Shown: positions 1 through 58,566 of the stretch, piece after piece | Position numbering within the stretch: the stretch's first letter is position 1 | Layout: each line of letters starts with the position of its first letter | Assembly (NCBI GenBank): GCA_938085425.1 | Contig: CALKGQ010000008.1 | Coordinates: 1-58,566 of the forward strand | DNA: 58,566 nucleotides | From: an uncultured Flavobacteriales bacterium | GTDB taxonomy: Bacteria > Bacteroidota > Bacteroidia > Flavobacteriales_D > Sanyastnellaceae | Reading direction: 5' to 3' | Program-made: the position numbers and the translations under genes | The notes under the pieces: model-generated | Seen by the model: only the letters and a program-made list of their open reading frames with translations | Databases searched by the model: none | Told to the model about the DNA's origin: nothing

Positions 1-81
1 CCCGCAGCGAAGAAACCCGCAGCGAAGAAGCCTACAGCGAAGAAAGAAGCGGACGCCACAGACGACAAGACCGAGGCGTAA
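1..81 (+). CDS. rpsB: 30S ribosomal protein S2, C-terminal tail (partial)
   Basis: Only the last 26 codons and a TAA stop are inside the window. They encode a Lys/Ala/Pro-rich tail (AAKKP-type repeats) that becomes acidic at the very end. Such low-complexity basic tails are common on S2 of Bacteroidota. The tail alone is not diagnostic; the call rests on the conserved order rpsB-tsf-pyrH-frr that follows directly. The gap to tsf is about 50 bases with no terminator, so the two are probably cotranscribed. Confidence 0.7.
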   Translation, partial: PAAKKPAAKKPTAKKEADATDDKTEA

Positions 82-131
82 TTCCCGCCCCCAGACACTG
101 AACATTTTTCCAATCAACCAAGACCGACATC

Positions 132-956
132 ATGAGCATCACAGCAGCTGAAGTCAACAAACTCCGCAAGCACACAGGCGCGGGGATGATGGATTGCAAG
201 AAAGCCTTGACCGAGGCAAACGGCGATTTTGAAGCCGCCATTGAAATCCTTCGCAAGAAGGGCCAAAAAGTAGCTGCGAAGCGCAGTGACCGTGAAGCTG
301 GTGAGGGCGCCATCTTGTCTGCGGTCAATGCCTCAGGCGACACCGGCGTCGTTCTCAGTTTGAACTGCGAGACAGATTTTGTGGCCCAAAACAGCGATTT
401 TGTGGCTGTGGCCCAAACGCTCCTCGATTTGGCTTTGGCCGAAGCCGTGGACAGCAAGGAAGATTTGCTGACGAAAACCTACACGGGTTCGTCACTCACT
501 GTTGCCGAGAAGATCATTGAGGAAGTCGGAAAAATTGGTGAGCGCATCGAAATCGGTGACATGCGTGTGGTGCGGGGCCAAAAAGTGGTGGCCTACATCC
601 ACCCAGGAAACCGCTTGGCCACGGCCGTTGCGTTTGAAGGTGAAGTGAGCAATGAGGTTGGACGCGATGTGGCGATGCAAGCTGCGGCCATGGCGCCAGT
701 GGCTGTGGACGAGACGTCGATTCCTGAAGACCTGATCGCCAAGGAGCGCGAGATTGGCAAGGACTTGGCCATTCAAGAAGGCAAGCCAGCAGAAATGGCC
801 GACCGCATCGCGGAAGGTCGTCTGAAGAAGTGGTTCAAGGAGGTGACCCTTGTGAACCAAGCGTTCATCAAGGACAACAAGCAAACGGTGAGCCAGTACG
901 TTGCCGGCAACGGCGGTGGCAAGGTCACAAGCTTTGCACGCGTGGCTCTCGGCTGA
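132..956 (+). CDS. tsf: Elongation factor Ts
   Basis: Guanine-nucleotide exchange factor that recycles EF-Tu-GDP to EF-Tu-GTP in the cytoplasm. The 274-residue product has the usual family length. The N-terminal UBA-like domain carries HTGAGMMDCKKAL (residues 14-26). The core carries CETDFVAQN (79-87), whose TDFV segment inserts into the EF-Tu nucleotide site. The ATG is preceded by an AT-richer leader without a clear Shine-Dalgarno site. The gene follows rpsB and is followed by a strong hairpin terminator, so the rpsB-tsf transcript probably ends there. Confidence 0.97.
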   Translation: MSITAAEVNKLRKHTGAGMMDCKKALTEANGDFEAAIEILRKKGQKVAAKRSDREAGEGAILSAVNASGDTGVVLSLNCETDFVAQNSDFVAVAQTLLDLALAEAVDSKEDLLTKTYTGSSLTVAEKIIEEVGKIGERIEIGDMRVVRGQKVVAYIHPGNRLATAVAFEGEVSNEVGRDVAMQAAAMAPVAVDETSIPEDLIAKEREIGKDLAIQEGKPAEMADRIAEGRLKKWFKEVTLVNQAFIKDNKQTVSQYVAGNGGGKVTSFARVALG

Positions 957-980
957 GACAGCGAATGACACCCCGATGTG

Positions 981-1016
981 ACGAAGGCTACCCCATGGGT
1001 GGCCTTCGTGCTTTTT
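981..1016 (+). terminator. Rho-independent terminator after tsf
   Basis: An inverted repeat with arms at 981-993 and 997-1009 forms a 13-base-pair stem (one T-G wobble) with a 3-base loop. It is followed by GCTTTTT. It lies between tsf and pyrH and is the clearest intrinsic terminator in the window. Confidence 0.85.
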
Positions 1017-1035
1017 GGGCGATATTCGCGACACC

Positions 1036-1758
1036 ATGAAGTACAAACGCGTTCTCCTCAAGCTCAGTGGCGAGGCCCTGATGGGTGACAAGCAATTTGG
1101 CATTGACAATGGGCGTTTGGCCCAGTATGCCAAGGAGGTCAAGGGCATTGTGGACCAAGGCATTGAATGCGCCATTGTCATTGGCGGTGGAAACATCTTC
1201 AGAGGAGTGCAAGCGGAGGAGGGCGGAATGGAGCGGACGCAAGGGGATTACATGGGGATGCTGGCCACGGTGATCAATGCCATGGCCCTGCAAAGTGCTT
1301 GCGAAGCAGAAGGTCTCGACACCCGACTTCAGAGCGCCATCGAACTCAAACAAATTGCCGAACCCTTCATCCGAAGAAGGGCCGTTCGTCATTTGGAAAA
1401 GGGCCGTGTGGTCATTTTTGGAGGGGGCACAGGCAACCCTTTTTTCACGACGGATTCTGCGGCGTCGCTTCGGGCGGTGGAGATTGATGCAGATGTCATT
1501 TTGAAAGGCACCCGTGTGGACGGCATTTACACCGCAGATCCTGAGCGAGACCCCTCGGCGACGCGGTTTGAGCGCATCACCTTCAGCGAGGTGTTTGAGC
1601 GTGGTCTGAAGGTGATGGACATGACGGCATTCACCCTTTGCAACGAAAACAACCTCCCCATTGTGGTGTTCGACATGAACAAGCCCGGGAACCTTCAACG
1701 TGTCTTGGCTGGCGAAGCCATTGGCACCATTGTAGAAGTAGAAGAGACAACGACCTGA
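1036..1758 (+). CDS. pyrH: Uridylate (UMP) kinase
   Basis: Phosphorylates UMP to UDP in pyrimidine nucleotide synthesis. The 240-residue product belongs to the amino-acid-kinase fold family. Visible motifs are the N-terminal [14 protein letters not shown] nucleotide loop, [20 protein letters not shown] and the C-terminal [13 protein letters not shown] segment. The start is the ATG that gives [15 protein letters not shown]; an in-frame ATG 21 bases upstream lies against the tsf terminator and would add a non-conserved extension. The gene is separated from tsf by a terminator, so it may have its own promoter. It ends one base before frr begins. Confidence 0.97.
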
Positions 1759-1759
1759 G

Positions 1760-2323
1760 ATGAACGAAGAAATTCAAATGGCGCTGGACGAAGCGCGCGA
1801 GAAGATGGACAAGGCCATTGGCAGGCTGGAGGGAGAACTCGGAAAAATCCGTGCGGGAAAGGCGCACCCCTCCATGTTGGAGTCTGTGCGGGTCGATTAT
1901 TACGGCACCATGACGCCGGTGAGCCAAGTTGCGAATGTGAACAGCACGGACGCGCGAACGCTTGTGGTGCAGCCTTGGGAAAAGGCGATGCTCGACCCTT
2001 TGGCCACGGGCATCATCAACGCCAACCTCGGACTGAACCCCATGAACAACAGCGAGGTATTGATCATCAACGTGCCCCCTTTGACGGAGGAGCGACGCAT
2101 TGAATTGAGCAAACGCGCTCGATCGGAAGGCGAAGGTGCCCGCGTGGGCATCCGAAACGCCAGAAAGGACGCGAACGACTTTCTCAAAGAAGCCAAGAAC
2201 GAGGGCATGTCGGAGGACGACCTGAAGAAGGGGGAGACCATGGTCCAGGAGTTGACCAATCAATACGTGACACAAGTGGAAACCGTGTTGTCTGCCAAGG
2301 AGGCCGACATCATGACCATCTGA
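1760..2323 (+). CDS. frr: Ribosome recycling factor
   Basis: Works with EF-G to split post-termination ribosomes. The 187-residue product has the family length and typical motifs: GKAHPSMLESVRVDYYG, the NANLGLNP turn between the two domains, and PPLTEERRIELSKRAR in the long helices. Its ATG follows the pyrH stop after a single base, so the two are translationally coupled. The stop lies 6 bases from the stop of convergent dxr, inside the short palindrome CTGAGG-GG-CCTCAG. Confidence 0.97.
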   Translation: MNEEIQMALDEAREKMDKAIGRLEGELGKIRAGKAHPSMLESVRVDYYGTMTPVSQVANVNSTDARTLVVQPWEKAMLDPLATGIINANLGLNPMNNSEVLIINVPPLTEERRIELSKRARSEGEGARVGIRNARKDANDFLKEAKNEGMSEDDLKKGETMVQELTNQYVTQVETVLSAKEADIMTI

Positions 2324-2329
2324 GGGGCC

Positions 2330-3508
2330 TCAGTGTTTCCATTCAGCGGCGATGCGCCGCGCTTCCTGGTCGGAGGCCAACAAATCCTCAAGGGAGGGTT
2401 GTGGCTGGTGTGACACCTTGCCCAACGCATGTTCAACCACCCGCGGGAGGTCCAAGAACTCAATGTCTTCTTTCAAAAACCTTGCGACCGCCACTTCATT
2501 GGCGGCATTGAGGATGGCCGGCGCATTTCCACCCTCTTTCAAGGCAGAAAAGGCCAGGGCGAGGTTTCGGAACGTCTCCGTATCAGGCTGTTCGAAGGTC
2601 AACGACGGGTGCTCCATGAAGTTGAATCTGGGAAAGTCATTGGCCAGTCGCCTCGGAAAGGTCAGCGCGTATTGAATGGGCAGCTTCATGTCGGGCAGGC
2701 CAAGTTGGGCCTTGATGCTTCCGTCCTCGAACTGCACACAACTGTGCACGATGCTTTGGGGATGCACGACCACATCGATTTGATCGGCATCGACGTCAAA
2801 CAGCCACTTGGCTTCAATCACCTCCAGCCCCTTGTTCATCAAGGATGCGCTGTCGATGGTGATTTTGGCCCCCATTTCCCAATTGGGATGTCGAAGGGCA
2901 TCGGCCTTGGTGACCCCCTCTAGGGAAGCCAACGACCTTCCTCTGAAGGGACCTCCTGAAGCCGTCAAAATGACTTTCTCGATGGGGTTGTGGGTCTCTC
3001 CTGCCAGGCACTGATAAATGGCGCTGTGTTCAGAGTCCACCGGATGGATGGCAACGCCTCGCTGCTGTGCGGCCTTCATCACGAGCTCTCCCGCCACGAC
3101 AAGGGTTTCTTTGTTGGCCAGCGCAATGTGTTTGCCAGCGGAAATGGCGCGCATTGTGGGCTTGAGTCCAGCGGCGCCGACCATGGCCGTAAGGACCATG
3201 TCAATGCCATCCGTTTCCACCACTTGTTCCAATGCCTCATTGCCACCGTACACCTTGATGCCGTGGTCGAACAAGGCATCGTTCACCTGTTTCCATTTGG
3301 AGTCGTCCCCAATCACCACGGCGTTGGGACGAAACTCCAAGGCTTGCGCCACAAGCAAATCGGCGCTGCTGTTCGCAGACAAGACCTCGACATGCAGGGA
3401 TTCTTTTTGCTCGCGAATGACCTCCAAGGCCTGTGTGCCAATGGATCCTGTGGAGCCAAGCACAGCAATGCCCCTTGTGGGGGCGTCATTTTCAGGCTGG
3501 CGCATCAT
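2330..3508 (-). CDS. dxr: 1-deoxy-D-xylulose 5-phosphate reductoisomerase
   Basis: Converts DXP to MEP with NADPH, the committed step of non-mevalonate isoprenoid synthesis. The 392-residue product shows the NADPH loop VLGSTGSIGTQALEVI near the N-terminus, TASGGPFRG, the substrate segment MGAKITIDSASLMNKG and VHPQSIVHS. A longer open frame exists upstream, but the start chosen here gives a 4-base ATGA overlap with the preceding SUF-associated gene, the same joint that gene makes with lysS. A second ATG follows directly and cannot be excluded as the start. Confidence 0.96.
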   Translation of the reverse strand: MMRQPENDAPTRGIAVLGSTGSIGTQALEVIREQKESLHVEVLSANSSADLLVAQALEFRPNAVVIGDDSKWKQVNDALFDHGIKVYGGNEALEQVVETDGIDMVLTAMVGAAGLKPTMRAISAGKHIALANKETLVVAGELVMKAAQQRGVAIHPVDSEHSAIYQCLAGETHNPIEKVILTASGGPFRGRSLASLEGVTKADALRHPNWEMGAKITIDSASLMNKGLEVIEAKWLFDVDADQIDVVVHPQSIVHSCVQFEDGSIKAQLGLPDMKLPIQYALTFPRRLANDFPRFNFMEHPSLTFEQPDTETFRNLALAFSALKEGGNAPAILNAANEVAVARFLKEDIEFLDLPRVVEHALGKVSHQPQPSLEDLLASDQEARRIAAEWKH

Positions 3509-3813
3509 AGGAACCCGAGTTCCAGTTTGGCCTCTTCGCTCATCATGTCCTGTGTCCATGTTGGCTCGAACACAATCGTCACCTTGCAGCCTGTTGCCCC
3601 GTCCAAGGAGGCCACTTTGGCCTCCACATCTTGGGGCAAGCTTTCCGCCACAGGACAATTGGGGGAGGTCAGGGTCATGTCGATATGGACGAAGCCATCT
3701 GCAGAGACTTTGACTTCGTAAATCAGCCCAAGTTCATAAATGTCCACAGGAATTTCCGGGTCAAAAATGGTCTTGACGATGTCGATGACATCTTGTTGGG
3801 TGGGGATGCTCAT
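3505..3813 (-). CDS. SUF-associated Fe-S assembly protein (MIP18/DUF59, PaaD-like)
   Basis: A small 102-residue cytoplasmic protein of the MIP18/DUF59 family, thought to help target Fe-S clusters to apoproteins. Family features are the N-terminal segment IFDPEIPVDIYELGLIYEV, the VHIDMTLTSPNCP strand with its conserved Cys, and a C-terminal EPTWTQDMMSEEAK helix. The length matches the short SUF-associated subfamily of Bacteroidota. It overlaps lysS and dxr by 4 bases on either side and lies about 23 kb from the main SUF operon. DXR is not itself an Fe-S enzyme, but the downstream IspG and IspH of its pathway are; a link is inference. Confidence 0.88.
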   Translation of the reverse strand: MSIPTQQDVIDIVKTIFDPEIPVDIYELGLIYEVKVSADGFVHIDMTLTSPNCPVAESLPQDVEAKVASLDGATGCKVTIVFEPTWTQDMMSEEAKLELGFL

Positions 3814-5525
3814 GAGGAGGTGTCACTGTACCAGTTCGTGACTTCTTCCAGGCTAAGTGCAGGAAGGTCCAGTTTGTTCTTTTTTCGGAAGCCGTTGAGG
3901 CGCTGATGGACTTGTGTAGGCTTGGCGTCAAGGACTTCTTTGGGGGTGGGGAAGCCAGCAGCAACGAGGTGTTCGTTCCAGGCTTCAGGCACCCCCAATG
4001 CGCTAAAGTCTGCGTCTCCAGCCCCGCTTTCAAAAGCCTCTGGCCGCATTTGAGGGAAGAGCAGGACTTCTTGAATGGAGGTTTGGTTCGTCATCATCAT
4101 GACCAACCGATCGATGCCGATGCCGATGCCACTGGTGGGAGGCATGCCATACTCGAGCGCCCTGAGGAAGTCATGGTCGATGTACATGGCCTCGTCGTCT
4201 CCTCGCTCGGACAAGGTCAGCTGGTCTTCAAACCGCGCCCGTTGGTCCAATGGGTCGTTCAGCTCGGAATAGGCGTTGGCCACTTCCGTCCCATTGATCA
4301 TCAATTCAAAACGCTCGGTGTACCCTGGTTTGTCCCGGTGTGCCTTTGTCAAGGGGGACATGTCGGTGGGGTAGTCGCAGATGAACGTCGGTTGGATGTA
4401 GTGGTGCTCGCACTTTTCGCCAAACAGCTCGTCGATGAGCTTTCCGCGGCCCATGCTCTCGTCGGTGTCGATGCCGTGTTCTTGACAGGCATCCCGCAAG
4501 CCTTCTTCATCCAGTCCATCAATGTCCACCTTGGCATGTTCCAGGATGGCATCCCGCATGGTCACCCTGGCATAGGGGGGCGCAAAGTCGATGGTGTGCG
4601 CCCCAAGGGCCACTTGGGTGGTGCCGTGCACGGCTTGTGCGAGGTCGCCAAACAACGTTTCTGTCGTCTCCATCATCCAGTGGTAATCCTGGTAGGCCAC
4701 GTACAACTCCAGCACCGTGAATTCTGGGTTGTGGGTGCGGTCCATGCCCTCGTTCCGAAAGTTTCGGCTGAACTCGTAGACGCCATCAAAACCGCCCACA
4801 ATCAAGCGCTTCAGGTACAACTCGTTGGCAATCCTGAGGTAAAGAGGGATGTCCAACGCATTGTGGTGGGTCGCAAACGGCCTTGCCGCGGCACCACCGG
4901 GAATGCTTTGAAGCACAGGGGTGTCCACTTCCATCCAACCTTTTGCATCGAAAGAATCTCTGATTTTGCGGATGATGGTGGAGCGTGCGGCGAACGTCTC
5001 CTTCACTTTGGGGTTGACCACGAGGTCCACATAGCGCATGCGGTAACGGAGTTCGGGGTCTGTGAACGCGTCGTGGACGGTGCCATCCTCCTCCACCTTG
5101 ACCGCGGGCAATGGGCGTATGGCCTTGCTCAAAACGGTCAACGAGGTGACCTTCACGGAAGGCTCTCCTACTTGAGTGAGAAATGTTTCCCCTTCCACAC
5201 CAATGAAGTCGCCGCGGTCGAGCAGCTTCTTGAAAACGTCGTTGTACAGACCCTTGTCTTCTCCTGGGCAAAGCTCATCTCGGTTCAGGTAAATCTGAAG
5301 GGACCCTTCGCGGTCTTGCAATTCTGCAAAGGAGGCTTTCCCCATGATCCGACGGTTCATCAAGCGTCCGGCCATCCGCACTTTGACCCCTTCTTTGAAA
5401 TCTTCTTTGAGCGGTCCACTGTGGTGGGTGACCTCGAAAGATGCGGCGGGATAAGGTTCGATGCCTTTGGCGCGAAGTGCATGGACGGAGTCAATGCGCT
5501 GCTGCTCTTGTTCACTACGAATCAT
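3810..5525 (-). CDS. lysS: Lysyl-tRNA synthetase (class II)
   Basis: Charges tRNA-Lys. The 571-residue product has an N-terminal OB anticodon-binding domain (about residues 50-160) and a class II catalytic core with motif 2 (FRNEGMDRTHNPEF) and motif 3 (GIGIGIDRLVMMMTN). About 70 residues follow motif 3, a C-terminal extension typical of Bacteroidota LysS. The start is the ATG 5 bases downstream of a TACATTTG -7 box. A longer frame starting 36 bases upstream would begin ahead of that promoter. It heads a three-gene operon with the SUF-associated protein and dxr. Confidence 0.96.
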   Translation of the reverse strand: MIRSEQEQQRIDSVHALRAKGIEPYPAASFEVTHHSGPLKEDFKEGVKVRMAGRLMNRRIMGKASFAELQDREGSLQIYLNRDELCPGEDKGLYNDVFKKLLDRGDFIGVEGETFLTQVGEPSVKVTSLTVLSKAIRPLPAVKVEEDGTVHDAFTDPELRYRMRYVDLVVNPKVKETFAARSTIIRKIRDSFDAKGWMEVDTPVLQSIPGGAAARPFATHHNALDIPLYLRIANELYLKRLIVGGFDGVYEFSRNFRNEGMDRTHNPEFTVLELYVAYQDYHWMMETTETLFGDLAQAVHGTTQVALGAHTIDFAPPYARVTMRDAILEHAKVDIDGLDEEGLRDACQEHGIDTDESMGRGKLIDELFGEKCEHHYIQPTFICDYPTDMSPLTKAHRDKPGYTERFELMINGTEVANAYSELNDPLDQRARFEDQLTLSERGDDEAMYIDHDFLRALEYGMPPTSGIGIGIDRLVMMMTNQTSIQEVLLFPQMRPEAFESGAGDADFSALGVPEAWNEHLVAAGFPTPKEVLDAKPTQVHQRLNGFRKKNKLDLPALSLEEVTNWYSDTSS

Positions 5526-5530
5526 GTGTT

Positions 5531-5538
5531 CAAATGTA
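5531..5538 (-). promoter_or_regulatory. -7 box of lysS (TACATTTG)
   Basis: Perfect match to the Bacteroidota TAnnTTTG -7 element, 5 bases before the lysS ATG. It sets the start codon and predicts an almost leaderless mRNA. No clear -33 TTG is seen. Confidence 0.6.
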
Positions 5539-5574
5539 CGCACCTGAGCAGTCCCGAGCATGGACTTCTACGCG

Positions 5575-5582
5575 TAGGTTTG
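5575..5582 (+). promoter_or_regulatory. -7 box of the TonB-dependent receptor gene (TAGGTTTG)
   Basis: Match to TAnnTTTG, 34 bases before the receptor ATG. The short leader leaves no room for a cobalamin or similar riboswitch. Confidence 0.45.
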
Positions 5583-5616
5583 ACACTGTAAAAGCCTCGC
5601 TTACAACACAACGAAC

Positions 5617-7656
5617 ATGATACGCACCCCTTGGTCCCTTCTCCTGGTCTCGTCCCTTTCTTTCACTGGTTTTCAAGCCCTTGCCCAAAACGATTTGGCA
5701 AAGGACACCACAGCCATTCCGGTGGCTGCTGTGACCGGACCCTTTTCTACCGTCTCGCCGCTGTCCGCGCCTCGTGCGCTGGTGGTCCTTGGGCCTGAAG
5801 AAGTGGCCCAAACCGGTGCGGCTTCCTTGGGCGATGTCCTGGAATCTGTTCCCGGGCTTGACGTCAGGCAGCGAGGCCCTTTGGGCATCCAAACCGACCT
5901 CAGCGTCCGAGGGGGAACCTTCGAACAAACCGCTTTGTGGGTCGATGGTGTCCGATGGAGCGCTCCGCAAACGGGCCACCACTTGATGGACTTGCCCTTG
6001 GACATGGAAGACATCCAACGCGTGGAGGTTTTCCGCGGCGGAGCCACCAGTGCGTTGGGCACAGGTGCGATGGCCGGAGCTGTGGCCTTGACGGCAGGGC
6101 CATCGACGAAAGATGGGGGCTTGATTGTGGCGGAGACAGGAAGCAATGCTTGGATGCGCGCCAAGGCAACCTTGGATTTTGGTTCGTCCATGGATGCGGC
6201 CCAAGTTCGAAGGCACCGCGTGTCGGTGAGTCGGGTGGGCACGAACGGAACCTTGGGGGCTGGCACCAACACGGACGCTTCCATGCTTCGGGCCCGTTAC
6301 GCCGGATGGTATGCCGGGGACTGGGGTTCGCTGCGCACAAGCGTCGGGTATGCGGGAAAGGCTTTTGGTGCCCAAAATTTTTACACTTCAACGTTCCCCT
6401 TGCAATACGAAGAAACCCAGACTTTTCAAGGACAGGCTTTGTTCCAAAAAACCATGGGTGATGCCCATTTCGAAGCCGCAGCTTACCACAGGAGCCACAC
6501 GGACCTCTTTCAGCTTTTCAGAGAGGGGGAGGACTTTTTCCAGCAGACAGAGGATGGGTTTTACGTCATGACAGGGGACACCGCAGGCATCTATGCCCCC
6601 GGTGCCAGCTGGTATGGGGGTCCCAACCAACACATCAGTCATACCACAGGCGCGCGTTCTAGGTGGAGCCTCCGCTCTTCTCTGGGGGAGACGTTTGTGT
6701 CGGTGGACTCGAGACGGGAATTTGTCAAAAGCAATGTGCTTGGGGTGGACAGTCTTGGCGATGAATCAGGCGTGTACCGGAGGGCCGACCTGCGCCAAAA
6801 CACAGATGTAGCGTTAGGTCATCGTGCCACGTTGGGGGCATTTGCCTTGGCGGCCACTGCGGCCTGGAACCACAACACGATGTTTGGTGCGAGGTTTGTT
6901 CCTGGCGCGGAACTGTCCGTGGATGTCCTGGGCAACGGTTCGGCCATTCTGTTTTCTTCTGCCAACCGATCCGTAAGGCACCCCTCCTTCACGGACCTCT
7001 ACTACACCGTAGGCGGGGCGGTTGGGAGCCGAGACTTGGCCTCCGAATGGTCCGATCACGTGGAGGTCGGCTTTCGTTGGAACCTCACCCCCAAGGCCGC
7101 GTATGCGCTCCAGTTGGAGCAGGCTGTATTCCAAAGAGAAGGCCATGATTTGATCGACTGGGTGCGTGAAAATGGCAGCAACATCACACAAGCTGTGAAC
7201 TTGCGCGAAGTGACCTTCAAGGGCTTGGAATCGGTTCTGAGCATCGCACCAAACGAAAGTGCCACAGGAGATTGGAAGCTTCGTTATGCACGTCTGGGAT
7301 TCACCGCTATGGAGGCAAGCGAGTCGAGTACGGGCTTTGAGAGCAACTATGTCTTGGACGGGATCCAGACCAAGGTGGATGCGTCTGTGGGCTTGGAAGG
7401 GCCAGCCAGTTTCAGATTGGATTCGAGGTGGAGCCACCAAGATCGGATGGGAGGCTACGTGGCTCCTGGGGGTGAAGAGGTCGAATACGCGCCGTTTTCT
7501 TTGGTTTCCTTCACCTTGAGCAAGGCCTTTCACATGGAGGACTTCAGGGCCTATCTGCGGGTGGACAATGCATTGGACAAGTCTTACGTGGACTTGGGCA
7601 ATGTCGAGCAGCCCGGGCGCTGGATCCGTTTGGGCTTTGCGTACAACATGAAATGA
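5617..7656 (+). CDS. TonB-dependent outer-membrane receptor
   Basis: A 679-residue outer-membrane transporter. An N-terminal signal peptide (to about residue 24, ending ALAQ) is followed by a plug domain with VLGPEEVAQTGAASLGDVL, ESVPGLDVRQRGP, SVRGGTFEQTALWVDG and VEVFRGGATSALG. The rest is beta-barrel with many aromatic strands. The end (WIRLGFAYNMK) is barrel-like but lacks a terminal Phe. The size and plug resemble BtuB/FepA-like receptors rather than SusC, which is about 1,000 residues. No SusD partner lies nearby and the substrate cannot be read from sequence. It is not closely linked to the isomerase gene that follows. Confidence 0.92.
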   Translation: MIRTPWSLLLVSSLSFTGFQALAQNDLAKDTTAIPVAAVTGPFSTVSPLSAPRALVVLGPEEVAQTGAASLGDVLESVPGLDVRQRGPLGIQTDLSVRGGTFEQTALWVDGVRWSAPQTGHHLMDLPLDMEDIQRVEVFRGGATSALGTGAMAGAVALTAGPSTKDGGLIVAETGSNAWMRAKATLDFGSSMDAAQVRRHRVSVSRVGTNGTLGAGTNTDASMLRARYAGWYAGDWGSLRTSVGYAGKAFGAQNFYTSTFPLQYEETQTFQGQALFQKTMGDAHFEAAAYHRSHTDLFQLFREGEDFFQQTEDGFYVMTGDTAGIYAPGASWYGGPNQHISHTTGARSRWSLRSSLGETFVSVDSRREFVKSNVLGVDSLGDESGVYRRADLRQNTDVALGHRATLGAFALAATAAWNHNTMFGARFVPGAELSVDVLGNGSAILFSSANRSVRHPSFTDLYYTVGGAVGSRDLASEWSDHVEVGFRWNLTPKAAYALQLEQAVFQREGHDLIDWVRENGSNITQAVNLREVTFKGLESVLSIAPNESATGDWKLRYARLGFTAMEASESSTGFESNYVLDGIQTKVDASVGLEGPASFRLDSRWSHQDRMGGYVAPGGEEVEYAPFSLVSFTLSKAFHMEDFRAYLRVDNALDKSYVDLGNVEQPGRWIRLGFAYNMK

Positions 7657-7663
7657 CATTGGC

Positions 7664-7671
7664 GACCTTTG
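7664..7671 (+). promoter_or_regulatory. -7-like box before the isomerase gene (GACCTTTG)
   Basis: One mismatch to TAnnTTTG; exactly 4 bases before the ATG, the spacing seen at many other starts here. Confidence 0.35.
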
Positions 7672-7675
7672 AAGG

Positions 7676-8680
7676 ATGACAACACCTGAAGACATGCCCA
7701 ACATGCGCTCCCTGATCGAAGGATTGGGGAGCCAAATGCGCGAGGCGCTTCAATCTGAAGTCTTGCGGCCCGTGGCGAACCCATCCGTTTTTCGTGGAGT
7801 GGTGGTCCTCGGCATGGGCGGAAGTGGCATTGGAGGGGCTGTGATGGCCGACATGCTGCGTGCATCGTCGCCTTCGCCCGTGATGGCCATTTCAGACCAA
7901 ACCCTGCCCCATTGGGTGGATGGAGATTGTTTGGTGGTGGCGTCAAGCTATTCGGGAAACACGGAGGAGACCCTTGCTGCCTTGGCTCAGGCCCAGGAGC
8001 GGGGATGCACCCTCGCGGCGGTCACCTCCGGAGGCGAACTGCTGTCAAGGGCCGAGCAAGGCAACTGGCCCACGGTGACCATGCCGGGGGGGCATCCCCC
8101 GAGGTCGCAGTTTGGCCGTTCCTTTTTGGGACTTGCCATGTTGCTCCACCACCTCCAAGTCTTGTCTTCCCAAGATTGGGAGGGTTTGAAGGAAGCGGTC
8201 CATGCCCTCGACGGCGCTTCTGCCGAAGAGCGAGGCGAAGCCCTGGCCTTGGCACTGGAAGGGAAGAAGGTGTTCCTGTATGCCGACACCCCGTGGCGGG
8301 CACTTCTTACGCGCTGGCGGCAGCAGCTGAACGAGAACAGCAAGGTCTTGGCGAATGTCGAAGTGTTTCCAGAAATGAACCACAACGAATTGGTGGGTTG
8401 GGAAAGTGGAGACGAAGGGCACGTTGCCGTGGTGGTCCGCACCTCGCAAGACCATCCACGGACGAAGCACCGCATGGACATCACGGCCCAAATCTTCCAA
8501 GACCAAGGGGCGGATGTGGTGGTGGTGGAGCCCGATGGGGCTTCTCGGTGGGGGGAGTTGCTCGATGCCGTTTGGGTGGGCGACTGGATGTCGCTGGTGC
8601 TGGCCGAGCGCTCGGGCACGGACCCTGTGGACATCCGGTTCATCGACCATTTGAAGCAGACGCTGTCGGGCATCCAATGA
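7676..8680 (+). CDS. Bifunctional phosphoglucose/phosphomannose isomerase (SIS family)
   Basis: A 334-residue cytosolic sugar-phosphate isomerase with two SIS-type halves. It shows the glycine loop VLGMGGSGIGG (about residues 43-53), the phosphate-binding SSYSGNTEET, the HPPRSQFGRS segment and EMNHNELVGWE with the catalytic Glu/His region typical of the short bifunctional PGI/PMI family. It would interconvert glucose-6-P or mannose-6-P with fructose-6-P, feeding glycolysis and GDP-sugar synthesis. Its stop overlaps the lipB start (ATGA), so the two are coupled despite unrelated roles. A weak -7-like box lies 4 bases before the ATG. Confidence 0.88.
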   Translation: MTTPEDMPNMRSLIEGLGSQMREALQSEVLRPVANPSVFRGVVVLGMGGSGIGGAVMADMLRASSPSPVMAISDQTLPHWVDGDCLVVASSYSGNTEETLAALAQAQERGCTLAAVTSGGELLSRAEQGNWPTVTMPGGHPPRSQFGRSFLGLAMLLHHLQVLSSQDWEGLKEAVHALDGASAEERGEALALALEGKKVFLYADTPWRALLTRWRQQLNENSKVLANVEVFPEMNHNELVGWESGDEGHVAVVVRTSQDHPRTKHRMDITAQIFQDQGADVVVVEPDGASRWGELLDAVWVGDWMSLVLAERSGTDPVDIRFIDHLKQTLSGIQ

Positions 8681-9411
8681 CAGGACGCGTTCACATCGAG
8701 GACCTCGGAATGAGGGACTACAAGGAGACATGGGACTTGCAGGAGTCCATTTTTCAAGACATCGTCCAGCGGAAGATTGCCCGTCGGAATGCGGGTTTGG
8801 CCCCCAAGGATCCAGGCCCTGCAGATGCCCCAGACTTGGACATGCCTCAATCCAGAATGCTTTGGGTGGAGCATCCCCATGTGCTGACGCTTGGCAAAAG
8901 TGGCGAAGCGGCCAATGTGGTGGCGTCACAAGAGGAATTGGCGCGTTTGGGGGTGCAGTATTACCCCATCAACCGCGGGGGAGACATCACCTACCACGGC
9001 CCCGGACAAATTGTCGGGTACCCCATCCTCGACCTTGATCAGTTCTTCACAGACATCCACAAGTACCTGCGGTTGCTCGAGGAAGCGGTCATCCGAACCT
9101 GCAGGGACCATGGTGTGACGGCAGGGCGAATCGAAGGACTGACAGGGGTTTGGGTCGACCCGGCATCGGGAAAGTCCGCAAGGAAAATTTGTGCTTTCGG
9201 GGTCAAGTGCAGCCGCTGGGTCACCATGCATGGCTTGGCGTTCAACGTGAACACGGATTTGGCGTTTTTTGATTTGATCGTTCCGTGCGGCATCGCCGAC
9301 CGTGGGGTGACGTCTTTGTCCCAGGAGGTGGGCCAACCCTTGGACCAACACGAGGTTCGCATCCAATTGCAGGGACATTTGGCCGAACTTTTGGAATGGC
9401 AGGAGGTTTGA
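8677..9411 (+). CDS. lipB: Octanoyl-[ACP]:protein N-octanoyltransferase
   Basis: Transfers octanoate from acyl carrier protein to lipoyl domains, the first step of lipoate synthesis. The 244-residue product carries NRGGDITYHGPGQIVGYP, the catalytic Lys region ARKICAFGVKCSRW followed by THMG-like TMHGLAFNVN, and the catalytic Cys in LIVPCGIADRGVTSL. A long frame is open upstream inside the isomerase gene, but homology starts only after the ATG that overlaps that gene's stop. An approximately 30-residue insertion rich in Pro/Asp (about residues 40-58) precedes the conserved core. Confidence 0.95.
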   Translation: MTGRVHIEDLGMRDYKETWDLQESIFQDIVQRKIARRNAGLAPKDPGPADAPDLDMPQSRMLWVEHPHVLTLGKSGEAANVVASQEELARLGVQYYPINRGGDITYHGPGQIVGYPILDLDQFFTDIHKYLRLLEEAVIRTCRDHGVTAGRIEGLTGVWVDPASGKSARKICAFGVKCSRWVTMHGLAFNVNTDLAFFDLIVPCGIADRGVTSLSQEVGQPLDQHEVRIQLQGHLAELLEWQEV

Positions 9412-9468
9412 TTCAAAAGAGGACCCTTGTTGTCCCGACCTTGCACTGCACCATCTGAATTCCACGTC

Positions 9469-10629
9469 ATGAAAAAGCCCGCGTTCATTCTTCTTGTGTT
9501 GGGAACCGTTGTTTATCTCGTGTCCATATGGACCAACCTCGATTACGTTTGGGGAGGCATCAGAGAATGTTGGCTCAGGGGATGGGAGAACGCCCAAATC
9601 GACGACATGGTGTACCGCGACCACTTGCGGGAGTTGCCGGCGTCCACCAATCCGCAACCTTGGCCCGAAGGACCATTGTGGGGCAAGGCCACCTTGGAAC
9701 CTGCAGGTCAGGCATGGCTGGAGAACAGCGAGACAGCAAGTTTTTTGGTCCTCCAGAACGACAGCTTGGTCTTCGAACGGTACCTCATGGGACACGACTT
9801 GGAAACCCGCACCAATTCCTTTTCAGTGGCCAAATCCATCACTGCGATGGCTGTGGGCCACGCTGTGACGAAGGGTTTGGTGAAGGTGGACGACCCCCTC
9901 GGTGCATTCTTGCCTCGGTTTGGGGAAGGGGACGATGCCGATTTGACAGTGGAGGAGGTGCTTCAGATGAGAAGCAACATCTCGTTTGGGGAGAATTACA
10001 AAGACCCCATTGGGTTCCAAGCCAAGGCCTATTACCGGGAGGACAACAGGACGCTGCTCCAACCCTACCGCGTCAATGGACAACCTGGCGCCCCCTTCGA
10101 ATACCAAGGAGGCAACACCATGCTGTTGGGTGAAATGTTGGATGCGGTGCGACCAGGCAATTTGTCCAACGACATCCACCAGGCGCTGTGGGAACCCATG
10201 GGGGCGGAACACGCAGCCTATTGGGGACTTGACGGCAACCCAGAAGACGGCGCGGTCGAACGGTCTTTTGCGCAGTTCTACGCCACCACCAGGGACTATG
10301 CGAGGTTTGGACAGTTGCTTTTGGACACGGGCAGCTGGAAAGGAACACAGCTGTTGGACAAAGCGTTTGTGACGGACATGCTGACCCCCATGGCAGAGAC
10401 CACAGATGCAGTGGACACTCGGTTTTACGGGTACCAAATCTGGCTGGGGACCACGGACGATGGCCTGGCCTTTTCATGCATGGAGGGCCTGCGCGGCCAA
10501 TTTGTGTTGTCCATTCCCGCATTGGATGCCGTGGTCGTGCGTTCAGGCTACGACAAGCGCAAGGCCAAAAAGCGCGATTTGCCCGTGGACATTTACGCGG
10601 CCATCGAAGCGGCACGCGGTTTGTTTTGA
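9469..10629 (+). CDS. Membrane-anchored serine hydrolase (beta-lactamase class C fold)
   Basis: A 386-residue protein with an N-terminal uncleaved-looking membrane segment (about residues 5-20) and a periplasmic beta-lactamase/penicillin-binding-like domain. The catalytic SxxK is Ser119-Val-Ala-Lys122 in NSFSVAKSITAM, and a Tyr-containing second motif is in FEYQGGN. Such proteins are usually esterases or D-aminopeptidases, not true beta-lactamases. The start was moved to the ATG that opens the hydrophobic segment (MKKPAFILL). It stands alone between lipB and the LytTR regulator. Confidence 0.85.
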   Translation: MKKPAFILLVLGTVVYLVSIWTNLDYVWGGIRECWLRGWENAQIDDMVYRDHLRELPASTNPQPWPEGPLWGKATLEPAGQAWLENSETASFLVLQNDSLVFERYLMGHDLETRTNSFSVAKSITAMAVGHAVTKGLVKVDDPLGAFLPRFGEGDDADLTVEEVLQMRSNISFGENYKDPIGFQAKAYYREDNRTLLQPYRVNGQPGAPFEYQGGNTMLLGEMLDAVRPGNLSNDIHQALWEPMGAEHAAYWGLDGNPEDGAVERSFAQFYATTRDYARFGQLLLDTGSWKGTQLLDKAFVTDMLTPMAETTDAVDTRFYGYQIWLGTTDDGLAFSCMEGLRGQFVLSIPALDAVVVRSGYDKRKAKKRDLPVDIYAAIEAARGLF

Positions 10630-10665
10630 CCCTCCATTCTTGGGCCAATTCACATAAGATGTGTC

Positions 10666-10696
10666 GTTTACAAACCATCGACCAACGCTTGTAAAC
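10666..10696. promoter_or_regulatory. Inverted repeat upstream of the LytTR gene
   Basis: GTTTACAA (10666-10673) and TTGTAAAC (10689-10696) form a perfect 8-base inverted repeat with a 15-base spacer. A second small palindrome, CACAT-AAG-ATGTG, lies at 10651-10663. There is no T-tract, so an operator is likelier than a terminator. It lies in the 119-base gap upstream of the LytTR regulator. Confidence 0.5.
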
Positions 10697-10748
10697 ACCT
10701 AGACGGCGTCTTGAAGCTCTCGTTTTTTCTTGGGTCCAAACTCTTGAA

Positions 10749-11489
10749 ATGCTTCGACAACTTCACGCCCTGGTCGTCGACGACGAGCCCCATTGCAGGG
10801 ACTTGTTGTGCCGACAAATTGAACGGTCTTGTCCTTCCATTCGGATCATGCAAACCGCTGCCAGTGCGCGCGAGGCGGAAAGGCTGATCGAAGACTTGGC
10901 CCCGGATGTGGTCTTCATGGACATCCACATGCCCCATCGCTCTGGGCTCGAATTGACGGGTGCCTTGGAGGACCGGGATTTTTTTCTGGTGTACACCACT
11001 GCCCATGATGGCTACGCTGTGGAAGCCCTTCGTCAAGAGGCCTTCGACTATTTGCTCAAGCCCATCGATCGGGAAGATTTGAAGACATGTACCAGGCGAA
11101 TGACCATGGACTTCTTTCACAAAAGAATGCGGGGGAAGGGCGCCATTTCTCCCGCCATGAGGCGGCTGGAAATCAACACCTCAGGGAAGCGCCACTTTGT
11201 GCGCCACAAGGACATCGTCCACGCTGAGGCAGAAGGCAGTTACACCACCCTTCATTTGGCCTCTGGGAAAAGGCTTACCCTGAGCAAAAACTTGAAACGG
11301 GTGGAAGAGATGCTGAGCAACGACATGTTTTACCGCACCCACAACAGCCACCTCGTGCAGCTTGAGCGCGTGGTGTCGTGCAATTACCGGGACAACAGTG
11401 TGCAGCTTGACTCGGGGGCCACCGTGCCCATGGCCGTGCGCAAAAGGGAATCTTTGAAGCAGAAATTGGCTCTAGTGATGCCGGCTTGA
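10749..11489 (+). CDS. LytTR-family response regulator
   Basis: A 246-residue two-domain regulator. The N-terminal receiver domain has the acidic pair in LVVDDEP (Asp11, Asp12), the phospho-acceptor Asp58 in DVVFMDIHMP and the conserved Lys in YLLKPID. The C-terminal LytTR DNA-binding domain (about residues 140-245) has FVRHKDIVHAEAEGSYT and the RTHNSHLV segment. No histidine kinase gene is adjacent, so it is an orphan in this window. A perfect inverted repeat lies about 50-80 bases upstream and could be an autoregulatory site. Confidence 0.93.
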   Translation: MLRQLHALVVDDEPHCRDLLCRQIERSCPSIRIMQTAASAREAERLIEDLAPDVVFMDIHMPHRSGLELTGALEDRDFFLVYTTAHDGYAVEALRQEAFDYLLKPIDREDLKTCTRRMTMDFFHKRMRGKGAISPAMRRLEINTSGKRHFVRHKDIVHAEAEGSYTTLHLASGKRLTLSKNLKRVEEMLSNDMFYRTHNSHLVQLERVVSCNYRDNSVQLDSGATVPMAVRKRESLKQKLALVMPA

Positions 11490-11519
11490 CACCACGGCGC
11501 TGAGCCTTTGCAGGGCGAC

Positions 11520-11527
11520 TATCTTTG
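11520..11527 (+). promoter_or_regulatory. -7 box of rlmN (TATCTTTG)
   Basis: Perfect TAnnTTTG match exactly 4 bases before the rlmN ATG, predicting a leaderless or near-leaderless mRNA. Confidence 0.6.
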
Positions 11528-11531
11528 GACC

Positions 11532-12602
11532 ATGACCACATTGCAGGACATCCGCACCCTTTCTGACGAAGCCCTCCAAAAGGCGCTGTTGGAGTTGGGC
11601 GAGCAACCCTTCAGGGCCAAGCAAGTGTCCGAATGGTTGTGGACGCACGGTGCAGAATCGTTCGACGGCATGACTTCCTTGGGAAAAGGCCTCCGGGAGA
11701 AACTCAAAGGCGCCTTTGCTTTGGAGAGGATCCATCAGGTGGAGGCGCAGCGGTCCAAAGATGGGACGGTCAAGTGCGCTTATCAGATTGATGGAGACGA
11801 GCACCGGGTCGTGGAGGGCGTGTTGATTCCCACCACCAAGCGTCTAACGGCATGCATCAGTTCGCAGGTGGGGTGCAGCCTGGCATGCAAATTCTGCGCA
11901 ACGGGTCGGTTGAAGCTGCTCAAGAATTTGACGGCTGGCGACATGTTTGACCAAGTCCAAATGCTGAACGTCCTCGCACACGAGCAGCAAGGCAAGGGCC
12001 TTTCCAACATTGTCTACATGGGCATGGGGGAGCCTTTGCTGAACTACAAGAACGTGCTGGAGTCGGTGGACAGAATCACCGGGACACCGGGTCTAGGCAT
12101 GTCCCCAAAACGCATCACGATTTCCACTGCGGGGATTGCCAAGGCCATCAAGAGACTGGGAGACGATGAGGTCAAGTTCAATTTGGCATTGAGCCTTCAC
12201 GCTGCCAACGACGCCAAGCGCAACCACATCATGGCCATCAATGAAACCAACAGCCTTTCTGTGCTGGCGGAGTCGCTGAGGCACTTCCATGAAAAGACGG
12301 GAACGCGGCCAACGTTTGAGTTCATTGTGTTCAAGGACTTCAACGACGGTCTGCAAGACGCCCGGGAACTCGCCGATTTTTGTCGGCACGTGCCTTGCAA
12401 GATCAACTTGATTGAATACAACCCGATCGACGATGGGGAGTTTCAGCAAACCACGCCACAGCGGCTGGAAGATTTCGTGGCGCTCTTGGAAGACCGCAAC
12501 CTCATTGTGAATGTTCGCCGCTCAAGAGGCAAAGACATCGACGCAGCATGCGGCCAGCTGGCGAACAAGAATGCGGCAGGAGCGGAGGCTCCCCGCAAGT
12601 GA
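11532..12602 (+). CDS. rlmN: Dual-specificity RNA methyltransferase (m2A2503 of 23S rRNA / m2A37 of tRNA)
   Basis: A 356-residue radical-SAM enzyme that methylates C2 of adenosine. The cluster-binding motif is C115-SLA-C119-KF-C122. GMGEPLLN (SAM-binding) and the C-terminal catalytic Cys in DIDAACGQL are present, so the ping-pong mechanism is intact. The start follows a TATCTTTG box by 4 bases; an upstream ATG in frame would overlap that box. The stop abuts the stop of convergent lepA with no bases between. Confidence 0.95.
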   Translation: MTTLQDIRTLSDEALQKALLELGEQPFRAKQVSEWLWTHGAESFDGMTSLGKGLREKLKGAFALERIHQVEAQRSKDGTVKCAYQIDGDEHRVVEGVLIPTTKRLTACISSQVGCSLACKFCATGRLKLLKNLTAGDMFDQVQMLNVLAHEQQGKGLSNIVYMGMGEPLLNYKNVLESVDRITGTPGLGMSPKRITISTAGIAKAIKRLGDDEVKFNLALSLHAANDAKRNHIMAINETNSLSVLAESLRHFHEKTGTRPTFEFIVFKDFNDGLQDARELADFCRHVPCKINLIEYNPIDDGEFQQTTPQRLEDFVALLEDRNLIVNVRRSRGKDIDAACGQLANKNAAGAEAPRK

Positions 12603-14393
12603 TCAGTCCAGCTTGAGAACGGCCAGGAAGGCCGATTGAGGCACTTCAACGGTACCGATTTGCCGCATCCGCTTCTTTCCCTTTTTCTGCTTTTCCAAAA
12701 GTTTGCGCTTTCGGGTGATGTCGCCACCGTAGCATTTTGCGGTCACGTCCTTTCGGACCGCAGAGATGGTCTCACGGGCAATGATTTTGGCCCCGATGGC
12801 CGCTTGAAGGGCGATCAAAAATTGCTGTCGGGGGATCAATTGCTTCAGCTTCAGGCAGATTTTTTTGCCCAGGGTGAAGGCGTGGTCCCGGTGGATCAAG
12901 GCGCTCAGCGCATCGACCTGGTCTCCGTTGAGCATGATGTCGAGCTTGACCAGGTGGCTTTGCTTGTATCCATCGGGGAAATAATCGAAGGAGGCATACC
13001 CTCTCGAAATCGTCTTGAGTTTGTCGTAGAAGTCAAACACAATCTCCCCCAGTGGCATGCTGAACGTAAGTTCCACACGGTCGGAAGTCAGGTAAACTTG
13101 GTTGGTGAGGTTTCCGCGCTTTTCAATGCACAGGCTCATGACCGGCCCGACGTATTCAGACTTGGTGATGATTTGTGCTTTGATGAAGGGCTCTTCCACG
13201 TAGTCCAAGTGGTTGGCTTCAGGCAGGTCGCTTGGGTTCATGATCTCCATGAACTCTCCCTTCTTGGTGTAGGCTTTGTAACCGACGTTGGGGACCGTGG
13301 TGATGACGGTCATGTTGAATTCACGTTCCAACCTCTCCTGGATGATTTCCATGTGGAGCATGCCGAGGAACCCGCATCGGAACCCAAACCCCAAAGCGGC
13401 GGAGCTCTCGGGCTCAAAAACCAAGGAGGCGTCGTTGAGTTGCAGTTTTTCCATGGAAGCCCTCAACTCCTCGTAGTCCTCCGTGTCGACGGGGTAAATG
13501 CCTGCAAACACCATGGGCTTCACATCTTCAAACCCCTGAACCGCATCTTGGCAGGGGTTGGCTTGAAGCGTCAGGGTGTCTCCGACCTTGACTTCTTTCG
13601 CATTCTTGATTCCTGAAATGATGTACCCGACATCACCTGCGGACAAATTGGTTTTGGGGGTCAAATCCATGCCCAGAACCCCGATTTCGTCTGCGCCATA
13701 CTCTTTTCCCGTGGCCATGAATTTCACGCGGTCGCCTTTTTGAAGGCTGCCGTTCAGGATGCGGTAGTATGCGATGATGCCCCGAAAGGAATTGAAGACG
13801 GAGTCGAACACCATGGCTTGCAATGGGGCTTCAGGGTCTCCCTTGGGGGCAGGCACCCTATCGACAATGGCCTCGAGGATGGCCTCCACGCCCATCCCTG
13901 TTTTTCCACTTGCAGGAAGAATGTCGTCCATCTTGCAACCGATCAAATCCACAATTTGCTCTCCAACGACTTCCGGGTCCGCGGAGTCCAAATCCATTTT
14001 GTTCAGCACTGGCACAATTTCCAAATCGTGTTCCAACGCCAGGTAAAGGTTGCTGATGGTTTGGGCCTCGATGCCTTGGGTTGCGTCGACGATGAGCAAG
14101 GCCCCCTCGCAAGCCGCGATGGAACGCGACACTTCATAGCTAAAGTCCACGTGCCCCGGGGTGTCGATCAAATTGAAGATGTATTCTTGACCGTCTTCGC
14201 CCTTGTAGTCCATTTGAATGGCGTGGCTCTTGATGGTGATGCCCCTCTCTCGCTCCAAATCCATGTCATCCAAGGTTTGCTCTTGCAACTCACGGTCGGA
14301 AATCGTTCCGGTCGTTTGAAGCAAACGGTCGGCCAAGGTGCTCTTTCCGTGGTCGATGTGTGCGATGATGCAAAAGTTGCGGATGTTCTTCAT
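12603..14393 (-). CDS. lepA: Elongation factor 4 (LepA)
   Basis: A 596-residue ribosome-associated translational GTPase. The G-domain has [23 protein letters not shown] and NKMD. EF-G-like domains follow, and the LepA-specific C-terminal domain includes [25 protein letters not shown] (positions about 555-580). The frame is open 180 bases further upstream, but the conserved protein begins at [25 protein letters not shown] promoter box lies about 60 bases before that ATG. Confidence 0.97.
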
Positions 14394-14454
14394 GGTTGTC
14401 AAGTTCTGGGAATTCCGCGCCAAATCGGGTCGTTCGCGGCACCAGATGCGCCAG

Positions 14455-14462
14455 CAAAGGTA
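14455..14462 (-). promoter_or_regulatory. -7 box upstream of lepA (TACCTTTG)
   Basis: Perfect TAnnTTTG match, giving a leader of about 60 bases. It lies in the 170-base divergent gap shared with the giant secreted protein gene. On the plus strand the gap also holds TATATTTA at 14492-14499, a possible -7 box for that gene. Confidence 0.45.
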
Positions 14463-14563
14463 CTTCGGGAATCCTGCGCCCCTGACTTTGTTATATTTAC
14501 GCGCCCGGTCTGCAACGTTTGCACGGGCAGCGTGCGTTCTTCTCTCAATACAACGATCCACTG

Positions 14564-17500
14564 ATGAATCCATTCACATCTCATACAGCCTTCATTGGCG
14601 TTTGCTTTGCCCTTTTCATGGGGTGCCTTCAAGTTCAAGTGACGGCACAGATCGACTTCACAGATTCACGTGATGCTCGGACCATCATGGATGGCTACGG
14701 ATCGTTTGAAAAGGCCGTGCTGGACATGACCCGAGAGGAATGGACGGTGGTTCGGGCTTGGGAGGGCTTCGACAACGAGCGCTACCTCACTTTTTTGCAC
14801 GAGTACCACCACCGTTTTGACGCGGAACGCTCCGCACGGAAGGCAGCGCGGGTGCAACGCGTTCAGCAGAACGATGCATGCGGTTGCTGGGTGGAGCCAG
14901 ATGATTCCTACATCACGATGGTTCCTCCTCCAGGAATTGGCGGTCTGGGACCCAACGAACAGGCCTGGGCCAACTCGGGAGGTGCGGGCTGGAATGTGGA
15001 CTGCGCATCCGACCCCATTCCTGTGAGCCCCAATGCGACCCCTTGGACTTTCGATCTTTATGGCGATGAGTACGAGAATTTTTATGTGAACTCGAAGGGC
15101 CAGATTTCCTTCGGAGGAGACGTCATTGACTGGACACCTACGGGCTTCCCTGCTGCGGAATACAATCAGATTGCCGGATTTTGGCAGGACACGGACATTC
15201 GCTCCGTCGGCGAAATCAAGTGGAAGCGCACGCAGGACGCAGTGTACGTCAACTACATTGACGTGGGGTACTACAACAACCAAGACGACCTCACCAACAG
15301 CTTCCAGATCATCATCACCTACCCGGAGAGTGGCATCTTGCCCGAAGGAAACAACGCCCAAGTGTGCTACTTGGACATGAATTGGTCGCATGGTGATGTG
15401 GGTGGCGGAGGCGGATGTTGTGGCCCTGATCCAGGGGTGACGGGGGCAGATGGCGAGTCCACCAACCCCAATCCTTCGGTCAGCCCACATGTGCAATTCG
15501 GCCGGTTCAACCTGCCCGACGACACGTACAATGGGCCTTACGGGATTGGAGAGGGCAACGACGACGGCATCAACTGGCTGGATTTTAAGTTCTTCAACAT
15601 CAACACCGCGGAAATCAGCAACAATTTGAACCCGGTGCCGACCGCCAACCTCGGATGCGACACCATCGTGCTCTGTTTGGGGCAGGAATACTCACTCGAC
15701 GTTGAGTTTCTCGGACCAGAGCCTACCCAAACAGTGGACTTGGACGTCACGGAACTCAGCGGTGCGAACGTCATCGAGAATTTCCTGGTGACCGACGGAG
15801 AGACGGCCACCTTCACAGGGACTTTTGTTGCAAATGAAGCGGGCATCGAAACCGTGAGCATGATTGCAGCGGACAGTGACGGAGCTGAAACCATCTTGGA
15901 AATTGTGATCCAGGTGTTGGATGTGACCCCCCCTGTGGTCAATGTCGGATCAGAGACAGGCGAATTTGGCATTTGTGCCGGAGCGGAATTGCCAGTGGTG
16001 GCTGCCGCCAATGGTGGCGATGAACCGATTGTGGATTGGAGTTGGAACCTCAACAGCGATTTCTGGGAGGCGAATGAGGCGACCATTCCATTTGGAGGAA
16101 CCTTCGTGGTGACGGGAGAGACGGCGTCTGGCTGTGTGGTGAAAGAGTCTTTCGAAGTGTTTCAAACCCCGTACTATCTGCCAACGGTGGAGGGAATTCT
16201 GCAAACGGTTTGTCCTGGGCAAGAGGCCACAGTGACTGTGGTGCCAGAAGATGACGAGAATTTTGTGGACTACATATGGGCCGGCGATTGGAATGGCGGT
16301 GGAGGAGAGGTGCTTTCCTCGGAGGGCCCATCGGCCACCCTGACAGCTGGGGTGTTTCAAGTCACTGTTGTGGACGAGGGAGGTTGCGAAGGGCGTAGAA
16401 CGTTTGTGATTTCCCCGTCTGCGTCCACCATTCCTGAGGTGACGACAGAGGCTGTGTGTGGGGAGGGACCTTACGATCCTGTGGAATTTTCGGGAGGCTT
16501 TTCAAGTCCAGCTGAGGGCTTTTTGCAGCTTCAGTTGTTCAGTTCGTTGAGCGGTTGGCAAGGATCATTCTTGAGTGTGGATGTCATCCACGCGGACAGC
16601 ACCATCACCAATTCGACAGTGACCCTTCCATCTGGAGGTTTTGCCAATGTGCAGGACTTGGCGGATTTGGGATTGGTGTTTGGGGATTCGGTGTTGATCA
16701 CTTACGTGAGTGCCGACCCCGCCAACGATGAATTTTTCAGTTTCAATTTGTCGAATTGCGCCAACAACTGCAACGTCAATCCAGAAGCTTGCGAGGAAAT
16801 ATCTGACTTGGCCACAGGATCGGAAGGATCATTGGTGGTGTATTATGCTCCTGCTTTCTGCGAAGTTCAGCCAGCCTTGGGCTCATGGACGGAGGATGGT
16901 GCACCAAGTGATGCTTTCAGCAACCCGGATGAATACAACACCCTCTGGCAGCCTGAAGGGTTTGGCGTTTTTGAACTTTGCTTTACGGACGATGAGTGTG
17001 GCACCGAGACTTGCTACGACCAGGAGGTGAATTTGCCTCCAACCATCGAGCTGAGTGGCGACAGCATTGCCTTTGCATGCGATGGCGACGGCTACAACAT
17101 TGAGGCCTTCATCTTTGACCCGGCCGGGGCGGCCACGATCAATTGGCCCTATCCTGGCAACGACAACGTCACCTTCAACGAATACTCCTGGACACAATAC
17201 ACAGAAACCACACTCGTGGTGGATGTGGAGAACGGCTGTGGAGAAGCGACAGATCAGGTGGAAATCACCGCCGCTTTTGCACCTGTGTTGGAGAACGATT
17301 ATCTGTGTGGAGAAGGGGCCACCTTGGAATTGGACCCCATTGCGGGCGACCAGAACACGGACTTGGTGTACGAATGGACGTACAATGGCAGTCCCGTGGA
17401 CGATGTAGATGACAACGAGTGGGAGGTGGACGAGACAGGTTCATACTGCGTCACCGTGACCAACGGTTGCTTCCCTGACGGTGACAGTGACTGCGCCTTC

Positions 17501-18373
17501 ATTGACATTGTCAGTGCCCTTGATGTCGAATTGTTTTCCGGTGGATCCATCACGGATTGTGATGGTGGAGGCATTGAGCCTGGGGAGCCAGCAGACCTTG
17601 GTGTCAACCCTGCATTTTTGGCTGGATATGCCGACTACACGGTGACTTGGCCCGACGGCACGGTGACCACTGTGGACGACGATTTTACCTGGGTGGTTCC
17701 GGAGGAGACGGACATCAATGGCACCCAAATTTGTGTGCTCGTGGAGGACCCCTACGGCTGCGAGCCGCAAGAGGAGTGTGGACTTGTCTTCATTGGCGAT
17801 GTCCCGACTTACAACCCACAACCCATTTATGAAGGCTCACGCACATTGTGTCCGGGTCAGCCTGAGGTGTTTGACCTCAATGCTGAAATCAATGGCCCAG
17901 ACTACAGCGACTACTCTTGGACGGTGCAATGCGCGGACACCACGGTCTCCTTCGCGGCAGAGAATGTCTTGTTGTTGACAGGAGAGCAATTCCCACCCAG
18001 TTGTTGGGGCTATGACCTGACCATGACGGCTTCTGTGGCCAACCCATGCCTCCCAGGCGGGCTTGCCCACGAATATGACATCCAAATCCAGCAATGCGAA
18101 ATCTTGCCTCCCAATGTGTTCACGCCCAAGGACGGCAACGAATACAACGATGGCTTCATCATTCGTGGCTTGGAGCCATGGGAGGAGGACCCTGAGGGGG
18201 TGTTGGTCCGTGTTTTTGACCGTTGGGGGAACAAGGTCTACGAGGACGAAAACTACCGCAATGCTTCGCCATGGTATGGATTTGAGAGTGCGGATGGGGT
18301 GTATTTCTACACCATTTTGCTTCCCAACGGCGAAGAATTCACGGGCACAGTGAACATCTTCCGCTCCCGCTAA
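14564..18373 (+). CDS. Giant secreted protein with NIDO-like domain and gliding-motility-type (T9SS type B) C-terminus
   Basis: A 1,269-residue exported protein. It has a signal peptide (about residues 1-29, ending QVTAQ). An N-terminal Cys-containing region is followed by a NIDO-like segment (about 150-320: [20 protein letters not shown] ... [10 protein letters not shown]). A series of PKD/Ig-like, Cys-rich modules follows (for example LCPGQEYSL-type starts and VSLPNGCF-type ends). The last approximately 90 residues ([37 protein letters not shown]) are the gliding-associated C-terminal domain that directs T9SS export and surface attachment. It is probably an adhesin; the ligand is unknown. 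The start is the ATG opening the signal peptide. radA begins 3 bases after the stop. Confidence 0.9.
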
Positions 18374-18376
18374 GCT

Positions 18377-19741
18377 TTGGCAAAAGCCAAAAAACGGTTC
18401 GTTTGCTCTGAATGTGGACATGCCCACCCTCAGTGGGTTGGGCAATGCGCTCAATGCAAAGCCTGGAACACGGTAGAGGAGGAACAAGTGCAGGAATTGT
18501 CACAACGTGGCAAACGCACCGGTGCAGCCATGTTGCAGGCGCCCCGAATCCAACCTTTGTCAGAGGTGGATGTTGCGGAAATGCCAAGGTTGAGCATGGG
18601 CGACAAAGAATTGAACCGGGTGCTTGGTGGAGGAGCTGTCCCTGGAGGCGTTGTGCTCTTGGGCGGAGAGCCGGGCATCGGCAAATCCACCCTGATGCTT
18701 CAAGTGGCGTTGCAGGTGGCAGCGACAGGGGCGAAGGTTCTGTATGTCAGTGGAGAGGAGAGCGCCGAACAAGTGCGCATGAGGGCCAACCGTCTTGGCG
18801 AGATCGCCCCCTCGGCTTTGATTTTTCCACAAACGCAAGTGCCCGCAGTGCTCGACGCCTTGAGGGAGGAAAGACCCTCTCTTGTTGTGGTGGACTCTGT
18901 ACAAACCCTTGACCTACCCGACCAGGACGGAGTGCCTGGTTCAGTCGGTCAGATTCGGGAATCAGCGGCCGCCTTGACGGCCTTTGCGAAGACCACGGGA
19001 ACGCCGCTCTTCATGGTGGGACATATCACCAAAGAGGGCTCTCTTGCTGGCCCCAAAGTGTTGGAGCATATGGTGGACGTGGTGTTGCAATTTGAAGGGG
19101 ACCGACACCATGCGTACCGCATGCTACGCGCCGCAAAGAACCGCTTTGGCACCACTGCTGAATTGGGGATTTATGAAATGACAGGAGAGGGTTTGTCCGC
19201 CGTGGACCACCCGAGTGAAGTGTTGTTGGGGGAGCGCGGTTCTGCAGAGAGTGGGTCCGCAGTCGCAGTGTCCATTCAAGGAGCCCGACCACTTTTGGTG
19301 GAGATTCAGGCATTGGTCAGCACAGCGGTTTATGGCACACCCCAGCGGTCCGGAACGGGGTTCGACTTGCGGCGGTTGAACATGCTTCTCGCGGTTTTGG
19401 AAAAGCGCTGTGGGTTCAAACTGGGCGTGTTGGACGTGTTTTTGAATTTGGCGGGGGGATTGAAAATCCAAGATCCAGCAAATGACCTTGCTGTGGTGGC
19501 TGCCATTTTGAGCTCCAGCTTGGACCTGCCGCTGGACAACCGCACATGTTTTGCCGGTGAGGTTGGATTGAGTGGTGAGATTCGGCCTGTTCCAAGGCTC
19601 GAGCAGCGCATGGCGGAGGCTGCACGTCTTGGCATGGAGCGCATGTTGATTTCAGGCCACGGCTCTCATCCGACACCTCCCAAGGGGTTGACAGTTGTGC
19701 CTGTCAAACGGGTCAACGAGGTGCAAAGGGTGGTGTTTTAA
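18377..19741 (+). CDS. radA: DNA repair protein RadA (Sms)
   Basis: A 454-residue RecA-like helicase/recombination factor that drives branch migration. It has an N-terminal C4 zinc finger (CSECGHAHPQWVGQCAQC), Walker A GGEPGIGKSTL, the KNRFG motif and a C-terminal Lon-like domain. The start is a TTG 3 bases after the stop of the giant secreted protein; no in-frame ATG precedes the conserved MAKAKKRFVCSECG, so TTG is forced. The tight spacing to a surface-protein gene is odd and no promoter box is seen. Its stop overlaps the rsmI stop within TTAA. Confidence 0.95.
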   Translation: MAKAKKRFVCSECGHAHPQWVGQCAQCKAWNTVEEEQVQELSQRGKRTGAAMLQAPRIQPLSEVDVAEMPRLSMGDKELNRVLGGGAVPGGVVLLGGEPGIGKSTLMLQVALQVAATGAKVLYVSGEESAEQVRMRANRLGEIAPSALIFPQTQVPAVLDALREERPSLVVVDSVQTLDLPDQDGVPGSVGQIRESAAALTAFAKTTGTPLFMVGHITKEGSLAGPKVLEHMVDVVLQFEGDRHHAYRMLRAAKNRFGTTAELGIYEMTGEGLSAVDHPSEVLLGERGSAESGSAVAVSIQGARPLLVEIQALVSTAVYGTPQRSGTGFDLRRLNMLLAVLEKRCGFKLGVLDVFLNLAGGLKIQDPANDLAVVAAILSSSLDLPLDNRTCFAGEVGLSGEIRPVPRLEQRMAEAARLGMERMLISGHGSHPTPPKGLTVVPVKRVNEVQRVVF

Positions 19742-20415
19742 GGAGCCAAACCAATCACCACGACATACTCCCCTCTCGCGGGGTGTGCCTCGAGATGAAG
19801 CATCAATTCGTCGACCGTGCCCCGAACGATTTCTTCATGCAATTTTGAAATCTCGCGGGCAAGGGAAACAGGACGATTTCCGGCCCCAGCATCCTTCATT
19901 TGGGCCATCAATTTGGCCACGCGATGCGGACTTTCATAAAGCACCACCGTGCAGGGCATATTGAGCAACGCTGCCAGCCTTTTCTGCCGACCTTTCTTGT
20001 GGGGAAGGAACCCTTCGAAATAGAAGCGGTCGGTGGGGAGACCAGAGGTGACCAAGGCCGGCACGAAAGCGGTGGCTCCAGGCAGGCATTCGACGTCGAT
20101 CGACGCGTCGACGCAGGCCCTGACCAAAAGGAATCCAGGGTCGGAGATGCCTGGGGTCCCTGCGTCGGAACAAAGGGCCAAGGTGATGCCGCCTTGAAGC
20201 TCACGGACCACCCCTTCCAAGGCCCGGTGTTCATTGTGTTGGTGGAAGGACCGCAAAGGGGTGTCGATGCCAAAGTGACGCAACAACTTTCCTGTGGTTC
20301 TGGTGTCTTCAGCCAGCACGAGATGGGCTTCTTTGAGACAGTCGATTGCCCGCTGCGTCATGTCGCCTAGGTTGCCCACTGGTGTGGGCACGACCACGAG
20401 CTTGCCTCCACTCAT
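19738..20415 (-). CDS. rsmI: 16S rRNA 2'-O-ribose (C1402) methyltransferase
   Basis: A 225-residue tetrapyrrole-methylase-fold enzyme. The N-terminus LVVVPTPVGNLGDMTQRAI, the acidic AEDTRTTGKLL and the CSDAGTPGISDPG SAM-binding loop are characteristic. It is the last gene of a three-gene minus-strand operon with the AsmA-like protein and an unknown acidic protein, and it overlaps the latter by ATGA. Its stop shares the tetranucleotide TTAA with convergent radA. Confidence 0.95.
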   Translation of the reverse strand: MSGGKLVVVPTPVGNLGDMTQRAIDCLKEAHLVLAEDTRTTGKLLRHFGIDTPLRSFHQHNEHRALEGVVRELQGGITLALCSDAGTPGISDPGFLLVRACVDASIDVECLPGATAFVPALVTSGLPTDRFYFEGFLPHKKGRQKRLAALLNMPCTVVLYESPHRVAKLMAQMKDAGAGNRPVSLAREISKLHEEIVRGTVDELMLHLEAHPARGEYVVVIGLAP

Positions 20416-20996
20416 GACACGAAGGTTCGCATGATGCGTTTGGCAAAAGATTCTTTGAGCTCCTCAATCTCCTCTGGATCGCCCGAGGTCGCCAAGGCCT
20501 CTTGAAAAAGCGACATTGCTTCTTCCTGTGTCGAGGCCCGTTCGAGCTTGCCCAGCAAAGTGCCAAAGACTTCCTCTTCGCCAGAAAACAAGACACTGGT
20601 GAATTGGGCCCTGTCAAGAATGCTCATCCCTTCCGCAACGTTCTGGAGGGGCTGAAGGGCCAGTTTTTCGGCCAAGGTCAATTCGCCAATGCTAGAGATC
20701 AGGTCCACTTGATTCTTGGGCGCGACCTCTTCGTCCTCCAAAGGTTCGAGCAATCGATTTTTAGGTTCTGGAGGGGGCGCGGCGTCTGCGGTTTCGCCAG
20801 GCACCTCCAATGGCGATGTGGCTGGAGGTTCGGTGGCAAGATGGCGTCTGACAATGGCGCCTTCGTGGAGAAGACGGGTGGCTTCTTCAAATGCCAAAAC
20901 AAGGTCAGGGTCCCAACCACTTTGCCGCGCCTGGTCAAGCGCATTTTGACAACGGACAAGTTGCTGTTGGACGTCTTGCATCTCGAGGGGCTCCAT
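20412..20996 (-). CDS. Unknown acidic protein between AsmA-like gene and rsmI
   Basis: I do not recognise this 194-residue protein. It is Glu/Asp/Leu-rich without signal peptide or membrane segment. An N-terminal helix (VQQQLVRCQNALDQARQ) may be coiled-coil. A Pro-rich linker (about residues 70-95) leads to a helical C-terminal half containing ISSIGELTLAEKLALQPL and ending in FAKRIMRTFVS. A scaffold or chaperone-like role would be a guess. The ATG is 2 bases after the AsmA stop. A TTG 6 bases upstream would give a TTGA overlap and is an alternative start. It overlaps rsmI by 4 bases. Confidence 0.7.
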   Translation of the reverse strand: MEPLEMQDVQQQLVRCQNALDQARQSGWDPDLVLAFEEATRLLHEGAIVRRHLATEPPATSPLEVPGETADAAPPPEPKNRLLEPLEDEEVAPKNQVDLISSIGELTLAEKLALQPLQNVAEGMSILDRAQFTSVLFSGEEEVFGTLLGKLERASTQEEAMSLFQEALATSGDPEEIEELKESFAKRIMRTFVS

Positions 20997-20998
20997 GC

Positions 20999-23512
20999 TC
21001 AAAGGTAATCTTCGTCGTCGGGGTTCAACAAGTCCGAGCGGTCGGTCGGCGCATCTTCCTGACTGTTGCGGATCCTGTCCAACAGTTTGGGCCGTTCTGG
21101 GCGAGGTTCCTCTTTAGTTTCCCCGCGCAAGGCCTCCCGCAAACGTTGTTTTTCAGCTTCTACAGCGCTCTTTCTGTGGGCCCTCGCAGCTGCGCGGTCG
21201 TAGGAATACACCGGCTCGGAAACGGGTCCTGACATGTTCAAGAAGAACTGGCTTCCCAACCCATCGTCTTCCATCACGCCGACAGCATCCGAGGCTGAGG
21301 CACGAAGGTCCCTCAGGGCAAAGCCGATGGTGTAGTCCATGAGATGGTCGAAAGTGTACACCCCTTCAATACTGAGGTTCATGGCGGAGGACTCAATCAA
21401 GGTTTTGGGCAAATCCACTCGACGCTGTGACACCTCAATGTGCTGTTGAATTGGAAGGAACTCGATGTCCTTGAGTCTTCCGCGCAAGTCGTCGGGATCG
21501 ACGAGGGGAGCCATGAGCCGATGCTCTGCCAGATAGTTGGCCATGTCGTCGAAGGCCTCCAACCCTTGGAGCCGTCCGTGGCGGATTTGGGTTTCAAGAC
21601 TGGCCGTGAATTGCTCCCCATGCCAACCTCCTCCGAGGTCCCAGCTCATGGCCAAGCTGCCTGCTGTCGAAAGGGCGCCTTGCAAGTGCTCGTGGCGAAG
21701 CAAACTCTGGCCAAAATCCTGGTATGTGGAGAACAACTCTGGCAAGGAAACGTCATCGACGGTCCCTCTCAGCCCCAGCACCCATCCGGCGCGCCCCGGC
21801 TTGAGCCCCCCTTCCAGCTGGGCGTGGCCCTCCAAACCTTTCAGCCGGGCGCTTCGAATGTTCCATCGGTTGTGCGTGCATTCGCTTCGAAGGGAGAGTC
21901 CTGTGCACTCGAGGTTGTCCCATTCCAAAAACTCGGAAGTCACATTCAAGGCCAGCGACGACCCAGGCGTCAACAGCTGGGCTTGCGTTGCGGGACCTTT
22001 GTCCAGGTGGTCCCAGAACGTCAAAATGGGGCCCACACTCAACCTGGCCGCAGCGATGTCCACGTTGCCTTTCATGGCACCTCCTTCCCACCACGTTCGC
22101 GGGGTCAAACCACGGCATTGCAGCCAGCCCTCGTTTCCTGCCCACTGGACAAACATTGAGTCTGCGTCGAGAGAGGATGGACGCCAACGCAAACTTGGGG
22201 CGTCGATGAGGTACGGGATGCCATCGAGCACCCCCGCCCATCGTTGAAGCTGGAGGTCGCCCTCGAAGGACAGGAACCCATCTGTGGGGTGGAGCCGAAG
22301 GCGGCCTTCCGCATGGGTTTGTCCAGAGGCAGGAAGGGCCGATCGAACGGATTCTGACATGGAGGGAACCCATGCGTCAAAGGGCGTGGTCATGTCCAGT
22401 GAAGCCTTCCCTTGAAAGATCAAGCCGGAGCGCGCACCAGGCATCACTGCGCCTTCGACTTGCCACCCAGCCCCCTCGAGGCTCGCTTCCGTCACCTCCC
22501 AGCGCCATGGTCCGCCTTGGCCTCGTCTTGCGCGGCCTTTTGCTTGCAAGGACCCATGCAGTGCCATGCTCATGCCAGTCCACGATGGCGCCAAATGAAC
22601 ATCGTTTTCTGGGGCGCTCCAATCCACCTCGACCCCGCGTTTGGTCAACGTAACCTGAAGGGCCAGGTGGTGTGCTGAAGACCATTTTCCAGTCCAGGGG
22701 CGATCGACAAGCAGATGGTCCAAAGCGTCGAAGGTTACATCGGGGCAGTCGATGGCCACGTTGTGGTCAGACTCCGACACTGAAGCCTTCCAACGGCTCG
22801 ACATTCCTGCCGCCGACAGTTTGCCTTCCCCCTCCCAACCCGAGTCTCCACGTGAGGCTGTCCCAGAAAAGGACAGGCCAAAGGGTTGGAGAGGTGGAAG
22901 GTCGTTGCCTTGGCCTTGGACCTCTTTGGCCTCCATTTCCCAAGACCAAGAATGCCCATCCAAAAGGGGCTCAATCGAGGCTTGCCCCAACCGTCCACTC
23001 CATTCGGACCCATTGCGCCATCGCGCCTTGACCGCCACGTTGGTCAGTTCCATCAAGGGAAGGTTGACCAAAGCGGGGTCCTCTTCCATCCCCCCTTTTT
23101 GCCCCACCAACTCTTCCACATTCCAACGTCCCGAGGCGAGTTCTTCAAGCAACAAGGAGCCCTGGTCCACAGTGAGCGTTTTCAAGGTTGGACGGTCACC
23201 CATCAAACTCCACACGTCGATTTCCATGCCCAGACGTTGTGCACGAAGCCACTCTTGACCTTGTGGGGATTGGATGGAAACTTGGGCAAAGTCCACACTG
23301 ACGTCGGGGAAGCTCCTCCACCAAGACAACCCAATGGTGTCGATGGTCAAAGTGCCGGTCACCTTCTGGCCCAATGCCTCCACCCCCAACTGCTTCCACT
23401 CCTCTCCATGTTGCACCACCATCCACCACCCCCAACCCATGGCCCCCAACAGAACCAAGGCCATGGCGGCAAGCCATCGGGTGAGTCGAACATGGGAAGA
23501 AGAAGGCTTCAT
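20999..23512 (-). CDS. AsmA-like inner-membrane-anchored protein
   Basis: An 837-residue protein with one N-terminal membrane anchor (about residues 14-33, LAAMALVLLGAMGWGWWMVV) and a long extracytoplasmic beta-rich region. It matches the AsmA/TamB-type pattern: WWRSFPDVSVDFAQVSI at the start, IDVWSLMGDRPTLKTLTVDQGSL after it, and ARLKGLEGHAQLEGGL and LMDYTIGFALRDLR near the end. Such proteins are thought to bridge inner and outer membranes for lipid transport. The C-terminal approximately 60 residues are charged (AEKQRLREALRGETKEEPRP). The start was placed at the ATG before the anchor; an in-frame ATG 66 bases upstream is possible. First gene of the operon with the unknown acidic protein and rsmI. 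Confidence 0.85.
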   Translation of the reverse strand: MKPSSSHVRLTRWLAAMALVLLGAMGWGWWMVVQHGEEWKQLGVEALGQKVTGTLTIDTIGLSWWRSFPDVSVDFAQVSIQSPQGQEWLRAQRLGMEIDVWSLMGDRPTLKTLTVDQGSLLLEELASGRWNVEELVGQKGGMEEDPALVNLPLMELTNVAVKARWRNGSEWSGRLGQASIEPLLDGHSWSWEMEAKEVQGQGNDLPPLQPFGLSFSGTASRGDSGWEGEGKLSAAGMSSRWKASVSESDHNVAIDCPDVTFDALDHLLVDRPWTGKWSSAHHLALQVTLTKRGVEVDWSAPENDVHLAPSWTGMSMALHGSLQAKGRARRGQGGPWRWEVTEASLEGAGWQVEGAVMPGARSGLIFQGKASLDMTTPFDAWVPSMSESVRSALPASGQTHAEGRLRLHPTDGFLSFEGDLQLQRWAGVLDGIPYLIDAPSLRWRPSSLDADSMFVQWAGNEGWLQCRGLTPRTWWEGGAMKGNVDIAAARLSVGPILTFWDHLDKGPATQAQLLTPGSSLALNVTSEFLEWDNLECTGLSLRSECTHNRWNIRSARLKGLEGHAQLEGGLKPGRAGWVLGLRGTVDDVSLPELFSTYQDFGQSLLRHEHLQGALSTAGSLAMSWDLGGGWHGEQFTASLETQIRHGRLQGLEAFDDMANYLAEHRLMAPLVDPDDLRGRLKDIEFLPIQQHIEVSQRRVDLPKTLIESSAMNLSIEGVYTFDHLMDYTIGFALRDLRASASDAVGVMEDDGLGSQFFLNMSGPVSEPVYSYDRAAARAHRKSAVEAEKQRLREALRGETKEEPRPERPKLLDRIRNSQEDAPTDRSDLLNPDDEDYL

Positions 23513-23619
23513 GGGCTGAAGGGGGAAGTTCGAAGGAGAAGAGGGTCCAAACGGACCGGCCAAGGTCCAAGTGTTCACATGCGTTGGTGGATGGGACTTG
23601 AATCCAACGCATTCCGAAG

Positions 23620-23627
23620 CATCTTTG
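23620..23627 (+). promoter_or_regulatory. Promoter of the superoxide dismutase gene (CATCTTTG with -33 TTG)
   Basis: CATCTTTG differs from TAnnTTTG at one position and lies exactly 4 bases before the ATG. A TTG at 23598-23600 is 19 bases upstream, the expected -33 spacing. Confidence 0.6.
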
Positions 23628-23631
23628 TGCC

Positions 23632-24378
23632 ATGGACAAGCGAACTTTTCTAAAAATCACCGGAGCAGCAGGCACTGGGGTGTTGCTGGCGCCGTGGTTG
23701 GGTTGTGCTGACGGGAGCAAGGGTGCAAAGGAAACAGGTCTTTGGGGCGCAGAGGCGTTCGAGTTGCCCCCCCTTGGGTTTGCCACAGACGCCCTTGCAC
23801 CAAGCTTGGACCAGGCGACCATGGAGATTCACCATGGCAAGCACCATGCCGGCTACGTTCGCAAACTGAACGCCGCTTTGGCCGGCCGCTCCAAAGGTGC
23901 AGGAGGCAGCTTGGTTCAACTTCTTCAAGAGGTGAATCCGGAGGATGCGGCCATTCGCAACAATGGCGGTGGGCACTTCAACCACAGTTTGTACTGGGAG
24001 GTTCTCCGACCAGGTGGGCCTGCGTTGCCAGAAGGGAACTTGGCGCAATTGATCGACAGGGACTTGGGAGGGGTCGAGCTGTTTGCGGAGGCTTTTGCCG
24101 CAGCCGGGGCGAAGCAATTTGGCAGTGGTTGGGCATGGCTTTTCATCAACCAGGATGGGGCGCTTGAAGTGTCCAGCACCCCCAACCAGGACAATCCCTT
24201 GATGACTTCTTGCGTGGAGCGCTCAGGGACACCCATCCTTGGGATGGACGTTTGGGAGCATGCGTACTACCTGCAATACCAAAACCGCCGAAAGGACTAC
24301 ATCCAAGCGTTTCTGAGCATGGTCAACTGGGCATCAGTGTCGGCCCGATTGGAAGACGCCGCTGGTCAGGTGAAGTGA
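23632..24378 (+). CDS. Exported Mn/Fe superoxide dismutase
   Basis: Dismutates superoxide. The 248-residue protein has a Tat-like N-terminus (DKRTFLK, then a hydrophobic stretch to Cys25) ahead of a full SOD domain (about residues 42-240). The four metal ligands are His67, His118, Asp206 and His210. GGGHFNHSLYW and Gln in STPNQDNPL are of the MnSOD type. The twin-arginine is Lys-Arg. The Cys after WLG could be lipidated but the lipobox is poor. Cytosolic SODs lack such a leader, so this one probably acts in the periplasm or at the outer surface. A good promoter with 4-base spacing precedes it. Confidence 0.93.
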   Translation: MDKRTFLKITGAAGTGVLLAPWLGCADGSKGAKETGLWGAEAFELPPLGFATDALAPSLDQATMEIHHGKHHAGYVRKLNAALAGRSKGAGGSLVQLLQEVNPEDAAIRNNGGGHFNHSLYWEVLRPGGPALPEGNLAQLIDRDLGGVELFAEAFAAAGAKQFGSGWAWLFINQDGALEVSSTPNQDNPLMTSCVERSGTPILGMDVWEHAYYLQYQNRRKDYIQAFLSMVNWASVSARLEDAAGQVK

Positions 24379-24395
24379 CCGTGGCTGAAGCGATC

Positions 24396-24980
24396 TCAGG
24401 GAGTCGGCTCCTTCTGCACGCGCTGGTAGGTCATGGTTTCGGATGCGCCAAATCGGACCAAACGTCTGAAGGCGGCATTGCCGCGGGGATTCAACTGAAC
24501 TTCGCGAAGCTTGTCGTTGGGGTCATCTTCGTCGTAGACAAGCTTGATTCGGTCCTCTCCGACCACATTTCCCCAACGTCTCAGGGCGCCAGGGAGTTTG
24601 GGGTCCAATTGACGGACCAAGATTTGGTCACCTGACTTTTGGGCGACCGCAAGTGTCCATCGGGGGCTTTGGCCTTCGCCCTCGATGTTCAGCACGAGCC
24701 GCCTTCCCATGCGGCGCAGCACAACTTGCTCGCCAATCACGAGGTCTTCTTGTCCATCGCTTAGGATGCGGTCACTGACAATGGTCATGACGTCTTCATT
24801 TTCAGCGTCTTCTTTGCCATCATTCACAGCCTTCCATTCTCCTTGCCAAGATTTGGGAAAGGACTTGAGGTTCCGACGATGCACCGGCATGGGTTCAGGG
24901 AAGGTCACGGTGACGCATCCTGTGGCGCAAAGGGTGAGGGCCAAAAGATAGAGGAGGGAGGAGGAGGGTTTGGGCATCAT
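24396..24980 (-). CDS. Putative lipoprotein of unknown function
   Basis: A 194-residue protein with a lipoprotein-type signal (LLYLLALTLCATGC, Cys about residue 22). The mature part looks beta-rich with a clear WQGEW ... DGQEDLVIGEQVVLRRMGRR pattern, suggestive of a small beta-barrel or lipocalin-like fold, but I cannot name a family. The end of uppP lies 9 bases upstream, so it is probably the third gene of the DUF3098-uppP unit. Two adjacent ATGs are possible starts. The stop lies 17 bases from the convergent SOD stop. Confidence 0.7.
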   Translation of the reverse strand: MMPKPSSSLLYLLALTLCATGCVTVTFPEPMPVHRRNLKSFPKSWQGEWKAVNDGKEDAENEDVMTIVSDRILSDGQEDLVIGEQVVLRRMGRRLVLNIEGEGQSPRWTLAVAQKSGDQILVRQLDPKLPGALRRWGNVVGEDRIKLVYDEDDPNDKLREVQLNPRGNAAFRRLVRFGASETMTYQRVQKEPTP

Positions 24981-24989
24981 GTGGGAATG

Positions 24990-25781
24990 TTAACCTAAGA
25001 AAAGCGCGAGAATGCCAACAACGGCACAGTAGAACCCAAAGCCAGCGAGGTTGCTTTTTTGGACCAAGCGAATCATCCAAGTGCATGCCAGCCAGCCACT
25101 GAAGAATGCGGCGGCCGTACCCAAGGCATAGCCCCACATTGGCCCGCCAGCAATGGCTTCTGTTTCGGGGCGCTCAAGGAGATCTTTCACCGTGAGCAAA
25201 GTGGCCCCACCAATGGGCACAAGGGCCATCAAAAAAGAGAACCGGGCGGCCTCTTTTCGAGAGACGCCAAGAAGCAAGGCGGCACCAATGGTGCTTCCCG
25301 ACCGACTGATGCCTGGCAGGATGGCCAAGGCTTGTGCAAGCCCGATGGTCAAGGCCCGCCATGATTGCAGTGGACGATTTCCACTTGGGGCCTTTTGGGA
25401 AAAAAAGAGGATGCCTGCCGTGATGCAGAGCATGCCTCCCACGAATTGGGGACTGGCAAGGGCTTCGATGGAATCCTTGAAACCTAGCCCCACCACGGCC
25501 GCAGGGAATGCGCTCAACAAGATCCAACCGATGTAGGTGCGCGCTTGTCGTCCTTTTTCGCCTCGTCCGAAGGCCCCCCTCACCAAAGTCTTGATGTCGT
25601 CGCGGAACACCACCAAGGTGCTGAGCGCGGTGGCGCCATGGACCAACACCGTGAAGGTCAAGTCTTCCTGTTCAAGGCCCAACAATGCCTGTCCGAGGGT
25701 CAAGTGTCCTGAACTCGAGACGGGGAGGAATTCGGTCAGTCCTTGGACCAAGCCGAGGAGGAGGTAGGACAGGGCCTCCAA
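24990..25781 (-). CDS. uppP: Undecaprenyl-diphosphate phosphatase
   Basis: Dephosphorylates undecaprenyl pyrophosphate so that the lipid carrier for peptidoglycan and glycans is recycled. The 263-residue polytopic protein has the BacA motifs LVQGLTEFLPVSSSGHL near the N-terminus and LPGISRSGST in the second half, and ends in a membrane segment. The start is a TTG one base after the DUF3098 stop; it encodes the conserved MEALSYLLLG and there is no alternative ATG before the first motif. Confidence 0.95.
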   Translation of the reverse strand: MEALSYLLLGLVQGLTEFLPVSSSGHLTLGQALLGLEQEDLTFTVLVHGATALSTLVVFRDDIKTLVRGAFGRGEKGRQARTYIGWILLSAFPAAVVGLGFKDSIEALASPQFVGGMLCITAGILFFSQKAPSGNRPLQSWRALTIGLAQALAILPGISRSGSTIGAALLLGVSRKEAARFSFLMALVPIGGATLLTVKDLLERPETEAIAGGPMWGYALGTAAAFFSGWLACTWMIRLVQKSNLAGFGFYCAVVGILALFLG

Positions 25782-25782
25782 A

Positions 25783-26013
25783 TCAACGCTTCTTCAGAAT
25801 GGCGTAGAAAATGATGCCATAGCCTGCCAGCACCACGGTGGGTGCAAGGGTGATGCGGCGAAAGCTGAAAATGCTTTCATCAAACACATTGGGGTCATCG
25901 GACCCACCGCCACTCATGAGGATGTAACCAACGATCAGGACGGCGATGCCGATGCCAAGCCAACGAAAGTTGCTGGGGCCAAACGCAAAAGGAGTCTTGG
26001 GAGCGTCGTTCAT
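25783..26013 (-). CDS. DUF3098 small membrane protein
   Basis: A 76-residue protein with two membrane segments (WLGIGIAVLIVGYILMSGG and LAPTVVLAGYGIIFYAIL) separated by a short loop with the FDESIFSFRRI motif. This is the DUF3098 family of Bacteroidota, function unknown. In this phylum it often sits between ftsX and uppP, as here, suggesting a role near division or the envelope. The longer open frame upstream runs into ftsX. The ATG 4 bases after a TACTTTCG box is the start. Confidence 0.85.
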   Translation of the reverse strand: MNDAPKTPFAFGPSNFRWLGIGIAVLIVGYILMSGGGSDDPNVFDESIFSFRRITLAPTVVLAGYGIIFYAILKKR

Positions 26014-26017
26014 GAAG

Positions 26018-26025
26018 CGAAAGTA
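26018..26025 (-). promoter_or_regulatory. -7 box of the DUF3098-uppP unit (TACTTTCG)
   Basis: TAnnTTCG exactly 4 bases before the DUF3098 ATG, in the short gap after ftsX. Confidence 0.45.
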
Positions 26026-26047
26026 AGCTTCGCAGCCGTATTCGCAG

Positions 26048-26914
26048 TCAGTGCAGTTTGGCGAGGTCAGCCTTGAGGTACCGATTGACGGCCACGCCAC
26101 TGAAGCCGGCGCCAAGCGCCCCTCCCACCAAAACGAAGGTGCCAGCAAGTCCCAACAGCCAACCCATGGGCACATGGCCCAGCTCCTCTTTCAACCAAGT
26201 CAGAGCCCCAGCCGTGCCCGCAAAAGCGAGCATGCCCGAAGTCATCCCCAGCACCAATCCCTGGACGATGAAGGGCCTCCGGATCAACCGCGGCCGCGCA
26301 CCCACCAATTGCATGTTGCGGATGAGGAATCGACGGGCGAAGACTGTGAGTCGAATGGTGTTGTTCAACAAGGCAAGGGCCACGAACAACCCCAACACGG
26401 CGGCGCCCAAAAGCATGGGGGTCCATCGGTCCAAGGCACGTTGGATGGCGGCGAGCAAATCGTTGTGCCACACCACCTCTGCAACCCCTGGTATGGACTC
26501 CATCCGCCGGGCAACGTCTTCGAGCAACAGGGGCTCAGCGTGCTCGGGTTGCATCATCACGTCCACCACGGGAGGAAGGGGGACGTAGCCCAAGAAAGAG
26601 ACGAAGGACTCCCCCAATTCTTCCTCCAACTGGGTGGCGGCCTCTGTCGGATCGAGATAAACGGCTTGTGCCACAGCAGGGTCAGCAGTGATGGCCAGTC
26701 GGGCGGCGTCCAGCTGGTTGGAGGAGAGTTCGCGCTGCAAGTACACCTGCACGTGGACCTGTTGGCGCAGTGCCCCGGTGGCCCAGTGCCCCATCCACGT
26801 CACCATGCCGACCCCCCCCAACAAAAACAGGGTCAAGGACATGCCCACCACAGTGGTGAACTGTGTGGTGAGATGGGCTTGTGAGGTTTTGGGTCGAGGA
26901 GCATTCGTCGCCAT
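26048..26914 (-). CDS. ftsX: Cell division protein FtsX (ABC-type permease)
   Basis: A 288-residue inner-membrane protein with an N-terminal membrane segment (MSLTLFLLGGVGMVTWM), a periplasmic domain (about residues 50-165) and three C-terminal segments, the standard FtsX layout. With FtsE it activates peptidoglycan hydrolases at the septum. The periplasmic part has YLQRELSSNQLDAARLAI and WHNDLLAAIQRALDRW. No ftsE is in the window. An ATG 4 bases after a CATCTTTG box is the start; the longer frame is open across the divergent sufA region and is not coding there. Confidence 0.93.
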   Translation of the reverse strand: MATNAPRPKTSQAHLTTQFTTVVGMSLTLFLLGGVGMVTWMGHWATGALRQQVHVQVYLQRELSSNQLDAARLAITADPAVAQAVYLDPTEAATQLEEELGESFVSFLGYVPLPPVVDVMMQPEHAEPLLLEDVARRMESIPGVAEVVWHNDLLAAIQRALDRWTPMLLGAAVLGLFVALALLNNTIRLTVFARRFLIRNMQLVGARPRLIRRPFIVQGLVLGMTSGMLAFAGTAGALTWLKEELGHVPMGWLLGLAGTFVLVGGALGAGFSGVAVNRYLKADLAKLH

Positions 26915-26918
26915 GTCC

Positions 26919-26926
26919 CAAAGATG
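26919..26926 (-). promoter_or_regulatory. -7 box of ftsX (CATCTTTG)
   Basis: One mismatch to TAnnTTTG, exactly 4 bases before the ftsX ATG; identical to the SOD box. Confidence 0.5.
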
Positions 26927-26961
26927 CGACGCAGGCGTCGGAATTGGGTCCATTGGCTTAT

Positions 26962-27014
26962 TTGGAACGCGTCCAAACAACCTATCTTTGCATCCCCCAA
27001 ATGGGGTATTTTTG
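26962..27014 (+). promoter_or_regulatory. Promoter region of the SUF operon
   Basis: TTG at 26962-26964, an 18-base spacer and TATCTTTG at 26983-26990 form a good Bacteroidota promoter. A second box, TATTTTTG, lies at 27007-27014. Between them CCCC-CAAAT-GGGG forms a small dyad (26994-27006) that could be a regulator site. Confidence 0.55.
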
Positions 27015-27034
27015 ACCCAGTTTTTCCACACATC

Positions 27035-27361
27035 ATGATCAAAGTGAACGACAGCGCACGTGAGCAGGTGCAAAAGTTGCTGGCCGAAGAAGGCCGGCCC
27101 GATGGCAGTTTTGTGCGTGTGGGCGTGAAAGGCGGTGGGTGCAGCGGCCTCATGTACCAGCTTGATTTTGACCACAAGACGCAAGACGACGATCAATCGT
27201 TTGAGGACAACGGTGTAAGGGTGGTCGTGGACAAAAAGAGTTTTCTCTACTTGGTGGGCACGGAGCTTCGCTACAGTGGAGGCCTGAATGGCAAAGGTTT
27301 TGAATTTCACAATCCCAACGCCAATCGAACTTGTGGCTGCGGCGAGAGTTTCTCCCTCTGA
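27035..27361 (+). CDS. sufA: Fe-S cluster assembly scaffold/carrier (A-type)
   Basis: A 108-residue HesB/IscA-type carrier. The three cluster-ligand Cys residues are in [11 protein letters not shown] and the C-terminal CGCGESF. It heads the SUF operon and would pass clusters from SufBCD to client proteins. The start [12 protein letters not shown] is chosen on family length; the open frame runs further upstream into the promoter. The symbol follows context; the family cannot be split from iscA by sequence alone. Confidence 0.93.
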
Positions 27362-27372
27362 AGAGCAAAGCA

Positions 27373-28824
27373 ATGAAGATGGCGAACGAAGAAGACAAGA
27401 TCCTAGAGGAGGTCACGGGCAAAGCCTACGAGTTTGGGTTCACGACAGACATCGACTCGGACAAAGCTCCTGTGGGCCTGAACGAAGACATCATTCGTTT
27501 GATCAGCTCGAAGAAGAACGAACCCTCTTGGTTGCTGGATTGGCGCCTGAAGGCCTACGAGACGTGGAAGGGCATGACGGAACCGGAGTGGCCGCACCTG
27601 TCCTATGCAAAACCTGATTTCCAGGCCATCTCCTACTATGCGGCTCCGAAGGCAAAGAAGGAACTCACATCGATGGATGAAGTCGATCCAGAGTTGCGGA
27701 AGACGATGGAGAAATTGGGCATCTCTTTGGAAGAACAAAAGAGGTTGAGCGGGGTCGCCGTTGATTTTGTCATGGACAGTGTCAGCGTGGCCACGTCGTT
27801 CAAAGACAAGTTGGCTGAGCTGGGCATCATTTTTTGCAGCATGAGCGAAGCGGTGCAAGAGCATCCCGACCTGGTACAGAAATACCTCGGTTCTGTGGTG
27901 CCCGTGCGCGACAACTTCTACGGTGCATTGAATTCTGCGGTGTTCACGGACGGCTCATTCTGCTACATTCCCAAAGGGGTCAGGTGCCCTATGGAACTCA
28001 GCACCTACTTCCGCATCAACGAGGCAGGTACGGGGCAATTTGAACGCACACTTTTGGTGGCGGACGAAGCCAGCTACGTGAGTTACTTGGAAGGCTGCAC
28101 CGCCCCGCAACGCGACGAAAACCAGCTGCATGCCGCAGTGGTGGAGTTGGTTGCCTTGGACGACGCAGAGATCAAGTACAGCACCGTCCAGAATTGGTAC
28201 CCAGGCGACGCCGAGGGAAAAGGTGGGGTGTTCAACTTTGTGACCAAGCGAGGCATTGCACACGAACGGTCCAAAATCAGCTGGACCCAGGTGGAAACAG
28301 GGAGTGCAGTCACGTGGAAGTACCCCAGTTGCATCTTGAAAGGCAACGACAGCGTGGGCGAGTTCTACAGTGTGGCGGTGACCAACAACATGCAACAGGC
28401 CGACACTGGAACGAAGATGATTCACCTTGGCAAGCGCACCCGCTCCACCATCATCTCCAAAGGCATTTCTGCAGGCAAGTCCCAAAACAGCTACCGGGGA
28501 TTGGTGCAAATCATGCCCAATGCAGACAAGGCTCGGAACTTCAGCCAATGCGACAGCTTGCTGATGACCGACCAATGCGGGGCGCACACCTTTCCGTACA
28601 TCGAAACCAAGAATCCGACGGCCAAAGTGGAGCATGAAGCCACGACAAGCAAGATCGGAGAAGACCAAATATTTTACTGCCTCCAAAGGGGCATTGACGA
28701 GGAACAGGCCATCAGCCTGATTGTCAATGGCTACGCAAAGGAGGTGCTCAACAAATTGCCCATGGAGTTTGCCGTCGAGGCACAAAAACTCCTGGCCATT
28801 TCACTCGAAGGATCCGTAGGCTAA
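27373..28824 (+). CDS. sufB: Fe-S cluster assembly protein SufB
   Basis: A 483-residue scaffold subunit of SufBCD. It carries [36 protein letters not shown] and [19 protein letters not shown], the beta-helix core and the C-terminal Cys region where clusters form. Two ATGs, 6 bases apart, are possible starts. The stop TAA overlaps the sufC ATG by one base. Confidence 0.97.
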
Positions 28825-29573
28825 TGCTGACCATCAAAAACCTCCACGCCCAAGTGGACCAAACCGCCATCCTCAAGGGGCTAGACCTTGAGATTGCTCC
28901 CGGAGAAGTGCACGCCATCATGGGCCCGAATGGCTCGGGCAAATCCACCTTGGCCTCGGTGCTTGCCGGACGAGAAGATTACGAAGTCACCCAGGGATCT
29001 GTGGATTTCGATGGGTCCGATCTTTTGGACATGGACGCCAGCGACCGCGCCCGTGAAGGCCTTTTCTTGGCGTTCCAATACCCGGTTGAAATTCCTGGGG
29101 TGAGCAACTTGAACTTCATGAAGGCGGCCATCAATGCCCAGCGGGAACACCGTGGCATGGAGGCCATTTCCGCGAAGGATTTTCTGGCACTTGTCAAAGA
29201 AAAATCAGCCTTGGTGGAACTGGCCGGACGGCTCAGGGACCGAAGCGTGAACGAGGGCTTTTCTGGAGGTGAAAAGAAGCGCAACGAGATTTTTCAGATG
29301 GCCATGTTGGAGCCCAAGCTGGCCATCTTGGATGAGACGGACAGTGGTTTGGACATCGATGCCCTGCGCATTGTCTCACAGGGGGTGAATGCCATGCGGG
29401 AAGCAGGCCGCTCCTTTTTGGTGATCACGCACTACCAGCGATTGTTGGACCACATTGTTCCGGACCACGTCCACGTGCTTTCCGACGGCAAAATTGTGAA
29501 GTCGGGAACCAAAGATTTGGCCATGGAATTGGAAGAGAAGGGATACGATTGGATCAAAGAGCCTGCAGTTTGA
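28824..29573 (+). CDS. sufC: Fe-S cluster assembly ATPase SufC
   Basis: A 249-residue soluble ABC ATPase. It shows Walker A GPNGSGKSTL, the signature FSGGEKKRNEI and Walker B LAILDETDSGLDID. It powers conformational change in SufBCD. It overlaps sufB by one base and sufD by one base (TGATG). Confidence 0.97.
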   Translation: MLTIKNLHAQVDQTAILKGLDLEIAPGEVHAIMGPNGSGKSTLASVLAGREDYEVTQGSVDFDGSDLLDMDASDRAREGLFLAFQYPVEIPGVSNLNFMKAAINAQREHRGMEAISAKDFLALVKEKSALVELAGRLRDRSVNEGFSGGEKKRNEIFQMAMLEPKLAILDETDSGLDIDALRIVSQGVNAMREAGRSFLVITHYQRLLDHIVPDHVHVLSDGKIVKSGTKDLAMELEEKGYDWIKEPAV

Positions 29574-30856
29574 TGGCCGATACAACGCCGACATCCAAAG
29601 CTTTTTGGGAGGGATTGACGCCCTCTGTGTCCTCAGGTCTCGCTTCTGTGGCAGAGGCAGGTCGTGCGGCACTGGATCGCTTGCCTGTGCCCACGCGTCG
29701 CTCAGAACGTTGGAAATACAGCCCGTTGACGGCGATGTTGGCCCAACCTTTGAACAGCCCGGAAGCGCCTCACGGCATTCCTGAGGATGTTCATGTGCAG
29801 CCGATTCCAGGCCTTGATGCATATCGTGTGGTCCTGGTGAATGGCCATGTGGTCACGGAGGCGTGCGATTTTCCAGTGGCCGAAGGTGTCATTTGCATGC
29901 CGTTGTTTCAGGCTTTGGACGAGGGTCGCCTTCAAGGAGGCGATGCGGATTGGTCCGGGTACCACGAACGGGAATGGGTGGGTGCGTTGCACGCCGCCCA
30001 CGCCCAAGACGGAGTGTACTTGGAGCTTGAGGAGGGGGTCACATTGGACCGTCCATTGCTGGTCCATCACCATGTGACGGGGTCCAATGTCGCCGTTTGT
30101 CCCAGGCATCGGATTGTGATGGGGGACCAATCTTCAGCAGAAGTTTTGGTTTGGCACTCGTCCTCTTCTGAGGCGACGGGCATGGTGAATGCTTTGCTGG
30201 AGGGTCATGTGGGACGGGGTGCCCGCTTGGGGTTGGACAAGGTTCAGAACGAGCAAGGAAAGATCTTTCATTTGGCCCACGAGCATGTGACCCAGGCGTC
30301 GGACAGCACCTTTAGGGTCCACTCCATGACGGTCCAGGGCCATTGGGTGCGGAACGAACTGAACGTGGCGCAAAAAGGACGTGGTGCCCACACCATCATG
30401 CACGGCGTGTATTTGCCCAAGGACCAGGAGCATGTGGACAACCACACAACCATGGACCACACGGTGCCGAATTGCACGTCGAGCGAGCTCTACAAAGGCA
30501 TCTTGTACGATCGCTCAACAGGGGTGTTCAATGGGAAGGTGTTTGTCCGACAAGAAGCCCAACAAACCAACGCATACCAACAGAACGCCAACATTGTGGC
30601 GGACCAAGGCGCAAGCATCAATGCGAAGCCGGAGTTGGAAATTTATGCGGACGATGTGAAGTGTTCCCATGGGTGCACGGTGGGTCAATTTGACGACGAA
30701 GCGTTGTTTTATTTGAAATCCAGGGGCATTGGAGAACGTGCAGCGCGCGCGTTGATGGTGCAAGCCTTCATTGGTGACGTTTTGGCTGGGATGGGGAGTG
30801 AAGAGGTGGCGGCAGAAGTCGAGACGTTGCTTTCCGAGCGCCACGGTTGGATGTGA
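29573..30856 (+). CDS. sufD: Fe-S cluster assembly protein SufD
   Basis: A 427-residue beta-helix partner of SufB. Typical features are RSERWKYSPL near the N-terminus, NHTTMDHTVPNCTSSELYKG and CSHGCTVGQFDDEALFYL towards the C-terminus, the latter with the conserved Cys and His. The ATG overlaps the sufC stop (TGATG); a longer frame starting 24 bases upstream lies inside sufC. Confidence 0.96.
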   Translation: MADTTPTSKAFWEGLTPSVSSGLASVAEAGRAALDRLPVPTRRSERWKYSPLTAMLAQPLNSPEAPHGIPEDVHVQPIPGLDAYRVVLVNGHVVTEACDFPVAEGVICMPLFQALDEGRLQGGDADWSGYHEREWVGALHAAHAQDGVYLELEEGVTLDRPLLVHHHVTGSNVAVCPRHRIVMGDQSSAEVLVWHSSSSEATGMVNALLEGHVGRGARLGLDKVQNEQGKIFHLAHEHVTQASDSTFRVHSMTVQGHWVRNELNVAQKGRGAHTIMHGVYLPKDQEHVDNHTTMDHTVPNCTSSELYKGILYDRSTGVFNGKVFVRQEAQQTNAYQQNANIVADQGASINAKPELEIYADDVKCSHGCTVGQFDDEALFYLKSRGIGERAARALMVQAFIGDVLAGMGSEEVAAEVETLLSERHGWM

Positions 30857-30864
30857 ACCCCACC

Positions 30865-31629
30865 ATGATGGACCCCTCCCTCATCCGACTGGACAAGCTT
30901 CTTGTGCAAAGGGGATTGGTGGCGTCCAGGCCCAGGGCCGAGCGAATGATTGCCGACCATGGGGTGCTGGTGGAAGGTCAACGGGTCCAAAAGCCAGGCA
31001 AGAAATTTTCTGCGGATGTGAAAATCGCCCTTGTGGTGAAGGACATGCCCTGGGTTTCCCGAGGCGCGCTGAAGCTTCTCGCCGCTTTGGAGGCATGGAC
31101 AGACATTGATGTTGAGGGAGCCAAGGCATTGGATGTGGGGTGTTCCACGGGTGGATTCAGTCACGTGTTGTTGGAACACGGCGCTGCCGCGGTGCTTGGG
31201 GTGGACACCGGCAAGAACCAATTTGATGAGGGCTTGAAGGACGATGCGAGAATGGTGGTTCGTGAGTCCACCAATGTCCGTGATTTGACCCGTGAGGAAC
31301 TCGTGGCGGTGGTGGGTGGAGCTCCTGAATTGGTGGTGATTGATGTTTCGTTTGTGGGCCTTGCGCACATTTTCCCCAAAGTTGCGGAGCTTGTTGACCC
31401 GGGGGCGTGCGTGGTTGCCTTGGTGAAGCCCCAGTTTGAGGTGGGGCCCAAGCATTTGGGCCGTTCTGGCATCGTGCGTGACCCCGCGCAACGGGAACGC
31501 GCCTTGGAGGAGGTCAAAGCAGAAGCTGTTTCATGCGGCTTTTCTGTGGCAGGTGCCCTTGATTCGCCCATTCAAGGAGGGGACGGAAACCACGAGTATC
31601 TTCTGCGACTTGAAAGAGCATCCCCATGA
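30865..31629 (+). CDS. TlyA-family rRNA 2'-O-methyltransferase embedded in the SUF operon
   Basis: A 254-residue protein with an N-terminal S4 RNA-binding domain (LDKLLVQRGLVASRPRAERM) and a FtsJ-type SAM methyltransferase domain with ALDVGCSTGGFSHVLL, VVIDVSFVGL and VALVKPQFE. TlyA proteins 2'-O-methylate rRNA cytidines; some are also called hemolysins. It lies 8 bases after sufD and overlaps the sufS start by ATGA, so it is locked into the SUF transcript. Nothing in it suggests Fe-S binding. A start at an earlier ATG overlapping sufD is possible. Confidence 0.9.
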   Translation: MMDPSLIRLDKLLVQRGLVASRPRAERMIADHGVLVEGQRVQKPGKKFSADVKIALVVKDMPWVSRGALKLLAALEAWTDIDVEGAKALDVGCSTGGFSHVLLEHGAAAVLGVDTGKNQFDEGLKDDARMVVRESTNVRDLTREELVAVVGGAPELVVIDVSFVGLAHIFPKVAELVDPGACVVALVKPQFEVGPKHLGRSGIVRDPAQRERALEEVKAEAVSCGFSVAGALDSPIQGGDGNHEYLLRLERASP

Positions 31630-32861
31630 CATCGACCGGCCACTTTTCCGTTGACGCCATCCGTGCGCAATTCCCCATTCTCTCAAGAGAGGTGAATGGC
31701 CACCCTTTGGCCTATTTCGACAGCGCCGCTTCAGCCCACAAGCCACAAGCGGTCATCGACGCCCAAGCCCGTTATCTCGCGGAGAAACACAGCAACATCC
31801 ACCGCGGGGTCCACTCTTTGGCCCAGGAGGCGACTGAGGCTTACGAGGGGGCCAGGGAAATCATCCGCGGCCACATTGGTGCTGCGTCCACTCAGGAAGT
31901 CCTCTTCGTGGGCGGGGCGACAGACGGCATCAATTTGGTCGCCCAAACATGGGGACGACAACATCTTCAGCAAGGCGATTGCATGGTGTTGACCCGCATG
32001 GAACACCACAGCAACATTGTGCCATGGCAGATGCTGGCGGAGGAGAAAGGGTTCCGGATTTTGGTCGTGGAGTTGAATGCAGACGGCACCCTGGACGAGG
32101 ACATGTTCCAAGCACATTTGCTGCAAGGCCCCAAGCTGGTGGCCTTCATGCATGTCTCCAACGCCCTTGGCACGGTGAACGATGTCAAACATTGGACCGC
32201 GAAATCCCATGAGGCGGGTGCCAAGGTGCTTGTGGACGGGGCCCAAGCGGTGCCGCACCTTCAAGTGAACGTCCAGGACTTGGGGGTGGACTTTTATGTT
32301 TTCAGTGGACACAAGACCTATGGACCCACAGGCATTGGTGTGTTGTACGGCCGCCAAAGCTTGTTGGAGGACATGCCGCCCTGGCGAGGGGGTGGCGAGA
32401 TGATCGGTTCTGTGAGCTTTGAGCAAGGCACGACCTACAATGAGCTTCCCTACAAGTTTGAGGCTGGGACGCCACACATCAGTGGTGGGATTGCCCTTGG
32501 TGCCGCCCTTCAGTGGATGGGCCAAGTCGGGGTGTCGGCCTTGACGGCCCATGAGCACGCGTTGACCCAACACGCCCACGCGAGGCTTGCCGAGGTTCAG
32601 GGGATGCGTTTTTATGGCACGGCACCATGCAAGGCCGGGGTGGTGTCCTTTTTGGTCGATGGGGTGCACCCTTACGATTTGGGCACGTTGTTGGACCAAC
32701 TTGGCATCGCCGTAAGGACGGGTCACCATTGCGCTGAACCTTTGATGGACAAGTGGAACATCCCTGGAACGGTGCGTGCCTCCTTTGGCGCTTACAACAC
32801 CTTGCAAGAAGTGGATCGACTTGCAGATGGCGTGGCCCGGGCGGTGACCATGTTGCGTTGA
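31626..32861 (+). CDS. sufS: Cysteine desulfurase SufS
   Basis: A 411-residue PLP enzyme that supplies sulfur from cysteine. It has the PLP Lys in FYVFSGHKTYGPTG and the catalytic Cys in VRTGHHCAEPLM, the type II desulfurase pattern. It overlaps tlyA by 4 bases. Confidence 0.96.
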   Translation: MTSTGHFSVDAIRAQFPILSREVNGHPLAYFDSAASAHKPQAVIDAQARYLAEKHSNIHRGVHSLAQEATEAYEGAREIIRGHIGAASTQEVLFVGGATDGINLVAQTWGRQHLQQGDCMVLTRMEHHSNIVPWQMLAEEKGFRILVVELNADGTLDEDMFQAHLLQGPKLVAFMHVSNALGTVNDVKHWTAKSHEAGAKVLVDGAQAVPHLQVNVQDLGVDFYVFSGHKTYGPTGIGVLYGRQSLLEDMPPWRGGGEMIGSVSFEQGTTYNELPYKFEAGTPHISGGIALGAALQWMGQVGVSALTAHEHALTQHAHARLAEVQGMRFYGTAPCKAGVVSFLVDGVHPYDLGTLLDQLGIAVRTGHHCAEPLMDKWNIPGTVRASFGAYNTLQEVDRLADGVARAVTMLR

Positions 32862-32882
32862 AAGCCGCGCGCCTGCAGACGC

Positions 32883-32890
32883 TACCTTTG
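32883..32890 (+). promoter_or_regulatory. -7 box of sufE (TACCTTTG)
   Basis: Perfect TAnnTTTG match exactly 4 bases before the sufE ATG, in the 33-base gap after sufS. It suggests that sufE can be made apart from the rest of the operon. Confidence 0.6.
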
Positions 32891-32894
32891 CTTC

Positions 32895-33323
32895 ATGGCC
32901 ACAGGAATCGACGAACGACAAGAAGAAATTGTAGAGGAGTTTGCCATGTTTGGCGACTGGATGGAGAAATACGAACACATCATTTCGTTGGGGAAGGAAC
33001 TGGCCCCCCTCGACCCTGAAGACAAAGTAGAGGACAACCTCATCAAGGGATGCCAGAGCCGTGTGTGGTTGGCGGCCAAAAAAGGCGACGACGGTCGGGT
33101 GATGTTCACGGCAGACAGCGATGCAATCATCACGAAAGGCTTGGCGGCGCTCATGGTGCGGGTGCTCAGCGACGCATCTGCTGCCGACATCGCTTCGGCC
33201 AATTTGTCCTTCCTCGACGACATTGGCCTCCACAGCCACCTCAGCCCCACACGCAGCAACGGCCTACAGTCCATGGTGAAGCAAATGAAGCTGTATGGTC
33301 TGGCCTTCACTGCCGGTGGATGA
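32895..33323 (+). CDS. sufE: Cysteine desulfuration protein SufE
   Basis: A 142-residue sulfur acceptor that takes persulfide from SufS. The catalytic Cys is in IKGCQSRVWLAA. FAMFGDWMEKYEHIISLGKEL at the N-terminus and the GLxSHLSPTRSNGL segment near the end match the family. It ends the SUF cluster and has its own -7 box. Confidence 0.95.
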   Translation: MATGIDERQEEIVEEFAMFGDWMEKYEHIISLGKELAPLDPEDKVEDNLIKGCQSRVWLAAKKGDDGRVMFTADSDAIITKGLAALMVRVLSDASAADIASANLSFLDDIGLHSHLSPTRSNGLQSMVKQMKLYGLAFTAGG

Positions 33324-33341
33324 GGAGTCCCAAAAAAAAGG

Positions 33342-33349
33342 TAACTTTA
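33342..33349 (+). promoter_or_regulatory. -7-like box of the dockerin-tailed secreted protein (TAACTTTA)
   Basis: One mismatch to TAnnTTTG, exactly 4 bases before the ATG. Confidence 0.4.
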
Positions 33350-33353
33350 ATTC

Positions 33354-34550
33354 ATGAGACGTTCAGTTTTCTTCCTTTTGACAACCCTGTTGTGCGCATC
33401 GATGGCCCATGGCCAGACCTTGCCCTGCGGCTGTGTGGATGGCAGTTATGACGGTGTGATCACCAACACGGATTTTTTTTCCATGGTCCAGCACTTGGCC
33501 TGGGGCGACTCCATCCCCAATGACGTGGAGGAGGGTCCTGGTTGGTGCGATTTGGATGGAGACGGGACCCGAAATGTCCATGATTACATTCTTTTCACCA
33601 GTCTGCAGCAGCAGCAATGTTCCGATTTGGACGGGGACGGGGTGGAGGAGGTGATGCTCCCCGATGCGGTGACCTCGACCTTTCAGGGCTGGGTCCTAGA
33701 GATGGTCGCAGAGCACCCAGAAGGACTCGGTGACATTCCTGCAGGGGCGAAGACGTACCGGTTGTATGCAGATTTCGACCCTGTGGCTGGATCTGAGTTG
33801 CGCATGATGGGCCTCTGGGGCGACGACAGCGCGCCTTGGTTCATCGACGCACCAGGGGGCCTTTTTGTGTCTGTTCTTTCAGGTGCACAGGAGGATGTTT
33901 TGCCCGAGCAAGACGACATTGATCCGTTGTTTTTCTCGGTGTTCCCCGAGGTGGAATATTCTTCTTTTTGGACCGTTGCAGACATGTGGAGTGCATCGGC
34001 TGGGTTTGGAAACCCCTACACGTTTGAGCGGTCCGCGGTTGGACAGGGCTTGTCGTTTCAATCGGGCGAGTGGTCGTCGGAACAAGTGGGGGGGTCCGGC
34101 ATACTTGCAGTGGCGGGGTCGATTTTGAATGAGCGGCTTGTCGTAGATGGCCTTCACCTGATGGGGCAGTTCACCGTTCTCGATGGACAGGGCTTTGCGG
34201 GTCAGGCGGGGTTGGTTTTGGTGGCGAACGACGCCTTGCCGGGTGGTTTTTCGGTGGAAGGACTGATGGTGGTTCCAGCCGAGCCCTTTGACATGTCCAA
34301 TCTCGAAGTGCTAGGGTGCACGGATGAGACCGCCATCAACTTTGACATGGAAGCCACCTACAGCGATGGGTCTTGCGTGATTTGTGGTGCGGGCGATCTG
34401 GACTGCGATGGCTTCATTGGGGTGAGTGATTTGTTGGGACTTCTCGCAGATTTTGGTTGCGCATCCGACTGCGGGGCCTCAGACTTGGACCAGGATGGCT
34501 CGGTCAATGTGGCAGACATTCTTGGGCTTCTCTCCCTGTTCGTAGGCTAA
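33354..34550 (+). CDS. Secreted protein with dockerin-like Ca-binding ends and a shared unnamed module
   Basis: A 398-residue exported protein. After the signal peptide (1-20, ending MAHG) comes an N-terminal pair of dockerin-like loops (about 26-100, with CDLDGDGTRNVHDYI). Next is a module of about 190 residues (112-303: TYRLYADF, FIDAPGGLF, DIDPLFFSVFPEVEYSS). One Cys-bounded repeat follows (321-341, GCTDETAINF). The end is two dockerin-like loops (346-398: GDLDCDGFIGVSDLLGLLADFG and SDLDQDGSVNVADILGLL). No T9SS sorting domain is visible. The module also occurs in two other proteins in this window. The function is unknown; it is likely surface or extracellular. Confidence 0.8.
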   Translation: MRRSVFFLLTTLLCASMAHGQTLPCGCVDGSYDGVITNTDFFSMVQHLAWGDSIPNDVEEGPGWCDLDGDGTRNVHDYILFTSLQQQQCSDLDGDGVEEVMLPDAVTSTFQGWVLEMVAEHPEGLGDIPAGAKTYRLYADFDPVAGSELRMMGLWGDDSAPWFIDAPGGLFVSVLSGAQEDVLPEQDDIDPLFFSVFPEVEYSSFWTVADMWSASAGFGNPYTFERSAVGQGLSFQSGEWSSEQVGGSGILAVAGSILNERLVVDGLHLMGQFTVLDGQGFAGQAGLVLVANDALPGGFSVEGLMVVPAEPFDMSNLEVLGCTDETAINFDMEATYSDGSCVICGAGDLDCDGFIGVSDLLGLLADFGCASDCGASDLDQDGSVNVADILGLLSLFVG

Positions 34551-34562
34551 ATACGCGGCCTT

Positions 34563-35504
34563 TCAGCGCTTTTTGAGGGGTGCGATGGCCCCCATGCGGT
34601 GCAGGGTGTACCCGTGTTGGTCAAGGACAGCTTGGAGTTCCTGCAGGCGTTCTTGGGACAGGCCCGCTTGGTTCTTCCAAAGTTGCTCTGTGGCCTCGGC
34701 CTTGCGTTCGCCTTGAAAATCCGTGTCGCTCGATTGGTTGGGGTCCAAGGCCTCCAGATAAGCGTCGATTTTCCAACCCTTGTCGCGAGGCTTCCAGCCC
34801 AATGCATGGACAATGCGTGCCAATTCCTGTTTTGGCGACAGCACGAGGTCGTGGTAATGGACCAGCACGACGTCTTGGCGTTGGGCGTTCTCTTGCACCA
34901 CCCTTGCGTTCAGCAAGCACCAGATGTGAAGCTGACGAACCAAAGGATCTTTCAAGGATCTCAACTCAGGCCAATGGTGGTGCAGTTCGTGGTGGCCCGG
35001 AAACACATCGTGGACGTCGAGGTCGCGTCCCCGCGGCCCGAAGGCTTTGACTTGTGACACCACGATGTCCCACGGATGCCGGACCAGCAAAATGGGCGGG
35101 GAGTCCAACGGTCCCTTCGCCAAGAGCCACGTGAGGAGGTGGTTCGCCCTGACGTGCTTGAACAGCAGGGTATGGGCGTTCCATGCGCGGGTCATGGAAG
35201 ACCGCGAGCAGGTCCATGCATTGTGTTTTCGTCCAGAGAAGACGTCCCGCAAGTGGGCCAGATCTTGGACACTCAAGGTGGAGGCAACCGGCCGTGCGCC
35301 CCACCTATGCGGCACCACACCCTTGGTGCGGTGAAAGGGTTCCCAAACGGGTACGACGCCTGGAAGTTGGGCAAGCATGGACATGAGCCAGGTGCTGCCT
35401 CCCCGCGGGGAACTGAAGATGTGGAGGTGTCGCTCCAATTTCCACCGTCGTTGTCGAAGCACCAAAGATGCTGCATGGGAATCGAAGACCTGTCGCAGAG
35501 ACAT
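34563..35504 (-). CDS. PAPS-dependent sulfotransferase (first copy)
   Basis: A 313-residue sulfotransferase. The PAPS-binding loop is IFSSPRGGSTWLMSML (about residues 29-44) and the 3'-phosphate site is VRHPWDIVVSQVKAFG. It would move sulfate onto a carbohydrate or similar acceptor. It is divergent from a flippase and close to a second sulfotransferase, suggesting sulfated surface glycan. A TACCTTCA box lies 5 bases before the ATG. Confidence 0.85.
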   Translation of the reverse strand: MSLRQVFDSHAASLVLRQRRWKLERHLHIFSSPRGGSTWLMSMLAQLPGVVPVWEPFHRTKGVVPHRWGARPVASTLSVQDLAHLRDVFSGRKHNAWTCSRSSMTRAWNAHTLLFKHVRANHLLTWLLAKGPLDSPPILLVRHPWDIVVSQVKAFGPRGRDLDVHDVFPGHHELHHHWPELRSLKDPLVRQLHIWCLLNARVVQENAQRQDVVLVHYHDLVLSPKQELARIVHALGWKPRDKGWKIDAYLEALDPNQSSDTDFQGERKAEATEQLWKNQAGLSQERLQELQAVLDQHGYTLHRMGAIAPLKKR

Positions 35505-35509
35505 GGGGG

Positions 35510-35517
35510 TGAAGGTA
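35510..35517 (-). promoter_or_regulatory. -7-like box of the first sulfotransferase (TACCTTCA)
   Basis: TAnnTT core, 5 bases before the ATG; back to back with the flippase box. Confidence 0.4.
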
Positions 35518-35526
35518 CGGGAGGTC

Positions 35527-35534
35527 TACCTTTG
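35527..35534 (+). promoter_or_regulatory. -7 box of the flippase gene (TACCTTTG)
   Basis: Perfect TAnnTTTG match exactly 4 bases before a GTG at 35539. It argues that the flippase starts there and not at the ATG at 35503, which would precede the promoter. Confidence 0.5.
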
Positions 35535-35538
35535 GGCA

Positions 35539-36852
35539 GTGAGCTCGACGACGCCCCCTTCTGTTTCCTCCAGATTTCTTGGTGCTTCCGCCTGGATGCT
35601 GGGCGCCAAACTTCTGGGCGCAGCCGCAGGTTTTGGCCTTGCCTGGACTGTAAGCCGTCAAGAGGGGCCGGAGGCCTTTGGTAGATTTGAATTGGGACTC
35701 ACCGTCTTGACCATTGCCGCCATGCTCTCCAGGATGGGGTTGGACGGGGTGATGGTCAAATGGCTTGCGGCCTCTGGGGCCAAGGACGAATCGAAGGTGC
35801 AACGGCCGCTTGTCTTTCGTGCCCTTGGCGTGGTTTTCTTGGCTTCTTCAGTGATGGCGGCACTGTTGTGGCGATGTTCAGGCCCATTGGCAGGGTGGCT
35901 CGGGGATGCGGAAGCGGCGCCCATGTGGCGACTTGTGGCATGTGGCATTCCTTGTGTGGCGCTTTGGGGCATGGCTTCTGAAATGTTGCGGGGCCTTTCC
36001 TTCATGAGGAGCCACGCCCTTGCACAACAAGGTCTGGTCACTGCATTGGCGGTGTTCGTGTTGTGGCTTTTCCGTGGCGGAATATTCTCAGCTTATGCCT
36101 ATGCTGTTGTCATTGCCTTTGCAGGCACGATGGCGCTGTTGACCTGGGCACTTTGGTCCCGCAACTCTGAGCGCCTGGCAACGGCAGACAACCATGAATG
36201 GGGTTGGAGGAACATGTTCCAGACGGGGTGGCCCATGTTGTTGGGATCGGCCATGTTTCTAGTGATGAGCTGGACGGACACTTTGCTGTTGGGGCACTTC
36301 ATGGAGGAGTCTCAGGTGGGGGTGTACCGTGTGGCATTCAGGTTGGCCGCTTTGGTGACTTTGGTTCAGGCTGCGGTGAACAGTTATGCCGCTCCTTGGT
36401 TTGCTCAGCGGCACGCAATAGGTGACCAAGCGGGTTTGCTTCAAGGCTTGAGGCAGGCCACTAAGCTCAACGTGGCCTTCAGCATTCCTGCATTCCTGGT
36501 TCTTGCATGGTTTCCCGAGTGGATGTTGGGCTGGTTTGGATCCTCCTTTGTGGCTGGGGTCTCTTGTCTGAGGTGGTTGGCTGCCGGACAAATGGTGAAT
36601 GCCCTCTGTGGTCCCGTGATGTACCTCCTGAACATGACAGGTCGCGAACGCCTTGCCCAACGGATTGTCTGGGCTGCTGCTGCATTGAACGTGGGGTTGA
36701 ACCTTTGGGCCATCCCAAGGTTTGGCATTGTTGGCGCCGCAGCAGCCACGGCGGCGACGATGTGCTTGTGGAATCTTGCTGCTGCCTGGGCGGTGCACCG
36801 CACTTTGGGGCTGTCGGTTTGGACAGTCCTGACAACACCTCCGGCCAAATGA
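35539..36852 (+). CDS. Polysaccharide/lipid-linked oligosaccharide flippase (Wzx/MATE-like)
   Basis: A 437-residue membrane protein with about 12 hydrophobic segments, beginning SSRFLGASAWMLGAKLLGAAAGFGLAW and containing MGLDGVMVKWLAASG. It belongs to the polysaccharide exporter superfamily that moves undecaprenyl-linked sugars across the inner membrane. The GTG start is chosen because a TACCTTTG box ends 4 bases before it. An in-frame ATG at 35503 would share CATG with the divergent sulfotransferase start. It overlaps the second sulfotransferase by ATGA. Confidence 0.85.
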   Translation: MSSTTPPSVSSRFLGASAWMLGAKLLGAAAGFGLAWTVSRQEGPEAFGRFELGLTVLTIAAMLSRMGLDGVMVKWLAASGAKDESKVQRPLVFRALGVVFLASSVMAALLWRCSGPLAGWLGDAEAAPMWRLVACGIPCVALWGMASEMLRGLSFMRSHALAQQGLVTALAVFVLWLFRGGIFSAYAYAVVIAFAGTMALLTWALWSRNSERLATADNHEWGWRNMFQTGWPMLLGSAMFLVMSWTDTLLLGHFMEESQVGVYRVAFRLAALVTLVQAAVNSYAAPWFAQRHAIGDQAGLLQGLRQATKLNVAFSIPAFLVLAWFPEWMLGWFGSSFVAGVSCLRWLAAGQMVNALCGPVMYLLNMTGRERLAQRIVWAAAALNVGLNLWAIPRFGIVGAAAATAATMCLWNLAAAWAVHRTLGLSVWTVLTTPPAK

Positions 36853-37766
36853 AGGCATCTCCTTTGTCCAAGGTGAATTTTTTCGTGATTGGCGCCGCCA
36901 AATGCGGAACCACCACCCTCTATGCCCGCTTGAGATCGCACCCAGAGGTGTTTTTGAGTCCCATGAAGGAGCCCAATTATTACAGCCGAAGGGACATTGA
37001 CCCTTCCAAGTTTTCTCCGGCGTTCAAGGCGAACACGAGGCTGGACCATGGTGCGTATTTGAAGCTTGGCGACCCTCTGCCTGAACGTCAAGTGGGGTTC
37101 ATTGAGACCCAAGAGGAGTATGCCAGGCTCTTCCTTGGGGCCAACGAGAAGCACCGTATTGTGGGAGAATGCAGCACGTCCTACTTGTGGTCCAAGTCGG
37201 CACCTCAAGCCCTTGCTGCTGCGCATCCTTCTGCCAAGATTGTGGTGAGTTTGCGCGATCCGATCGACAGGATCTACTCCCATTACTTGATGGCGCGGAA
37301 ATATGGTTTTGTGTCTGGGTCCGTTGTCGAGGCGGTCAAGAAGGACATGGCACATCCAGACCCATCTTGGGGGCGGAGCGAGCTTTTTTTGGAGTTGAGC
37401 ATGTACGAAGCCCAGCTCAACCGGTGGCGGGCTTGCTTTCCTCCGGAGCAACTGCTTGTCCTTGAACCTGGCGCGCTGCGTCTTGAATCAACGTGGGAGG
37501 AGTTGCAGCTTTGGCTTGGGTTGAGCCCGCGAAACTTGTTTTCCGGTGCCAATTCAGAAGAGGCGAACAAAGCTGGTCTGTCGCGTCTGGAAGGGTTGAA
37601 CCGCGTTCTCACCCGTTGGGGTTGGAAACAGCGGTTGGGCCAATGGTTGCCGGCGCACTGGAAGGTACGCCTTCTTCATTGGTATTACCGTCAAGACGCT
37701 TTGCCTCCGTTGTCCGACACAGAGAGGGCAGAACTCAAGGCGCTGTTGGACCAGGCGAGGAGCTGA
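36849..37766 (+). CDS. Sulfotransferase (second copy, heparan-sulfate-type fold)
   Basis: A 305-residue sulfotransferase of the NDST-like type. The PAPS loop is FFVIGAAKCGTTTLYARL at the N-terminus, and the substrate segment is KEPNYYSR. VSLRDPIDRIYSHYLMA carries the 3'-phosphate Arg/Ser. Coupled to the flippase by ATGA, so both probably serve one surface glycan. Its last 32 bases are read on the other strand as the end of the convergent M23 peptidase gene. Confidence 0.87.
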   Translation: MKASPLSKVNFFVIGAAKCGTTTLYARLRSHPEVFLSPMKEPNYYSRRDIDPSKFSPAFKANTRLDHGAYLKLGDPLPERQVGFIETQEEYARLFLGANEKHRIVGECSTSYLWSKSAPQALAAAHPSAKIVVSLRDPIDRIYSHYLMARKYGFVSGSVVEAVKKDMAHPDPSWGRSELFLELSMYEAQLNRWRACFPPEQLLVLEPGALRLESTWEELQLWLGLSPRNLFSGANSEEANKAGLSRLEGLNRVLTRWGWKQRLGQWLPAHWKVRLLHWYYRQDALPPLSDTERAELKALLDQARS

Positions 37767-39039
37767 TGGACACACCCTGGGCATTGGGCCTCAAACGTTG
37801 GAGAAGGACATCCAGTCGGTTGACCTCTAGTGCAAAGTCCGCTTGAAGGCCCTCCTTGATGGGGTCGGAAGGGGGGAAGTCCTCACGAAGGTGGTCGATT
37901 TGCTTGCCATTTTTCCAAAACCGAAAACAAACATGCGGCCCTGTGGCCAGCCCGGTGGAACCCACGTAGCCGATGACTTCGTTTTGCTTCACCCTTTGGC
38001 CTTGCTTGACGGCCCTTTTGGACATGTGCAGGTATTGGGTTTCGTAGGTCCCATTGTGTCGGAGTTTCACATACTTCCCATTCCCTGAGGTGTAGCTGCT
38101 CTTGGTCACGACCCCGTCTCCTACGGCGACGATTGGGGTGCCGGTGGGGGCGGCGTAATCGGTTCCAAAATGCCCTTTGACCTTCTTCAGAACAGGGTGA
38201 AAGCGCTTGGGATTGTAGCGGCTCGAGATGCGGCTGAATTCCACAGGAGCCTTGAGGAAGACCTTTTGGAGAGAGCCTCCCTCGAGATCGAAGTACCCCG
38301 CCACACCGTCCTCTTCGAACCGATAGGCAGACAAGGCCCGGTCCCAATGTGTGAAGGTGCTCGACAGGACCGTGGGAATGCCCGCCGGCTCACCGTTGAC
38401 CATTTCTCGGCGGTAGAGCACGTCAAAAGTGTCCCCCTTTTGGACACGACTGAAGTCAATGGTCCAAGCGTACACACTCGCCATGGCCACGGCCAAGCTG
38501 CTCGGATGGCCCCCATGGTCCAGATCGAGGTAGAGGCTGTTTTCAATGGTTCCTTGGGCCCTGGCATACACAGTGTCCACAGGGTAGGACCCCAATTTTA
38601 CCCCCAGCGTGTCGCCCAAGGAGAACACGGCATAGTCCTTCGGGTTGCGCTCGTAAATCAACCACTTGGGCTCCTGGCCAATGGCTTGGCCCAAGCTGTC
38701 TCGGAGCCGTTCCGAGGCCAACCACCAATCCCGTCCGGCCCTCATGTTGCGGACATCGTAGGTCTTTCTGCTGTTGGCAGCCAAGGTGGCCACCTTGCCT
38801 GGCCCAATGCCTGCAGGGTCCAAAAGATGGGACAAGCTCTTTCCTGGCTGGACCTTGCCCGAGTCCACCACGAGGCTGTCCCAAACGATGCCAAACCGAA
38901 TGGTGGGCGGAGGCACCTCTGCCAACACGGCAACGCCTGTGCCAAATCCGCCTTGGTTGTTGAAACCGCAACCCCAGGAGCATACGGCGGCCAAAGCCGC
39001 AACGAACGCCCACCGCCATGACCATGTTGTGCCGCTCAT
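37735..39039 (-). CDS. M23-family peptidase, lipoprotein-like
   Basis: A 434-residue envelope peptidase. The N-terminus is a signal with AAVCSWGC (Cys about residue 23), suggesting lipidation. A long middle region (about 50-270) resembles the Csd3/OapA-type N-terminal inhibitory domain. The C-terminal LytM domain has HFGTDYAAPTGTP (first His and Asp ligands), GKYVKLRHNGTYETQYLHMSK and GPHVCFRFWKNGKQID with the last His; all zinc ligands look intact. It probably cuts peptidoglycan cross-links. It overlaps the tdo stop by ATGA and the sulfotransferase 3' end by 32 bases. Confidence 0.9.
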   Translation of the reverse strand: MSGTTWSWRWAFVAALAAVCSWGCGFNNQGGFGTGVAVLAEVPPPTIRFGIVWDSLVVDSGKVQPGKSLSHLLDPAGIGPGKVATLAANSRKTYDVRNMRAGRDWWLASERLRDSLGQAIGQEPKWLIYERNPKDYAVFSLGDTLGVKLGSYPVDTVYARAQGTIENSLYLDLDHGGHPSSLAVAMASVYAWTIDFSRVQKGDTFDVLYRREMVNGEPAGIPTVLSSTFTHWDRALSAYRFEEDGVAGYFDLEGGSLQKVFLKAPVEFSRISSRYNPKRFHPVLKKVKGHFGTDYAAPTGTPIVAVGDGVVTKSSYTSGNGKYVKLRHNGTYETQYLHMSKRAVKQGQRVKQNEVIGYVGSTGLATGPHVCFRFWKNGKQIDHLREDFPPSDPIKEGLQADFALEVNRLDVLLQRLRPNAQGVSISSSPGPTAP

Positions 39040-40037
39040 TGCTTGCCCCCCAACACTTCCTTCATGACCCAACCTTTGCCCCACTCTTCGCGTTCTTGTT
39101 CGCTCCAACATTCGGGAAAGAAAATTCTTTTTTGGAAGCGAGGCGGCAAATACTTCTGCCAGTTGGTTCCGCCTGTCGCTGCCAAATCCACGGGGTCCTT
39201 GTGCAGGTATTTTACGGCACTTTTGTAGTGTGCGAGAGGCCAATTGACGTTGACATTGATGTCCAACCACCGCATCGCGTCTTTCAATTCTTCCGATGGG
39301 CCATCGGGGAGGGCGGCCGCCAAAGATCGGACATTGCTCGGGTACATTTTCCGGGCCAAACGCTGAAGGTCTTCGTCGTACTTCTCTTCAAATTGTTTGA
39401 GGGTCAGCGTCTTTTGGCCACTCTTCAATTCCACAGCACCTTCCCTCCAGTATAGGTGGTCCATGAGCTTGGGAATGTCGGCCATGGGGGACCCCGCAAA
39501 GTCCTCACGCATGTTGTGGTGCACAATGCGGTCCAAGGAGGTCGAACAGATTTCGATTTTCCGGTATTGGGCGCTTTGGAATCCCGATGCAGGAAGCAAG
39601 GACATGCGGAATTTCATGAATTCCTTGGGGTCCATGCCGTCCACCATGATGTCAAAACTGGTGGTCAGCGCTTCGAAATACCGGTTGACCCGTCGCACAC
39701 GTTCCAGCAAGAAGGCGTCGGAGACCGTCCCCCCTTGTTCCCTGGCGGTTTGGGCCATCAAATCGTACTCGTGCAACGTCAGTTTGAAGTAAAGCTCGGT
39801 GATTTGATGGTACACAATGAACACCACCTCGTCGTGAAACGGCGTTTGAGGACGCTGCAAACTCAGCAAGGTGTCGAGGTGGATCAAGTCCCAATAGGTC
39901 CGGTAGTCGGCGTACAACAGTCCATCGAGGTAGCTACTGAGGTCCTGGCCCATCGCTGCGTACTTCTCTTGCAGCTGTTGGAGTTTCTCCAGGATGGCCT
40001 TGTCAAATGATGGATCGAGGGGTTGATCTTGGGGCAT
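39036..40037 (-). CDS. Tryptophan 2,3-dioxygenase
   Basis: A 333-residue heme enzyme opening the indole ring to N-formylkynurenine, the first step of tryptophan breakdown. It shows YHQITELYFKLTLHEYD, MLPASGFQSAQYRKIE and the C-terminal GGTNWQKYLPP. The heme His and substrate residues of the family are in these segments. No other kynurenine pathway gene is nearby. A TAACTTGC box lies 4 bases before its ATG, overlapping the ridA stop. Confidence 0.95.
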   Translation of the reverse strand: MPQDQPLDPSFDKAILEKLQQLQEKYAAMGQDLSSYLDGLLYADYRTYWDLIHLDTLLSLQRPQTPFHDEVVFIVYHQITELYFKLTLHEYDLMAQTAREQGGTVSDAFLLERVRRVNRYFEALTTSFDIMVDGMDPKEFMKFRMSLLPASGFQSAQYRKIEICSTSLDRIVHHNMREDFAGSPMADIPKLMDHLYWREGAVELKSGQKTLTLKQFEEKYDEDLQRLARKMYPSNVRSLAAALPDGPSEELKDAMRWLDINVNVNWPLAHYKSAVKYLHKDPVDLAATGGTNWQKYLPPRFQKRIFFPECWSEQEREEWGKGWVMKEVLGGKQ

Positions 40038-40041
40038 ACGG

Positions 40042-40049
40042 GCAAGTTA
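40042..40049 (-). promoter_or_regulatory. -7-like box of the tryptophan dioxygenase gene (TAACTTGC)
   Basis: TAnnTT core exactly 4 bases before the ATG; its last three bases are the ridA stop codon. Confidence 0.35.
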
Positions 40050-40475
40050 GGCGATGGTGGCGATGCACTTCAATTCAATGGCGATGGGGGTCGGAAGCCG
40101 GTTGATTTCCATGGTGGTTCGACACGGCTGGTTGTCCTTGAAGTAGTCCGCATAAAGGCGGTTGAAGGTGTGGAAGTCGCGGTTCATGTCCACCAAAAAA
40201 ACAGTGACGTCCACCAATTCCTCCCAACTGCTGCCGCTCGCTTCAAGAATGGCCTTGACATTCGCAAAAACACTGTGCACCTGGGCTTCAAAGTCGAATG
40301 CCTTGAAGTTGCCGTTGTGGTCGAGTTCGAGCCCGGGAACCCCGCTGTCGTTGGCGTCACTTCCCGCAGAGCGCGGCCCTACGCCACTCAAAAACAGAAG
40401 GTTGCCCACACGGCGTGCATGTGGGTAGAGGCCCACGGGTTTGGGCGCGTTGGAGGTGGAAATGCGTTCACTCAT
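40047..40475 (-). CDS. RidA-family protein
   Basis: A 142-residue YjgF/YER057c/UK114 protein. RidA members deaminate reactive enamine/imine intermediates. It has LYPHARRVGNLLFLSGVGP near the N-terminus and the catalytic-type Arg in PCRTTMEINRLP. The open frame runs 60 bases further upstream, through the promoter and into the divergent aminopeptidase gene; the ATG 4 bases after a TACCTTCG box is the start. Proximity to tryptophan dioxygenase suggests amino-acid catabolism. Confidence 0.85.
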   Translation of the reverse strand: MSERISTSNAPKPVGLYPHARRVGNLLFLSGVGPRSAGSDANDSGVPGLELDHNGNFKAFDFEAQVHSVFANVKAILEASGSSWEELVDVTVFLVDMNRDFHTFNRLYADYFKDNQPCRTTMEINRLPTPIAIELKCIATIA

Positions 40476-40479
40476 GCCA

Positions 40480-40487
40480 CGAAGGTA
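40480..40487 (-). promoter_or_regulatory. -7 box of ridA (TACCTTCG)
   Basis: TAnnTTCG exactly 4 bases before the ridA ATG; mirror image of the aminopeptidase box 34 bases away. Confidence 0.5.
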
Positions 40488-40521
40488 GTTCCAGCCTCGC
40501 ATTGGTGCGCGTCCTGCGCTG

Positions 40522-40529
40522 TACCTTCG
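40522..40529 (+). promoter_or_regulatory. -7 box of the aminopeptidase P gene (TACCTTCG)
   Basis: TAnnTTCG exactly 4 bases before the ATG, with a TTG 17 bases upstream. Confidence 0.5.
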
Positions 40530-40533
40530 GGGC

Positions 40534-41823
40534 ATGCGGTACCAAAAACTCCCCTCCGACCTCTATACCCGGAACCGAGAAGCATTCATGAAGGCCATGA
40601 AGCCCGGTGGACTTGCCTTGTTTTTCAGCAACGACATCTACCCCACGAGCGCGGACGGCACGTTGCCCTTCAAGCAACATGCAGACATTTTTTATTTGAC
40701 CGGGGTGGACCAGGAGGAGACGGTGCTGTTGCTGTTCCCCGACGCCCACAATCCCACTGACCGTGAGATTCTGTTCTCTACGGAAACGAATGAAGAGTTG
40801 GCGATTTGGGAGGGAGCCAAACTCACCAAAGCGCAAGCCCATTCGGAAACGGGGATCCGCAATGCCCAGTGGACGACGGCGTTCGAACGTACGCTCCACC
40901 GCTTGATGGCCGAGGCGCAATCGCTCTACCTCAACGACAACCAGCAAACCCGCGCCCGTCTTTCGGTGGAGACCCGCACCGACCGCGAGAACGCAGCCAT
41001 TCGCGCCAAGTACCCCAACCACGAGATTGAGCGCAGTGCGCCCATCTTGCATTCCATCCGCGCCTTGAAGCAGCCCTCCGAGATCGATCAGATGCAGCGG
41101 GCATGCGACATCACCAAGGCGGGCTTTGACCGCGTATTGCAGTTTGTCAAGCCCGGGGTCATGGAATATGAGATTGAAGCGGAATTCATGCATGAATTTC
41201 TTCGCCGTGGTTCTCGAGGTTTCGCGTACACCCCCATCATCGGATCAGGCTCCAACGCTTGTGTCCTGCACTACATTGAGAATTCGGCCGAGTGCAAAGC
41301 AGGCGAGGTCATCTTGATGGACGTGGGCGCCGAGTACGGCAATTACGCGTCCGACATGACTCGCTGTGTCCCAGTTTCGGGCCAGTTCACGGACCGCCAG
41401 CGCGCGGTCTACAACGCGGTTCTCTCCGTCATGCGGGATGCTACACAGCTGCTTCGTCCAGGCGTTTCTCTCCACGAGTACCACAAGGAGGTGGGCGACT
41501 TGATGACAGCGCAGTTGCTGGACCTCAAGCTCATTGACCGCCACGACGTGGAAAAACAGGATCCGGCGCGGCCAGCCTACAAGAAGTATTTCATGCATGG
41601 GACCTCCCATTTCATTGGCCTTGACGTCCACGACGTGGGTCATTGGCATGAGCCCATTGCGCCGGGACATGTTTTCACGGTGGAACCTGGGATCTACATT
41701 CGGGAAGAGAACCTCGGAATCCGTCTCGAGAACGATGTGGTCATCACCAAGGACGGCCATCACGACCTCATGCGGCACATCCCCATCGAGGCCGACGCCA
41801 TCGAGTCCGCGATGAACACCTGA
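40534..41823 (+). CDS. Xaa-Pro aminopeptidase (M24 family)
   Basis: A 429-residue dinuclear-metal peptidase removing N-terminal residues before proline. It has an N-terminal aminopeptidase P domain (about 1-140). The M24 core has metal ligands in LMDVGAEYGNYASDMTR (two Asp), HGTSHFIGLDVHDVG (His), FTVEPGIYI (Glu) and IRLENDVVI (Glu). A 57-base gap with opposed promoters separates it from ridA. Its stop directly abuts the stop of the convergent M43 protease gene. Confidence 0.93.
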   Translation: MRYQKLPSDLYTRNREAFMKAMKPGGLALFFSNDIYPTSADGTLPFKQHADIFYLTGVDQEETVLLLFPDAHNPTDREILFSTETNEELAIWEGAKLTKAQAHSETGIRNAQWTTAFERTLHRLMAEAQSLYLNDNQQTRARLSVETRTDRENAAIRAKYPNHEIERSAPILHSIRALKQPSEIDQMQRACDITKAGFDRVLQFVKPGVMEYEIEAEFMHEFLRRGSRGFAYTPIIGSGSNACVLHYIENSAECKAGEVILMDVGAEYGNYASDMTRCVPVSGQFTDRQRAVYNAVLSVMRDATQLLRPGVSLHEYHKEVGDLMTAQLLDLKLIDRHDVEKQDPARPAYKKYFMHGTSHFIGLDVHDVGHWHEPIAPGHVFTVEPGIYIREENLGIRLENDVVITKDGHHDLMRHIPIEADAIESAMNT

Positions 41824-43596
41824 TCAAGGCGAGCAGGCCTGGCCAAAAGCTGCCAAAAAGACAAGCAGATCGGCAGTCTGTACGAAGCCATCGTCGTCCA
41901 AGTCTCCGGGGCATGTGCTGTCCACTGCGACATCGATGACGGAGGGTCCAGGTGGATCGTTGGCACACACTTCAAAGGTGACGATGTCTCCAAAGTTGGC
42001 ATTCTCTGGAGCAAGATGGGCAAGGGTGTCCCCCAAGGCATTGACGAGGGTGAAGGACCCACCATACACAATGCCATCCCCTGTAGAGTCTTCGACAGTG
42101 AGGGTGTGGCACCCGGGGGGGATGCAAGCCGAGTCAATGGTCGTGCCTGGACCGGGAGGAAATTGGTCACGGCTCCAGAGGGATTGGCCCAATGCATTTT
42201 GAACCCTCCATGAAGACTCGTTGCTGAAGGCGTCCGCAGTGAAGGTCATGGTCCACCTGTCGTTTCCTTGGTTCACCAATGCGAATTCAACATGGTTGTT
42301 GGACGGGTACAAATCGTCGTTTCCACCTGACGGCTCCACGTTGAAGGTCCATTGCGAGGAAGGGGTGAGCAAGAGGACCTCGGGAAGTTGAACCTCCTGG
42401 GCGCCGCCCGGCAATACGGGGATGTTGAAATGAGATGTGGGCAAAGGCACTCCTTCCACGGCGGCGTGAACGGTGAACCCGTCAACAGGGTCGCTGCCAA
42501 AATTGGAAATATTGAATCGGCCACCCCAAAAGGCGCCACAAGCCTCCGGCGTGCCCACGACTTCGAGGGCCAAATCCATGGTCGCCACAGGGACCCCACC
42601 TTCACTTTCGAGCAAACTCGACCTGACGGTTTCAAGGCAGGCCCTCATCCTTGTCCGTTGCCCTGCCGTGAATGCGTTCCGACATGAGGTCGGTGCGTAA
42701 TCCATGTAGTTCTCGATTTGGGCATCCACGCAGGCTGGGGAGTGGCACCCTGAGTTTTCAGTGGTAGGCGGCGTGTCGCAAACAAGATCTCCGGACTGGG
42801 AACAATCGGACTCTGCCCCACAGTCGTCCGTGTTCCAAAAGGTGTGGAGCAAGCTGAAGTGATGGCCCATTTCGTGGGTGAGGGTCCTGTTCAGGTCCCT
42901 CCCAGGTTTGAGGTTTCCAATGGTGCCCAAAGCGTTGTACAGGACAGTGATGCCATCGCGCACGTCTCCGGTAGGGCCCAAAAAGGCAAACCCTTGCGTT
43001 CCTCCACCTCCGTTGTTCCCATTGATTTCAGGGACGACAAACACATTGACATATTCGTCCCCCATCCAAGAAGTCAACGATTTGACGGCCACTTGGTCGG
43101 CACCGGGAAGCAAAGGACCCGAGGCGATGCCATCTTGCGCAAACCCAGGTATGCTTGATCCGTCGACCCTGACAATGCCAGAAGCGGGCTCGCCGGTGGG
43201 ATTTCTGGCCGCAAGAACAAATTCGATGCGCACATCGACTCCCTCTCCATCTCCATTGCTTCCCGGGGTTTTCCTAAAATCCTCGTTCAAAGCGGCCACA
43301 GCAGATTGGATTTGCACGTCGCTGATGTTTTCCGCTTGTCCTGTTGGCGTCCCCAAGTGGACGACATGAAAGACCAGGGGGATGACATGCACGGTCAAAC
43401 TGTCGGTGCTGAGCTGGGCCATCAAGGGTCCCGGAAAGCTGGGCTGGAAAACATGTTCGGTCCCACAAGGGGAAAGACTCGTGGCCAAGGGCACAGTGGT
43501 TTGCCCCATGGACATTTGGCCACAAAGCACAAGGAGGGATGCGGCAAGTGCCACACCCCTCCAATGGTGTTTGATGCGTTGTTTTGAATCAGTCAA
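41824..43596 (-). CDS. Secreted M43 (pappalysin-like) metalloprotease with dockerin-like C-terminus
   Basis: A 590-residue exported protease. After the signal peptide (about 1-31) comes the M43 domain with [13 protein letters not shown] zinc site and the NYMDY Met-turn. A CARDB-like stretch follows, then a domain with [34 protein letters not shown] often seen after Bacteroidota proteases. It ends with one dockerin-like loop ([22 protein letters not shown]). No T9SS sorting domain is seen. It overlaps the stop of the upstream repeat-rich protein by 8 bases, so both are one unit. Confidence 0.88.
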
Positions 43597-45943
43597 TTTC
43601 GGTGCAATACAGCCCGAAAAATTGCAAGAGGTCCAGCAAGTCGGTCAGCTGGATGTGGCCATCACCGTTCAAGTCCCCATAACAGGAGAAAAGGCATGTG
43701 CCGTTGTCCATTGTGGCCACTGGGTCGTAATTCGGAGCTCCCGGAAAGGTACATCCTACGGCTTCAGTGGCATCGCACAAATTGTTTTGGTTGTAATCAC
43801 TGCAGCATTCTTCGGGACCCCCTACACATGGGTCCACGTCGTCACAAATCCCATCGTTGTCTGCGTCGTCCAAGCAGTTGCCGTCGCAATCGTAGGGGAA
43901 TGAGGCGTAGGTGCAGCTTCCGTCGTTGAAGTCTACGTCGGGATCAAAGTTGCAGGCGTTTGCGTCATTGCAACCAAAGACCAAACATGAAGTAAAATCA
44001 CAAGTGTCGTCATCAAAAACGGCGTTTGGGTCGTAGTTGCATGCCACTGAAATGGTGCAACCAACGGGCTCCTCTTCGTCGCATACTCCATTGGCATTGG
44101 CATCCTCCAAACAGCTGCCACCACAAACGCCCAAGGCGTCAAGCTGGTTGCCGTCACAGTCGCAGTCTCCTTCCGGGAGGTTGCTGCAGCCACAATCGTA
44201 GATGTCACCTGGGCCATTGCAGACGCCACAGGCATCAAGGGCACCTACACAGTCGTCCACGTCGTCGCAGATGCCATCGGCATCGGCGTCAGCTGCGCAA
44301 GAACCTCCGCACTCGCCGAGCGCATCCTCTTGGTTGCCATCGCAGCCGCAGTCACCTTGGGCGATGCCTTCGCCACCGCACACATTGCATTCGTCGAATT
44401 GCAAACAAGAACCATCGTCAAAGTTGGCAGAAGGATTGTAATTGCAAGCCGTGTCGTCTGTGCATCCACACGAGTTCCCTTCTCCCTCAGGGGCAAACGC
44501 TCCCGGGCCGTCAAAGCTGAAAGTCTTGATCAAACCGGCATCGAGCCCCCCATCGCCAGAGGCCTCCTGACCTTCTGGCAGGATTTGGACATTCAATTGC
44601 CCATCGAGGCTGCCTGTGGTGGTGATCTTGAGAATCAACACCCGGCCCTCTGCGTCAGGCAGAGCATTTGCCGCATCGCTCAAAACAAACCATGAAGAAC
44701 CAATGAGCTGATCGGCAAGCAAGGCATCGGCGCCATCGTCAAAGAAGAAAGGATCCAAAGGCTGATTGGGGTCACTGACCAGAGCGGGATCCGCGGCACC
44801 GACCAAGCCCGACGTTGATGCCGGACCATCCAAGCCGATTGTGCCATACGTGTCGTCGGCCAACTCTGGGAAACTTGGCAAGAATACTGGGTTGATGCCG
44901 GAGGCGCTCCACGAGGTGTTCAGTGCTGAATTGTACACTCCCTCAGGGGCGTTCACGAAAAGTGGCGTTTCCGAATTGCCAAACACAGCACTCATCTTGT
45001 CGCCTGCATTCGCCATTTTCACGTAAAACAAGTAAGAAGCTGCTCCTGGCACATTGGCCGCCGCAGAGGCCTCTACCAACAGCTGGTAACCCGAAGAGGA
45101 TGCGCCACAATTGCAAAACAAGCAGGATCCATCTTCGATCAGAGCGTTCTCATTGAAATTGCAGGCCGCCAGATCTGTGCAACCCAAACAAGATTCGAAA
45201 TCACAACTTTCATCATCCAACAAGGCAGCAGGGTCATAATTGCAGGCCGTTTCATCTGTGCAACCCTCAACTGCTTCCGTCCCAAAAACCCCAGCTCCAT
45301 CAAAAGAGAGAGAGATTTTGATGTCGTTGTCACCGTCCCCTTCTGGGAACACTTGGTAGTTGATTTGGCCGGAAATGTCTCCAGAAGTGGTGATTTGCGC
45401 AACCAACCATCGGCCTTCCACAGGCAGGGCGTTGGCGGCGGTGTTCAAGACATACCACGAAGCACCGACGATGGTGTTTACCAGGAGCTGGGTTCCGCCT
45501 GAGTTGAAATATTGTGACACGGTCACCTCGAGGGCTTCATCCTGCACCAAAGATGGGTCTGATGCGCCTGCCAGATTGGATGATGAAGCCGGGCCTTCCA
45601 AGCCAATGGTGGCATAACTGTCGTCAGCCAAGTCGGGAAAAGAACCCAGAAAGAGGGGGTTGACCCCGGAAGCGTTCCAGCTGGAGTTGAAGGGGCTGTT
45701 GAAAATCCCTGCGGGGGTTTGAAAGACCAAAGGATCTTCCTCAGTTCCAAACACGGCAGAAAACTTGTCCGTGTCTGTGTTGGCTTGGACAAAGAACCGA
45801 TAGGTGGTCCCTCCTTGACCCACTGCCGGTGCAGGTTCGATGGTGAGGTAATATGGCGTTTGGGACACTCCCGCAAAGGGTGCGCATGCGAGCAGCCAAA
45901 GGGCCAGGAACAGGGCGGTCTTGGAAAATTTGGTCAGCATCAT
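43589..45943 (-). CDS. Repeat-rich secreted protein with two copies of an unnamed module
   Basis: A 784-residue exported protein. Signal peptide 1-28. Module copy 1 at about 33-222 and copy 2 at about 286-483 align clearly ([23 protein letters not shown] with [39 protein letters not shown] with [16 protein letters not shown]). Six Cys-bounded repeats ([21 protein letters not shown] type) lie at 227-247, 254-274, 493-513, 628-648, 657-677 and 730-750. Asp-rich Ca-type stretches ([14 protein letters not shown]) separate them. One dockerin-like loop (753-780) ends the protein. No enzymatic motif is seen; an extracellular structural or adhesive role is inference. Confidence 0.82.
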
Positions 45944-45959
45944 TCAACAGTTTGGCTCT

Positions 45960-45967
45960 CAAATATA
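45960..45967 (-). promoter_or_regulatory. Promoter of the repeat-rich secreted protein (TATATTTG)
   Basis: Perfect TAnnTTTG match 16 bases before the ATG, with a TTG 20 bases upstream of the box. The surrounding 190-base gap is much more AT-rich than the genes. Confidence 0.5.
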
Positions 45968-46112
45968 TGTTAATCAAAGTGGGGCACCAATTGATTATAA
46001 CGTTATACGGAGCTCAAATTTTCATCTACCAAACCCAATCCAGACGCTCAAGGCACTTTCCCACAACAGCAGGAGGCGTCCAAATAGATTTTTGGCAGGT
46101 GGATTTTGAGAG

Positions 46113-46119
46113 TAATTTG
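46113..46119 (+). promoter_or_regulatory. Possible promoter of the T9SS-sorted repeat protein (TAATTTG)
   Basis: A one-base-short version of TAnnTTTG; a TTG lies 18 bases upstream. It is 16 bases before the chosen ATG. Confidence 0.3.
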
Positions 46120-46135
46120 GTCCCAAATGCAAAAG

Positions 46136-47773
46136 ATGAAACTCTTCCACCCAACTTCTTCTCTCGGTGCCTTCTGTTTGTTCCTTTTTGCCGCTTGGGC
46201 AGTGGTTCCTGTCGCATCCGCTCAAATGACCGGTTTTTCCGCAGAACTGGACACCATTTGGCATGCCGAGGGGGCGGAGGACATTCCTGGATTCGAGTTT
46301 TATGGCGTTTACCATGTCTACGCGGATTTCACCAACCCAACGGATGTGTTGAGTGCGGTGTACTCGGATGTCGATGCGCTTGGCACCCCGGCGCTTGGCG
46401 TGGGGTTCACTTGCGATTGTTTCACTTCTACGGCCGCGACGTCCTCCTCTTTGGCAGCCATCAACCCGGCCTTTTTTGCCAGTTTCCCTGATTTTGAATA
46501 CAGTTCAGGCTGGACCATTGGCTTGGCCAACTCCGGCGAATCCACATTGGAAACGCAGGACCCCTCGTTCGTTGGAGACATTGGAAGCCCATACTCCATT
46601 TGCGACGGCATCACGGTGACCAATGGCGGTGTTTTTGTGACCGCTGTGTTGGAGGATGGCTTGGTGGTGGGGCCGTCAAACGCTGTTGCTGGGGACGATT
46701 TGCGGATCTTGGTCGCTCAAGTGACCACATGTGGTCACTTTGATTTTCAAGCCTGTGGTCAGGTCTTTTCCGGGGGCGTGCAGGAAGACGAGCAAAATTT
46801 CTGCCCTCCTATGTTGTCAGTGATGCACCCGTATGTGGATGGGGAGTGCGTGAACGATGCCGATGACGACGGTGTGTGCGACGAGTTTGAAATCCCAGGA
46901 TGCACCGAGGAAGACGCATGCAATTTTGATCCAAACGCCACTGAAGACAACATGACCTGTGAGTTCGCGACCGCGCCTTACGATTGCGATGGCAATTGCG
47001 TCAACGACGCTGACGGCGACGGCATCTGCGACGAAGACGAAGCGCCGGGCTGCACATCGGATTCGGCATGCAATTATGACGATCAGGCCACCGACGACGA
47101 TGGCTCGTGCATCTTTCCTGGCAACACATGCGACGACGAGAATGAACTGACGGAAGGAGATGTGATCCAAGAGAATTGCGTCTGCCAAGGGTACAGCTGT
47201 TACGACGATGCGGCGTGCAATTTTTCAACGGACGGAATCGAAGACGCCACACTCTGTGCCTACATCAGCACGTATGCGGTTTCAGGCAACGCGGACCCCT
47301 ATTCGCAAACCCTTCAAGCGTATACCTACACCAACACGGCAGGGAGCAGCTATGAATGGACCATCGTTGGAGGGGATTTGTTGGAAGGCAACGGCACCAA
47401 CGAGATTTCTGTGGTTTGGAATGAGGGTGGTCCGGGATCCGTGTGTGTGGTGGAGACCAATGATGGAGGCTGCGTAGGCGAAGAGGTGTGCTTGTTGGTG
47501 GATGTGAATTTGAGTTCCATTGCAGAGGTGCTTGAGGGCACCTTGGAGGTGTTTCCTGTCCCAGCCCAAACCAACCTCCACGTCATCTGGAATGGTCCAA
47601 CCATCGACAATGCTTTCGTCACCCTCCGGGACGCTTCAGGTCGCGTGGTGCGCGTGGCACAAGTGTCTGAACGGGATGTTCTGGATGTTTCCAATTTGGC
47701 GTCGGGGGCCTACACCTTGGACTTTACGGTGCCTTCGCGAGGCACCCTTCAGCGCCGCATCATGGTGCAGTAA
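46136..47773 (+). CDS. T9SS type A-sorted secreted protein with the unnamed module and Cys-bounded repeats
   Basis: A 545-residue exported protein. Signal peptide 1-30 (ending VASAQ). The unnamed module spans about 37-215 (YHVYADFTNPTDVLSAVYSD, INPAFFASFPDFEYSSGWTIG). Three Cys-bounded repeats follow (255-275, 305-325, 355-374) with Ca-type DADDDGVCDE and DADGDGICDE stretches. A PKD-like region (about 378-456) and a C-terminal type A sorting domain (463-545: VFPVPAQTNLHV ... SGAYTLDF ... RRIMVQ) complete it. It is the only carrier of the module here with a T9SS tag. An in-frame ATG 9 bases upstream is an alternative start. Confidence 0.85.
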   Translation: MKLFHPTSSLGAFCLFLFAAWAVVPVASAQMTGFSAELDTIWHAEGAEDIPGFEFYGVYHVYADFTNPTDVLSAVYSDVDALGTPALGVGFTCDCFTSTAATSSSLAAINPAFFASFPDFEYSSGWTIGLANSGESTLETQDPSFVGDIGSPYSICDGITVTNGGVFVTAVLEDGLVVGPSNAVAGDDLRILVAQVTTCGHFDFQACGQVFSGGVQEDEQNFCPPMLSVMHPYVDGECVNDADDDGVCDEFEIPGCTEEDACNFDPNATEDNMTCEFATAPYDCDGNCVNDADGDGICDEDEAPGCTSDSACNYDDQATDDDGSCIFPGNTCDDENELTEGDVIQENCVCQGYSCYDDAACNFSTDGIEDATLCAYISTYAVSGNADPYSQTLQAYTYTNTAGSSYEWTIVGGDLLEGNGTNEISVVWNEGGPGSVCVVETNDGGCVGEEVCLLVDVNLSSIAEVLEGTLEVFPVPAQTNLHVIWNGPTIDNAFVTLRDASGRVVRVAQVSERDVLDVSNLASGAYTLDFTVPSRGTLQRRIMVQ

Positions 47774-47889
47774 GCGAGCCTAAGGACAGACTTCGCCAAA
47801 CGCACCAATCGCAGGGGCGTCGTGGGTTATGATGGCCCCTCCCTCGCGCTGGTCTTTTTGTGCGTTGACAGGGTTGAAGGTCAATGCCA

Positions 47890-50800
47890 CTAGGACATTA
47901 CGCCGCGTACACTGTGGTCCTTCCAGCCTGGTGGTTGTGCCGTTTTTGGGGGCTGCCTGCGCTTTTGGACAATCCCGCTTTGTACGTTGGAGGGAACCTT
48001 GCCGTTTTCGGCATACCGTGGGTCAGGGAGGGTGGCCAACCGTTCCATTCGGATGGCGTCCACATGGAGGCACCCATACGATTCTCGCACCTTGCCACGT
48101 ATGGCGTAGACCCCGCGACCCCGGAAGGGAAAGTCCTTCGCCACTGTGGGGAAGTGGACCGTGTCCAACCAAGCACCCTCCAGGTCCACGAAACATCCAA
48201 AACACATGCGCTCCCCCTTTGCGGTGGAGGTTTCTTTCACCGTGACGAGGTGGCCCACCACAGTCACGATGTCCCCACGTCGCGACTCGAGATCTCGGAC
48301 CAACACGCCACTTCGGACGACGGCTTTGGCCTTCTCGGAAAGCAAAAGGAATGGGGAAGACAAAGGAAACCCGAGCAATTCCCATTCGTCAAAGGCATCT
48401 GACAATGGCGCGGAGTCCAGCGGAGGAAGGGTGTACGTTTTTGCTGAAACAGGTTTGAAAAGCTCACCTGTGCCCGCGCCGCGCTTTGCAGGCAATGCCC
48501 GAGGCGAGGCGGATGCATGTGAAGCAGGAGGTGGACCGTTGGGTTCCGCGGCCAACAGAAAGTGGCCTTCCCAGAGCAAGGTGTGCTTCGAGGCGCCGGT
48601 GAACCGAAAGGCCCCCACCCGAATGAGGATTTTGAGTTGTTGCAGGGAGGGCCGCACCCGATCGACAAAGTCTTGCAGGGATGCAAAGGGCCCATGTGCT
48701 TCACGTGCCTTGGTGAACCCAATGACGGAAGCGTGCTGCAGGTCCTTGATCAGGTTGAACCCAAGAAAGAGGGAGGAGGTGCCATGAACGACTTTGGCCT
48801 TCATGCCCACCGTATTCACGCACGGAGCTTCGATGCGCGCCCCCAGCATGCGCGCTTCATGGACGTAAAACTCCGTTCGGTAAAAGCCACCAAAGTTGTT
48901 GATGCACGCACACATGTATTCCAGAGGGAAGTGCACTTTGAGGAACAGGCTCTGGTAGCTCTCAACGGCGTACGAAGCGGAGTGTCCTTTGGCGAAGGCG
49001 TAACCGGCGAAGCTTTCCATTTGGCGCCAAACCTCTTTGACAACATGGGAGGGGTGACCTTTTTCCATGGCCTTGGCATGGAAGGCATCTCGGGCAAGGT
49101 CAAATGCTTCGCGGGACCGAAACTTCCCGCTCATTCCACGCCGCAACACGTCGGCTTCGCCCAGGTCGAGCCCAGCGAATTTGTGCGCCACTTTGATCAC
49201 ATCTTCTTGGTACACCATCACCCCGTAGGTTTCGGGCATCAGGTCCATCAACACAGGGTGGGCGTCTTGCCGTTTGTTGGGGTTGCGGTGCCGCTCGATG
49301 TACGCCTGCATCATGCCACTTTTGGCCACGCCGGGTCGAATGACAGAGCTTGCCGCCACCAAACCGAGGTAATCGTCGACCTGCAGTTTTCGCATGAGCA
49401 TGCGCATGGCGGGTGACTCCACGTAGAAGCATCCTGTGGCCCGTGCTTCCCGCAGCATGGCGCGCACGCCTTCGTCCGCCTTGAACCGTCGCATGTCGTG
49501 GATGTCGATGGCCTTGGCGGTGCTGGGGTCTCGGGCTTCCACCATGTCCATGGTGTCTTTGATTTTCCCCAGTCCTCTTTGACTGAGGATGTCAAACTTG
49601 TAAAGGCCCACGTCTTCTGCCACCAGCATGTCAAACTGTACGGTGGGCAGTCCTTTGGGGGGAAGAAAGGTGGCGCCATACCGGTGAATGTCGTCTTGGG
49701 CAATCAACACGCCGCAAGCGTGAAGGGTCAAGCTGCTCGGGAAGTCCCGAAGCACGGCGGCGTATTTCAGCACGACATGCTCCATTTCTCCCAATTGCTG
49801 TGGATGGAAGGTTCCAGCACAGAGAACGTCGATTTCGTGTTTGGCAAGGCCCATGACCTTGCCCAATTCGCGTACAGCAGCCCGGTATTGAAAGGTGTTG
49901 TAGGCCGCAAGCAAGGCGACATTCGGAAAGCGTTGGAACATGTACGCCACAACATCGTCACGGTCTGTCCAGGAGAAATCGATGTCGAAATCGGGTGGAT
50001 TGGCCCGGTACAGGTTGAGAAAGCGCTCGAAGTAAAGGTCGAGCTCGATGGGATCGACATCTGTGATGCGCAACAGATAAGCCACGAGGCTGTTCGCCCC
50101 ACTGCCCCTCCCTACGTGGAAATAACCCTTGCTTCGGGCGTAACTGGTGATGTCCCAATTGATCAAGAAATAGGCCAAATAACCCTGCTGCCGGATCAAC
50201 GCAATCTCGTGTTCCATCCGGTCCAACACCTCTTGGTCGTGATCGGGATAGCGGTAGGCCAAGCCTTCTGCGCACAATGAACGTACCAATGTCTCGTCGC
50301 CGTTTTCACTCCCAGAATAGGTGTGTGGGTTGTTGTGCAACCGGCCCCTGGGGGGCCGGGGCAGCACCATGTGACAAGCGCGGAGCAGTCGATCGGCTTG
50401 CTCGAGCAGCTCGGGCATTTCTTGGTAGGCTTCCCGCAATTCATCAGGGGACCGAAGACAGTCTCGGGGGTCTCCACAGTCGCCAGGATCCAGTCGGCTG
50501 AGCAAGATGTTCAGGTCGATCGATCGCAGCAGCCGATGGGCATTCCAATCTCTTTTGCATGTGAAGGTGGAGGTGGACAAGGCCACGAGGTGGGGCTTCA
50601 ACAGAGGGTCCTTGTCCAATCCTGCCAACCGCAAATCTCCCAGCTCCCATGCCTGCACACCAAGCCATTCATTCGCGCCCAACGGAAGGCCTGGAGAGTT
50701 GCGCCAAGGATAGATGGCGGCGACGCCAGCATGCCGAACCGACGCGGGCAACCGTTGGGGATAAGGAGACCCGTCGAGGTGGTGCTTGGACACCCACTTG

Positions 50801-51057
50801 CACAGTGCACGGTACCCCTCGGGGTGTTGGGCGAGGGCCACAAAGCATTTTTGGTTCCCATTGCGGAGGTCCATTCCCAGAACTGGGGACATCCCCCGCG
50901 CCAATGCGCGTCCAACGAAATCCCAGTTTGCCGAAGTGGTGCCGATGTCTGTCAAGGCCAACCTTTCCAAACCCATGTCCTGGGCGCGGTCCAACAGTTG
51001 GTCAATGGACAGGATGCCGTACCGAAGGCTGAACCTGCTGTGGGTGTTCAGATGCAT
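47890..51057 (-). CDS. dnaE2: Error-prone DNA polymerase III alpha (DnaE2/ImuC-like)
   Basis: A 1,055-residue C-family polymerase, shorter than replicative DnaE. Catalytic Asp residues sit in PPDFDIDF (354-361); GRGSGANS (317-323) and a C-terminal OB-fold are present. The N-terminal PHP domain looks inactive: the usual HLHVHS is HLNTHS (2-7) and ALTDHG is ALTDIG (34-39). This is consistent with a translesion rather than a proofreading enzyme. It is last in an operon after dinB and SRAP, so it is probably damage-induced. Its end is followed by a 116-base gap with a weak hairpin (AGGGGC/GCCCCT, 47813-47840). Confidence 0.9.
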   Translation of the reverse strand: MHLNTHSRFSLRYGILSIDQLLDRAQDMGLERLALTDIGTTSANWDFVGRALARGMSPVLGMDLRNGNQKCFVALAQHPEGYRALCKWVSKHHLDGSPYPQRLPASVRHAGVAAIYPWRNSPGLPLGANEWLGVQAWELGDLRLAGLDKDPLLKPHLVALSTSTFTCKRDWNAHRLLRSIDLNILLSRLDPGDCGDPRDCLRSPDELREAYQEMPELLEQADRLLRACHMVLPRPPRGRLHNNPHTYSGSENGDETLVRSLCAEGLAYRYPDHDQEVLDRMEHEIALIRQQGYLAYFLINWDITSYARSKGYFHVGRGSGANSLVAYLLRITDVDPIELDLYFERFLNLYRANPPDFDIDFSWTDRDDVVAYMFQRFPNVALLAAYNTFQYRAAVRELGKVMGLAKHEIDVLCAGTFHPQQLGEMEHVVLKYAAVLRDFPSSLTLHACGVLIAQDDIHRYGATFLPPKGLPTVQFDMLVAEDVGLYKFDILSQRGLGKIKDTMDMVEARDPSTAKAIDIHDMRRFKADEGVRAMLREARATGCFYVESPAMRMLMRKLQVDDYLGLVAASSVIRPGVAKSGMMQAYIERHRNPNKRQDAHPVLMDLMPETYGVMVYQEDVIKVAHKFAGLDLGEADVLRRGMSGKFRSREAFDLARDAFHAKAMEKGHPSHVVKEVWRQMESFAGYAFAKGHSASYAVESYQSLFLKVHFPLEYMCACINNFGGFYRTEFYVHEARMLGARIEAPCVNTVGMKAKVVHGTSSLFLGFNLIKDLQHASVIGFTKAREAHGPFASLQDFVDRVRPSLQQLKILIRVGAFRFTGASKHTLLWEGHFLLAAEPNGPPPASHASASPRALPAKRGAGTGELFKPVSAKTYTLPPLDSAPLSDAFDEWELLGFPLSSPFLLLSEKAKAVVRSGVLVRDLESRRGDIVTVVGHLVTVKETSTAKGERMCFGCFVDLEGAWLDTVHFPTVAKDFPFRGRGVYAIRGKVRESYGCLHVDAIRMERLATLPDPRYAENGKVPSNVQSGIVQKRRQPPKTAQPPGWKDHSVRGVMS

Positions 51058-51085
51058 GATTCAGGTCAAAAGAGGCGCGCCTTCG

Positions 51086-51970
51086 TCAGTCGAACAGTGA
51101 TCCTTGATGGCCCCAAGTGAGTGGTGAAGCCGCGGAGTGGTCTTTCTGCTCTTGACGTTCTTGGTTTTGGGCAGAGGCGTGCTTTCGTTTGCGTGAAGGC
51201 GACTCCCCCATGCCAAAGACGTCGATGGTGTTGTGGATTTCGTAGGTGAATTCAGGCCATATGCGTGGGCCGACAGCCTGCAGCAAATGGGAACCATTTC
51301 TTCGTGGATCGCGAATGGAGGGGGAAATGGGGTAGGCGTTGAACCGCCTTGCCTCCCAAGGCCCAAGCATGGAGGCCACGTCCTGAAGAGGGGTGTCAGG
51401 GTGGAGCCATTCCCGTTCCCTGTCAGGGTCGAGGATGACAGGTGCACGGTGGTGCCCAACGGCTTGGGTCAAGGCATTCGACACGGTGGTCAATACGGCA
51501 AAAGAACGAACGCTTTCGCCGGTTGAAGGGTCGCACCACTCGTCCCAAATTCCAGCCAAGGCGAACGGCCTTTGGCCTTCGCGGGGGTAGAGAACGTAAG
51601 GCTTGGAAAGTTTCTCCCGTTCTGGCCCTTCGACGAAGGCGTCCGCCACCACAAGGCAGCGTTGGGACCGAATGGCCTTTCGAAACATGGGCTTGTCGAG
51701 GATGCCCATGGCCCCTGTGTAGCTGGGGTCGTTCTCTGCATTTTTGTCCCCCTCTGCCCTTGCGTTGATCATGTAATACTGCTTCTTCGCCCATCCTGGG
51801 GTGAACCCAAACTGCATCAATTGGACTTCTTTGGGGCGGTCACTGGCGACGACGGGGGCATGGTCGCCGTGGCTGACGTTGGTGTTGGCCTTCCAGGGTT
51901 CGTTGGCCTGGACATTGAACCGTTGTTCAACGGCTTGGATGGAGGAGACGGTGACGTATCGGCCGCACAT
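51086..51970 (-). CDS. SOS response-associated peptidase (YedK/HMCES family)
   Basis: A 294-residue SRAP protein that crosslinks through its N-terminal Cys to abasic sites in single-stranded DNA. Cys2 (MCGRYVTV), the Asn in MINARAEG, the Glu in ADAFVEG and the His in GHHRAPVIL form the expected active site. The approximately 45-residue C-terminal tail is basic and of low complexity. It sits between dinB (48 bases away) and dnaE2 (28 bases away), so all three handle damaged templates. Confidence 0.93.
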   Translation of the reverse strand: MCGRYVTVSSIQAVEQRFNVQANEPWKANTNVSHGDHAPVVASDRPKEVQLMQFGFTPGWAKKQYYMINARAEGDKNAENDPSYTGAMGILDKPMFRKAIRSQRCLVVADAFVEGPEREKLSKPYVLYPREGQRPFALAGIWDEWCDPSTGESVRSFAVLTTVSNALTQAVGHHRAPVILDPDREREWLHPDTPLQDVASMLGPWEARRFNAYPISPSIRDPRRNGSHLLQAVGPRIWPEFTYEIHNTIDVFGMGESPSRKRKHASAQNQERQEQKDHSAASPLTWGHQGSLFD

Positions 51971-52018
51971 GGGAGGGAGATTGAAGGATGAATGGGAGGG
52001 TGGGTTGGGGGAAACAGG

Positions 52019-53290
52019 TCATTGGTGCCGGTGGGCAAGGAGGGGAGGTGGCCCTCCGTTGAAGGGGTTGGAACGACCAATGGTTCGGGCTTCCAGTCCG
52101 GCCGCCCTCACCACACTTCGGTCCCCGTATTGCAGACGGATCCGGTCCATGGCTTGGTAAAGCTTCACGCGCTCCTCGGTGTCGTCGAACAGGTTGATTT
52201 GGCACCCACCTCCCACGAGGTGGCTGTACCGAACCCCAATCAACCGAATCCGCACGCGCTTTTGAATCAGTTGGTCCAGCAGGTCTTTCGCCACCGGAAC
52301 GAGTTGGTGGTCGGCCGCCGTGTAGGGGATCCGGCGTTGCATGCTCTTGGTGGAGAAATCGGCGTAGCGCACCTTGACGGTGATGCATGCGGAAAGCTTG
52401 TCTCCCCTCCTCAATTGAAAGGCCAAATTCTCGACCATGGCCAGCATGATGGCGTGAAGCTTTTCTCCATCGGTGGTGTCCTTCGCAAACGTGCGCTCCG
52501 TGGAGATGGACTTCCGCTCGTTGTAGGCCACCACAGGAGCATCGTCAAGCCCTTGCGCTTTTCGCCAAATCGCGCGGCCTTGCTTTCCAAGCACTTGCTC
52601 GATCAACTCGACCGGCATGTTTTGTAGGGTTTGGATGGTGGAGATCCCAAGGTTGCGCAGTGTGCGGTAGGTCTCTGCGCCGACCATGGGGATTTTTCGG
52701 ACAGAGAGCGGCCCCAAGAAATGACGTTCTGTGCCACGGCTGACGTTCCGCGCATTGTTGGGTTTGGCTTCTCCTGTTGCCACTTTGGCCACGGTCTTGC
52801 TCGTGCTCAAACCCAGGGAGATGGGCAGTCCCGTTTCCCGGATGACACGTTCCCGTAGCTCCCTTGAAAATTGCCAGCACCCGAAGAATCGATCCATGCC
52901 TGTGAGGTCGGCATAGAACTCGTCGATGGAGCTTTTTTCACACACCGGAACGGCCTCTCGAACAATGGAGGTGACCAATTCGGACTGCTTGGAGTAGGCT
53001 GCGGAATTCCCACGAATCACAATGGCCTCTGGGCACATGCGTCGGGCCATTTTCATGGCCATGCCAGAATGCACCCCAAAACTTCGCGCTTCGTAGCTGC
53101 ACGAAGCCACCACCCCGCGGTCGCCTGTCCCTCCAATGAGGATGGGGCGGCCCTCTAGGCGTGTGTCCATGCGCCTTTCGACCGACACAAAGAAGGTGTC
53201 CAAGTCCATGTGGAGAATGGACCGCGAATCGCGCCCTGTGGTGTCAGGAACGTCAGGGGAGGTTGAAAAAGGTGTTGCAGAAGAATCCAT
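52019..53290 (-). CDS. dinB: Y-family DNA polymerase (DinB/Pol IV-like)
   Basis: A 423-residue translesion polymerase. The metal-binding residues are intact: Asp29 in HMDLDTFF and Asp123-Glu124 in SSIDEFY. This separates it from the inactive ImuB. HhH, little finger and a beta-clamp-like C-terminus follow. It starts the dinB-SRAP-dnaE2 operon. A TATTTTAG box lies 21 bases before its ATG and is abutted by TTGCTCAT, which also occurs at the LexA-like gene. Confidence 0.93.
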   Translation of the reverse strand: MDSSATPFSTSPDVPDTTGRDSRSILHMDLDTFFVSVERRMDTRLEGRPILIGGTGDRGVVASCSYEARSFGVHSGMAMKMARRMCPEAIVIRGNSAAYSKQSELVTSIVREAVPVCEKSSIDEFYADLTGMDRFFGCWQFSRELRERVIRETGLPISLGLSTSKTVAKVATGEAKPNNARNVSRGTERHFLGPLSVRKIPMVGAETYRTLRNLGISTIQTLQNMPVELIEQVLGKQGRAIWRKAQGLDDAPVVAYNERKSISTERTFAKDTTDGEKLHAIMLAMVENLAFQLRRGDKLSACITVKVRYADFSTKSMQRRIPYTAADHQLVPVAKDLLDQLIQKRVRIRLIGVRYSHLVGGGCQINLFDDTEERVKLYQAMDRIRLQYGDRSVVRAAGLEARTIGRSNPFNGGPPPLLAHRHQ

Positions 53291-53311
53291 GAAGCGGGCC
53301 CAAGTGGCCTG

Positions 53312-53347
53312 CTAAAATAATGAGCAAAACCAAAGAAACGAGCAAAA
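53312..53347 (-). promoter_or_regulatory. dinB promoter with candidate damage operator
   Basis: Read on the minus strand, TTTTGCTC occurs twice as a direct repeat (53347-53340 and 53329-53322), 18 bases apart. The second copy continues as TTGCTCAT and runs directly into the -7-like TATTTTAG (53319-53312). The same element next to the -7 box stands before the LexA-like gene. Confidence 0.55.
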
Positions 53348-53389
53348 AGTTCATTTTTTGGTTCAACACCTCGCAACAAGGGGGTCAGA

Positions 53390-55555
53390 TCATTCGCAAG
53401 TCGCGCCGTACGTCGTCAAGAACACAAGTAGGTCAGACACATTGACGATGCCGTCGCCGTTGAAGTCCGCTGTGCAACCCGACAAGCAACCGTAGTCGGT
53501 CAAGAACATCAGCAAATCGCTGACATCCACAAACCCTCCACCATTGAGGTCGGTGGGGCAGCCACAACTTTCGGGCGACAAAACCTCTCCCACAAAAGTG
53601 GCCGTACAAAGGGGATCCCCCATGACGGTGGCAGTGATGTCCAAAGCCTCTCCTGAGGCGGGCAGCGTGAGCACCACATTCCAAGGATTCTCCCCGCTGA
53701 ATGCCAACATGGAGTCGGCCACGAGGATCACATCTCCGGCCAAAGGTGGACTTTGGAAAGCAAATTCGAGTTCTTGGGTGAAGACGTTGCCAAGCGGACT
53801 GCAGGCCGAGGTTGCCCCAACGGTCATGTCCAAGATGGCACAAGGGAAAGGCACTGAGCCCCAGAATTCCGCACCCTGTTCCGCCGGGTCAGCTTCGACA
53901 TCTCCTTCATAGGTGTAAGGGGGCAGTCCATCGACAAACGTACCATTTTCCCATAGACCATAGATGCTTGCCAAGAACTGTCCGGAATTGCCAGCGGTCC
54001 GCCACTGCACGTAATCGTCAAAAGGCCCCAATTCATCGTACAAAGTCAAGTCGCCTCCTTCGGCATTGTCGGGCCAATTGGGCCACACCAAGGTCAATGT
54101 ACCTCCTGGGGCAATCGATGTGGCTGGCTCAGCCAGATCACTCAATTGCACTTGTGCGGTGCCGGACTTGATGGTTTGCCCAACCAAACTGCCTGAACAA
54201 TCGGAAACATTCCGCACGACAAGGGTCTTGGATTGAGGGTTCACCTCGTCCAAACGAAGCCTTGTGCAGCACGGTTCGGGTGCGGTGAAGAGCGCAGGAG
54301 CGAACCATGAGCAGTCTGGATTTTCTGAGAAATAGGCAGTCACATCCACATCCATTCCATCGGAATCAAGTCCAGACAGCGACACCGCCTGAGGGCTTGA
54401 AATGATTGGAAATTCCACTCCGTTCACCACAAGTACACCTTCTTCTGGCGCATTTTCGTAGGAGATGAGAACTTGCTGTGTGTAAGTGCTGTTCGCAGGA
54501 TTGCATGCCGTTTGCGCCAGGAGGGTGACATTGGAAATGTCGCACAACAAAGGGGGCAAGTTCCATCCCATGTCCTGCATCATGCCCAAGGACACTGCTC
54601 CTGGGGTGTGAATGGCCTCGGACAGGTTGAGAAAGGGCGTCATCAGGGCATTCTCGCTTCCCGAAGGAAAAGAGGATTCTCTCAAATGTGAGAAGCTCGC
54701 TCCTGCCGACCAATTCGTTGGTGCATAAAGCCTTGGACGTCCAGAAGTGTTTGCAGCCAGTCCATTGCTGCCGCTCCAAAACAAGTCGTCGCTCTCCAAG
54801 GCCTCGCCCAAAGGAACGGTGCCACTGATGTATTCGAGGATGGCGTTTTGATCCGATTCTTCAACGAATTCATCATAAATGAATGCCACCCCTTCGAACC
54901 CCAAAAAACCGGAGTTGCCATTGTGGTTGGCGCTTCCGATGTACCCCAAGCCATGTCCCATCTCGTGCAAGGCAACCGTCACGAGGTCGTACAAATCATC
55001 TGGGGTTTCGCCGTCAATCCCTTGGTACCAGTTGACATCTTTGCCAAATTTGACCACCATGTCTGGGGCCGCGGGGTTGAGATCTTCTCCGGCAAGTTGA
55101 TTGGCCAAGGCCACCGCGTATTGGCGGTCTTCGACGGTCGCGCCTGAGAAATTGTTCAGGACTTCATAAGGTGCGGATTGTGCCAAAACGTTGGGGGGGA
55201 GTGAATCCCAGATGGCCTCGATTTGAACGGGGACAACAGATTCAATGGATTGTGCCCAAATGTCCACGGCGCGCTCGATCGCCGGCTTGGCATCTGATGG
55301 AAACTCGGCATCAAACTGCACTTGGATGATGGCGCTCCTGGGCCCTGGGCCCTCCACATACCACGGCGGCGTGGCTACGGAAGAATGGAGGCTGACACCA
55401 GACCCTTGTAGGCCTGGACACAACGTTGTCAAGCAAGTGGCATCATGTCGATGGGCCTGTTGCATGGCTTGCAGGACAGAGGGTCCGCAGAAATGTTGGC
55501 CGTGTGCCCACGTGGTGAGCATCAAGCCAAGTAGAAGGAGTGTGCAGCGCATCAT
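53390..55555 (-). CDS. Secreted zinc metalloprotease with dockerin-like C-terminus
   Basis: A 721-residue exported protein. Signal peptide to about residue 20 (TTWAHG). The protease domain has the zinc site VALHEMGHGLGYIGSA and the MTPFLN/MQDMGW segments typical of this group. Two related Cys-rich modules of about 95 residues (starting CDISNVTLLAQTACNP and CAILDMTVGATSACSP) flank a lamin-tail-like domain. Two dockerin-like loops (TDLNGGGFVDVSDLLMFL, ADFNGDGIVNVSDLLVFL) end it. It lies between the repressor and the dinB operon but has no obvious link to DNA repair. Either of two adjacent ATGs may be the start. Confidence 0.85.
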   Translation of the reverse strand: MMRCTLLLLGLMLTTWAHGQHFCGPSVLQAMQQAHRHDATCLTTLCPGLQGSGVSLHSSVATPPWYVEGPGPRSAIIQVQFDAEFPSDAKPAIERAVDIWAQSIESVVPVQIEAIWDSLPPNVLAQSAPYEVLNNFSGATVEDRQYAVALANQLAGEDLNPAAPDMVVKFGKDVNWYQGIDGETPDDLYDLVTVALHEMGHGLGYIGSANHNGNSGFLGFEGVAFIYDEFVEESDQNAILEYISGTVPLGEALESDDLFWSGSNGLAANTSGRPRLYAPTNWSAGASFSHLRESSFPSGSENALMTPFLNLSEAIHTPGAVSLGMMQDMGWNLPPLLCDISNVTLLAQTACNPANSTYTQQVLISYENAPEEGVLVVNGVEFPIISSPQAVSLSGLDSDGMDVDVTAYFSENPDCSWFAPALFTAPEPCCTRLRLDEVNPQSKTLVVRNVSDCSGSLVGQTIKSGTAQVQLSDLAEPATSIAPGGTLTLVWPNWPDNAEGGDLTLYDELGPFDDYVQWRTAGNSGQFLASIYGLWENGTFVDGLPPYTYEGDVEADPAEQGAEFWGSVPFPCAILDMTVGATSACSPLGNVFTQELEFAFQSPPLAGDVILVADSMLAFSGENPWNVVLTLPASGEALDITATVMGDPLCTATFVGEVLSPESCGCPTDLNGGGFVDVSDLLMFLTDYGCLSGCTADFNGDGIVNVSDLLVFLTTYGATCE

Positions 55556-55617
55556 ATTCGTCAAATCGTAGTTATCGAACATAAATATACGATATAAATT
55601 TTATATAATTCGACGAG
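55556..55617. promoter_or_regulatory. AT-rich dyad region between metalloprotease and LexA-like gene
   Basis: Strikingly AT-rich for this genome. It holds the 15-base palindrome ATATAAA-T-TTTATAT (55592-55606) inside outer arms TCGTC (55558-55562) and GACGA (55612-55616). TACGATTTG on the minus strand (55570-55562) is a near -7 box for the metalloprotease. Confidence 0.45.
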
Positions 55618-55648
55618 ATGATGGTTTTCTTCGTCCAACGCGCCCTTG

Positions 55649-55679
55649 GCTCATTTTACGAGCATTGCTCATATCTTCG
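55649..55679 (+). promoter_or_regulatory. Promoter/operator of the LexA-like gene
   Basis: Two overlapping dyads, GCTC-N7-GAGC (55649-55663) and GAGCA-T-TGCTC (55660-55670), end in TTGCTCAT (55665-55672). This runs into the -7 box TATCTTCG (55672-55679), which is 4 bases before the ATG. A repressor bound here would block RNA polymerase. Confidence 0.6.
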
Positions 55680-55683
55680 GCGA

Positions 55684-56481
55684 ATGCAGAGCAAATTGCC
55701 AGAAAACTTGAAGGCCTATCGAAAGGAAAAAGGCTGGACCCAGCAGGCCTTGGCCGACCGCTTGGGCCTTACACGTCCCACCCTTGGTGCGTACGAAGAA
55801 GGACGATCGGAGCCCAAACTGTCCGTGTTGATCGACATGGCCTCCTGCTTTGGGACGTCAGTGGATGCCTTGGTGCGAGGAAGTGAGGAAGCCCAAACAG
55901 AGGAACGGGCGCGTGGTGAAGGGTTGCGCATCTTGACCGTTTCCGTCGATGCGGCTTCCGACAGGGAGAGGGTGGTGGTGGTGCCTGTCAAGGCGGCGGC
56001 AGGGTACGCCCATGGGTATGGAGATCCCAGTTGGGTGTCGCAGTTGCCGACGTTTGGTCTTCCCTTGAAGGAACTTGCACCGGACGCGACCTACCGCATG
56101 TTCCAGATTGAAGGTGACAGCATGTTGCCCATTCCCTCGGGCAGTTACATCCTCTGTCAATACGTGGAGGATTGGATGAGTGTAGGGGGACATCGTCCCC
56201 ATGTGATTGTGACCCAAAACGATGGGGTGGTTTTCAAACGGATTGAAAACGACCTGCCTGGGGGCAGCCGTTTGGTGTTGCACAGCGACAACCCCGCCTT
56301 TGCACCCTATGCCATTGCAGGAGACGATGTGGTGGAGGTGTGGAGGGCGGCAGCTTACCTGAGTTTTGAATTGCCCTCAGCCTTGGATGGCCAGCCGGCT
56401 TCTGCGGCAAGTGTGCGCAGCGCATTGGACACCCTTCGCGGGGAGATCCATGCTTTGAAAAACAACGAGGCCTCCTCTTAA
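55684..56481 (+). CDS. LexA-like self-cleaving repressor (XRE HTH + S24 peptidase)
   Basis: A 265-residue regulator. An N-terminal XRE helix-turn-helix (about 6-65: WTQQALADRLGLTRPTLGAYE) is joined to an S24 peptidase domain. The Ala106-Gly107 cleavage site is in KAAAGYAHG, with catalytic Ser146 (EGDSMLP) and Lys185 (VVFKRI). It would self-cleave on RecA-ssDNA. Classical LexA has a winged-helix reader; this one uses an XRE domain. The frame is open from 55618 but that ATG lies before the operator and -7 box, so 55684 is the start. Its stop shares TTAA with convergent nfuA-like. Confidence 0.9.
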   Translation: MQSKLPENLKAYRKEKGWTQQALADRLGLTRPTLGAYEEGRSEPKLSVLIDMASCFGTSVDALVRGSEEAQTEERARGEGLRILTVSVDAASDRERVVVVPVKAAAGYAHGYGDPSWVSQLPTFGLPLKELAPDATYRMFQIEGDSMLPIPSGSYILCQYVEDWMSVGGHRPHVIVTQNDGVVFKRIENDLPGGSRLVLHSDNPAFAPYAIAGDDVVEVWRAAAYLSFELPSALDGQPASAASVRSALDTLRGEIHALKNNEASS

Positions 56482-57143
56482 ACGCCGAGCGCGACCACTT
56501 CTTGGACGGCGTCGAGCTTGGACTTGAGCAATTGCTCGATCCCTCCCTTGAGGGTTTGTGTGGAAGAAGGACATCCCGAGCATGCGCCACGGAGGTGCAC
56601 ATAGACGGTTCCCTCTTGGAATGCCTTGAAATCGATGGCGCCGCCATCTTGCTCCACCGCAGGCCGAACGAATTCTTCCAAAAGTTGCTTGATGGTTTCG
56701 TCGTGCTCAGAGGGCACAATGTCTTGTTCTGCAATGAACTTGACGGACGATGCATCCAAGCCTGACACGGCGGATGCAGACGCCTCGGACGATGTCGAAC
56801 CGAGCTTTGGAAGGGCAGCCTCCACTTGGTCTGCGACCACAGCGTGTTCATGGTCCATCAACCATTCCCGGATGTATTCGCGGAGTTGTTGGACAATCAT
56901 TTCCCACCCCAAACTGTCGTCCTTGGTCACGCTGATCATCTGGCCACTCAGAAAGACATTGGTGACAAAGGGGAAGTTGAACAGTTCCGTCGCCAACGGG
57001 CTGCACAATGTGGCTTCCGCCTTGCTCCGGAACTCAAGCTGCATGTCGCCTTGGATCAGGTTGCGGTCGGCCACAAACTTCATCACGGCTGGATTGGGGG
57101 TCATTTCAGCGTAGACGCTGGTGGGAATGCGGGGGGTGTCCAT
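56478..57143 (-). CDS. NifU-like Fe-S scaffold/carrier (Nfu)
   Basis: A 221-residue protein with an N-terminal Nfu domain (TPNPAVMKFVADRNLI, FPFVTNVFLSGQMISVTK) and a C-terminal NifU domain whose cluster Cys pair is in GACSGCPSS. A low-complexity Ser/Ala linker (about 118-130) joins them. It delivers Fe-S clusters, complementing the SUF operon about 23 kb away. The ATG 6 bases after a TACCTTTG box is the start; the longer frame begins ahead of that promoter. Confidence 0.93.
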   Translation of the reverse strand: MDTPRIPTSVYAEMTPNPAVMKFVADRNLIQGDMQLEFRSKAEATLCSPLATELFNFPFVTNVFLSGQMISVTKDDSLGWEMIVQQLREYIREWLMDHEHAVVADQVEAALPKLGSTSSEASASAVSGLDASSVKFIAEQDIVPSEHDETIKQLLEEFVRPAVEQDGGAIDFKAFQEGTVYVHLRGACSGCPSSTQTLKGGIEQLLKSKLDAVQEVVALGV

Positions 57144-57149
57144 AGGGGA

Positions 57150-57157
57150 CAAAGGTA
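57150..57157 (-). promoter_or_regulatory. -7 box of the NifU-like gene (TACCTTTG)
   Basis: Perfect TAnnTTTG match 6 bases before the ATG. Confidence 0.55.
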
Positions 57158-57244
57158 CGCAGGTGTTTTCATGCGCCACCATCACAATGTACCTTGAGGC
57201 GTCCTTTGAGGACATCTTTTAGACCTCTACCGTCCACCTATCGC

Positions 57245-58566
57245 ATGCTGAAAAGAACAACCTTTGGAGGGATGACCTTGGCCCTGTTGGCCGGGTTGTT
57301 TGGACCCCAATCTTGGGCCCAAACCATCGACCCCACCTTTCCAATCAACGGAACCCACGACAAACACCTCGTTGCCACGGTGCTTGAACACGCAACCGTG
57401 CATGTCGACCACGAGACGGTGGTGGAGGATGGCACGGTGGTCATGCACCAAGGCCGCATTGTGGCGATGGGCCCCTCGGCAACCACGACTGTGCGAGAGC
57501 CTTCCGTCCGTTTGGACATGACAGGACTGCACCTGTACCCTTCCTTTGTCGACCTCCACAGTGGCTTTGGCACCCCCAAGGTTCAAAGTGCGGGTTGGTC
57601 CCGAAGCCCACAGGACCTCAGCGACAAAAAAGGAGCGTTTGGCTGGAACGAAGCAGTGCGTCCTGAAACGGAAGCGTCGGCGGCGTTCGATCCCGAGTCT
57701 GAGATGGCCACATCCTTGCGCAAAGCTGGTTTTGGCGCCCTCTTGACCCACGTTCAAGATGGGGTGGTACGTGGCACCGGGGCGGTGGTGCTTCCGTTGG
57801 AGGATCCTCGAACGGCACTCTTGGCACCCGAGGCCTCTTTCCACATGAGCTTCCGGAAGGGATCGTCTTCTCAAAACTACCCAAGCTCTTTGATGGGGGC
57901 CACAGCCTTGCTGCGTCAAACCCATCTCGATGCCGACTGGTATGATGGGGCTTCGGCACAGGGTGCGGCGGGCGGCACCAACCTGTCGCTTCAAGCGTTC
58001 AACCGGGCAACGTCCCTTCCCAGGGTGTTTTCTGCTGGAAATTGGAAGGACGCCTTGAGGGCAGTTGCCGTTTTGGAAGAGTTTGGGGTCGCAGAACCGA
58101 TGGTCCTTGGAGGTGGCGATGGGTACCAACGCGCAGAAGCACTTGCCCAATCTGGGGTCCGAATGCTGGTCCCGGTCGATTTCCCCAAGGGCTACGACGT
58201 TTCCGACCCCCAACTCGCACGTTTGATCGGATTGAATGAACTCAAGCACTGGGAGCTTGCCCCTTCGAATGCCCACCATTTGCAAGAGGCAAATGTGCCT
58301 TTTGCCTTCACCGCCCATGGCTTGGAGGACAAGAGCAAGTTTTTGCAAGCCGTGAGAAAGGCCGTGGAGGCCGGGTTGGACGAGAGGGATGCCCTGCGTG
58401 CCTTGACCACAACGCCCGCGTCTTGGCTGGACATGAGCGATCAGTTGGGGAGTTTGAACGTTGGATCGGTGTCCAATGTCTTGGTCGCCGATGGTCCGCT
58501 TTTTGAAAGCACCACGAAGCTTGTGGAACACTGGGTCGCAGGGGAACCCACCCCGATGCGTGACCG
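57245..58566 (+). CDS. Amidohydrolase-family protein, N-terminal part (partial, runs off the window)
   Basis: The frame is open to the window end, giving 440 residues. A signal peptide (to about residue 26, ending SWAQ) is followed by an amidohydrolase-type composite domain: VVMHQGRIVAMGP and LYPSFVDLHSGFG. The usual metal motif HxH is HSG here, so the second His is missing. Later it resumes with ALTTTPASWLDMSDQLGSLNVGSVSNVLVADG, the standard amidohydrolase C-terminal turn. In Bacteroidota such domains often form the inactive first half of about 1,000-residue tandem amidohydrolases; a second, active half may lie beyond the window. Confidence 0.8.
   Translation, partial: MLKRTTFGGMTLALLAGLFGPQSWAQTIDPTFPINGTHDKHLVATVLEHATVHVDHETVVEDGTVVMHQGRIVAMGPSATTTVREPSVRLDMTGLHLYPSFVDLHSGFGTPKVQSAGWSRSPQDLSDKKGAFGWNEAVRPETEASAAFDPESEMATSLRKAGFGALLTHVQDGVVRGTGAVVLPLEDPRTALLAPEASFHMSFRKGSSSQNYPSSLMGATALLRQTHLDADWYDGASAQGAAGGTNLSLQAFNRATSLPRVFSAGNWKDALRAVAVLEEFGVAEPMVLGGGDGYQRAEALAQSGVRMLVPVDFPKGYDVSDPQLARLIGLNELKHWELAPSNAHHLQEANVPFAFTAHGLEDKSKFLQAVRKAVEAGLDERDALRALTTTPASWLDMSDQLGSLNVGSVSNVLVADGPLFESTTKLVEHWVAGEPTPMRD

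Follow-up and report, generated by a model that had tools for sequence, protein, structure and literature searches.

The sequence TTGCTCA, which abuts the -7 box of both a LexA-like repressor gene and dinB in an uncultured Flavobacteriales bacterium, is very probably (roughly 85%) half of the operator of that XRE-S24 repressor, which would regulate its own gene and the dinB-SRAP-dnaE genes. Both genes lie in a 58,566-nucleotide stretch of one contig, hereafter the window. As read from the sequence, TTGCTCA does not stand alone as an octamer but makes up the left arm of a palindrome, with 5 bases between the arms. Comparison with related genomes supported the original prediction of an autoregulatory operator that also controls the polymerase genes. 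Two further parts of that prediction, namely a box unrelated to known ones and recA as a target, were not supported.

The repressor (265 amino acids; 55684..56481, + strand) has Pfam matches to HTH_3 (2e-16; residues 9-62) and Peptidase_S24 (1.9e-6). We set its start at the ATG at 55684, over an in-frame upstream ATG at 55618, because homology among the congeners begins there, directly after the conserved operator. The N-terminus carries a CI-type helix-turn-helix (PF01381) and is all-helical in a structure model. The model also has an extra C-terminal helix (241-264; block pLDDT 63-82) and, before it, a linker (231-240) with values under 50. A structure search placed phage-repressor and LexA chains on top, with P22 c2 and 434 repressor domains among the fold matches, at a full-length rmsd of 14-18 Å in most and with HppE epoxidase chains found too. 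A profile search of the PDB gave mostly HTH-only matches. Residues A106, G107, S146 and K185 are invariant in 26 homologues; in a set of 48 sequences, A106, S146 and K185 are invariant and G107 is conserved in at least 90%. Their roles, as an Ala-Gly cleavage bond and a Ser-Lys dyad, were assigned after the description of the family (PMC8565304).

On the opposite strand, dinB (52019..53290) encodes a Y-family polymerase IV of 423 amino acids (Pfam IMS, 3.7e-42; one NCBIfam model for DNA polymerase IV above cut-off). It is followed after 48 bases on the same strand by a gene for an SRAP protein (51086..51970; Pfam SRAP, 6.9e-46), and after another 28 bases by one for a DnaE-type polymerase III alpha subunit of 1055 amino acids (47890..51057; Pfam DNA_pol3_alpha, 3.7e-56). 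The DnaE product matches NCBIfam polc above cut-off and the error-prone DNA polymerase model PRK05672 below cut-off. We infer that the three genes form one operon. In other families of the order, the repressor, dinB and SRAP genes occur in succession on one strand, and the repressor-dinB neighbourhood is retained in many loci of the order.

At dinB, TTGCTCA and the -7 box (TATTTTAG, 53312..53319, - strand, called from the sequence) together make one palindrome, TTGCTCA-TTATT-TTAGCAG (53309..53327, - strand), which had previously been overlooked and which has one mismatch to TTGCTMR-N5-YKAGCAA. The repressor promoter contains GCTCA-TTTTA-CGAGC, earlier described as the dyad GCTC-N7-GAGC (55649-55663), in the same 7-N5-7 layout. 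The full site here, site 1, is TGGCTCA-TTTTA-CGAGCAT (55647..55665, + strand), and reads TTGCTCA-N5-CGAGCAA in three congeners. A second GCTC arm lies 18 bases off at each of the two promoters. At the repressor, this is site 2 (TTGCTCA-TATCT-TCGGCGA, 55665..55683, + strand), in which only the left arm is good and which overlaps the -7 box TATCTTCG (55672..55679, + strand). At dinB, the second site (TTGCTCG-TTTCT-TTGGTTT, 53327..53345, - strand) is 18 bases upstream, with a good left arm and a weak right one. We confirmed the reported abutment at both genes and located the remaining elements reported earlier: the dyad GAGCA-T-TGCTC (exact, 55660-55670) and the two dinB copies of TTTTGCTC, 18 bases apart (53322-53329 and 53340-53347). 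The call of the repressor -7 box draws on the sequence and on the Bacteroidetes promoter consensus, and the repressor transcript is predicted to start at or beside the ATG, i.e. to be leaderless.

The bare octamer TTGCTCAT occurs three times in the window (53320-53327 and 14092-14099 on the - strand, 55665-55672 on the + strand), no more than chance would give (2.39 expected). With up to two mismatches, GAGCANTGCTC occurs 26 times versus 31.8 expected. Given the lack of an excess, we rejected the octamer as a marker of the regulon. The combination TTGCTCA-N0-2-TANNTTNG is found in the bacterium's own genome (2.07 Mb, 97.8% complete) only at the dinB and repressor promoters. Across 11 genomes of the genus it occurs nine times (seven dinB promoters, the window's repressor promoter and once within a coding frame of G003), and its reversed control occurs twice in the same genomes.

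These counts bear on the idea that TTGCTCA is no operator but a core promoter element, either a -33 box (TTTG) or a -7 box extension. Bacteroidetes promoters have a -33 element with an optimum spacing. TTTG resembles this element, and TTGCTCA does adjoin the -7 box in both promoters. However, the combination occurs just twice in 2.07 Mb and not at promoters generally, and the upstream TTG has a spacing of 23 in both promoters, which is above the optimum. Moreover, the repressor promoter of one congener (G001) keeps the block though its candidate -7 box sits further downstream, not against it. We therefore regard this explanation as very unlikely.

The element is conserved in orthologous dinB and repressor promoters across the genus. 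The dinB operator, whose last base varies, is kept in all seven genomes of the genus in which the dinB promoter could be read, and also in G013 from another genus. The second dinB site is present as TGCTCG in the same seven and absent from G013. Six of the seven genus repressor promoters have the N5 palindrome and, at site 2, TGCTCAT; in the remaining one (G004), repressor and dinB have their sites in common. Four congeners have TATCTTGG or TATATTGT as the repressor -7 box. The pattern TTGCTMR-N5-YKAGCAA, fixed after the congeners had been inspected, matches repressor site 1 without mismatch in G005, G007 and G010, and all four zero-mismatch matches in the 11 genus genomes are repressor or dinB promoters. 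A perfect 6+6 dyad occurs in five of six genus repressor promoters (shuffle p 0.0135-0.036 each, for sequences that are related), with 6 of 6 reached at other spacings too in L004 and L007. Of these copies, the one in the window is the poorest, reaching at best 4 of 6 at N5 spacing (shuffle p 0.91) and, taken alone, no notable 6+6 dyad. A 43-column profile, built from promoters that it later found, gave E < 1e-6 in 40 genomes only at dinB (seven promoters of the genus, plus that of G013) and at five of the genus's repressor promoters; for the bacterium's own genome, 150 of the 778 candidates from a first look were scored.

A different palindrome is equally well conserved at the repressor. GAGCAWTGCTC occurs in six of the seven genus repressor promoters, again excepting G004, and is exact in the window at 55660-55670. 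The true operator could thus be the 11-base GAGC-A-W-T-GCTC, read as GAG-N5-CTC with the geometry of the known GGA-N5-TCC box, in which case TTGCTCAT at dinB would be a mere half-site. However, GAG-N5-CTC was not found in the genus dinB promoters, which hardly differ over the site. The 7-N5-7 reading, by contrast, suits both promoters and also the CTAA-N5-TTAG sites of relatives. The 11-base operator is accordingly improbable.

Genome scans revealed no further convincing target among sites within their reach, strongly diverged ones aside; uvrA and other repair promoters were covered by these genome-wide scans only. Sites with at most two mismatches to the palindrome are fewer in the own genome than those for the reversed pattern (40 vs 56), so the palindrome pattern alone does not find genes. 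A large regulon was rejected because 38 of the 40 sites are centred in open frames of at least 161 codons. The other two are that of dinB, in no frame over 86 codons, and that of the repressor, which falls in the 5′-extended part of the repressor's 290-codon frame. Five of the 38 are no more than 40 codons into the largest frame that contains them. On re-inspection, one is in a nitronate monooxygenase-like frame, one is over the stop of a 387-codon frame and one is apparently in a dockerin repeat, to judge from its sequence. Of the last two, one is near a contig end; the other lies where a DUF983 gene ends, ahead of a 327-codon frame that has no Pfam match. No known repair gene was among the four frames searched against Pfam. 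Among weaker profile matches, one in G012 (E 4e-4) is in a 145-codon frame, in a genome where the repressor has no more than a short HTH match, and one in G003 (contig C134, E 0.007) is upstream of a 513-codon frame and was not seen in other genomes. Matches at codon 403 of a 418-codon frame (own genome, C18) and at codon 31 of a 596-codon frame (G047) were rejected. Within the limits of the scans the sites are confined to two promoters, and the regulon would apparently consist of the repressor and the polymerase genes only.

The original prediction expected recA and similar genes to carry the element. We rejected control of recA, since the box is missing there in all 11 genus genomes, with no TTGCTC and nothing under four mismatches in 280 bases around the start, and the scans show no excess of sites. 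Enrichment at repair genes relative to elsewhere was thus seen for dinB and not for recA. Instead, recA has a palindrome of its own, TCCGTAA-N5-TTACGGA, which the bacterium's genome contains just once more, after the gene for a WYL regulator. Related palindromes turn up elsewhere in the order, and many of its members have CGTAART-N3-TTRCG both ahead of recA and immediately behind the WYL gene. Tentatively, the damage response may be split, with XRE-S24 as a shrunken, autoregulated translesion switch and recA under the WYL protein via CGTAART-N3-TTRCG. A passage in PMC13148647 reports recA outside such a regulon in other bacteria.

The separate element at recA could also mean that TTGCTCA belongs to a different, unlinked regulator and that the XRE-S24 protein acts elsewhere. 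Against this, no protein in the bacterium's genome other than the repressor matches Pfam S24 (seven genus genomes have one match each, and four less complete ones have none), the repressor gene stays near dinB in many loci of the order, and homologues of the repressor bind the parent motif (PMC8565304). We consider an unlinked regulator extremely unlikely.

Non-canonical XRE-S24 LexA proteins of Bacteroidetes were described in 2021 with two boxes, CTAA-N5-TTAG and GGA-N5-TCC; homologues bind such palindromes, and mitomycin induces the repressor and polymerase genes (PMC8565304). The present repressor is akin to those whose promoters carry CTAA-N5-TTAG. A tree for it took in 47 homologues, two of them from Pontibacter and one from Hymenobacter, and neither an outgroup (GGA-group, LexA or phage) nor the P. 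actiniarum protein that had been tested. Of 77 repressor loci from outside the genus, 51 carry a site that matches CTMA-N5-TKAG at 7 or more of the 8 core positions (34 at all 8), and 26 have none by this criterion, which allows A or C at position 3 and no G at position 4, so that CTCG arms could be undercounted. CTAA makes up 79 of 102 half-sites in the best sites of these relatives, and where a second site lies within 40 bases (18 cases), the distance is 17 or 18 in 10 of them. Within the genus, the main dinB sites are hybrids of one CTCA and one CTAA arm (7/7), and the main repressor sites are fully changed (CTCA or CTCG in 12/12 arms). Because relatives mostly have CTAA, we view the box as a derived form of the known one, contrary to the earlier suggestion that it was unrelated. 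The window has no exact CTAA-N5-TTAG; dinB has one mismatch (CTCA-N5-TTAG), and the repressor promoter has nothing within two. Sites of the GGA-N5-TCC type were rejected, as neither promoter has one. Since diverged N5 palindromes are part of the family as described in PMC8565304, we assign the repressor to the family without claiming the subgroup motif. Thr30 opens the recognition helix; nearer relatives have Lys or Asn, with one Ser (L192), and Thr also occurs in distant homologues lacking a clear CTAA site (L028, L135, L136, L141 and L142). In the open-licence PMC literature we found no paper on this box, or on the WYL-recA palindrome, in Bacteroidetes.

Taken together, the system is probably an autoregulated, minimal SOS-like switch for translesion polymerases. 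A repressor dimer would read TTGCTCR-N5-YKAGCAA, a genus-level derivative of CTAA-N5-TTAG, at two sites 18 bases apart per promoter, of which one is good and the other has just one good arm. As the promoter-proximal site covers the -7 box, bound repressor would block RNA polymerase, limiting its own synthesis and silencing dinB-SRAP-dnaE. After DNA damage, RecA filaments would prompt the repressor to cut itself at Ala106-Gly107, through Ser146 and Lys185, and so free both promoters. We infer binding, repression and RecA-triggered cleavage in this bacterium.

This DNA switch is a changed form of one that related bacteria are known to have. It extends the 2021 system to a lineage for which the closest named records are assemblies from metagenomes, and catches a box change in progress, accompanied by a change, compared with nearer relatives, where the recognition helix begins. 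With hybrid dinB sites and fully changed repressor sites, drift of an SOS box becomes testable with few mutants. The separate recA palindrome, recurring in the order, prompts one to ask how these bacteria control recA.

Like the CTAA-N5-TTAG group (PMC8565304; P. actiniarum type), the system has an XRE/CI-type HTH with S24 and conserved cleavage residues, an extra C-terminal helix (here in a model), a dyad-N5-dyad operator, its own gene and dinB/dnaE/SRAP as targets, and often two sites per promoter. It differs in its CTCA/CTCG half-site, Thr30, an apparently small regulon and the exclusion of recA. Weeksellaceae regulators, e.g. that of E. anophelis (TTAC-N5-GTAA; PMC8565304), likewise have a diverged N5 palindrome in their own promoter beside an error-prone polymerase gene, but with other bases and linked to paralogy, whereas a single S24 gene was found here. 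HdiR of Streptococcaceae and UmuDAb of Moraxellaceae are different repressor lineages, and resemble this one in their described small regulons centred on error-prone polymerases (PMC8565304). Canonical LexA shares the S24 domain and the logic of autoregulation with polymerase control, but binds DNA through a winged HTH in place of the all-helical XRE-type domain found here.

Every motif named in the original prediction is present in the window at the position it gave, and TTGCTCA against a -7 box marks dinB and the XRE-S24 repressor gene at only these two places in the bacterium's own genome (2.07 Mb in 56 contigs, estimated completeness 97.8%; the window is its contig C8). The bare octamer is unremarkable, with three copies in the window versus 2.39 expected from shuffles. 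When TTGCTCA is followed after 0-2 bases by TANNTTNG, the matches in this genome are dinB and the repressor only. Across 11 genomes of the genus, this combination has 9 matches (seven at dinB, one at the window's repressor and one within a coding frame of the congener G003), versus 2 for the reversed pattern. The congeners' repressor promoters differ at that place (ATGCTCAT in G005, G007 and G010) and thus give no combination match.

At dinB (53309-53327, reverse strand), TTGCTCA, TTATT and TTAGCAG form one 19-base palindrome, laid out as 7-5-7 and including the -7 box. The predicted dyad GCTC-N7-GAGC at the repressor (55647-55665, forward strand) has this layout as well, TGGCTCA-TTTTA-CGAGCAT. 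Cleaner repressor sites occur in congeners, namely TTGCTCA-N5-CGAGCAA in G005, G007 and G010, ATGCTCA-N5-CGAGCAT in G003 and ATGCTCG-N5-TGAGCAT in G001. In shuffles of the 80 upstream bases, five of the six genomes have a best 6+6 dyad at the spacing of this layout with p between 0.0135 and 0.036, although two of the six also attain 6 of 6 at other spacings. The window's own repressor copy matches at no more than 4 of 6 positions (p 0.91 in shuffles) and, being degenerate, would not be sufficient alone. Of the 13 aligned promoters, 12 have another GCTC arm 18 bases further upstream than the proximal one; the exception is dinB of G013, from another genus. The block is kept in G001 though the candidate -7 box sits further downstream, which favours an operator over a mere promoter box. 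It is likely that the element functions as the operator of the repressor.

The product of the repressor gene (55684-56481, forward strand) is 265 residues long and combines an HTH_3 with a Peptidase_S24 domain. Its homologues conserve Ala106-Gly107 and Ser146/Lys185. In the structure model (mean pLDDT 81), the HTH is all-helical, the S24 part is LexA-like and there is an extra C-terminal helix; phage 186/lambda hybrid repressor and LexA chains lead the fold search. As the most economical account, we infer that this LexA-like repressor would bind and block both -7 boxes, and that RecA-stimulated self-cleavage would remove it, leading to induction.

The repressor ATG lies just 4 bases past its -7 box (55672-55684), and in four congeners this distance is 4 or 5, so the mRNA is probably leaderless. 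The dinB transcript would start with a hairpin directly before the start codon (53287-53311, reverse strand), whose arms vary among congeners yet pair in all six leaders folded, of seven (-6.7 to -18.7 kcal/mol).

On the strand opposite to the repressor, domain matches identify dinB (52019-53290), a SRAP gene 48 bases from it (51086-51970) and a DnaE-type polymerase gene a further 28 bases away (47890-51057); presumably, the three form one operon. Between repressor and dinB, several genera have a metalloprotease-like gene, which in the window (53390-55582, reverse strand) encodes 730 residues, resembles the NF038122 metalloprotease below that model's threshold and ends in a GC-type dockerin; it is missing from this place in the genomes G004 and G018 and at locus L184. 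The nearest named loci come from metagenome assemblies that carry the labels Flavobacteriales, Crocinitomicaceae or Bacteroidetes. Other families of the order have repressor, dinB and SRAP gene consecutive on one strand (e.g. loci L204, L207, L208 and L212), so a single operator can serve all genes. In the window's genus, repressor and dinB are divergent, with the metalloprotease gene between them in six of seven genomes. A separate copy of the box is therefore needed at each promoter, which explains why the element was originally seen twice. In G004, where fewer than 100 bases separate the divergent genes, the dinB sites are common to both and there is no separate repressor site.

The regulon looks minimal. 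Scanning the own genome for the operator pattern TTGCTMR-N5-YKAGCAA with 2 mismatches allowed gives 40 sites versus 56 for the reversed pattern. Other than the dinB and repressor sites, each falls inside or borders an open frame of 161 codons or more, two of these placements being tentative. When no more than 1 mismatch is allowed, the 11 genus genomes have 31 sites versus 18 for the reversed pattern; ten are repressor or dinB promoters, and the other 21 are near the control level. A 43-column promoter profile run on 40 genomes gives E <1e-6 only at dinB of G013 and, within the genus, at seven dinB and five repressor promoters. After these rank matches in G012 (E 4e-4), G047 (0.002) and at the repressor of G001 (0.004), and the best other match in the own genome has E 0.25 and lies within a coding frame. 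Since the profile was built from these promoters and scored 150 first-look candidates per genome (150 of 778 in the own genome), this result reflects confinement rather than independent discovery. Small regulons are described for some clades (PMC8565304). In a single genus genome, a 513-codon frame has upstream of it a TTTTGCTCATTTTTTTTGCGCA stretch (G003:C134:4047-4068, locus L305; profile E 0.007), which is a possible extra target.

Enrichment at recA, which the original prediction expected, is not borne out: in the 280 bases around the recA start, all 11 genus genomes lack TTGCTC and any operator site nearer than 4 mismatches, versus 0 to 2 mismatches in five repressor promoters used as a control. 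The recA promoters of the genus instead carry CTCCGTAA-N5-TTACGGAG, with a one-base variant in G001. Allowing 1 mismatch, TCCGTAA-N5-TTACGGA occurs twice per genome in ten of the 11 genomes and once in G001, a total of 21 versus 2 for the reversed pattern. One copy precedes recA and the other lies after a gene whose product has WYL and WCX domains (own genome and eight others examined); the two copies of the own genome are at L101 (contig C30, recA) and L130:7751-7769 (contig C4, after the WYL gene).

In many members of the order (loci L277-L303 and L308-L337), the palindrome CGTAART-N3-TTRCG precedes recA and closely follows a WYL and WCX regulator gene. Of 38 recA loci, 26 (10/11 in the genus, 16/27 outside) carry GTAA-N5-TTAC in the 200-base region surrounding the gene start, with 5 occurrences in 139 kb elsewhere in those loci. 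Up to 560 bases after the WYL gene, this motif is exact in 13 of 30 loci, and a form with TTGC adds ten, nine of them in the genus. The looser pattern CGTAART-N3-TTRCG has 2 matches in the own genome (recA and WYL) and 0 to 8 across the 40 genomes searched, so further sites are possible in other genera. About 1 kb separates the end of the WYL gene from the downstream recA in G042. The WYL-linked palindrome is immediately followed by the gene for a small conserved protein (L130:7419-7700, reverse strand; no Pfam or NCBIfam match), and this in turn by a DUF6272 gene. WYL proteins act in the mycobacterial DNA-damage response, as described for PafBC (PMC6789036) and SiwR (PMC10693628), and SOS networks without recA are known (PMC13148647). 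Our literature search found no paper tying a WYL protein to recA in Bacteroidetes; the putative connection, suggested by sequence, is the boldest lead of this analysis.

XRE/CI-type S24 repressors of Bacteroidetes are reported to bind GGA-N5-TCC or CTAA-N5-TTAG, with diverged N5 palindromes in Weeksellaceae (PMC8565304). Once three genus members are removed from a set of 80, 77 repressor loci outside the genus are left. At 51 of these, an upstream site agrees with CTMA-N5-TKAG in 7 or more of the 8 core positions (in all 8 at 34 loci); the other 26 have no such upstream site. Second sites up to 40 bases from the best one are 17 or 18 bases away in 10 of 18 cases. The genus's main half-sites are CTCA and CTCG at the repressor (6/12 each; six genomes, G004 left out) and CTCA and CTAA at dinB (7/14 each; seven genomes). 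In a 48-protein tree including Pontibacter and Hymenobacter homologues (midpoint root, no outgroup), four genus proteins form one supported clade. The recognition helix of the genus starts Thr30-Arg31-Pro32-Thr33. Position 30 is Lys or Asn in the nearer relatives (Ser in L192), but several distant homologues that lack a clear CTAA site (L028, L135, L136, L141 and L142) have Thr there as well. That Thr30 reads the changed base of the box is a guess.

The original description of the element as a candidate SOS box unrelated to the known LexA boxes overstated its novelty. CTAA accounts for 79 of the 102 half-sites in the best outside-genus sites (CTCA for 6), and intermediate forms are seen in the nearest other genera: G018 has both TTGCTCA-TGGAT-TTAGCAT and CTAA-AAATT-TTAG, and G013 has TTGCTCATTATTTTAGCAA at dinB. 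Judged by these comparisons, the element is a variant of an already known kind of box, whose repressors are reported to be autoregulated, to control dinB and dnaE (in several species SRAP genes too) and to be induced by mitomycin C together with the polymerase genes (PMC8565304).
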